Shown: positions 1-33,986 of the stretch, in pieces | Numbering within the stretch: position 1 is the stretch's first letter | How the letters are laid out: the number at the start of each line of letters is the position of its first letter | Source: an uncultured Pirellulaceae bacterium | GTDB taxonomy: Bacteria > Planctomycetota > Planctomycetia > Pirellulales > Pirellulaceae | Length of the DNA: 33,986 bases | NCBI GenBank assembly: GCA_937981585.1 | Contig: CALJOA010000142.1 | Coordinates: 1 to 33,986, forward strand | Direction of reading: 5' to 3' | Translations under genes and position numbers: made by a program | Notes under the pieces: model-generated | What the model was told of the DNA's origin: nothing | Databases searched by the model: none | What the model saw: only the letters and a program-made list of their open reading frames with translations

Positions 1-3
1 CAT

Positions 4-65
4 AGTAGCACGGCTGTCCCAGCCGTGAACCCGCTAGAAAACACGGCTGGGACAGCCGTGCTACT
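4..65. repeat. Nested perfect inverted repeat (REP-like hairpin)
   Basis: Two perfectly complementary 24-nt arms (4-27 and 42-65) enclose a 14-nt loop. Each arm is itself a palindrome (CACGGCTG-tcc-cAGCCGTG type), so each arm can also fold alone. It lies about 50 bp past the 3' end of the phoB gene. It could end the pst-pho operon or stabilise its mRNA, but there is no U-tract, so it is not a typical intrinsic terminator. It looks like a dispersed REP-type palindrome. Confidence 0.85.
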
Positions 66-117
66 GTCGAACGAGGTCATTGGCTGAAGGAATAGATCTA
101 CGCCGTTGATTTCGAGT

Positions 118-846
118 CTAGGCGGTCGACGTAGACGGGTCGGTAACTGCCGGTGCAGTGGTTTCGCGGAACCGGTATCCGACTCCGCGGACGGTCTGGA
201 TCACGTCGGCGTAGACCCCAAGTTTCTTGCGAAGCGATCGAATGTGAACGTCGATCGTACGTTCGAGAACAAGCGTATCGGCGCCCAACGCAGCATTGAT
301 CAACTCGGACCGGTCAAACGCCCGACCAGGGTTGCGGATCAGTGTATCAAGCAAACGAAACTCGCTGGGTGTAAGCTCGATTTGTTTCTGGTCAACCGAC
401 ACCCGATGACGCCCACGATCAACTGCGATCGGTCCACTGGAAATGATATCCAGACCAGGGCCTTGCGAACGCGTGTGGCGTCGCAACAGTGTTTTGACTT
501 TCTCGAGTAGTACTCGAACGCTGAAGGGCTTGACCACGTAATCGTCAGCGCCAACTGAAAACCCGATCAGCTGATCGGTCTCTTCCGATTTGGCGGTCAC
601 CATGATGATTGGAATTTCGCGTGTTGCTGATTCAGCACGCAAGCGCCTGCAAACTTCAACTCCATCAATCACAGGGATCATCAGATCGAGCAAAATGATG
701 TCAGGTCGCTTGCTGCGAGCCTGATTGATTCCGTCTTGTCCGTCATGGGCACAGAAGACTTCGTAACCGTTGTTGGAAAAGTTATACTCCACAACGCCCG
801 CCAGAGATCGGTCGTCTTCGATCACCAAGAGTTTCTTTTTTGACAT
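118..846 (-). CDS. phoB: PhoB-like phosphate response regulator
   Basis: OmpR/PhoB-class response regulator of 242 aa. The receiver domain (about 1-120) shows the acidic pair in VIEDDRS, the phospho-acceptor D54 in ILLDLMIP, T85 in MVTAKS and K106 in VVKPF. The C-terminal winged helix (about 138-232) has ELTPSEFRLLDTL, DVHIRSLRKKL and the VRGVGYRF ending typical of the family. When phosphorylated it should bind Pho boxes and activate phosphate-scavenging genes. It is the last gene of the pst operon, 8 nt after phoU, with AAGGAG upstream of the ATG. Its likely partner kinase is encoded near 8.6-10.4 kb rather than next to it. The assignment to PhoB rather than another OmpR-type regulator rests on context plus sequence. 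Confidence 0.93.
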   Translation of the reverse strand: MSKKKLLVIEDDRSLAGVVEYNFSNNGYEVFCAHDGQDGINQARSKRPDIILLDLMIPVIDGVEVCRRLRAESATREIPIIMVTAKSEETDQLIGFSVGADDYVVKPFSVRVLLEKVKTLLRRHTRSQGPGLDIISSGPIAVDRGRHRVSVDQKQIELTPSEFRLLDTLIRNPGRAFDRSELINAALGADTLVLERTIDVHIRSLRKKLGVYADVIQTVRGVGYRFRETTAPAVTDPSTSTA

Positions 847-854
847 AGTACCTG

Positions 855-1547
855 CTACTCCTTGGGGAAGGTGTCAGATCCAATTTCAAAGTTCTCATGT
901 CGGTGCCGAACGATATCTCCGTCGACCAGATAGATAACGTCTTCCGCAATGTTCTCGGCGTGATCGGCGATACGCTCGACGTGCCGAGAAGCGGAGAAGC
1001 AATGCAGCGCGGGTTCCACGTACTGGTTATCTTGATGCATTAACTCTTTAAGTTCGTTGATTACTGCAAGGTTGTAATCATCGACCGACTGGTCGAGCAG
1101 GATGACCTGATTGGCCAGACTAACGTCGGAGTTGACGAATGAATCAAGCGCCATTTGAACCATCAAGGTTGATTGGCGGACCATTGGGGTCAGTTGTTCT
1201 GGAATTGGAAAATAGGGATGTTGATGCATACATCGTGCTCGCTCCGCGATGTTGCAGGCCAAGTCCGCGATCCGTTCCAAGTCGGAATTGATCTTCAGAA
1301 CCGTTGAAACACGTCGCAGATCCGCAGCGACCGGTTGGTGGAGCGCCAGAATTTTGAGGCAGTCTTCCTCGATCTCGACTTCGGTTTGATTGACTTGGGG
1401 ATCGGTGTCGATAACCTGCTGCGCAAGCTCAAACTGGTTTTCGCACAGCGCCCGGACAGCCTTATCGGCCATCTGTTCGACGACTCCAAACAGAGCCATC
1501 AAACGACGATGCAACTGGTCGACGTCATTTTGAAGGTGTTTCGACAT
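855..1547 (-). CDS. phoU: Phosphate transport system regulator PhoU
   Basis: PhoU protein of 230 aa made of two similar three-helix-bundle repeats (about 15-105 and 120-215). Visible family motifs include the acidic E(I)EEDCLKIL segment in repeat 1 followed by LRRVSTVLKINSDLERIADLACNIAE (quoted in part: SDLERIADLA). In repeat 2 the matching HVERIADHAENIAEDV segment carries the conserved E-R-I-A-D-H metal-binding pattern. PhoU is cytoplasmic and keeps the PhoR-PhoB pathway off when the Pst transporter is saturated. The gene sits 17 nt downstream of pstB and just before phoB, the expected place. Length is normal for the family. Confidence 0.96.
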   Translation of the reverse strand: MSKHLQNDVDQLHRRLMALFGVVEQMADKAVRALCENQFELAQQVIDTDPQVNQTEVEIEEDCLKILALHQPVAADLRRVSTVLKINSDLERIADLACNIAERARCMHQHPYFPIPEQLTPMVRQSTLMVQMALDSFVNSDVSLANQVILLDQSVDDYNLAVINELKELMHQDNQYVEPALHCFSASRHVERIADHAENIAEDVIYLVDGDIVRHRHENFEIGSDTFPKE

Positions 1548-1564
1548 AACTAATTAGCTTTCAA

Positions 1565-2422
1565 TTATCCAAACTTCCCGGTGACGTAATCCTCGGTCTG
1601 TTGTTCTTTTGGCCGGGTGAATACGTCTTGCGTTGCGCCCTCTTCTACAATGCGGCCTTCATAGAAGAATGCCGTTCGATCACTGCAACGTGCCGCTTGT
1701 TGCATATTATGCGTGACGATCACAATTGAGTACTGTTCACGTAGTTCAAAAATGAGATCTTCGATCCGGGAAGTCGACGCTGGATCGAGTGCCGAGCAAG
1801 GCTCGTCCATCAACAGAATGTCGGGACCAACCGCGATTGCACGTGCTATACACAGCCTTTGCTGCTGTCCGCCGGACAATCCGAGGGCCGATTTTCCGAG
1901 TCGGTCTTTGACCTCATTCCAGAGCGCAGCTTTTTTCAAAGCCCACTCGACAAGGTCGTCCAAATCCGACTTGGGCAGTTTGGAAAAGTGAAGTCGAGGG
2001 CCAAACGCGATGTTGTCAAAAATCGACTTGGGGAACGGATTGGGTTTCTGAAATACGATTCCGATCCGCCGGCGAAGCGCGACCACATCAGTAGACCGTG
2101 AAAGAATGTCGATATCGGGAAGCTTAAGTTTGCCTGACGCCCGGGCTCCGGGAACGATGTCGTTCATCCGATTGATCCATTTGAGCAGCGTGCTTTTCCC
2201 GCAACCGCTTGGGCCGATGAACGCCGTTACCCGGTTCTCGGGGATTTCGAGCTTCAAATTGTGCAACGCCTGGAAATCACCGTACCAAGCACAAAAGTCT
2301 TCCATCGAAATGACGCTTGGCTGAGGTTCGGAGTCTTCTTGGACGGCACTCTGCAGGAATTGGGATTGCATTTTAGGCTTAATCGTTGGCTGCGGTTTTG
2401 GTTGGGCAATTTGCTTGTTCAA
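1565..2422 (-). CDS. pstB: Phosphate ABC transporter ATP-binding protein PstB
   Basis: Cytoplasmic ATPase of the Pst high-affinity phosphate importer, 285 aa. Walker A is GPSGCGKST, the signature is [16 protein letters not shown], Walker B is [13 protein letters not shown], and the switch histidine is in [14 protein letters not shown]. About 40 residues precede the usual start of the ABC domain. The chosen start is a TTG codon at 2422 with AGGTG placed six bases upstream (2429-2433). The next in-frame ATG (about 2371) has no comparable ribosome-binding site. The gene is 31 nt downstream of pstA. The N-terminal extension, rich in Gln and Pro, is probably disordered. Confidence 0.96.
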
Positions 2423-2453
2423 TTGTTACACCTAATTCTAAATAAAATGTGCA

Positions 2454-3998
2454 TCATGAGAGTTGTTTTTGCGCAAGTTGACGAAGCAAAATTGCTACAG
2501 AATTGAACGCAAACAGAACCAGCAACAGAACGATGATGGCTCCAGCGGCGACATGTTGAAAGTTGTGGGGGTCAGCATCATTGACCGGGAGGGCGGCCCA
2601 ATAAAAGATTTGCAATGGAAGGATTGAAAAGTCGTCCATCAAATGCTGTGGCCCCATCGAAATCGCAACGATTCCCGAGATCATCAGGATTGGAGCGGCT
2701 TCGCCAATCGCACGGCTCATGGACAAAATACAACCAGTCATGATTCCAGGAATGGCGGCAGGCAACGTCACGTTGCGGACGGTCTGCCAAGGCGTACAGC
2801 CCAGCCCCTGAGCACCCTGGCGCAGCGACATCGGAACGGCGCGAAGCGCTTCCTGGGTTGAGATGATCACAACCGGAAGAATCACCAGCATCAGCGTCAA
2901 GCTGGCCGCAAGAACCGACCTGCCAAGCGGCAATCGGAACGAGTACCAAGCATTGTCGGCAACGACACCGCCTTCGGCGTCTCCAAACAACGAAACGTTG
3001 AGCGTTGCGTCGTCTTCTGGAAAATCGTCATCGTCTCCGATGATGTTGAGCTTAACTTCAGAACCGTCGGATTTGAAAGCCGTCATACCATCGGATAATT
3101 CAGGTTCTTCGTCACGACTATCGGTCGGGATAAATACGACTTGCATACCTTCTGTGACATACTGTCGCTTGAATTCAGTTCCCAGTTCAATGAACGGATC
3201 TTTGGAGGTTCCGAACAATCCGAACATGGTTGCAAATACGGTCATGCCAAGGATGCCGTACACGATCGACGGAACCCCAGCCAGATTGTTGATGTTGAGC
3301 TGAAGCATGTCAGTAAACCAACGCAGGATCTTGTTTCGCGGTTTGAATTCTTCAAGAAAGATCGCGGTCCCGACGCCCAGCGGCAAAAAGAAAACGGCAC
3401 ATCCAACACAAACCCAGATTGAACCCAGCAGCGCCGGTCCGATCCCGGCTTCGCGAGCACCCGGGGCAGGGGCTTTGTTGAGGAATGAAGTGTCAATTAC
3501 TTGCTCGAGTTCCTGTAGCTCCGTTTGTCTGGCCGTTAGCTCCTGAGCTTCTGAAGAATCAGCGGCGAGCGCGGATAGCTTTGTGTCGATTTCGCTTAGC
3601 TCGGCGACGATGTCATCTTTGGGAGGATTGAATGCCGGGATGCCGCGATAAAAGATCGAGAGCAGCAAAATCAAAAGGATGACCACCGAAGAGGCAGATG
3701 TCACAACGCAGAGCAACCAGAAACTGGTATTGGGGAATACGGACCATGCACCGAATACCAATCCAACAAACAAGCCCAGCGCAACGAATCCGAAAAAGGT
3801 ATACAGCAACGAATCGAGTCGCTCGAAAGAGAGGCCATCAATTGGGAGTGATACCCACGACCCGAGCAATAGGTTGACGGCCATCAACAAAATCCAGAGG
3901 CCGATACACAGGGCGAATCCTAACCAGAATCCGTACTTGAACTGTGCCCTTGGAGAGCTCGAAGGAAAGTCACCGAAATTGGGGGGAGGAGTCTTAAT
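2454..3998 (-). CDS. pstA: Phosphate ABC transporter permease PstA, enlarged, probable ATT start
   Basis: Inner-membrane permease subunit of the Pst importer. The permease signature EALRAVPMSLRQGAQGLG and the segments AGVPSIVYGILG and SMSRAIGEAAPILM identify it. With the ATT start it is 514 aa, while PstA is usually near 290. The extra length is two or three additional N-terminal membrane segments, a coiled-coil-like loop (about residues 135-180, rich in E, L and Q), and a very acidic loop of about 90 residues containing a DDDDFPEDD run placed between two permease helices. The open frame extends back to an ATG at 4106, but that start would sit 113 nt inside pstC and lacks support. An AGGAGG six bases before the ATT at 3998 argues for the shorter form. 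Confidence 0.85.
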   Translation of the reverse strand: MKTPPPNFGDFPSSSPRAQFKYGFWLGFALCIGLWILLMAVNLLLGSWVSLPIDGLSFERLDSLLYTFFGFVALGLFVGLVFGAWSVFPNTSFWLLCVVTSASSVVILLILLLSIFYRGIPAFNPPKDDIVAELSEIDTKLSALAADSSEAQELTARQTELQELEQVIDTSFLNKAPAPGAREAGIGPALLGSIWVCVGCAVFFLPLGVGTAIFLEEFKPRNKILRWFTDMLQLNINNLAGVPSIVYGILGMTVFATMFGLFGTSKDPFIELGTEFKRQYVTEGMQVVFIPTDSRDEEPELSDGMTAFKSDGSEVKLNIIGDDDDFPEDDATLNVSLFGDAEGGVVADNAWYSFRLPLGRSVLAASLTLMLVILPVVIISTQEALRAVPMSLRQGAQGLGCTPWQTVRNVTLPAAIPGIMTGCILSMSRAIGEAAPILMISGIVAISMGPQHLMDDFSILPLQIFYWAALPVNDADPHNFQHVAAGAIIVLLLVLFAFNSVAILLRQLAQKQLS

Positions 3999-4947
3999 CG
4001 TACGCCTCCTGGAATCGTTTTCGAACGAAGTTGCCCAGAACGGTGAGAGAAAGCGTGATAAAGAACAGCACCAACGCGACGGCGTAAATCGAGTAATAAC
4101 GAACATCGAAATTTGAAATATCGCCCGTCGCGGTGGACGCCATGTGTCCAGTCATCGTCTGAATTTGTTGCCGAGGGTCGATTGTCAATTTTGCCAAGGC
4201 TCCGGCCGCCATCGCCACGATCATGGTTTCACCGATTGCTCGGGCGAGGGCCAAGAGAAACGCGGAAATAATTCCTGATAGCGCCGCCGGCACGACGACC
4301 TTTAGGGAGACATCGAATTTGGTGCTTCCCAGGCCGTAGGCGGCTTCTCTGAGTCTTCGCGGAACCGCTCGCAAGGCGTCTTCGGACAGTGACGCAACAG
4401 TAGGCAAGCAAAGAATGCCGACAGCAATTCCGGCGCTGATGGCGTTATAAAAATCAACTTGGATCCCGACGGCTTGAAGGGCGGGAGTAATCACCACCAA
4501 AGCGAAGAATCCGTAAACGACTGTCGGAATGCCGGCCAGCAATTCCAAGATCGGCTTGAGTACGTTTCGCAAACCTCGCGGAGCGTATTCGCTGAGGTAA
4601 ATCGCAGTGATCAATCCCAGCGGCAGTGCCACACACATTGCGATGACGGTAACCCACATCGTTCCACAGATGAGCGGCCAAATTCCAAAGTGTTTGACGT
4701 TGCCAAGAGTCGGGTTCCATTTGAGCCCGAAAAGAAAGTCCGTCACACTGGTTTCTGGCATGCGGAAGAATTCAACCGTCTGCCCAATCAACAAACAAAC
4801 GATCGTAACGGTGATCATCACCGTAAAGACAGTACACCCCGCCAAGGCCGCCAGAATAAACCATTCTCGGAACCGCGTAGCCGCCAGCGAGCGAAACTCA
4901 CGACGCTCAAGGACGGCCGGTTTGGCTGTTTTTTGGGCTGTTGCCAT
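3994..4947 (-). CDS. pstC: Phosphate ABC transporter permease PstC
   Basis: Inner-membrane permease of the Pst importer, 317 aa, normal length. About six membrane segments are visible, the first near residues 30-57. Family features are the loop motif EDALRAVPRRLREAAYGLG for docking PstB, AGIPTVVYGFFAL, and ARAIGETMIVAMAAG. The gene follows pstS after 74 nt containing a GC-rich hairpin, and its last codons overlap the proposed pstA start. Confidence 0.95.
   Translation of the reverse strand: MATAQKTAKPAVLERREFRSLAATRFREWFILAALAGCTVFTVMITVTIVCLLIGQTVEFFRMPETSVTDFLFGLKWNPTLGNVKHFGIWPLICGTMWVTVIAMCVALPLGLITAIYLSEYAPRGLRNVLKPILELLAGIPTVVYGFFALVVITPALQAVGIQVDFYNAISAGIAVGILCLPTVASLSEDALRAVPRRLREAAYGLGSTKFDVSLKVVVPAALSGIISAFLLALARAIGETMIVAMAAGALAKLTIDPRQQIQTMTGHMASTATGDISNFDVRYYSIYAVALVLFFITLSLTVLGNFVRKRFQEAYD
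3996..4010 (-). promoter_or_regulatory. Ribosome-binding site and ATT initiation codon of pstA
   Basis: Read on the minus strand, AGGAGG (4010-4005) is followed by a 6-nt spacer and then ATT (3998-3996). The ATT overlaps the last bases of pstC (GATTAA), the usual arrangement for translational coupling. Between the upstream ATG at 4106 and the first membrane helix there is no in-frame ATG, GTG or TTG. The SD therefore points to an ATT start, as known for infC and pcnB in E. coli. Inference from sequence only. Confidence 0.6.
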
Positions 4948-4964
4948 TTATTTGCTTTGGAGGA

Positions 4965-4989
4965 GGCGGCGCCACAATTGGACGCCGCC
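4965..4989 (-). repeat. Intercistronic hairpin between pstS and pstC
   Basis: GGCGGCG (4965-4971) and CGCCGCC (4983-4989) are perfectly complementary around an 11-nt loop, in the 74-nt gap between the pstS stop and the pstC ATG. Such a stem can protect the upstream mRNA and attenuate downstream expression. That would fit the need for more binding protein than permease. The functional role is inferred. Confidence 0.55.
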
Positions 4990-5021
4990 ATTTTAACGCG
5001 AAATCAAATCAAATGGGGAAA

Positions 5022-6074
5022 CTATTTGAGCAGATTGTCGACGGTATAAGTCTCAGACAAAGAACCCTCTCTTTTGGCTGGTTCACCGTCTTTAAGAACC
5101 CAAAAGTGAGTGCCCGTTTTTCGCTTTTTGAAGTGAGCCTTGGCAGCATCATTGATTTCCTTGGGCAGACCAACGTACTTGACTTTGGATGCCAGCTCAG
5201 TGGCGTTGTCGAGGTAGTAATTGACAAACACTTTGACTTCCGGTCGGCGAGCTGACTTCGCGTTGACGTAAATGAACAACGGTCGTGAGAACGGTGCGTA
5301 GGCTCCCGACTCAATGTTCTCGGCGGAGACCTCGACGGGCTTGCCAGTCTCAGGGTTGACGATCTTGACGCCTTTGAGTTTGTCCTGGTTGGCGAAGTAA
5401 TAAGACGCTCCAAAGAAACCGATCGCGCCTTCGGTGTTGGCAATTCCTTGAACCAGAACCTGATCGTCTTCGCTGACTGACATGTCTTCACGCATCGATG
5501 ACTCTGATTTGCCAACAACGACTTCTTTGAAGTAGTCGAATGTTCCAGAGTCAGTACCTGGTGAAAAGATCTTGATTTGTTTTGCGGGCCAAGCGTCGTC
5601 AAGGTCTTTCCACGTCTTGGCGTTGACGAAGCTCTTGTCTTTCTTGTCAGCCAAGAAGATCTTTTTGAGTTGGTCGACTGTTAGCTGCTCGACAAAGTCG
5701 TTCGATTTGCCGACGGCGATTGTGAGTCCGTAATAAGCAACCGGGATCTCGATTAATGCGACATCGTTGGCTTTGCACTTCTCAAACTCAGCGTACTTGA
5801 TCGGCCGAGAAGCGTCCGAGATGTCGGTTTCGCCTTTAGTGAATCGCTTGAATCCACCACCAGTTCCTGAGATTCCAACAGGAACTTTGACCTTTGGTGC
5901 AATCTTTCGAAAGCCAGCATCAGCGGCAATTGTGATTGGAGCAACGGTGCTGGAACCGTCAACCACGATCGTGCCTTCGAGGTCTTTCAAGCCGTCTTGG
6001 CTCAGGACCGACGTTGGGGTTGTAAGAAAACAGGCGATAACAGCTAATACAAATACTGGTAAAATCTTTTTCAT
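5022..6074 (-). CDS. pstS: Periplasmic phosphate-binding protein PstS
   Basis: Exported phosphate-binding protein, 350 aa. Residues 1-25 form a signal peptide (KK, a hydrophobic core, then TSVLSQ). The mature protein begins with the family motif VDGSSTVAPIT, followed by GISGTGGGFKRF, which lines the phosphate site, then DISDASRPI and GTDSGTFDYF. There is no lipobox cysteine, so the protein is likely free in the periplasm. It is the first gene of the pst operon, with a Pho box about 127 bp upstream and palindromes in the presumed 5' leader. The ATG at 6074 is chosen because it gives a standard signal peptide. Confidence 0.95.
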   Translation of the reverse strand: MKKILPVFVLAVIACFLTTPTSVLSQDGLKDLEGTIVVDGSSTVAPITIAADAGFRKIAPKVKVPVGISGTGGGFKRFTKGETDISDASRPIKYAEFEKCKANDVALIEIPVAYYGLTIAVGKSNDFVEQLTVDQLKKIFLADKKDKSFVNAKTWKDLDDAWPAKQIKIFSPGTDSGTFDYFKEVVVGKSESSMREDMSVSEDDQVLVQGIANTEGAIGFFGASYYFANQDKLKGVKIVNPETGKPVEVSAENIESGAYAPFSRPLFIYVNAKSARRPEVKVFVNYYLDNATELASKVKYVGLPKEINDAAKAHFKKRKTGTHFWVLKDGEPAKREGSLSETYTVDNLLK

Positions 6075-6115
6075 TTTTTGCGCCGTAAAGGATTTAAACT
6101 TGAGGACTTATGCGA

Positions 6116-6161
6116 GTTGGTGTTACCAACAGAAACAACTCCAGCCCCACGTTCAACGTGG
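6116..6161 (-). repeat. Two palindromes in the pstS leader
   Basis: GTTGGTGTTACCAAC (6116-6130) has perfect 6-bp arms around GTT. CCACGTTCAACGTGG (6147-6161) has perfect 7-bp arms around one base. Both lie between the proposed pstS -10 element and the pstS start codon, so they would be in the 5' untranslated RNA. They could be small hairpins or operator sites for another regulator. No function can be assigned. Confidence 0.5.
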
Positions 6162-6185
6162 TGGTTGAAGCCATCAATCGTGAAA

Positions 6186-6229
6186 AGAATACGGAGCGAT
6201 TGTTAAGATACTGTTAAGAAATCTTTAAA
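6186..6229. promoter_or_regulatory. Pho box (PhoB-binding repeats) with pstS -10 element
   Basis: TGTTAAG at 6201-6207, TGTTAAG at 6212-6218 and CTTTAAA at 6223-6229 repeat at an exact 11-bp period, the layout of PhoB/PhoP binding sites. Toward pstS the box reads TTTAAAG-N4-CTTAACA-N4-CTTAACA and ends nine bases before a TATTCT -10 (6191-6186). On the plus strand it resembles the E. coli CTGTCATA-type orientation and lies 33 bp before the ATG of the divergent gene at 6263. The site may therefore serve both directions. Confidence 0.8.
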
Positions 6230-6262
6230 AACGAGTAAATTAGTTTTCAACGAAGTAAGTGG

Positions 6263-8395
6263 ATGAATCTTGCGTATAAAACGGCGTTTGGGGTGTGTTT
6301 GCTGTGCCTGTTTTGGGTGCCTTGCGTTGTGTTTGCGGGTGGAGGACCTGAAAACGTTCTTTTGGTGGTCAACTCCAATTCGGACTCTTCGAAGATGTTC
6401 GCCAATTGGTACATCGACGGTCGCGACATTCCAGCACGCAATGTGGTTTACCTCAGCGGTGTGCCAATGCGCGAGCGGATTTCAACCTACGAATTTAAGA
6501 CGAAGATTCTCGGTCCAATCATGCAGGTGATGAACGATCGGAAGCTGACTGCCGGGATTGACTATGTCATCTATTCATCTGACTTTCCAACAGCAGTAGA
6601 GATTAACGGGCAGCACCGGGCGTTGGCGAAGCTGAACAAGAATCGACAAATGAAGCTTTTTCTTGGAGAGGCTTCGATCAATTCGTTGACCTACTTTGCA
6701 GTGGCGTTCCTCAACGATAACCCTGGTTTCATGGTGCTTGATTCCAATCATTACTATCGCCAACCAGCTTCGGTAATTTTGAGACAACCGTTTTCTGGTC
6801 CGAGGCAGATCCAGTTTCAAAACGCAATCAACGTTTTTGACGATGGCACAGAAGAGCAATTGCAGACATCGATTGATACCTTAACCGAGATGTCAAAACG
6901 GAATCCGGGGCAGGTTGCGGTTACCTACTGGATTGCAAGGCTCTGCGCAAAGAAAGGGGATTCGAAAGCGGCGGCGCAGTGGCTACAACGTTCGATCCAA
7001 TCGGGCTGGCGTTACAAGCAAAAGACGCTTGCTGATCCGGCGTTCGCAACAGCGATGGAGGATCAGTTCTTCAAGAGCTTTGTCGATCGAATTCCTGACG
7101 ATTCATTTGGCGTTGCACCAACCCGAGGATTCAAAAGCGCCTACGGTTTTGGCCCCAACGGGTTTCACAACCATGAACTGGGGCAAGGGAATCGGCATTT
7201 TTTGTCCACCGTCTTGGGTGTGACTCGCAATTTTGGAACCACGGAGGTCGAGGCGCTCAGGCAGCTTAAGTCAGCAATGTCCGCCGATGAAACAAAACCT
7301 CGGGGCACGTTTTATTTTAGCGACAACGGAGATGTGCGATCCAACACTCGGAAACCAGGATTCCCAGTAGCGATCGCGGCGTTGGAATCGCTGGGATACA
7401 AAACACAAATTATCAAGACTAACTTGCCTAGAAATGCCGAGGACGTGGTAGGTTTGACTTGCGGGAAAGCGGGTTTTAATTTTTCGAAATCAGGCAGCAA
7501 AATAGTTCCTGGCGCGATTTGTGAAAACCTGACCAGTTATGGCGGAGTGATGGCAAGGAAGGGTCACTCCGGGATCAGTGAACTCATTCGTCATGGTGCT
7601 GCGGGCTCCAGCGGAACGGTTGTCGAGCCGTACGCGCTTCAGGCCAAATTCCCTCACCCGATGATTCACGCCCACTACGTCAGAGGATGTTCGTTGGCCG
7701 AATCGTTCTACCAGTCAGTGCATGGCCCTTTCCAGTTGCTGATTGTTGGCGACGCGCTTTGCCAACCGTGGGCGACCAAGCCAAGGGTTAAGGTTGACGG
7801 ACTTAAGGCGGGTGATAGTGTCAGTGGTAAACGAGAATTAAAAATTGATATTTCACAGTCGCGCGTTCCCATTCAGGGAATGGAACTTTACGTCGATGGC
7901 AAACTGTTGTCGCGCTCAATCCCCAAAGAGACAATCAACTTTGATTCAACGAACTTGACTGATGGCTATCATGAGGTCCGAATTGTGGTAGTGGGCAAAG
8001 GCCTCATTGAATCAGTTGGACATTGTGTGATCCCGTTTCAAGTCGATAACTACGGCAAGCAAACGACTTTGACTGCCGAGCCAACCGAGTTTCGATTGAG
8101 CGACAGAATTACGTTTGATGCGAAAACCAATTTTGGAACTGCGATCGAGCTGTTTCAGAACAGCCGTTCGCTGGGAAAGAAAGAAGGGCAAGAGGTTGAG
8201 TTCACGGTGTCGGCATCAGAGATGGGACGCGGACCGGTGAAGCTTGTCGCAGTAGCGATCTCTGACACAGGAAACCAAGTCGCCAGTTTGCCGTTGGAAT
8301 TTGAAATCACCGGACGGCTTTCAGAAACCAAAGTCATGACAGAGCCCAAGCCCAAACCGAAGGCGCCCAAGGCGCCCAAGATCCCTGCCAAATAA
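6263..8395 (+). CDS. TIGR03790-family exported protein
   Basis: Exported protein of 710 aa with a signal peptide (about 1-25, ending in VVFAGG). The N-terminus NVLLVVNSNSDSSKMFANWY with RDIPARNVVYL matches the TIGR03790 family, whose function is unknown. Residues about 195-270 look helical and TPR-like (TLTEMSKRNPGQVAVTYWIA, KKGDSKAAAQWLQRS). The region containing TFYFSDNGDVRS and VPGAICENLTSYGG resembles the rest of the family. The C-terminal third looks like immunoglobulin-like beta domains (MELYVDGKLLSRS), and the chain ends in a Lys/Pro-rich tail. It is divergent from pstS across a shared Pho box and flanked by phoR, so induction under phosphate limitation is a reasonable inference. No catalytic role can be given. 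Confidence 0.85.
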   Translation: MNLAYKTAFGVCLLCLFWVPCVVFAGGGPENVLLVVNSNSDSSKMFANWYIDGRDIPARNVVYLSGVPMRERISTYEFKTKILGPIMQVMNDRKLTAGIDYVIYSSDFPTAVEINGQHRALAKLNKNRQMKLFLGEASINSLTYFAVAFLNDNPGFMVLDSNHYYRQPASVILRQPFSGPRQIQFQNAINVFDDGTEEQLQTSIDTLTEMSKRNPGQVAVTYWIARLCAKKGDSKAAAQWLQRSIQSGWRYKQKTLADPAFATAMEDQFFKSFVDRIPDDSFGVAPTRGFKSAYGFGPNGFHNHELGQGNRHFLSTVLGVTRNFGTTEVEALRQLKSAMSADETKPRGTFYFSDNGDVRSNTRKPGFPVAIAALESLGYKTQIIKTNLPRNAEDVVGLTCGKAGFNFSKSGSKIVPGAICENLTSYGGVMARKGHSGISELIRHGAAGSSGTVVEPYALQAKFPHPMIHAHYVRGCSLAESFYQSVHGPFQLLIVGDALCQPWATKPRVKVDGLKAGDSVSGKRELKIDISQSRVPIQGMELYVDGKLLSRSIPKETINFDSTNLTDGYHEVRIVVVGKGLIESVGHCVIPFQVDNYGKQTTLTAEPTEFRLSDRITFDAKTNFGTAIELFQNSRSLGKKEGQEVEFTVSASEMGRGPVKLVAVAISDTGNQVASLPLEFEITGRLSETKVMTEPKPKPKAPKAPKIPAK

Positions 8396-8450
8396 TACTA
8401 CAGCGCAATATCGAATTAGTTTTGTAGCCGAAGTCGCAAGACGATTGAAG

Positions 8451-8475
8451 GTCGGGCACTCTACTCCTGCCCGAC
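8451..8475. terminator. Hairpin downstream of the TIGR03790 gene
   Basis: GTCGGGCA (8451-8458) and TGCCCGAC (8468-8475) are perfectly complementary with a 9-nt loop, between two convergent genes. On the plus strand it is followed by TCGAGTTTTA, only a weak U-run. It may act as a terminator or an RNA-stabilising stem. Confidence 0.4.
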
Positions 8476-8507
8476 TCGAGTTTTACCTAATCGAAATGAA
8501 AGTTGAA

Positions 8508-8567
8508 GACAGGATTTACATGATCAAAAAGATGTTGTGCGATCATGTCAATCATGTTTATCCTGTC
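8508..8567. repeat. Inverted repeat of GACAGGAT-ACATGAT type
   Basis: GACAGGATTTACATGAT (8508-8524) is complementary at 15 of 17 positions to ATCATGTTTATCCTGTC (8551-8567). It lies in the 211-bp gap between the convergent TIGR03790 and phoR genes. AGGAT/ATCCTG palindromes of this kind are common dispersed intergenic repeats in bacteria. No coding sequence is seen in this gap. Confidence 0.7.
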
Positions 8568-8606
8568 CGAAACCATTGTGGAGCGTGCTTAGTTTGAGTG
8601 GCTGGA

Positions 8607-10421
8607 CTAGGCGCCGGGCAAGCGAATTTCGAATTGGCTGCCCTTACCGGGCTGGCTTTCCAAGTGCACTGATCCACCCAAAGACTGCGTCAAGTGTTTC
8701 ACGATCGCAAGTCCCAGGCCGGTTCCGCCCATATCCCGAGATCTCGATTTGTCGACGCGATAAAACCGTTCGAACACGCGAGCCTGTTGGTCTTTGGCAA
8801 TTCCGATTCCGGTATCTAAAACTCGGATTGCCACCTCGGGATGAGTCTTCTGCGCCGATCCGCCGTCTTCAGCAGAGATTTCGCCAGCAAGTTTGCTTGT
8901 CGAAATCGTAACCACACCTCCTTCGAGCGTGTAATGAATCGCGTTGACGACGAGATTCTTCACCATCGTTTCAATAGCAGCGGCATCGGCTCGAGCGATT
9001 GGCGAAGGGTTCGTCAAATCGAGTTTCAACTCGAGCCCGCGTTCCTCAGCGAACCTCGAAAACTGCTCAACCGCCGAGCTGCAGACCAGATTTAGATCCA
9101 CGTCAGAAATCGAGAACGCGCCTTCGCCCGATTCGACTCTGGCAAGTTGAAGTAAATCCTGGATCTGCGCGTTGAGTAGTTCCGCATGAAATTCGATCTG
9201 CTTGACAAAATCGAGGTTCTTTTCCTGATCGTTGATCGCGCCGATCCGAAGTGTTTCGGCATAAGCCTTGATCGATGCCAGTGGCGTTTTAAGCTCATGA
9301 GAAACGTTGGCGACGAAGTCACGACGCATTGTTTCCAGTTTTCTCAGGGCACTCACGTCATGCAAAACAACCACGACGCCGGGCCGCTTTTCGTCGGCCA
9401 GGACGGAGACGCGGGCGCTGAGTGTTTTGGGCGGCTTGGTCAACGTTTCGAATTCTGTCTTAGAAAACGTGCGCTTTTCCTGAGTCTGCTCGATTGAATC
9501 CAGCAGTTCGGGAATCCGGATGATCTCAAAAAGTCGTTTTCTAACGATTTCGGGCCGAGTCAATTTGAGCATTTCACATGCCGCACCGTTGGCCAACATG
9601 ACTTGCCCGTTGGGCTCGATTGCAATCACACCTTCAATCATGCTCGAAAGCACCGCCTCAAGCCGTTGGCTGTTCTCCATGAGACGTTCTTCACGAACGG
9701 TAAGCTCGTTCTTCATGTGCTCAAACGCGTCACCAAGCTCTCCCCATTCATCGGGGCGCCTGGACAGGTTTGTAGAAGCTTGATAGTCGCCCACGCCAAT
9801 CCTGCGAGCCGCCGCCGAGAACAACGACAACGGCTGCATGTGCTTGGCCGAAAATATCGACATCAACAACGCCGTCAAAGCACCTAACGCAATCGCAAAC
9901 AGCCAAACGTACTTTTGAATCGAACGAATCGACGAGTTGATCACATCCATCGGAGTGGCAACGCGAACATAGCCCGGTTCAAGCTCGTTGTCGGAATCGA
10001 CTCGGCGGGCAAAGTACATCATCTGTTGGTCCAGTGTCGAACTGAAGCGCTGAGAGAAACCGAATCCGTTTTCCTTGGCCTCCAACACTTCGCTGCGAGT
10101 CGCGTGAGGCCCAATGTCCAGATCACCCGTGACCGAGTCTGCAACGACGATGCCGTCGGGCTTGATCAACGTGATCCGCATTTCGGACTTGTCTCCAAAT
10201 CGTTTGACGAGGTCTGGCAGACTTTCGTTCTCCAGCCCGCCTTCGAGCTCGCCAATCTGTTCTGCCAAAAGCACTGTCATAGCACTCATCTTGGATTTAG
10301 AAGCAACCATCATTTGATTGCGAGTTATCCAACTCAGCACGAACACAAAAATTCCCGCCGCAAGCAAATGCAGTATTAGATACCCAATCAGGAATCGTTG
10401 GACAGTTCGGGGGAATTTCAC
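8607..10421 (-). CDS. phoR: PhoR-like sensor histidine kinase
   Basis: Membrane sensor kinase, 604 aa. Helix 1 spans about 9-32, an extracytoplasmic sensor region about 35-168, helix 2 about 170-190, then HAMP (about 190-245). A PAS domain covers about 250-360 (RLEAVLSSMIEGVIAIEPNG). The HisKA domain has the phospho-acceptor H375 in NVSHELKTPLASI. The ATPase domain shows the N box (MVKNLVVNAIHYT), DTGIGI and GGTGLGLAIV. The HAMP-PAS-HisKA-ATPase order and phosphate context suggest it controls PhoB. It is not adjacent to phoB, being separated from it by the whole pst operon and the TIGR03790 gene. The large periplasmic loop (E. coli PhoR has almost none) resembles Bacillus PhoR. Confidence 0.85.
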   Translation of the reverse strand: MKFPRTVQRFLIGYLILHLLAAGIFVFVLSWITRNQMMVASKSKMSAMTVLLAEQIGELEGGLENESLPDLVKRFGDKSEMRITLIKPDGIVVADSVTGDLDIGPHATRSEVLEAKENGFGFSQRFSSTLDQQMMYFARRVDSDNELEPGYVRVATPMDVINSSIRSIQKYVWLFAIALGALTALLMSIFSAKHMQPLSLFSAAARRIGVGDYQASTNLSRRPDEWGELGDAFEHMKNELTVREERLMENSQRLEAVLSSMIEGVIAIEPNGQVMLANGAACEMLKLTRPEIVRKRLFEIIRIPELLDSIEQTQEKRTFSKTEFETLTKPPKTLSARVSVLADEKRPGVVVVLHDVSALRKLETMRRDFVANVSHELKTPLASIKAYAETLRIGAINDQEKNLDFVKQIEFHAELLNAQIQDLLQLARVESGEGAFSISDVDLNLVCSSAVEQFSRFAEERGLELKLDLTNPSPIARADAAAIETMVKNLVVNAIHYTLEGGVVTISTSKLAGEISAEDGGSAQKTHPEVAIRVLDTGIGIAKDQQARVFERFYRVDKSRSRDMGGTGLGLAIVKHLTQSLGGSVHLESQPGKGSQFEIRLPGA

Positions 10422-10627
10422 AGAAACGATGGTCGACTTGTTTCAGCCGCCTAAAAACCAAGCGCCGGACTAAATCAGTCACAGCATCAGTCGAAGTCTA
10501 TCAGACAGTTTACTCCGATCAATTACATTGAATTCAAATTCCTTTTAGTGGGGCAGGGGGATATACTTTGGCGATCGGCCTCAGCTCAACCGGGCTGATG
10601 GACTTCTTGGCAACACCCTCAGTTTGA

Positions 10628-13027
10628 ATGCCCATGCGTCTCGCAACCAAGTCAACACAACTATCGCTTTGGCCCAACATTGATGGCGTCCCTGCGTCGA
10701 ACCCGATGTTTTTTTTCTGGTTCTTTTTTTCGATCCTTGCGACATTGATTGGCGTTTGCGATGCGGAGGTCGATCGGGCTAGCTCCGCTAGTTCAGTCCA
10801 ACCGGTTGCTCTGACCGTCGCGGCGCAGGAAAAAGCAGAAAATAAAGACGATCAAGCCAATGCTCTCGGGCCAGCAAGTCGGTCGGGAACAACAGTTCGA
10901 ATTCAATTGCCGATCGACAGTAACGTCAGCGCACGAGTTCGAAAGACGCTTCAGGAGCAAGCCGAGCGTGCACCAGCCGCTACACCCGCGTCGGGAAAGC
11001 CGGTGGTCGTTTTGGAGTTTGAAGCCGCCACTCAAACCGGACGCGGCAGTGAGCTCGAAGCCTGCATCGCGCTTGCAAGGTACCTGGGCAGCCCCGAGCT
11101 GCACCGGATCCACACCGTCGCGTATTTGCCATCCAAAAATACTAACCCACCGACTCAGCTCAATGGTCACGCGGTTCTGGTCGCCGTTGCGGCAAATCAG
11201 CTTGCCCTTGAGCCAGGCACGGCAATCGGTGCTGCTGGAATCGATGACAAGACGATCGAGCCTTGGGTCCGCGAAGTATATCGCTCCATCGCGCAGCAAC
11301 GACTGACCGAAGTTCCCGAGGAAGTTGTGCTCAGCATGCTCGACGCGCGCGAAGGTCTTCATCGTGTAACCAAATCAGATGGTGGAGTTGTCTACGTCAA
11401 TAGTCAGCAGCGTGACAAACTTGAAACAGAAGGCGCGTCCAACAGCGATCAGATCGCCGCCAATGGAGAACTGGCAGTACTGACGCGCGAGCAGTTGGAA
11501 GAATTCGGGCTTGTGCGACTGACGCCTGAGACGCGAGCCGATTTGGCGCGGCAGTTGGACCTGGTCCCAAGTTCGCTCGAAAGCAAAGTCGCCTCTGGCA
11601 AAGACCGGATCGCCATTCAAATCAACTTGCCGTCTTACATCGATGAAAAGTCAGCTCAGTGGTTGACGCTTGAAATGAGCCGACAGGTTTCAAGACAAAA
11701 AGCCAATCTGATTATCTTGAACATCGATTCCAATCAGGGCGAGGTTGATGCATGTCTGCGAATTGCACAACGATTGGTCGAATTTGATCAAAACAAAGTT
11801 CGCACGGTCGCCTACGTTCGAGAGTCTGCCATCGGACCAGTAGGCTTGGTCGCGCTCTCGTGTAGCCATCTGATCATGGCTCCTGATTCTCAGCTTGGCG
11901 GACGTCGGAGCCCTGATGACGAAGTCGATTTTGACGATGAAGAGCTTTCCAAAGACGACTTGCGCAAGCTTAAACCACTGGTCCAGGCGGTCGCGAAAAA
12001 GAAGCAGTCGGATTGGTCGCTGATGATGTCGATGCTTGATCCCAAGCTAACACTGACGCGGTATCGGCAGAAGGACAAGCAAGCCGAGCTGATTCGTATC
12101 TTGAGCAACGAGGAGTTCGAATCGCTCGAAGACCGTGAGACTTGGGCACCGCTTCGTCCGCTCGGCGGCGAGAATGGGATCAACGCGGTCGAGGCCGAGC
12201 GTGCGTCGATCGCCCGAACCGTTGCTGAGGATATGGGCCAAATCCAAACGATGTACCAACTCGAAAACAGCCCAAAAGTCGTTCAGCCAACCGCGACCGA
12301 TCGCTGGGTTGAACGTCTGGCACGATTTTTGAGTTCGCCTTTCGTTGCGCCGTGGCTCTTGTTCGGTGCGATGTTCTTTTTCTCAACCGAGATGTCGGCT
12401 CCCGGGTTGGGATTGCCCGGTTTTCTGGCGACGCTTTGTTTTGTGGCTTTCTTTTGGAGCCAGTATCTTGGCGGAAATGCGGACTGGCTGGAAATCATCA
12501 TGTTCACGGTCGGGGTGATATTTGTTTTGATTGAGATTTTCGCGTTGCCCGGCTTCGGAGTCTTTGGGATTGGTGGATTGCTGATGATCATTGTCTCGGT
12601 CGTGCTGGCGTCTCAGTCGTTTTTGATTCCCAGAACAACGCAAGAACTCGCGCAGATCCCTTTTTCGCTGTTGCCAGTTTTGGGAGCCGGTTTTGGTGTG
12701 ATTGCCGGTGCGTTTGCGATCCGCAAAATTCTGCCCAATTCGCCGTACCTTCGTCGGATGATGTTGGAACCTCGAAAACGAATTGACACTGGACTGGAAT
12801 CTCAAACAGATCCCGAGGCTGTTGTGGACTGGAGTCATCTTGCGGGTGAGACAGGAACAACGGTCACGAAATTGTATCCGGCTGGAAAAGCACGTATCGC
12901 CGGGCGAGTCTACGATGTTGTGTCCAACGGCTCATTAGTGGATAAAGGCGAGGAAGTTGTTGTCGTCGAAGCACAAGGCAATCGAATTGTCGTCAAACCT
13001 GTCAGTCCGAAATCAGAGAACACTTAG
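10628..13027 (+). CDS. NfeD-family membrane protein with two degenerate ClpP-like domains
   Basis: 799-aa membrane protein of the long NfeD (NfeD1b) type. A hydrophobic segment at about 26-43 is a signal or anchor. Two ClpP/crotonase-like domains follow, about 90-310 and 325-560. NfeD1b proteins normally carry one such protease domain with a catalytic Ser in an AASAG-like motif. Here the matching places read QLNGHAVLVAV and AIGPVGLVAL, with glycine instead of serine. Four or more membrane helices (about 575-700) precede the C-terminal OB-fold NfeD domain (GETGTTVTKLYPAGKARIAG...). A start at 10634 is equally possible. The downstream partner is a short NfeD gene 12 nt away. The expected SPFH (FloA-like) gene is not next to them. 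Confidence 0.85.
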   Translation: MPMRLATKSTQLSLWPNIDGVPASNPMFFFWFFFSILATLIGVCDAEVDRASSASSVQPVALTVAAQEKAENKDDQANALGPASRSGTTVRIQLPIDSNVSARVRKTLQEQAERAPAATPASGKPVVVLEFEAATQTGRGSELEACIALARYLGSPELHRIHTVAYLPSKNTNPPTQLNGHAVLVAVAANQLALEPGTAIGAAGIDDKTIEPWVREVYRSIAQQRLTEVPEEVVLSMLDAREGLHRVTKSDGGVVYVNSQQRDKLETEGASNSDQIAANGELAVLTREQLEEFGLVRLTPETRADLARQLDLVPSSLESKVASGKDRIAIQINLPSYIDEKSAQWLTLEMSRQVSRQKANLIILNIDSNQGEVDACLRIAQRLVEFDQNKVRTVAYVRESAIGPVGLVALSCSHLIMAPDSQLGGRRSPDDEVDFDDEELSKDDLRKLKPLVQAVAKKKQSDWSLMMSMLDPKLTLTRYRQKDKQAELIRILSNEEFESLEDRETWAPLRPLGGENGINAVEAERASIARTVAEDMGQIQTMYQLENSPKVVQPTATDRWVERLARFLSSPFVAPWLLFGAMFFFSTEMSAPGLGLPGFLATLCFVAFFWSQYLGGNADWLEIIMFTVGVIFVLIEIFALPGFGVFGIGGLLMIIVSVVLASQSFLIPRTTQELAQIPFSLLPVLGAGFGVIAGAFAIRKILPNSPYLRRMMLEPRKRIDTGLESQTDPEAVVDWSHLAGETGTTVTKLYPAGKARIAGRVYDVVSNGSLVDKGEEVVVVEAQGNRIVVKPVSPKSENT

Positions 13028-13039
13028 GATTAAGTAACA

Positions 13040-13624
13040 ATGTATTGGGCTTTGTTTCTCTTGCTTGGCGGTTTGTGCTTGGTTGCTCTGGAGCTGTTTG
13101 TTCCTTCAGCTGGGATTATCGGAATCGTAGCGGCAACGTTAATCGTTGGCGGAATTATTGTTGGTTTCATGGATAGCCTGACGACGGGCGCGTTGATGTT
13201 GATGATCGCAGTAGTTGCGTTGCCGGTCCTGCTGACGATCATGTTTAAAGTCTGGCCGCATACGCCACTGGGAAAGCGAATCCTGCTTAAGGATCTCAAA
13301 CCAGAAGACGTCTTACCCAAAAAGTCACACTATAAGAAGCGCAACGATTCGTTGGTTGGAAAGCTTGGTGTTGCCAAAACAAAAATGCTTCCCAGTGGAA
13401 TCGTGGTGATCGACGGTGAGAAGTTTGATGCCATCAGTGAAGGCTTTGCAATTGATGAAGGCGACGCCGTCAAGATCATTTCCGTCCGCGAGCATCGAAT
13501 CTATGTTCAGCCTTATGACGGCAAAATAGGCGATTCAGCAGATTTGCCCGTTCGTGATCGAGACATCCTCTCACAACCAATCGAAGAGCTTGGGATCGAC
13601 TCGATCGACGATCCGCTGGCGTAA
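13040..13624 (+). CDS. Short NfeD-family membrane protein
   Basis: 194-aa protein with two or three membrane helices (about 2-23, 25-45, 50-75) and a cytoplasmic or periplasmic OB-fold of NfeD type at about 105-175 (LVGKLGVAKTKMLPSG, IVVIDGEKFDAISEG, YVQPYDG). Such short NfeD proteins usually work with SPFH/flotillin proteins to organise membrane microdomains. It starts 12 nt after the longer NfeD gene, so the two are probably co-transcribed. No SPFH gene follows here; a 386-bp repeat-filled gap and the convergent his operon come next. Confidence 0.85.
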   Translation: MYWALFLLLGGLCLVALELFVPSAGIIGIVAATLIVGGIIVGFMDSLTTGALMLMIAVVALPVLLTIMFKVWPHTPLGKRILLKDLKPEDVLPKKSHYKKRNDSLVGKLGVAKTKMLPSGIVVIDGEKFDAISEGFAIDEGDAVKIISVREHRIYVQPYDGKIGDSADLPVRDRDILSQPIEELGIDSIDDPLA

Positions 13625-13688
13625 AAGCGTTTCAAAACTTGAAATTGTCTGCCAGACTCGACGGGCGAATTTGAAATCATCTCAAATG

Positions 13689-13723
13689 CCGGGTTCTTGC
13701 AGCACAACCCGGGGCTGTAGCCC
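13689..13723. repeat. Adjacent small hairpins after nfeD
   Basis: CCGGGTT (13689-13695) pairs with AACCCGG (13706-13712). Directly after it GGGCT (13712-13716) pairs with AGCCC (13719-13723). They begin the non-coding gap 13625-14010, which contains no supported gene, and may end the nfeD transcript. Confidence 0.5.
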
Positions 13724-13767
13724 AATGGTACTTACTTTAGACGCGAAAGCTCCTGAAATGGTAACCC

Positions 13768-13846
13768 GGTTGTGATTTTTTCAAAACACTCCTTAACAAC
13801 ATCAGCCGTTTTGGCTATCGCCCAAACGGCTAATTAAATCACAACC
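13768..13846. repeat. Nested palindromic element
   Basis: Outer arms GGTTGTGATTT (13768-13778) and AAATCACAACC (13836-13846) are perfect inverted repeats. Inside, AGCCGTTT (13804-13811) pairs with AAACGGCT (13824-13831), and GGC with GCC closer in. It looks like a small non-autonomous or REP-type element. Confidence 0.65.
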
Positions 13847-13859
13847 CGACGCGTGAGCG

Positions 13860-13919
13860 GGGCGAAGCTACATTTGAGTTCGCCCTCCCAAGAAAGCAAT
13901 TTATCAAACCCGGCCAAGC
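13860..13919. repeat. Repeat copy shared with the 26.9-kb intergenic element
   Basis: GGGCGAA (13860-13866) and TTCGCCC (13879-13885) form a hairpin. The sequence from 13879 to 13919 closely matches 26924-26964 (TTCGCCCTCCC, AAGAA, GCAA, TTAT, GGCC blocks in the same order). Both intergenic regions therefore carry copies of one dispersed repeat family. Confidence 0.65.
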
Positions 13920-14010
13920 ACCAACACGGCCTAACGCCAATGCGCCCAAACACCAAAACGGCACATCCTAAAATTGGGCTGCAACAAAGCACTTTTATTT
14001 CTGGCTTCCA

Positions 14011-15273
14011 TTAGCTACCTGCTCGCTTGAGCGCGGCGCGCTGGTGGCCAATCAAGCCCTCCAGTTCAGCCAGTCGGGCGGTGTCGTCAACCAATGACTG
14101 TGGCGCCGAATCAAGTTTCAACCACGTCCGCACGCGTACATAAGTGAACACGTTAAGTCCGGCGCTGAAGCGAGATGTTCCAGCGGTTGGCAATGTGTGA
14201 TTTGGTCCGGCACCGTAGTCTCCGAAGACTTCGGCTGATTGGTGTCCGATAAAGATGCAACCTGCATTGCGAATCACCTGGGCGATGGTTTCCGCTTCTT
14301 CGCAATGAAGTTCAAGATGCTCGGGCGCAAGTGCATCGCAAACTGCAACCGCATCTTCCATCGACTCGGCAACGATTGCGGCTCCATTTGCCAGCGACTC
14401 TCTGGCCGTTTCTCCAGTCGGCAACTGATCCAGTTGGCTGGAAAGTGCGGCAACAACTTGCTGGGCAACCGACTGAGACGTCGTCACCAAGAACGGCCTT
14501 GCGTCAACATCGTGTTCGGCTTGGGCAAGCAGATCAGCAGCGATTGTTTCTGGGTCGGCCGTTTCGTCAGCGACCAGCACCAACTCGGACGGGCCGGCCA
14601 ACATATCAATCCCGCAATCACCGCTGACGATTTTCTTGGCCGCAGTAACCCAGCGATTGCCCGGCCCAACGATCAGATCGCAACGCCGTAAATCAGTGAA
14701 CCCATAAGCCATCGCGGCGATTGCATGCGCACCTCCGATGGCGAGGACTTGGTCGGCGCCTGCGATTGCCGCCGTAGCCAACATCAAGTCCGAAGGATTC
14801 GGAGTCGCAAGCGTGATTTTGTCGCATTCGGCAACGACGGCCGGCACGACCGTCATCATCACCGTCGATGGCAACGCGTAGCGTCCGGCCGGCGCGTAAC
14901 AACCAACGTGTTCAATTGGTTCGATCGTATGTCCGGCCATTCCGCCGGGGACTTCTGTTTCAAGAGCGGACAAGCAATCGAGTTGCGCTTTGGCAAAGTC
15001 ACCGATCCGCTTGGCGACGCGTCTTAGTAGTTCGATATCTGCCGGATCGATTCGGCCGATCGCTGCTTTCAATTCGTCTTTCTCGATCAACAGCGGTTGG
15101 TCGTCGGTCCGTTCGCCAAACTTGTTGGCGTAGACGCGAATTCCGACTTCGCCATCGTTGCGTACCTCGGCAACGATCGCTTCGGCGGCGCTCATCGTTT
15201 CGGGATCCAAAGACGCCGTAGGGTCACCGGGTTGAAACGATTCAGCCTTGATAATTTTGAAGGGTGACGACAT
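14011..15273 (-). CDS. hisD: Histidinol dehydrogenase
   Basis: Oxidises L-histidinol to L-histidine with two NAD, the last step of the pathway; zinc-dependent and cytosolic. Length 420 aa is normal. Visible signatures are CYAPAGRYALPSTVMM, GGAHAIAAMAYG, VGPGNRWVTAAK, AGPSELVLVADE, QAEHDVDA, the catalytic pair in LAPEHLELH, and GPNHTLPTAGTSRFS. It is the last gene of the his operon. Its ATG overlaps the stop codon of the upstream hisIE gene (TGATG), so translation is probably coupled. Confidence 0.97.
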   Translation of the reverse strand: MSSPFKIIKAESFQPGDPTASLDPETMSAAEAIVAEVRNDGEVGIRVYANKFGERTDDQPLLIEKDELKAAIGRIDPADIELLRRVAKRIGDFAKAQLDCLSALETEVPGGMAGHTIEPIEHVGCYAPAGRYALPSTVMMTVVPAVVAECDKITLATPNPSDLMLATAAIAGADQVLAIGGAHAIAAMAYGFTDLRRCDLIVGPGNRWVTAAKKIVSGDCGIDMLAGPSELVLVADETADPETIAADLLAQAEHDVDARPFLVTTSQSVAQQVVAALSSQLDQLPTGETARESLANGAAIVAESMEDAVAVCDALAPEHLELHCEEAETIAQVIRNAGCIFIGHQSAEVFGDYGAGPNHTLPTAGTSRFSAGLNVFTYVRVRTWLKLDSAPQSLVDDTARLAELEGLIGHQRAALKRAGS

Positions 15274-16349
15274 CAGTTGCTTTCCGGATTCTCAAGTTTG
15301 TTCTTTCGCCGAACGACGCGGTTCATTCTTCGGGCAAGCTCTTGATGCACTCGCTCCAGTGTGACACCGTTTTTGAGCATCGCAACGAGTGAAAAGTACA
15401 GCACGTCGGCGGCTTCCCACGCAATCTCATAATCGTCGTCTTGTTGGCTGGCGTCGGAAAGCTCTTTGGCTTCTTCGAGCAGCTTGGTTTCCAACATTTT
15501 GGCATCGTTGGCCAATTTTCGCGTGAACGATTTCTCGTCCGTTTCATTGATGCGACTGGAGAGCCGTTCCATTACCGCCTGGATCGTGCGCTCGGCCCCA
15601 AAACAGGTATGCGTATCACGATGGCAAAAACCCGGCGGGTCCTGAGTGACCATAAAGCGAAGACAATCCCGGTCACAGTCCATTCGGATATTGATCATCT
15701 GCTGTGTCGCGCCGCTGGTTTCGCCTTTGATCCAAAGCCCGCCGCGCGAGCGAGACCAATAAGTCCCAACCCGATTTTCAATCGCGTGGTGAAGGCTTTC
15801 ATAATTCGAATATGCCAGCCCGAGCGCCGTCCCAAGCGGGTCAACAATGATTGTGGACCACAACTCATCCGGGCGATCACTGACCAGGACGGTCTTGAAA
15901 AAGTCGGTTATCAAATCAGCGGTCAGCAATTGGGCGTCGATCAAGCAATCGAACCTTGCCATCTCCAATTCGCCGATTCGATCGGCCGATGGCTGTGCCA
16001 AGGCAACTAGATAACCGCTGGGGATCGCTGCGTCGGGCGAGTCATCATCGATAACAAAACTGATTCGATCGTCCGGTACGGCGCCGAAGTCTTGCTGTGG
16101 ATCTTTGGAGAGAATCGTTGTCGCGCCGGCGTTGAGCAGTGCCAACGCAACCGTCTCGTCGTACTGACTGAGCTCAATTCCTAAATCGACCAGTCCACCA
16201 ACTCGCTTGACGACTGTTTCCAGCGACTCACAGTCGGCAGGTTCGACGCCCGACAAGGCGACGGTCCCGAACAAGCTCCAGTGCGTCAGTTTTTGGACCA
16301 ACTCGGCTGGGTCAACTGAAGATTGGTAGGTGATTGTAGGAATGATCAT
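15273..16349 (-). CDS. hisIE: HIS4-like bifunctional HisIE with extra N-terminal domain
   Basis: Fused phosphoribosyl-AMP cyclohydrolase and phosphoribosyl-ATP pyrophosphatase, steps 2 and 3 of histidine synthesis. The cyclohydrolase part (about 156-255) has YWSRSRGGLWIKGETSG, the DCDRD metal motif at 224-228, and Cys ligands C225, C242 and C249. The pyrophosphatase part (about 262-350) has EEAKEL and EAADVLYF. About 155 residues precede these (for example ALLNAGATTIL) and are absent from ordinary bacterial HisIE. From memory, yeast His4 has the same kind of N-terminal region and matches strongly through the rest. hisD follows directly, so the pair reproduces the HIS4 order as two overlapping genes. 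Confidence 0.92.
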   Translation of the reverse strand: MIIPTITYQSSVDPAELVQKLTHWSLFGTVALSGVEPADCESLETVVKRVGGLVDLGIELSQYDETVALALLNAGATTILSKDPQQDFGAVPDDRISFVIDDDSPDAAIPSGYLVALAQPSADRIGELEMARFDCLIDAQLLTADLITDFFKTVLVSDRPDELWSTIIVDPLGTALGLAYSNYESLHHAIENRVGTYWSRSRGGLWIKGETSGATQQMINIRMDCDRDCLRFMVTQDPPGFCHRDTHTCFGAERTIQAVMERLSSRINETDEKSFTRKLANDAKMLETKLLEEAKELSDASQQDDDYEIAWEAADVLYFSLVAMLKNGVTLERVHQELARRMNRVVRRKNKLENPESN

Positions 16350-16398
16350 GATCTGAAATTTGGGAACAAATAAGGAGCTCTATATAATTCGCGGTAGA

Positions 16399-16524
16399 AA
16401 GAACACTAATCTGCACTAATAAACACTAATGGAGAAACGAGTAGAGTTATGTTGAAGCAGGAAGGTTACGACCTGATGGGCGCGGCATTCGAGGTTTACA
16501 ACGCGATTGCAGATTAGTGTTCTT
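16399..16524. mobile_element. Miniature inverted-repeat element inside the his operon
   Basis: AAGAACACTAATCTGCA (16399-16415) and TGCAGATTAGTGTTCTT (16508-16524) are perfect 17-bp inverted repeats bounding a 126-bp unit in the 196-bp hisF-hisIE gap. The left side also holds three CACTAAT copies at a 10-bp period (16404, 16414, 16424). The interior carries the start of a GxxExxxR-type reading frame that ends inside the right repeat. No target-site duplication is evident. Whether it moves, or is a deletion remnant, cannot be told from one copy. Confidence 0.65.
16449..16517 (+). pseudogene. Truncated GxxExxxR-family reading frame
   Basis: A 22-codon frame opens with ATG and reads MLKQEGYDLMGAAFEVYNAI, then A, D, stop. 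The GAAFEVYN segment matches the N-terminus of GxxExxxR proteins (G-A-A-x-E-V-Y), normally about 120-130 aa and function unknown. The frame stops in the right inverted repeat just where the family would continue with G-x-G. It is therefore a fragment. Identification is from memory of the motif. Confidence 0.6.
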
Positions 16525-16545
16525 CCCTTTTCCTAATTTTGAACG

Positions 16546-17298
16546 CTACGCTCTAACTTCGATTCCTTTGGCTGCCAGTTGTTTTTTGACTTCGGCGACG
16601 GTCATGTTTCCGTCGTGAAAAATCGAAGCCGCAAGAACGGCGTGGGCTCCATGCTCGAACGCCTCGACCATGTGTTGAACCGAGTCAGCGCCACCAGAAG
16701 CGATAACCGGCAGACTGCACGCTTCCGTAACGGCGTTGAGCATCGGTAGATCGTAACCGCTGCGGGTTCCATCTCGATCGAAGCTAGTCAGTAGAATTTC
16801 GCCCGCGCCCAGTTTTTGGGCTGTCGCCGACCATTTTACTGCGTCGAGAGTTTCGGCTGTCGTTCCACTGCGCGTCAGGACTTGAAACATTCCATCGGTC
16901 ATTTTTGCGTCGATCGCAACGACGGTGCATTGTGCGCCAAAACGCACTGACATTTCATGGATTAAGTCAGGATTGCGAACGGCTGCGGAGTTGATACTGA
17001 CCTTGTCGGCTCCGGCATTCAAAAGTCGTCCGGCATCTTCGACCGATCCGATACCGCCTCCGACGGTCAGGGGAATCCCCAACTTGCGCCGAACTTTTTC
17101 CACGGTTTCCAGCATCGCGATACGATCCTGGCGTGTTGCGGTTACGTCAAGCAAAACCAATTCATCGGCGCCCTGGTCTTCGTAGTGAAACGAAAGCTCA
17201 ACCGGATCGCCGGCGTCGCGAAGGTTTTGAAATTTGACGCCTTTGACAACACGCCCGTCGTTGACGTCGAGGCAAGGAATGATTCTGGATTTTAGCAT
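16546..17298 (-). CDS. hisF: Imidazole glycerol phosphate synthase cyclase subunit
   Basis: TIM-barrel cyclase that uses ammonia from HisH to convert PRFAR to imidazole glycerol phosphate and AICAR. Length 250 aa is standard. The catalytic aspartates are D11 (IIPCLDVNDGRVVKG) and D130 (VVAIDAKM). Phosphate-binding motifs are VGGGIGS and VIASGGADS. It begins 2 nt after the hisH stop, which suits a stoichiometric HisHF complex. The 196-bp gap to the next operon gene contains the miniature inverted-repeat element. Confidence 0.97.
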   Translation of the reverse strand: MLKSRIIPCLDVNDGRVVKGVKFQNLRDAGDPVELSFHYEDQGADELVLLDVTATRQDRIAMLETVEKVRRKLGIPLTVGGGIGSVEDAGRLLNAGADKVSINSAAVRNPDLIHEMSVRFGAQCTVVAIDAKMTDGMFQVLTRSGTTAETLDAVKWSATAQKLGAGEILLTSFDRDGTRSGYDLPMLNAVTEACSLPVIASGGADSVQHMVEAFEHGAHAVLAASIFHDGNMTVAEVKKQLAAKGIEVRA

Positions 17299-17300
17299 GA

Positions 17301-17915
17301 TTAACTTTGGCCTCCGTTGGCGAACGTTTCACCGGCAATCCAGTTTTGCAAAACCTTCTGGCCCCATTCTCCGGACAGTTCCGGGTGAAACTGGCAGGCT
17401 AACATTCGGCCGCGCCAAATGCTGCTGATGAATTGTCCTCCGTACTCGGAGTTCGCGTAGCCCCAGCCCTCGGGTGGCTCGACTAACCGGAACGAATTGG
17501 CGAAATAGGCTTCGCCGGTTTGATAGGGGCCTTCGGTTTGCGGCTGAACAACGTTCCAGCCGAGCTGTGGGACTTTGACGTTGTCACCAAATCGTTTGAT
17601 CTCATGCGGAATGACACCAAGCCCAACTGACGTTTCGCATTCTTCGCTACTGCGGCCCAGCAACTGCATTCCAAGACAAATCGAAAGCGTTGCCAACTGC
17701 GGCGTGTTGATTCGCTCGATGATTGTTTCGCGAAGTCCCAGCCGGTCGATCGACTCGACGGCCGCCGCAAACGCGCCGACTCCGGGCAGTACGACATGCG
17801 ACGCAGTTTCGATATCGGATGGGCTTTCGGTGAGCTGCCATGGCTCGCCAAGCCGATCAAATGCGGCTTGAAGCGAACGGATGTTGGCCACGCCTGTGTT
17901 GATGATTTGGATCAT
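17301..17915 (-). CDS. hisH: Imidazole glycerol phosphate synthase glutaminase subunit
   Basis: Class I glutamine amidotransferase, 204 aa, supplying ammonia to HisF. The triad is visible as C80 in SICLGMQLLG with H177 and E179 in CQFHPELSG. VVLPGVGAF is the oxyanion-side motif. One small oddity: the usual YFVHSY segment reads AYFANSFRL, so the conserved histidine there is Asn. A 112-bp gap containing a REP-like hairpin separates it from the upstream hisCB gene. Confidence 0.96.
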   Translation of the reverse strand: MIQIINTGVANIRSLQAAFDRLGEPWQLTESPSDIETASHVVLPGVGAFAAAVESIDRLGLRETIIERINTPQLATLSICLGMQLLGRSSEECETSVGLGVIPHEIKRFGDNVKVPQLGWNVVQPQTEGPYQTGEAYFANSFRLVEPPEGWGYANSEYGGQFISSIWRGRMLACQFHPELSGEWGQKVLQNWIAGETFANGGQS

Positions 17916-17962
17916 TGTTTCATTCTTCGGATCAGTCGTTCGGAATCATAATCGGGCGCCCC

Positions 17963-17984
17963 AAGCGAGGGCTGTACCTCGCTT
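17963..17984. repeat. REP-like hairpin between hisCB and hisH
   Basis: AAGCGAGG (17963-17970) and CCTCGCTT (17977-17984) are perfectly complementary with a 6-nt loop, in the 112-bp gap inside the operon. Surrounding GGGCGCC and GCGCC bases can extend pairing. It could lower or stabilise downstream expression, or simply be an inserted dispersed repeat. Confidence 0.6.
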
Positions 17985-18027
17985 ACGCGCCGGGTTACCA
18001 ATTGACAGAGGCAAACTCTGTCCACCG

Positions 18028-19755
18028 TTACAAAACGCCTTTCGTGCTGGGAACCTCGCCATCGGTTCTGGTGAGGGCTTCGCGAAGCGCCTTGGCACAC
18101 GACTTGAACGCGGCCTCGGCCCGGTGATGATCATTGGTTCCGCGCAGCACGTCAATGTGTAGCGAACACTTAAGCGTCATTGCTAGTGATTGGAAAAAGT
18201 GAGTGATGTTCTCACAGGCCCACGTACCAACCATTTCACGTTCCAACTGCAAATGAATCTCCGGCCAGGGGCGACCGCTAAGATCGATCACGGTCCGTGC
18301 CATCGCTTCGTCCAGCGGTGCATAAGCATAACCAAACCGTTTGATTCCGGTTCGTCGGCCTAGCGCGGCATCGATTGCTGTTCCCAGTGCAAGGGCGCAG
18401 TCTTCGGCTGTGTGGTGATCATCCACGTGCAAGTCACCAACGCATTTGAGTTTTAGATCCATCCGGGAATGGAATGCCAGCGCGGTAAGCATGTGGTCGA
18501 GGAATCCGATCCCAGTTTCAATTTCCGTTTTGCCAGTCCCGTCGAGATTGACTTCAAGATCAATGTTGGTTTCCTTGGTCTCCCGATTGGAACTCCAGGT
18601 TCGATCACCCGACGCAGCGGAACCTGCTGCCAGCGGGATCGTTTGGGTCGCTTCGCTGGCAACGTTGCTGGGCTTGAGGGCAGCGCCAACAGCGGTTTTG
18701 TGTGGCTCGAATTCGGTTTCGGTTACGCGACAAAGTGATTGAGCGAGTCTCAAGAAATCGCCGGCTTGAACAGGGCAGGTGACCCGGATTCGGTTTTCGA
18801 GCAGCGGGTTGCCGGTGAACTTGCGAATTCCAATTCCGTCTTCTCCCAGTCCCGCCCAGATTTTTTCGGCGTTAGAAAACTCGGCGAACACAAAATTGCC
18901 TTGGGACGGAAACGGTTTGCCACCACATGACGTGATCAATTCAGTAACCAGTCCGCGAATCGCCCGAACGGCTGCAAGGTTTGACTTCATTTGATCCTGA
19001 TAATCAGACAAAGCCCGTCTGGCAGTTTCCAGCGAAACCGCGCTGACTGGAAATGGTCCCGAAGAGTTGCGAATCGTAGTGGCGTAGTCTGCTGTAGGGG
19101 CGATCAAGTATCCAACTCGCAGTCCCGCCAGCCCCCAGGCTTTGGAGAACGTTCGAACGATCATGATGTTGTCGTCGGTAGTCAAATCGGACGTGGGATC
19201 GTCATCGGCGAATTCAATGTACGCGTTGTCGACCAGTAGTTTTGCGCCGGCAGATTTTGCGGCGGAATTGACTTTGAGAATTGTCTCGGTTGAGATGTAA
19301 CCGCCGGTCGGATTGTTGGGAGACGTCAGCACAACCAACGCGGTGCTTGAATCGATCAGCCCGATCAACTTGTCGGTCGGAAAATCTCCTTCGATCCATT
19401 GAGTTGTTTCAACGCTGCCGCCGTAGTTGTGGCAGTAGATATCGACCATCTCAAACGATGGAGCGTGCGTGACGACTTTGTTTCGGTCATCTGAAATCGA
19501 ATTTCGCATGACGCGGTCGATAGATTCGTCGCCGCCTGCGGTAACAACGATCCGATCGCCTGAAACACCAACCCACTTTCCAATCAACTCTTGCAGTTCA
19601 ACGTGCGAGGGATATCGCGAAACGTAAGGAGTGCCGAGACTGCCTAGTTGATTATCCAAATCATCGATGGCGCATTGCGACTCGTTTCGGCTGAGCTGCA
19701 GCGTGATTTCATTTTTGAATTCGGGCGTTTTGTAGCCGCTGGGGTTCTTGGCCAT
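18028..19755 (-). CDS. hisCB: HisC-HisB fusion: histidinol-phosphate aminotransferase and IGP dehydratase
   Basis: 575-aa bifunctional protein. Residues 1-347 form a PLP fold-type I aminotransferase with SPNNPTG (145-151), DNAYIEF, and the Schiff-base lysine K205 in RTFSKAWGLAGLRVGY. An Ala/Ser-rich linker covers about 348-385. Residues about 386-575 are imidazole glycerol-phosphate dehydratase with GFLDHML (417-423), HVDDHHTAED (443-452), LDEAMAR, ENITHFFQSLA, GTNDHHRAEAAFK and the typical STKGVL end. The two domains catalyse steps 7 (HisB) and 8 (HisC), which are consecutive. No stop or frameshift lies between them. The familiar HisB fusion in enterobacteria is with the phosphatase, not the aminotransferase. 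Confidence 0.95.
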   Translation of the reverse strand: MAKNPSGYKTPEFKNEITLQLSRNESQCAIDDLDNQLGSLGTPYVSRYPSHVELQELIGKWVGVSGDRIVVTAGGDESIDRVMRNSISDDRNKVVTHAPSFEMVDIYCHNYGGSVETTQWIEGDFPTDKLIGLIDSSTALVVLTSPNNPTGGYISTETILKVNSAAKSAGAKLLVDNAYIEFADDDPTSDLTTDDNIMIVRTFSKAWGLAGLRVGYLIAPTADYATTIRNSSGPFPVSAVSLETARRALSDYQDQMKSNLAAVRAIRGLVTELITSCGGKPFPSQGNFVFAEFSNAEKIWAGLGEDGIGIRKFTGNPLLENRIRVTCPVQAGDFLRLAQSLCRVTETEFEPHKTAVGAALKPSNVASEATQTIPLAAGSAASGDRTWSSNRETKETNIDLEVNLDGTGKTEIETGIGFLDHMLTALAFHSRMDLKLKCVGDLHVDDHHTAEDCALALGTAIDAALGRRTGIKRFGYAYAPLDEAMARTVIDLSGRPWPEIHLQLEREMVGTWACENITHFFQSLAMTLKCSLHIDVLRGTNDHHRAEAAFKSCAKALREALTRTDGEVPSTKGVL

Positions 19756-19812
19756 TGGTCTTTCGCCAACTCAGAAACAGGACTCAGATATAGTTAATGC
19801 AGTTGGACAAAG

Positions 19813-20688
19813 TTACGGGACAAGCTGTTCGGCAGAAGTAGTGACGATGTCACAGGCTCCAGCGTTTTTCAGTTTGGGGATGATCTCGGCAAGGTCTTTT
19901 CTCAGGATCGCTGCCCGAACGGCAACCCAACCGGTGTCGCTGAGAGGGGAAACAGTCGGCGTTCGCATCGAAGGAAGAAAGCCACAGACGGCTTCCAGAT
20001 TTTCCTGAGCCACGTTAAGGTCCATCATCACGCGGCCACGGGCTTGGAGAACGGCTTTGATCAACATCGTAAAATCTTCGAGTTGTTCTTTGAGCGCTGG
20101 GTCCTGCATTGCGGCTTTGGAGGCGTACAACCGCGTGGAGGATGTCATCAACTGATCGATGATTTCCAACCCGTTGGCCCGGAGCGTTGAGCCGGTCGAC
20201 GTGTTGTCCATGATGCAATCGGCGTCCTCGGGCGGGAAGACTTCGGTTGCGCCGAAGGTTTGTAGTACTTCTGCATCGAGCTTGTTTTGGTCGATCCAAC
20301 GTTGGGCAAGATTGGGATACTCTGAAGCGACCGTGATCTTTCGATTCGGGAGCTTTCCGTCTTCAAGGATTTGGTGCGGTGCTGCGACGATCAATCGAAC
20401 TGGGTTAAGCCCGGTGTCGAGAAGTTCGACTAATTCGGTGCCGGTTTCCTCAATCCAGTCCTGGCCGGCAAATCCCAGGTCGCGTGAACCAGCGTCGAGC
20501 ATACTGATCACATTACGCGGCTTGAGGATTTTGGCGGTAAAGTTGGCCAGCGAAATATTTGGTCGATAACCGCGTTGAGAGTTACGAATCGAAATTCCAG
20601 CCGACTTGAGAAGGTCGACGACTTGGTCGAACATCCGTCCTTTGGGAAGTGCCAATCGGACTTCGGCGGGGTCGGGATTAGAAGACAT
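19813..20688 (-). CDS. hisG: ATP phosphoribosyltransferase, long form
   Basis: First enzyme of histidine synthesis, joining ATP and PRPP. With the ATG at 20688 it is 291 aa, the long form with a C-terminal ACT-like histidine-sensing domain (about 215-291), so no HisZ partner is needed. Motifs are VRLALPKGRMFD at the start, DLGFAGQDWIEE, and the PRPP loop region ADCIMDNTSTGSTLRANGLEI (quoted in part: STGSTLRANGLEI). The frame is open back to 20898, but that stretch covers the promoter, leader peptide and terminator, so 20688 is the real start. It heads the operon and is 57 nt upstream of hisCB. Confidence 0.96.
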   Translation of the reverse strand: MSSNPDPAEVRLALPKGRMFDQVVDLLKSAGISIRNSQRGYRPNISLANFTAKILKPRNVISMLDAGSRDLGFAGQDWIEETGTELVELLDTGLNPVRLIVAAPHQILEDGKLPNRKITVASEYPNLAQRWIDQNKLDAEVLQTFGATEVFPPEDADCIMDNTSTGSTLRANGLEIIDQLMTSSTRLYASKAAMQDPALKEQLEDFTMLIKAVLQARGRVMMDLNVAQENLEAVCGFLPSMRTPTVSPLSDTGWVAVRAAILRKDLAEIIPKLKNAGACDIVTTSAEQLVP

Positions 20689-20736
20689 GATTGCCCTTTG
20701 TTTCGCGGATTGGAGTGTAGTTTGGGTGAATCGGCC

Positions 20737-20766
20737 AAAAAAAAACGCTGACCTGTGGCCAGCGTT
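20737..20766 (-). terminator. his operon attenuator (intrinsic terminator)
   Basis: On the minus strand AACGCTG, GCC, ACA, GGT, CAGCGTT form a GC-rich stem (20766-20744), followed by nine T residues (20745-20737). This is a textbook Rho-independent terminator. It lies 45 nt after the leader peptide stop and ends about 48 nt before the hisG ATG, so it must be bypassed for the operon to be expressed. Confidence 0.88.
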
Positions 20767-20810
20767 CTGTGATTTGCATTTCGCAACGTCAGAATAAAAG
20801 TCCACAACCG

Positions 20811-20864
20811 TCATCCGAAAAGATGATGTGCATGATGGTGGTGTGTGTGGACGTTCGATTGCAT
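20811..20864 (-). CDS. hisL: Histidine operon leader peptide
   Basis: A 17-codon frame on the minus strand encodes MQSNVHTHHHHAHHLFG and stops at TGA. Seven of 17 residues are histidine, within codons 6-14. It lies between a strong promoter and an intrinsic terminator, directly upstream of hisG. This is the arrangement of ribosome-stalling attenuation: low charged tRNA-His stalls the ribosome on the His codons and frees downstream RNA to block the terminator. GTCCACA in codons 5-7 (plus-strand 20846-20852) pairs perfectly with TGTGGAC after the stop (20800-20806). No Shine-Dalgarno is present; the predicted transcription start falls on or next to the ATG. Confidence 0.88.
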   Translation of the reverse strand: MQSNVHTHHHHAHHLFG

Positions 20865-20870
20865 GGAGAA

Positions 20871-20898
20871 ATTTTAAGCGGTAAATGCCCGGTGTCAA
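20871..20898 (-). promoter_or_regulatory. his operon promoter
   Basis: On the minus strand TTGACA (20898-20893) is followed after 16 bp by TAAAAT (20876-20871), a near-consensus sigma-70 promoter. Six bases (TTCTCC) then separate it from the leader ATG at 20864, so transcription should begin at or next to that ATG. Confidence 0.78.
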
Positions 20899-21002
20899 CC
20901 GGTTTTTGAACGATTGGTGCTCAAGCTCACGGCGGTATCGGTGCGATCCCGCCAGATGAAGGATTAAGTAGGTCCAGCTATTACCTTTTCGAAAATCCGG
21001 CT

Positions 21003-21680
21003 TTAGCCGCCGCTGTTTTCGGCTTGCTCTGCTGAATCACCAAATCGTTTGCGGATCTGCGAAACCATTCTTGATTTGATTTGATAGATCACATTGGTCG
21101 TCACGTTATGGTCGTCGGCGATTTCTTTGGCTGGCTTATTATCCATCAACAGCCCTTTCAAAACCGACTTGTTCCGATTTTTGGATTTGGACCGTTGTTC
21201 GATCCACGCAAATATCGTTGAGACAAATTTGCTTTTCTGATCGGACTGTTTCTGTCGTCGCTCCCAAACCGAATCGAACCGCTGAGACGTTGGATTTTTG
21301 GGAAACGGAATTTCGTACATTCTCTGTTGCCAGTTCGATCCACCAACAGTGGCCAGATCACCAGAGCCTTTTGAGTAGATGTGGTTGCGCGTTATCGTAT
21401 ACAACCAACCTGGAAACGATCCGCGATTCTCAAGTTCCTGATAACTGTTAATGTTCTTGACGACTTTCGTGAAAACGTCTTGAACAACGTTCTCTCGTTC
21501 GTGAGGGCACCTCACACCTTTTTCTTTGGCCCAATCACAAATCACGGGAGAGTAAAGTTCGTAGAGCAACTCCCATGCAGCGGGATCGTCGGCCTTGAGC
21601 TGTTCGATCAAAGTCTGGCGCGGATCGCTCCCGCTTTTTTTGGTCGTATGAGCAAGGCTATCGTGTTGCGTCTCCGCCAT
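21003..21680 (-). CDS. ECF-type RNA polymerase sigma factor
   Basis: 225-aa sigma-70-family protein. Region 2 spans about 25-105 (WELLYELYSPVICDW, ENVVQDVFTKVVKNI, GSFPGWLYTITRNHI). Region 4 at about 165-215 reads LLMDNKPAKEIADDHNVTTN then VIYQIKSRMVSQIRKRF, a helix-turn-helix. The two regions are joined by a basic linker of about 60 residues rich in K, Q and R. Region 3 is absent, as in ECF factors. No anti-sigma factor is adjacent; the neighbours are the his operon and a SUFU-domain gene. Target genes are unknown. It may belong to one of the planctomycete-expanded ECF groups. Confidence 0.88.
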   Translation of the reverse strand: MAETQHDSLAHTTKKSGSDPRQTLIEQLKADDPAAWELLYELYSPVICDWAKEKGVRCPHERENVVQDVFTKVVKNINSYQELENRGSFPGWLYTITRNHIYSKGSGDLATVGGSNWQQRMYEIPFPKNPTSQRFDSVWERRQKQSDQKSKFVSTIFAWIEQRSKSKNRNKSVLKGLLMDNKPAKEIADDHNVTTNVIYQIKSRMVSQIRKRFGDSAEQAENSGG

Positions 21681-21818
21681 TGCAAACTGAGTTCCGAAAG
21701 GAAGTTACATGGATTCATGTGAATGAGAATAATTCTTATCTTATCCAAGTATTCGGCAAAGAACGAGGCAAATCGGACAAGAACTCCAATTAATAAAAAT
21801 TAGTCAGAGGCGTGGTTT

Positions 21819-23009
21819 TTAGGGAGTTTGATGTATGGCTCGATAACGTTCACCAATTTGTTGCGCCGACAGTATGTTCGACTCCAACTGCTGCTTTTGA
21901 CGAACTGAAATCGGTACCAGCCACAGTAGATTGACTGGATCCCCTCGAAAGTTTGGGAGCCTTGGGTCCTGACTAATGAAATAATCGGAATCCTTTCCCA
22001 GTAGCGCAGTTCCACAGTTTTCCAAGACGCCTGCTAGCTCGCATGTGTGACCGGCGCCCAGCCAAGTAAAGTTCCGCCAGGGATAGCTCGCCAAGTTGCT
22101 GATTTGACTCGCCACATGAGCGAGTTGTTCAGGCTGATCCGCAATCGCAATTGGCAACTCAATTGCTATTTCGATTCGGCGAAGAAGGTAGGGTTGATCG
22201 CTGAATAGTTCAACCGCCGGTTGGGGGCAAAGTGACATTCCTACCGTCGCAAGGATCAGATGTTTCTCGGTTCGATATTGAATCAAGCCCCGAGGCGGAA
22301 ACGTGCCACCATCGATGGTGAAGTATTCAGGTTCGGCGTTGCCGGCACGGAATCGAGTATCGTAGAAATCCAGCAGTGCACCCTGGAGCTGAGAAAAGGG
22401 AGTGGTGGTTGGGTCGGAAGGCGCTTTTGTGGCAGCTTCAACGTTTGACCCATACGAATCCCAAAATTGTGCGGCTTGTTTGATCCGCTGATCCAGTTTT
22501 GGATTGTCAGGCATGGGCCAGCAAAGCGGCGTTTGGTTGGCACACTGAGCCGAATAGCCATGAAAGCCCTCCAGCCCACTCCACGGTGGAATGATCGCAA
22601 GGGTCTGTTGGTTGCCTGCTTCGTCAGTTTCAATCAGCGCAACGCCGTTGCCTTCTTCAAACCAGACGATCGAAAGTTGATCCGGGTTGGGGAGAGGCTG
22701 GCCATCGCGAACGACACAATCGGTTCGAGGAAGCATCGGTGGTATGCCGGCTTGCATCTCGTCTTGGTTGATCACGTACGGACCGATGCTCAAATTACGA
22801 ACCCAGCAAGCCCGCGTCCCAAATTTCTTCCCGTGTCCCTGTTTGGGCGATTGAGTTAGATAAAGATAGACCGATCGCGAGTCGTGTTGAACGATCGCGT
22901 CAAGCGTCCCATAGGGCGAAGTCTCAAACAGCAGGACTTCCGGTTCTCTGAGCATCTCGTCAGATGGCGTGGCCGGTTGGGATTGAGATTGGTCTGTGCT
23001 TTTGTTCAT
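21819..23009 (-). CDS. Suppressor-of-fused (SUFU) domain protein
   Basis: 396 aa, no signal peptide, probably cytosolic. Residues about 210-390 resemble the bacterial SUFU domain: a TFPPRGLIQYRTEKHLILAT strand region, RRIEIAIELP, LASYPWRNFTWLGAGHTCEL, and the C-terminal NLLWLVPIS strand. Residues about 20-190 form a separate uncharacterised domain (YGTLDAIVQHDSRSVYLYLT; VWFEEGNGVALIETDEAG). Bacterial SUFU domains are known mainly from immunity proteins of polymorphic toxin systems, but no toxin gene is visible here, so that role is not claimed. Next to the sigma factor gene on the same strand with a 138-bp gap; divergent from the ABC genes. Confidence 0.7.
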   Translation of the reverse strand: MNKSTDQSQSQPATPSDEMLREPEVLLFETSPYGTLDAIVQHDSRSVYLYLTQSPKQGHGKKFGTRACWVRNLSIGPYVINQDEMQAGIPPMLPRTDCVVRDGQPLPNPDQLSIVWFEEGNGVALIETDEAGNQQTLAIIPPWSGLEGFHGYSAQCANQTPLCWPMPDNPKLDQRIKQAAQFWDSYGSNVEAATKAPSDPTTTPFSQLQGALLDFYDTRFRAGNAEPEYFTIDGGTFPPRGLIQYRTEKHLILATVGMSLCPQPAVELFSDQPYLLRRIEIAIELPIAIADQPEQLAHVASQISNLASYPWRNFTWLGAGHTCELAGVLENCGTALLGKDSDYFISQDPRLPNFRGDPVNLLWLVPISVRQKQQLESNILSAQQIGERYRAIHQTP

Positions 23010-23138
23010 AGGTAGATGGAATACCGGCGTCGATGGTTACCAACATTTCAATGAGCTGAAACAACTGGCGAAGTAATCCGGTACAATCTAGCCGCTCAGG
23101 GATCCAATCGACAGAGACAAAACGGGTTTTCAAAACCG

Positions 23139-24200
23139 ATGATAACCGAATCAGAACCGATCACAGCGGCGGTAGTTGACGATGCCAGTTTGGCGATCGA
23201 TTCACAATTGCTTTGCAAAACTTACTCCGACGGCTTGCTTTCGAGAAAGCGATTCCAAGCCCTGACCGACGTGACGTTCAGTGTGAATCAAGGCGAGATT
23301 TTTGGGTTGCTCGGTCCCAATGGTGCGGGGAAGACGACGTTTATCAAGATTCTGCTGGGCATCATTCGCAAAACTTCCGGCAGCGCAACGATGCTTGGCC
23401 AACCCGCTGGGAGCCGCAGTGGTCGGCGTTTGGTCGGATATCTACCCGAGCATCTGCGGATTCCGCCGCACCTCAACGGCTATACTGCTCTGGAGTGTTA
23501 TGGAAGTCTCAGTAATTTGCCGAAGTCTATCATTCGAGAAAAGCGTGACGGCCTACTCGAACTTGTTGGGCTGGCCGACCGCGCCAAAGACCGTTGCAAA
23601 AAATACTCCAAAGGAATGTTGCAGCGGCTGGGTTTGGCTCAGGCTCTCTTGCACGATCCGAAATTGCTAATTCTCGACGAGCCTACGGACGGGCTTGATC
23701 CGCAGGCGCGAGCCGACATGCGGGCGATCATTCGTAGGCTCAAAGACGACGGTGTCACCATTTTTCTCAACAGCCACATTCTTCAGGAAGTCGAGATGAT
23801 TTGCGATCGAGTCGCGATCCTCAATCGCGGCGTCTTGAAATACAGTGGCAAGGTCGATTCGATTGGCGAGTTTGTGGCTTCTGAAGCGGGAGTCAAAACG
23901 GGCTTGGTCGTCGACATCGATGTCCTCGGCCAGCCAGCCGCTATCAATACCGCTTTCTCAAACCACGATTTCGAAATTAAGTCCAGGACTGGTGACGAGT
24001 CGTTTACGGTTCAGTTGTCGGTGGAGGATCAGAACGGCATCGATGCGTTGGTCGATCAACTGCGGAACAACGGAGTCAGTATTCAAAGCATGAACCGGCA
24101 GCAGTTTTCACTTGAAGACGCTTTCTTGAAAATCATCACCCAAGACTCGCCCGACGACAGCGTGGAAACGCGTATGGACGAAGTCTTTCTCCAGGAATAG
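23139..24200 (+). CDS. ABC transporter ATP-binding protein
   Basis: 353-aa ATPase of the ABC-2 exporter class. Walker A is LLGPNGAGKTTF (59-68), the signature YSKGMLQRLGLAQALL, Walker B LLILDEPTDGLDP, and the switch region FLNSHILQEVEMI. About 110 residues follow the ATPase domain (for example VDIDVLGQPAAINTAF), as in many gliding or exporter-type ATPases. It is directly followed, after 6 nt, by a membrane permease gene, so the two form an exporter. Substrate is unknown. A possible -10 (TACAAT, 23082-23087) lies about 50 bp upstream but lacks a good -35. Confidence 0.93.
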   Translation: MITESEPITAAVVDDASLAIDSQLLCKTYSDGLLSRKRFQALTDVTFSVNQGEIFGLLGPNGAGKTTFIKILLGIIRKTSGSATMLGQPAGSRSGRRLVGYLPEHLRIPPHLNGYTALECYGSLSNLPKSIIREKRDGLLELVGLADRAKDRCKKYSKGMLQRLGLAQALLHDPKLLILDEPTDGLDPQARADMRAIIRRLKDDGVTIFLNSHILQEVEMICDRVAILNRGVLKYSGKVDSIGEFVASEAGVKTGLVVDIDVLGQPAAINTAFSNHDFEIKSRTGDESFTVQLSVEDQNGIDALVDQLRNNGVSIQSMNRQQFSLEDAFLKIITQDSPDDSVETRMDEVFLQE

Positions 24201-24206
24201 AACTCG

Positions 24207-26687
24207 ATGCGACCGTATCTTGCGATCATCAAAGACTCGTTTCGCGCCGCAATGGCGTCACGGGTGCTGTATGTCCTGCTGATTATGATCACTCTATTGT
24301 TACTGGTTCTGGCGCCGCTGCACATTGAGGAATCGCTTGATTGGCGGCTCAATCCCAACGTCAACGTCCGACGACCCGACGCATTGGTCCGCCAGATCGT
24401 ACAGGAAAACGAGACCAAGCCGCCGGTGGCTCGGGTCTGGTCGATGTTGTCTCAGTCATTGAAAACTCGAATGACAGAGGTCGTCGAGAGTGGGCAAGAC
24501 GAAAAGGAAACGCCCCTAGGTTCTCCACCAGGTGGGTTGGAAAGCGTTTTCGTTCAAGCCGAATTGATCGAGGCGCTAAACGAAATCATTTCCGACCCCG
24601 AGTTCTATCACGCTGACGACTGGCAGGGTCGAGTGCTGCCAGCCGAAGCCGAGGAGTTCGTCAACACTGGTGTCAGGAACCTCACCGAGGTCCGAGCCAA
24701 ACGACTTAACCGTCTCCTGCTTGCGCAAGCCTTCCCCGGGTTGATCGATTCAGGAAACTCATCTGCGTTGACGCTCAAGTACGCGGTCTGGGATTTTCCA
24801 ATTCCGATCTCAATGACCCATCAGCAGTTCGCCCAAATGTTAACCAAGTTCATCCCTTGGATGTCGTGGGCCTGGTACTTTGAAAAGATGGTGCTCTCGA
24901 TCGGACTGTTGATCGCGATCATCGTGACCGCCAACATGATTCCAGATATGTTCGAACCGGGATCGCTAAATCTGCTGTTGAGCAAACCGATATCGCGCTG
25001 GGGTTTGTTTACCTCGAAATTCTTTGGCGGCTGCGTGTTCATCGGGCTTTGCGCGTTCTACCTGTTCTTTGGCCTTTGGCTCTGGATGGGCTTGGCGATG
25101 GGAGTCTGGGATCGGGCGATGCTGTTTAGCATTCCGCTGTACATCATTGTGTTCGCAATTTACTTTTCCGTTTCTGCCGTTGTGGGGCTGATGTGGCGAA
25201 GCCCAATTGTTTCGGTGATTCTGACGCTGATATTTTGGGTGTTCTGTTTCTCGATTGGCACAGCGTTCGTTCCATTTGATCGCAAGATGACCAATAGTGA
25301 ATTCAATTCGTTGTTGCCCGTCAACGATACAGTCTACGCGTCCGACGTAATTCATCGTCTCAAGGTTTGGGATGAAGGCGAGAACGGATGGGCACCGGCC
25401 ACCGATTCCAAGATGGGCGAAGAGCTTGAGATTCAGTTCGAAGCCAACTCTTACATGATTACGATTAAGGAGCTTCCAGACGCGATGCCGGGTGTCCTTA
25501 ATTTTCTACCGCCAGTATTCGATTCAACCAACTCGCAGATTTATTCCAGCAACTACGATCTGGGCAAGTCGCTTTCATCGGGGAAGAAGCCGTTGTTGGT
25601 GGGCAAGGTAATTGACGGCGCTGATCCAGAATTTGTTGAAGTTGGCAAGTTGCCAAACGATGCGGTTCGTCTGTTTGAGACAGCCAATGGGACTGTTGTC
25701 GCCAGTTCCGACGGTGCGTTTCACCGGCTTAACCAAGCCGCCGTAGAGGCTTCGTTGTTGAAATTCCAAAGCCCCAAAGGCAAAGGTGCCAAGTCAAAAC
25801 CGACCAAGCCAAAACCGACCAAGCCAAAACCGGATAAACAGACGCCCAAGAAATCCGACCCTCAAACCGGCGAATCAGTTGGGGAATTGTTTGAACGGAT
25901 CGGACCGGCTGGCGATCGTTTGGCAATTCGCTCAGCCCAACACGTTGACTACTGTAAAACTCGCGACGAGTTCGCGATTTACCGACGAGGAAAGCTCCAG
26001 ATTTTCAAGTCGCAGGATCAACAATACATCCAACACGCGACTCTGGATCTGGCGCTCGGTTTCGGCGTCGGCATGACGTGCAGGTTGGCTTATCAAGGCC
26101 AAACGATCGTTTTGGCGTTTGGAAACGGAAAGGTCATCACGATCGATGCCCAGTCGGTAACGGAGAAGAACGAGTATCAACCAGAAAATCGAACGGGGAT
26201 TGAATCGGTTTGTGGCTCAGCCAGTGGACGGTACTTTGGCGTCTTGTACCGAAACGGAAACCTGTGGATGCTCGACACCAGCAGCGAAGAAGAAATGCAG
26301 CTGGCCGATGTTGTCGGACAAGGAGAAGTCTGCACGTTTACGTTTGCTGAGGAAGATCTTTGGGTTTGCGACAACACCGATCGTGCGACGCATTACGATT
26401 TGACTAACAACGAAATGGTCGTCAGACATTCGCCCACCGGTGGGAGAGTGGAATGGATCTATCGTTATCTGTTGCGTCCGTTTTACAAGATTTGCCCCAA
26501 GCCGGGCGAGTTTTACAAAGTCGTTTCTCATTTGTCGTCGTCGGGTGATTCTCAAACCAACCAAAGCCTCGACCGAAACAAGACAGCCGAAACCAAGGAC
26601 CCGTGGGTTCCGCTTTGGAGCGGTTTGCTGTTCATGTTTGCGATGTTGTCGCTGGGATGCCTGATATTCCAGTACCGCGATTATTGA
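24207..26687 (+). CDS. ABC-2 type permease with large propeller-like insert
   Basis: 826-aa membrane partner of the preceding ATPase. Helix 1 is about 20-38. A soluble region of roughly 190 residues follows. A bundle of four or five helices covers about 230-355 (MVLSIGLLIAIIVTANMIPD, then FLYLFFGLWLW-like and VILTLIFWVFCFSIG segments). About 440 residues follow before a final helix (about 803-822). That insert holds a Lys-Pro repeat tract and a region of repeated four-strand blocks (FAIYRRGKLQIFKSQDQQ; GKVITIDAQS; GNLWMLDTSSEE), which looks like a beta-propeller. By topology the insert should be outside the cytoplasm, although this is a prediction. Substrate unknown. Confidence 0.85.
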   Translation: MRPYLAIIKDSFRAAMASRVLYVLLIMITLLLLVLAPLHIEESLDWRLNPNVNVRRPDALVRQIVQENETKPPVARVWSMLSQSLKTRMTEVVESGQDEKETPLGSPPGGLESVFVQAELIEALNEIISDPEFYHADDWQGRVLPAEAEEFVNTGVRNLTEVRAKRLNRLLLAQAFPGLIDSGNSSALTLKYAVWDFPIPISMTHQQFAQMLTKFIPWMSWAWYFEKMVLSIGLLIAIIVTANMIPDMFEPGSLNLLLSKPISRWGLFTSKFFGGCVFIGLCAFYLFFGLWLWMGLAMGVWDRAMLFSIPLYIIVFAIYFSVSAVVGLMWRSPIVSVILTLIFWVFCFSIGTAFVPFDRKMTNSEFNSLLPVNDTVYASDVIHRLKVWDEGENGWAPATDSKMGEELEIQFEANSYMITIKELPDAMPGVLNFLPPVFDSTNSQIYSSNYDLGKSLSSGKKPLLVGKVIDGADPEFVEVGKLPNDAVRLFETANGTVVASSDGAFHRLNQAAVEASLLKFQSPKGKGAKSKPTKPKPTKPKPDKQTPKKSDPQTGESVGELFERIGPAGDRLAIRSAQHVDYCKTRDEFAIYRRGKLQIFKSQDQQYIQHATLDLALGFGVGMTCRLAYQGQTIVLAFGNGKVITIDAQSVTEKNEYQPENRTGIESVCGSASGRYFGVLYRNGNLWMLDTSSEEEMQLADVVGQGEVCTFTFAEEDLWVCDNTDRATHYDLTNNEMVVRHSPTGGRVEWIYRYLLRPFYKICPKPGEFYKVVSHLSSSGDSQTNQSLDRNKTAETKDPWVPLWSGLLFMFAMLSLGCLIFQYRDY
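25789..25833 (+). repeat. Three 15-bp tandem repeats in the permease gene
   Basis: The unit CCAAG(C/T)CAAAACCG(A/G) occurs three times in tandem without gaps and encodes a KPKPT-type linker. It keeps the reading frame, so copy number could vary without inactivating the gene. Confidence 0.85.
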
Positions 26688-26826
26688 TAATGTGACGGGT
26701 TTGCGTTTATCAAATTGTAAACCCAGTTGCGCGCCCAACGTGCGTTGCATTGTGAAACGCACGAACCGACACAATCATAAACTGAGCCGTTTTGGCGAGC
26801 CCCGGTTTGTCATGCGCTTAACCGAG

Positions 26827-26964
26827 GCTAGGCCGCGTTTGAAAAATGTCAAAACATGAATTTTAGGGAGTGCGAAGCTCCTGCTGAGCCAGCGTCATCT
26901 GGCGCTTCAAGCTCAGCAGGAGCTTCGCCCTCCCTAAGAAGCAACTTATAAAACGCGGCCTAGC
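26827..26964. repeat. Large nested palindromic element
   Basis: Outer arms GCTAGGCCGCGTTT (26827-26840) and AAACGCGGCCTAGC (26951-26964) are perfect 14-bp inverted repeats. Inside, 26863-26889 pairs with 26911-26937 at 26 of 27 positions around a 21-nt loop. The whole 138-bp unit lies in the 501-bp non-coding gap 26688-27188, where no gene is supported. Its right end matches the repeat at 13879-13919. It resembles a non-autonomous mobile palindrome. Confidence 0.75.
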
Positions 26965-27025
26965 GCGCCTAATTGCACTTACTTTAGGAAAATAGAATGC
27001 CACTCGGACTCGGCTGACCTTTGAG

Positions 27026-27055
27026 CCGTCATTCCCGCCTACGCGGGAATGACGG
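27026..27055. repeat. CCGTCATTCCCGC hairpin repeat
   Basis: CCGTCATTCCCGC (27026-27038) and GCGGGAATGACGG (27043-27055) are perfect inverted repeats around CTAC. GTCATTCCCGC palindromes of this form are widespread dispersed repeats in many bacterial phyla. It may terminate or insulate transcription between the permease and the YCF48 gene. Confidence 0.8.
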
Positions 27056-27188
27056 TTGGTAAAAATCACAAGCTCGCGTGTTACCATTTCAATCCGCTAG
27101 CGGTTTGGTATCTACGGTTTGCTTTCTATAGTTTCAGGGTTGAATTTTCGCTAATCTGCGCCGCAATTTTCTCCATTTCGGCGGCAAA

Positions 27189-30100
27189 ATGATCCAGCGA
27201 ATTCTCACGATAGTGCGGTCCGATCGTGCTTTGATTTTCAGATCAGGCAGATCCACCAGATCACGTTGGCTTCAACCTTTACGTTGCAAGTGCTTGATTC
27301 TGTTCGGGCTTTTGTCTGTGCTGGGGCCATTCAATCTTGCGCAGGCCGATCAAAACATGCCTCACGAGTCGTTGCCGACTGCCTGGAAATCGGACGCTGA
27401 ACTAACGGATGTGTTCTTCCTTAATTCCCAGCTTGGTTGGGCCGTTGGCGCGCAAGGCGTCATTCTCCGAACTACCAACGGGGGAGTGCAGTGGACTGAA
27501 ATCTCCCAAGCCCCAGATCTAATCGTCGATGATATTTCGCTTGGGCAGAAACTGAAGAACATGCGATCCGGGGCGCGTAGTCGGCTTACAGGAATCGCTG
27601 ACGATTTTTCTGGAGCCCAGCAACGACCGATTCGGTGCCGTTTTGAATCAGTCTGTTTTATCGACGCCGATCATGGCTGGATCGCAGGCGGATATGAGGT
27701 CCCTTACGTCGGTCGCAGCCGAGCCGTGATCATGCGAACCAACGACGGCGGGCAGACGTGGGAATCGATTCGCAGCCTCGTTATTCCGCGGATCAACAAG
27801 ATTCAGTTTACCGATCAGCTTACTGGATGGGCGGTCGGGCGAACCGGGAACCTGTTTCAAACCGGCGTGTTCCACACCTCCAATGGAGGTCAAACTTGGT
27901 CAAGCAAGTCTTCGACGAAACTGCCCGGTTGGACCGACGCTGTGAAAACGCGACAGGGATTGCTGACGATCAACTATGAGGGGAATCTTGGCATACTCAG
28001 GAACAGCGACTTTGAAGCGTCCGTCATCCGTCAACGAGAATTATCTCGGATCAATCAAATCTCAATGTCCGATGACGGGAAAGGCTGGGCGGCTGGTGAG
28101 CGAGGCACGATGCTCAAGACAGTTGATGGCGGGCGGAGTTTCGTTCCGCTGGAGCTGGGCTCGTCCAACGCAGCCGGACCAAACGCGAGAATCGCCGCGC
28201 TAATCAAACAGTTTGATTTGAAAACGCTGGCCGTTACTTCCAACCAAGTCTGGTTTGCAGGTGATCCGGGATCGCTTTTGTTTGCCGTTGATTTGGAATC
28301 GGGAAAAGCGATCGCGCGCAGGTTGCCGGTTCAAAGCCGGATCAACAAAATCTGTTTTGCCGACGATCAGCACGGTTGGGCGGTGGGTGCAAACGGATGC
28401 ATTCTTTCAACCAACGACGGCGGACAGACTTGGGGGCTACAGCGAGGTAAAAATCAGACTGCAGCGATGCTTGTCATCAACTCAAGCCCCGACGCGGTTG
28501 GGTATGAGTTGTTTTCTAAATACGCTTCCCAGGAAAATCACCTTTGTGCTTCGGTTCTCTTTGATGCGACCAAGCAACAGTATCAGGCAATCAACCAGGC
28601 AATCGATCGACTCGGAGGCGCGAGCTGCGATTTGATAGATTCAACTGATGGTCTTGATTCGCCAGACTCGCTCAGGAAACTGGTACGGCTGATTCGATCG
28701 TTGCAGCCACGTTTGGTTGTCTTGAATACCGGTCCGGTGGGCGATCAAAACAGAAACGTCAGGTTTCAACGGTTGGTGACCCAGGCCATCGGTTTGGCGG
28801 CCGATCGAAACGCATTCGACCAACAAGTTGTTGACGCTGGTCTAAAGCCATGGCAAGTCAGTCGCTTGGCCACCAGAGATGATGTTGGGACAGTCAGCAT
28901 CGATGCGCGTCAGTTGCTTCCCAGTACTGGCATGTTGATCGAAGACCAGATCGCGGTCAGCCGGGCGATCTCTGGGCAGACGGTTCTGCCAAAGCAAACA
29001 TTGAGTTACCGAATCACCGAGTTGACTCGAAATGGACGGCTCAAGGCAGGTGATTTGATGTCTGGCCTAGCTGGCAATCCCAATACGAAGCGTGCTGGTG
29101 GCCACAAACGGCGTGGCAACCTGACCGCAATTCATCAGGCTTCGGCAAAACAAAAAACGTTCGATCAGTTTTTGAAGTTTGAGTCCAGCAAACCGCAAGA
29201 CGTGATGGTTTGGCGTCAACAAGTTCAAGCGTTCGCCATGAAGATGGAGAGTGATGTCGCCGGAGTTTGGTTGATGCAGCTTGCCGAAAGGTATTTCACC
29301 GCAGGGAATCCGGAATTGGCAGCCGCGTCTGCAGAACTGCTTGTCATGAGGTGGTCTGAGCATGGGTTTGCTCCGGCGGCGCTTTCGTGGTTGGCACACT
29401 ATTACGGCAGCGACGAATTTGGACAGATTGAGTTTTCGAAACGAGTTCTCTCCGGGCAACTGGGCAAAGCCAACCCCAGCCCTTCGACGAATCAAGTTAC
29501 GCTCGCTGGAGTCAACACCGACAGTGATTTCCAGACGACGCCCAAAATCATTCAGGCGGGCGGCGTTTCACAATTGGTTTGGGAACCAGTCAAAGAAGCA
29601 TTGAAATCTGAATCGGATGAAGCCAAGGTTGACGACTCTGTCGATTCGATCGCAGAAACAAAACGCAAGTTCTTTGAGTCGCGGCATCAAAAGGCAGGTC
29701 TGTTTCTCAAACAGCTTGGTCGTCGCGATCCAGAGTTGGTTGCAAGCCTGCAATATCAGATGATGGAGGCGCAACTCGCCCGGCAGATCAGCGGAAAGAT
29801 TACCAGTGAAAGCCGTTGGAAGAATCTGGCTCAGCGGCGCGATACTTCCGGTGCCGCGATTCCACTGGGCGCTCAGCGGGAACTTGCTCTTGGCGGATTT
29901 ACTGACAAAAGTGCTCGACCCATCGCTGCGCTTTCATGCCTAGCGACCAACCAGCGTCCCAAGCTCGATGGGCAACTCAACGACGCGTGTTGGCAGAACG
30001 TGCACCAGACCGGCAACGCGATTTCATCGGTGGTTGGTCTTGGGTCCGAATCAACCCAAACCGAATCTGATTCCCGCGATCTTACGATGCTGGCCCACGA

Positions 30101-30653
30101 TGATGAGTTTCTGTATCTAGCGCTTGTTTGCCAAAAAGTCCCCGGACACTACTACAACCTGAGGAAACAAGCTCGCCCGCGTGATCCTGATTTGTCACGC
30201 CGTGATCGAGTTGAGTTGACGATTGATATCGATCGAGATTATCGCTCGGCGTTCAAGTTCGTTGTCGATCATCGAGGCTGGGTCAGCGACAGTTGCTCCG
30301 GAAGTCTGGGCTGGGATCCTGACTGGTACGTGGCGCAGTCGGAAAACGAAACGAGCTGGACGGTCGAGGTTGCAATTCCGCTGAAGCAAATCGCAGTCAA
30401 GGAACTCGATGAGAACACGATCTGGGCGATGGCGGTGAAGCGAAAGATTTTCGATGATCGCAATGTTTGGAAGAGCGATTCGAAACCGGATTCGCCGACG
30501 GCAGATCTTCAGATCGGATTGACGGCTCATCCGGGCGAGTTTGAACTGGTCCGATTTGTTGGCGATTCTGGGGAGCCTGCGGCGCCGGCGTTGGAGGATC
30601 AAATGTTGTCAGATGTGATTTCCAGCGGCCCCAATGGCCAAATGCGCAGGTAA
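27189..30653 (+). CDS. Secreted YCF48-repeat protein with LmbE-like and CBM9-like domains
   Basis: 1154 aa with an N-terminal signal or anchor (hydrophobic about 35-53, after a basic stretch). Residues about 65-415 contain five YCF48/BNR repeats, each with GWAVG-type and TNDGGQTW-type motifs, predicting a beta-propeller. Residues about 420-600 resemble a PIG-L/LmbE deacetylase fold (LRKLVRLIRSLQPRLVVLN; GLKPWQV), but the metal motif AHPDD appears as NSSPDAV, so it is probably inactive. A helical region follows. Residues about 918-1125 look like a CBM9-type carbohydrate-binding domain (KLDGQLNDACWQN; DEFLYLALVC; TSWTVEVAIPLKQI). A role at the cell surface is inferred; no substrate is known. 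Confidence 0.75.
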   Translation: MIQRILTIVRSDRALIFRSGRSTRSRWLQPLRCKCLILFGLLSVLGPFNLAQADQNMPHESLPTAWKSDAELTDVFFLNSQLGWAVGAQGVILRTTNGGVQWTEISQAPDLIVDDISLGQKLKNMRSGARSRLTGIADDFSGAQQRPIRCRFESVCFIDADHGWIAGGYEVPYVGRSRAVIMRTNDGGQTWESIRSLVIPRINKIQFTDQLTGWAVGRTGNLFQTGVFHTSNGGQTWSSKSSTKLPGWTDAVKTRQGLLTINYEGNLGILRNSDFEASVIRQRELSRINQISMSDDGKGWAAGERGTMLKTVDGGRSFVPLELGSSNAAGPNARIAALIKQFDLKTLAVTSNQVWFAGDPGSLLFAVDLESGKAIARRLPVQSRINKICFADDQHGWAVGANGCILSTNDGGQTWGLQRGKNQTAAMLVINSSPDAVGYELFSKYASQENHLCASVLFDATKQQYQAINQAIDRLGGASCDLIDSTDGLDSPDSLRKLVRLIRSLQPRLVVLNTGPVGDQNRNVRFQRLVTQAIGLAADRNAFDQQVVDAGLKPWQVSRLATRDDVGTVSIDARQLLPSTGMLIEDQIAVSRAISGQTVLPKQTLSYRITELTRNGRLKAGDLMSGLAGNPNTKRAGGHKRRGNLTAIHQASAKQKTFDQFLKFESSKPQDVMVWRQQVQAFAMKMESDVAGVWLMQLAERYFTAGNPELAAASAELLVMRWSEHGFAPAALSWLAHYYGSDEFGQIEFSKRVLSGQLGKANPSPSTNQVTLAGVNTDSDFQTTPKIIQAGGVSQLVWEPVKEALKSESDEAKVDDSVDSIAETKRKFFESRHQKAGLFLKQLGRRDPELVASLQYQMMEAQLARQISGKITSESRWKNLAQRRDTSGAAIPLGAQRELALGGFTDKSARPIAALSCLATNQRPKLDGQLNDACWQNVHQTGNAISSVVGLGSESTQTESDSRDLTMLAHDDEFLYLALVCQKVPGHYYNLRKQARPRDPDLSRRDRVELTIDIDRDYRSAFKFVVDHRGWVSDSCSGSLGWDPDWYVAQSENETSWTVEVAIPLKQIAVKELDENTIWAMAVKRKIFDDRNVWKSDSKPDSPTADLQIGLTAHPGEFELVRFVGDSGEPAAPALEDQMLSDVISSGPNGQMRR

Positions 30654-30757
30654 ATCCCGAAGTTATCAACTCGATCTCAACCGAAAAGTCATTCCAAACC
30701 GACTATCTCAGTGTCGGCTGACTATATTCGAAGGGCGCGAGTTTATCGGGAATCAAC

Positions 30758-32707
30758 ATGACCAAGCAGCCAGAATCGAGCGGATCGTCTTTACCGCGCG
30801 ACGGTTCCGCTTTGGGTTCCGAGTTGTCGGCTTCGTTTGGCAAACACAATTCGAACCGGCCTGCTGGCCAGTCAAATCAATCGCCTGAGAAACGTCCTTC
30901 CAAACCTTCGCTCGGTGCTCCCAATCCAAAGCTGCGTCGGCGCCGAACGACTGCAGTTAGCAAAGAAGAAGGTAAAAGCGAAATCGTTGAAGGAACGCAA
31001 CGAACCGAAACACCGGGAACTCAAAAGAAGAAGGTTTCAAGCCAACCCAACCACCAGACCAGCTCGGTTTCCAAATCTCAGCCCAACCTCGCCGCCTTCG
31101 CACCGCGGGTGCGACGCCCAGCAGTCGACATCGGTCAATCTGACGCAGGTCACCGGGCCACTAAATACTCGTTTCTCAATCCGCCCGTCGTCGATGAAGA
31201 GTTGCTAAACAACTCGTTGCAAGATTTGAGTGGTGAAGACGAGATCTTCGAATTCGATCGGTTTGGCAAACGTTTCGTTCCGGTTCCCAGTTTCCTGGCC
31301 AGCACTGCGGTTCATCTGTGTGTCTTTCTTGCACTGGCGTTTATTGTTAACAGCGTCGAGTTGCCTTCGCAGCCAGCCATCAGCATCGTTGCCGAGTTTG
31401 ACGCGACACCTGTTCCGGTCAAGCCAACTGACACCGACACTGTTGAAACTGTTGAGATTGTAGATCCGCTGGAAAACAAATCGCCGTTGGAAGAAAGCGC
31501 CGACGCCTTGTCGACCGACGAGGAAATGGAAGTCGCGGCCGATACCGATATACTCCCCAGCGTCGTCATCAATGACTTCGAACCATCTCCCGTTGAAAAC
31601 ACGGCCATCAACGCAGTTGTTGCAACGTTGCCTTCGGGTGGAGGGCTTGAAGGTCGCGAGCAAGCCTCGCGCGCGAAACTGGCAGCCAGTCGCGGAGGAT
31701 CGCGGGCGAGCGAAATTGCTGTCGAAAATGGACTGCGCTGGATCATCAATCATCAGCGGGACGATGGTAGTTGGCGTTTCCATCACGACGATGGCAAGTG
31801 CGATGGCGGTTGTCGAAATGAAGGCACGCAGGAATCGACGACTGCGGCGACGGGAATGGCGCTGATGTCATTGCTGGGCGCCGGCTACACTCAGCGGACC
31901 GGTCCCTATCAGGAAGAAGTTCGCAAGGGCTTGGCGTTTTTGGTTGACAAGATGCGAGTCGGTCCCCGAGGCGGCAGCTTGCGTCATGGCGAAAATGGTA
32001 TGTACTCGCATGCGATCGCGACAATCGCGCTTAGCGAAGCCTACATCATGACCCGCGACACGAGCTTGGTTCAACCGATCGATTTAGCCCGACAGTACAT
32101 CGAGACTGCCCAGCACAAAAAAGGTGGTTGGCGATATGTGCCTGGAACGGTGGGTGACATGACGGTGACTGGTTGGCAAGTGATGGCGCTCAAGAGTTGT
32201 GAGCGAGCTGGTTTCTCGACGGGCGAGGTTACCTGGGATCTCGCGGACTCGTTCGTAAAATCGCTTGGTACCAGCGACGGGAGGTTTGGCTATCAACGTC
32301 CCGAGGCCCAAACGCCGATCACGACGGCGGTTGGAATGCTCTCCCGGATGTACCTAGGGGCGTCATTGGAAGACGACCAAATCGAGCTAGGATGCCAATA
32401 CCTGATCGAGCGGAAACCCTCCAAATCTGACATGTATTTTAACTACTATGCTACGCTGGTTCTCCATCACCGTAGCGACAAAGACTGGCCCAAGTGGAAT
32501 GTCGAGTTAAGAGATTACTTGATAAATACACAAGATAATGCGGGCACACATTCCGCCGGGAGCTGGTATTTTGCGGACGAACATGGTGCTGTCGGTGGCC
32601 GGCTCTATACGACAGCAATGGCTGTGATGACCCTTGAGGTCTATTATCGATACATGCCGCTTTACCAACCCAAGCCCCTTGCTGGGCGCCAAGTTGGGTT
32701 CCAGTAA
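30758..32707 (+). CDS. Prenyltransferase/squalene-oxidase-repeat membrane protein
   Basis: 649 aa. Residues 1-175 are low-complexity, rich in Ser, Pro, Lys and Gln. One membrane helix is at about 178-199 (FLASTAVHLCVFLALAFIV). An acidic spacer (about 215-290) follows. Residues about 325-640 are alpha/alpha-barrel repeats with the QRDDGSW, KKGGWRY, GRFGYQ and AGSWYF motifs of the squalene-hopene cyclase/prenyltransferase fold. The DXDD cyclase motif is not seen, so it is not expected to be a terpene cyclase. Such proteins are common in planctomycetes, with unknown function. The gene is 104 bp after the YCF48 gene on the same strand and may share its transcript. Confidence 0.85.
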   Translation: MTKQPESSGSSLPRDGSALGSELSASFGKHNSNRPAGQSNQSPEKRPSKPSLGAPNPKLRRRRTTAVSKEEGKSEIVEGTQRTETPGTQKKKVSSQPNHQTSSVSKSQPNLAAFAPRVRRPAVDIGQSDAGHRATKYSFLNPPVVDEELLNNSLQDLSGEDEIFEFDRFGKRFVPVPSFLASTAVHLCVFLALAFIVNSVELPSQPAISIVAEFDATPVPVKPTDTDTVETVEIVDPLENKSPLEESADALSTDEEMEVAADTDILPSVVINDFEPSPVENTAINAVVATLPSGGGLEGREQASRAKLAASRGGSRASEIAVENGLRWIINHQRDDGSWRFHHDDGKCDGGCRNEGTQESTTAATGMALMSLLGAGYTQRTGPYQEEVRKGLAFLVDKMRVGPRGGSLRHGENGMYSHAIATIALSEAYIMTRDTSLVQPIDLARQYIETAQHKKGGWRYVPGTVGDMTVTGWQVMALKSCERAGFSTGEVTWDLADSFVKSLGTSDGRFGYQRPEAQTPITTAVGMLSRMYLGASLEDDQIELGCQYLIERKPSKSDMYFNYYATLVLHHRSDKDWPKWNVELRDYLINTQDNAGTHSAGSWYFADEHGAVGGRLYTTAMAVMTLEVYYRYMPLYQPKPLAGRQVGFQ

Positions 32708-32935
32708 CTGCGGTCGCGGCGGTCCCGCCAACAACGAATTACCAGTTCAATAGTTGCCCTCATGATAGCCAGCGTGTTCGGCGCCCGTGGTAACTGAGCC
32801 CAGTTGTTGCGAGATCGCACTTTTTTGGTAGGGATGTTGTGGTCGTAGGCTTTGAGTAGTTCTGATTTATCGGCCCAAACCAAAACGTTAGTCCGGGATC
32901 CGGCTGACAAAAATAATTGCACAAGATTACATCAC

Positions 32936-33763
32936 ATGTCATCAACACAACTTGTTCGCGCAGTTATCCCCGTTCTCGACCTGATGATCGGGCAGATCGT
33001 GCTTGCCAAAGCCGGCAATCGAGATGAGTATCGACCAGTCGAAACTCCGTTGACGTTTAGCAGTCAGCCAATTGAAGTTGCCAAAGCGATGTTCAATCAG
33101 ACGAGTTGTGATTGGCTTTACTTGGCCGACATCGACAGTTTTGCGGGAGCCAGCCCGAATTGGGGCGTCTACAACGAGCTGCTCAATCACGGGTTCGGTT
33201 TGTGGATCGATGCGAACTGGATGATCGATGATCGATTCGAGCAAATTCACGAGAAAATCGAATCGCCTGAGCGACTTGAAGTCATTCTTTCATCCGAAAC
33301 GCTGTCGAGTCTGGATCAGTTTTCCACGTTTGGTCAGCTGATCGAAAAGGGTATTCAGCCGATCTTCAGCCTTGATCGAAAATCGGGCCAAACGATTACC
33401 CAGCCGGGCGAACTGTCAGAGCTGGCGCCGATTGAGCTTGTCCACGAAGCCTATAAACAAGGCGTCCGAAGTCTGATCGTTCTGGATCTCGATTCTGTCG
33501 GCACGATGAAAGGTGTGCAGAGCAAAGACGATGGTGTCGTTCCATTGATTCGCGAGATCAAAAGCGAATTGAGCGACATGAAAATTACATCCGGCGGAGG
33601 GATCCGGGAAGTCAACGATTTGAAGTCGCTGATCGATGCCGGATGCCAGCATGCTTTGGTCGCTTCGGCGATCCACCAGCGGAAGCTCACTCCCGACGAC
33701 ATCATGCAGTTCCCTGTTTCGTCGTTTCAATCGATCGTTGGTCAGAAACGGTTGAGTCGCTAG
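32936..33763 (+). CDS. HisA-related TIM-barrel protein (COG1411-like)
   Basis: 275-aa protein related to HisA/HisF. It opens with VIPVLDLMIGQIVLAKAGNRDEYRP (quoted in part: VIPVLDLMIGQIVLAKAG), continues with WLYLADIDSF and LIVLDLDSVGTMKG, and ends with the phosphate-binding ITSGGGIREVNDL and ALVASAIH. These match, from memory, the HisA-related family COG1411, found in methanogens and in bacteria with tetrahydromethanopterin C1 genes. The function is not established. It might also supply the missing HisA activity, but the insertions and motif changes make that less likely. The ATG at 32936 is preferred over a TTG at 32852, which would add 28 residues without family similarity. Confidence 0.8.
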   Translation: MSSTQLVRAVIPVLDLMIGQIVLAKAGNRDEYRPVETPLTFSSQPIEVAKAMFNQTSCDWLYLADIDSFAGASPNWGVYNELLNHGFGLWIDANWMIDDRFEQIHEKIESPERLEVILSSETLSSLDQFSTFGQLIEKGIQPIFSLDRKSGQTITQPGELSELAPIELVHEAYKQGVRSLIVLDLDSVGTMKGVQSKDDGVVPLIREIKSELSDMKITSGGGIREVNDLKSLIDAGCQHALVASAIHQRKLTPDDIMQFPVSSFQSIVGQKRLSR

Positions 33764-33827
33764 CGATGTATTTCGCTAGCGTCTAAGCAGTTGCGAGATC
33801 TAAACCGGCAAAATTTCGTAACTTCCA

Positions 33828-33986
33828 TTGCTCGATTTGTTGGCAATCCTTACAAACCACTTTGAAAAAAATGCGTGGTTGGGTCACGTTCAACAAATGG
33901 CTGAGTCAGTTGGGCTCAGTCGGACGCAGTATTTTCGACGCGAATTGGAATCAGCTTTCAATGAGAGCCGTTTTTTTTTTCGTGGC
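33828..33986 (+). CDS. Possible helix-turn-helix gene, cut by the window end
   Basis: A frame opens after a stop at 33819-33821 and runs to the end of the window. It contains LTNHFEKNAWLGHVQQMAES followed by VGLSRTQYFRRELESAFN, which resembles the first helix-turn-helix of AraC-type regulators. No ATG or ribosome-binding site is clear upstream; TTG codons at 33828, 33837 and 33840 and an ATG at 33897 are options. Overlapping frames exist, so this is tentative. Confidence 0.3.
   Translation, partial: MLDLLAILTNHFEKNAWLGHVQQMAESVGLSRTQYFRRELESAFNESRFFFRG

Follow-up and report, generated by a model that had tools for sequence, protein, structure and literature searches.

The window, i.e., the whole stretch of 33,986 nucleotides that was analysed, comes from a genome of 3.5 Mb (158 contigs, 80% complete) and carries a his operon on its minus strand, with hisG, a hisC-hisB fusion, hisH, hisF and a HisIE-like gene in this order 3' of a short leader (Table 1). 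The assignment to a planctomycete made in an earlier note on this DNA agrees with the nine named hisG relatives, the closest records being Mariniblastus sp., Pirellulaceae, Planctomycetaceae and other Planctomycetota MAGs. The HisIE-like protein has 358 aa, and its residues 1-160 had no NCBIfam match at E 0.001. On the other side, a sigma-factor-like gene (21003-21680) is located on the same strand as the leader and ends ca. 140 nt 5' of the leader ORF. The frame of hisG stays open through the leader and the promoter up to a TTG at 20898 (19813-20898, minus strand), so that automatic annotation could call a HisG of 361 aa hiding the leader.

The 17-codon peptide with seven His codons, the TTGACA and TAAAAT promoter boxes with a 16-nt spacer, the intrinsic terminator with nine U before hisG, and the two segments TGTGGAC (20806-20800) and GTCCACA (20852-20846) that can pair with each other had all been pointed out in the earlier note, and we found each of them at exactly those coordinates. 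The terminator (AACGCTGGCC/ACA/GGTCAGCGTT, 20766-20744) has a 10-bp stem and a 3-nt loop. When both strands were scanned for ORFs of 8-45 codons, the leader ORF had seven His in 10 codons, and one other ORF in the whole window reached four (exactly four, at 32084-32179 on the minus strand, MPTSHRHVTHRSRHISPTTFFVLGSLDVLSG).

Table 1. Elements of the leader and genes of the his operon in the window.
Feature	Positions	Strand	Basis
-35 element TTGACA	20893..20898	-	sequence reading; TTGAC kept in Pirellulaceae leaders
-10 element TAAAAT, ends 6 nt 5' of leader ATG	20871..20876	-	sequence reading and promoter-spacing comparison
Leader peptide ORF, MQSNVHTHHHHAHHLFG*, 17 codons, 7 His	20811..20864	-	sequence reading; ATG 20864-20862
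Regulatory His codons (codons 6, 8-11, 13, 14)	20823..20849	-	sequence reading
Segment 1 (GTCCACA), potential partner of segment 2	20846..20852	-	sequence, centroid fold; weakly supported across relatives
Segment 2 (TGTGGACTTTTATTCT), antiterminator 5' side, 5th-20th nt past stop codon	20791..20806	-	folds
Segment 3 (AGAACGCTGGCC), terminator 5' arm, common to antiterminator	20757..20768	-	folds
Segment 4 (GGTCAGCGTT), 3' arm of intrinsic terminator	20744..20753	-	sequence, folds
U-tract, nine T	20737..20745	-	sequence reading
hisG, long form with HisG C-terminal domain	19813..20688	-	TIGR00070 E 1.9e-43, TIGR03455 E 1.3e-26
hisC-hisB fusion gene	18028..19755	-	profile match
hisH	17301..17915	-	profile match
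hisF	16546..17298	-	profile match
HisIE-like gene	15273..16349	-	best NCBIfam match under the family's curated cut-off, begins at residue 161

His-rich leaders upstream of related hisG genes

We have scored as a leader any ORF of 8-45 codons with at least four His in 10 codons within 400 nt 5' of hisG. In the genus, 24 of 28 genomes (that of the window among them) had a hisG match, 19 of them close (at least 69% identity) and five weak (29-31%), and a search of 199 genomes of the family gave six more hisG of the window's type, 47-65% identical. Loci with upstream sequence identical to that of others (L002-L008, L010, and L009, by eye identical to L035) were dropped; L013-L020 are near-copies, as are several rows, so that the counts are not independent. 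The threshold was passed by 21 of the 25 Pirellulaceae loci of the window's hisG type, and by 24 when the weaker cases are included (L025 and L028 reach three His in 10, and the leader of L026 is at -408). His is the commonest residue in these 24 leaders, with 126 codons. The sole one of the 25 loci without a leader is L034 (G064). A promoter-like pair, TTGACC and TATCCT, can be recognized by eye ca. 350 nt upstream of the hisG of L034, with no His ORF behind it.

The search was extended to the phylum, where 39 of 391 genomes (counting that of the window) had a match at E <= 1e-55, and to the class of one phylum match, where 38 of 297 genomes had one at E <= 1e-50. Together they gave 63 distinct further matches, the best 47 of which were fetched. 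We take this distant group (L046-L092) to be largely Phycisphaerae, and it may span more than one class. Among the 46 distant loci with enough upstream sequence (L091, with only 58 nt, is outside this number), 42 passed the threshold, or 43 with the weaker cases. Here L061 reaches three His in 10, the leader of L081 is degraded, L063 is cut by the contig end with its His run visible, and L092 has no leader. L034, L081 and L092 contained no stretch of at least three His in 10 codons up to 1500 nt upstream. In L081 we recognized by eye a hairpin and a frame that begins with GTG and contains two His. Other residues pass the same four-in-10 threshold in fewer distant loci, e.g., Arg in 21 and Pro in 13, none of them near the 42 of His. 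The peptides of the distant group show recurrent endings, e.g., HPRGxR, RVGC and VAG; these coincide, by eye, with RNA pairing to the terminator arm, so that RNA pairing may dictate the C-terminus of the peptide.

With the same script and threshold, none of 61 loci carrying other types of hisG had a leader; they comprise the five weak matches of the genus, six of 33-36% identity, 20 native Pirellulaceae hisG picked manually across genera from the family search list, and, for the class of G205, the 30 hisG with the best TIGR00070 scores. Three His in 10 are reached by one of these 61 controls, L098. A His-rich leader was also absent from 23 leuA and 24 trpE loci, all controls together giving 0/108 (leuA L147 and L158, trpE L172 and the weak or partial L168, L169 and L195-L197 were left out). 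Shuffled upstream regions passed the His threshold in 11/500 and 8/920 cases. The test set beforehand in the earlier note, relatives with the operon that lack the His run or the terminator, came out in favor of an attenuator. As for the equivalent switches of other operons, no Leu- or Trp-rich leader recurs 5' of leuA or trpE in the genus, bar three near-copies (L179, L184 and L185), which have a TTG-started frame with 2-3 Trp, ca. 420-435 nt upstream and without TTGAC. The leuA-family loci L163, L164 and L166 (G009, G027 and G006) contain one or two in-frame stops in the matched stretch.

Promoter spacing and folds of the leader RNA

The sequence TTGAC begins 34, 35 or 36 nt 5' of the leader ATG in all 24 Pirellulaceae leaders, over a background of 0.0019 per position, and it is found at -34 to -41 in 32 of 43 distant leaders (background 0.0007). 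A promoter that starts transcription at the ATG would have its -35 box at this conserved position. A Shine-Dalgarno-like motif was found 5' of the leader ATG in none of the 24 Pirellulaceae leaders and in one of the 43 distant ones. The his leader of Escherichia coli has a Shine-Dalgarno sequence. The fixed position of TTGAC in 24/24, together with the missing Shine-Dalgarno-like motif, indicates that the leader mRNA is probably leaderless. From the promoter spacing we infer a start site at the leader ATG or within ca. 2 nt, with a predicted 5' UTR of ca. 0-2 nt in Pirellulaceae leaders and 0-6 nt in the distant ones, and the start codon would probably sit at the very tip of the RNA. An attenuator with an ordinary 5' UTR, and with its main promoter elsewhere than at the conserved TTGAC/-10 pair, could be argued from the start site being a predicted one and from the 11 of 43 distant leaders that have no exact TTGAC within 45 nt 5' of the ATG. 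We consider it unlikely, given the invariant spacing over so low a background and the lack of a Shine-Dalgarno-like motif in any of the Pirellulaceae leaders. A leaderless attenuator has a precedent in the trpL of Sinorhizobium meliloti, whose attenuator RNA starts directly at the leader ATG (PMC7298713); there the 5' end is stated, and tryptophan and an alphaproteobacterium are involved, while here it is predicted, for histidine in a planctomycete.

The elements, their conservation and their folds were established by computation. For the 132 nt from 20862 to 20731 of the window the folding energy was -39.1 kcal/mol; 200 shuffles had a mean of -28.6 (sd 3.3), and none of them was as low. The antiterminator takes segment 3 plus the terminator loop and one base upstream, with predicted pairs of TGTGG with CCACA, CT with GG and TTCTG with CAGAA. 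These pairs differ in detail from the pairing of TTGTGG with CCACAG proposed in the earlier note; a second one proposed there, CTGAC (20792-20788) with GTCAG, is absent from the predicted antiterminator folds and was rejected. For the window leader we modelled ribosome states on an RNA that stops at the terminator loop. A ribosome stalled at codon 6, 8, 9, 10 or 11 gave a pairing of 0.84 between arm 3 and upstream sequence, as compared with 0.18 for a ribosome at the stop codon and 0.31 for the ribosome-free RNA. On the full-length RNA, the terminator at equilibrium reached 0.99 without ribosome, 0.99 with a stall at codon 9 and 0.93 at the stop codon. As the terminator was the favored fold at equilibrium in all the states tried, the switching must be kinetic, i.e., co-transcriptional.

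A usable terminator hairpin (-10 kcal/mol or lower) was found in 64 of 67 leaders, counting L024 and L026 with hand-set ends; U-tracts are short in many distant leaders. The three exceptions (L053, L065 and L079) were left out of the antiterminator folds, the test of the helix between segments 1 and 2 (1:2) and the exchange of arms, which used the other 64. With the post-stop spacer alone, arm pairing in Pirellulaceae was 0.64 vs. 0.43 in shuffles (14/24 at or below 10/200), and in the distant leaders it was below shuffles, 0.28 vs. 0.41 (3/40). An antiterminator made from the post-stop spacer only was accordingly rejected for the distant relatives, and their segment 2 is to be placed in coding sequence. 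The analysis that includes the last codons was designed after this result was seen. In it the ribosome was modelled early in the His run, the free RNA beginning 15 nt past the first base of the second His codon and extending up to the terminator loop. The stalled-ribosome antiterminator folds had mean energies of -17.6 vs. -13.2 kcal/mol shuffled in the 24 Pirellulaceae leaders (13/24 at or below 5/100) and of -30.1 vs. -23.2 kcal/mol in 40 distant ones (30/40 at or below 5/100). The paired fraction of the arm in this state was 0.69 vs. 0.45 shuffled (17/24) and 0.70 vs. 0.53 (13/40), respectively.

In the window's lineage segment 2 directly follows the stop codon, and in the distant leaders it is mostly found within the last codons. 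In 56 of 64 leaders (all except L021, L037, L056, L064, L068, L073, L074 and L089) the computed span of segment 2 falls between positions -24 and +20 relative to the stop codon, and a ribosome located at this codon would cover all or part of it. The pairing of segment 2 was also stronger with the arm of the same leader than with the arms of other leaders, at -12.6 vs. -10.4 in Pirellulaceae (0/10000 permutations) and -17.7 vs. -16.6 in distant leaders (16/10000), in permutations that ignore relatedness. The 1:2 helix, which would safeguard the terminator in untranslated RNA, had been stressed in the earlier note, and its segments can indeed pair, but it turned out to be the weakest element across relatives, with a paired fraction slightly over shuffles (0.63 vs. 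0.50, 4/22 Pirellulaceae; 0.58 vs. 0.55, 2/42 distant). By energy, 1:2 pairing was above shuffles in 11/22 Pirellulaceae and 13/42 distant leaders. As a conserved element, the 1:2 helix is weakly supported.

A predicted his attenuator and the competing readings

By most computable tests this leader is very probably a ribosome-mediated transcription attenuator of the his operon. The interpretation is that of the earlier note, which had described the locus exactly, with the corrections concerning the 1:2 helix and the CTGAC:GTCAG pairing. The start site, translation, stalling and read-through are the steps that we infer. Transcription would start at the leader AUG or a couple of nucleotides away, and a ribosome would load onto the 5' end of the RNA without a Shine-Dalgarno sequence. 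With little charged His-tRNA available, the ribosome would stall within the His run and leave segment 2 exposed to pair with the 5' arm of the terminator as this arm emerges; with the antiterminator formed there would be no terminator, and hisG-hisCB-hisH-hisF-hisIE would be transcribed. When His-tRNA is plentiful, the ribosome would get to the stop codon and its footprint would cover segment 2, the 3:4 terminator would form, and transcription would end ca. 50 nt before hisG.

Similar switches are well known elsewhere. The hisL of E. coli and Salmonella has a His-rich leader ORF, a terminator and a mutually exclusive antiterminator (PMC9413887, PMC1183508). The window leader is alike in its short His-rich ORF, its intrinsic terminator and its mutually exclusive antiterminator, and differs in having no Shine-Dalgarno-like motif, a start placed by prediction at the AUG and a weak 1:2 helix. 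His-leader attenuators, with three to five consecutive His codons (PMC9413887), have been described in three lineages of Firmicutes and also before hisS paralogues in bacilli (PMC9413887, PMC2965389). The window leader resembles those of the three lineages in its terminator and antiterminator, and is like them a His-codon peptide outside Proteobacteria, although in a different phylum. Leader-peptide attenuators have been placed in Proteobacteria, Actinobacteria and some Firmicutes (PMC2965389, PMC9413887), and neither of these papers names planctomycetes in its main text. The window had no match to any Rfam family at the gathering threshold, nor in 20600-21000 at E up to 10, i.e., no similarity to hisL that Rfam would detect; the His_leader covariance model (RF00514) did not match the leader. 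Rfam holds a T-box model as well, and a T-box riboswitch was rejected for lack of any Rfam match. We have found no his or histidine leader attenuator of Planctomycetes or Phycisphaerae in the open-access literature (many classical papers are outside it), and the author of the earlier note likewise knew of none described in planctomycetes. His attenuators and a leaderless trpL are known elsewhere, and what is new here is the variant in Planctomycetota, none of which we found described.

It is quite improbable that the leader controls the translation of hisG, by reinitiation or sequestration, and not the termination of transcription. In several phyla, including Planctomycetes, a peak in the leader-gene distance has been explained by reinitiation, a role thereby proposed for leader ORFs in many phyla (PMC4833913). 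However, here the leader stop is 122 nt 5' of the hisG ATG (20688), and a terminator-like hairpin with nine T is located between them. There is hardly any room for considering the hairpin as the terminator of the upstream sigma-factor-like gene and the His-rich ORF as due to chance or as an unrelated small protein. That gene lies close by on the same strand, and the hairpin with its U-tract is a good terminator by itself, but a promoter-like pair separates the gene from the leader, the His run and the hairpin appear together in most loci of the window's type (the His run in 0/108 controls), and the antiterminator pairing exceeds chance. Just as hard to sustain is a His-rich peptide that acts in trans or binds metal, attenuation being secondary, for which peTrpL of S. 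meliloti is a precedent (PMC7298713), as the residues outside the His run differ among the less related Pirellulaceae leaders and the recurrent endings of the distant ones coincide, by eye, with the RNA pairing.

Operon history and possible transcription-translation coupling

The leader goes with the operon. In most of the 199 family genomes the best hisG match is far weaker (26-36% identity among the matches listed), and none of 26 such weak-type loci outside the genus carries the leader, which argues that leader and operon are associated. We have also built a HisG tree of 93 rows (72 proteins of the window's type and 21 of 41 others) by a quick method with SH-aLRT support, for which the program warned of long branches. 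In it 23 of the 25 Pirellulaceae HisG form one group (support 99), and the other two (L038 and L039) group with the distant L076 and L087 (support 99); segment 2 of L038 and L039 is inside the ORF, like in the distant leaders. The next frame after hisG looks like hisC in both groups (12 loci, by eye).

We searched the 28 genomes of the genus with a covariance model of the post-stop part of 13 leaders; the model contains no ORF, and its 12 base pairs are those of the terminator stem. Matches at E 1.1e-6 or lower were obtained for 19 hisG leaders, including the 13 training sequences and near-copies of them. An untrained locus in G027 ranks among these 19 (9.6e-7), followed by one in G009 (1.3e-5). 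Both new loci have a His-rich ORF just 5' of the match (MNSTHPYSHHHLHRSHFIK and MNITHPDSHHHLHRSHFIK) with TTGAC ca. 35 nt 5' of its ATG, and in both (L198, G027:C104; L199, G009:C160) the leader is directly before a hisC-like gene, named by eye, which in L198 is a frame of 581 residues, as for a hisC-hisB fusion. No hisG of the window's type was found in G027 (71% complete) or G009; the only match in each is a weak one elsewhere in the genome (29-31% identity). It looks as though the operon had retained the switch but exchanged its first gene. The three weaker matches examined (G004, G003 and G005; E 6.6e-5 to 0.0065) were terminator-like hairpins without a His-rich ORF, and the next match in the window's own genome had E 0.045; L202 was left out of the loci examined after this search.

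These observations go beyond the earlier note in the probably leaderless mRNA, with a -10 box 6 nt from the ATG, in the spread outside the family and in a leader that travels with its operon. We consider it reasonably probable that his attenuators of this leaderless, ribosome-stalling kind are widespread in Planctomycetota, are passed between lineages together with the operon and can persist when its first gene is lost, and that they are evidence of coupling. They would be his attenuators in which the AUG leaves the polymerase first, and an example of a regulatory RNA inherited along with its operon. Ribosome-mediated attenuation requires the leading ribosome to be close behind the RNA polymerase (PMC1183508), and separated transcription and translation have been claimed for Gemmata obscuriglobus (a claim mentioned in PMC6212462 and PMC5394234). 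Since each of these switches needs a ribosome tailing the RNA polymerase, the class as a whole would argue from genome data that transcription and translation are coupled in the phylum to which G. obscuriglobus, with its claimed spatial separation of the two, belongs, and such a family of switches would provide a simple reporter for testing coupling directly.
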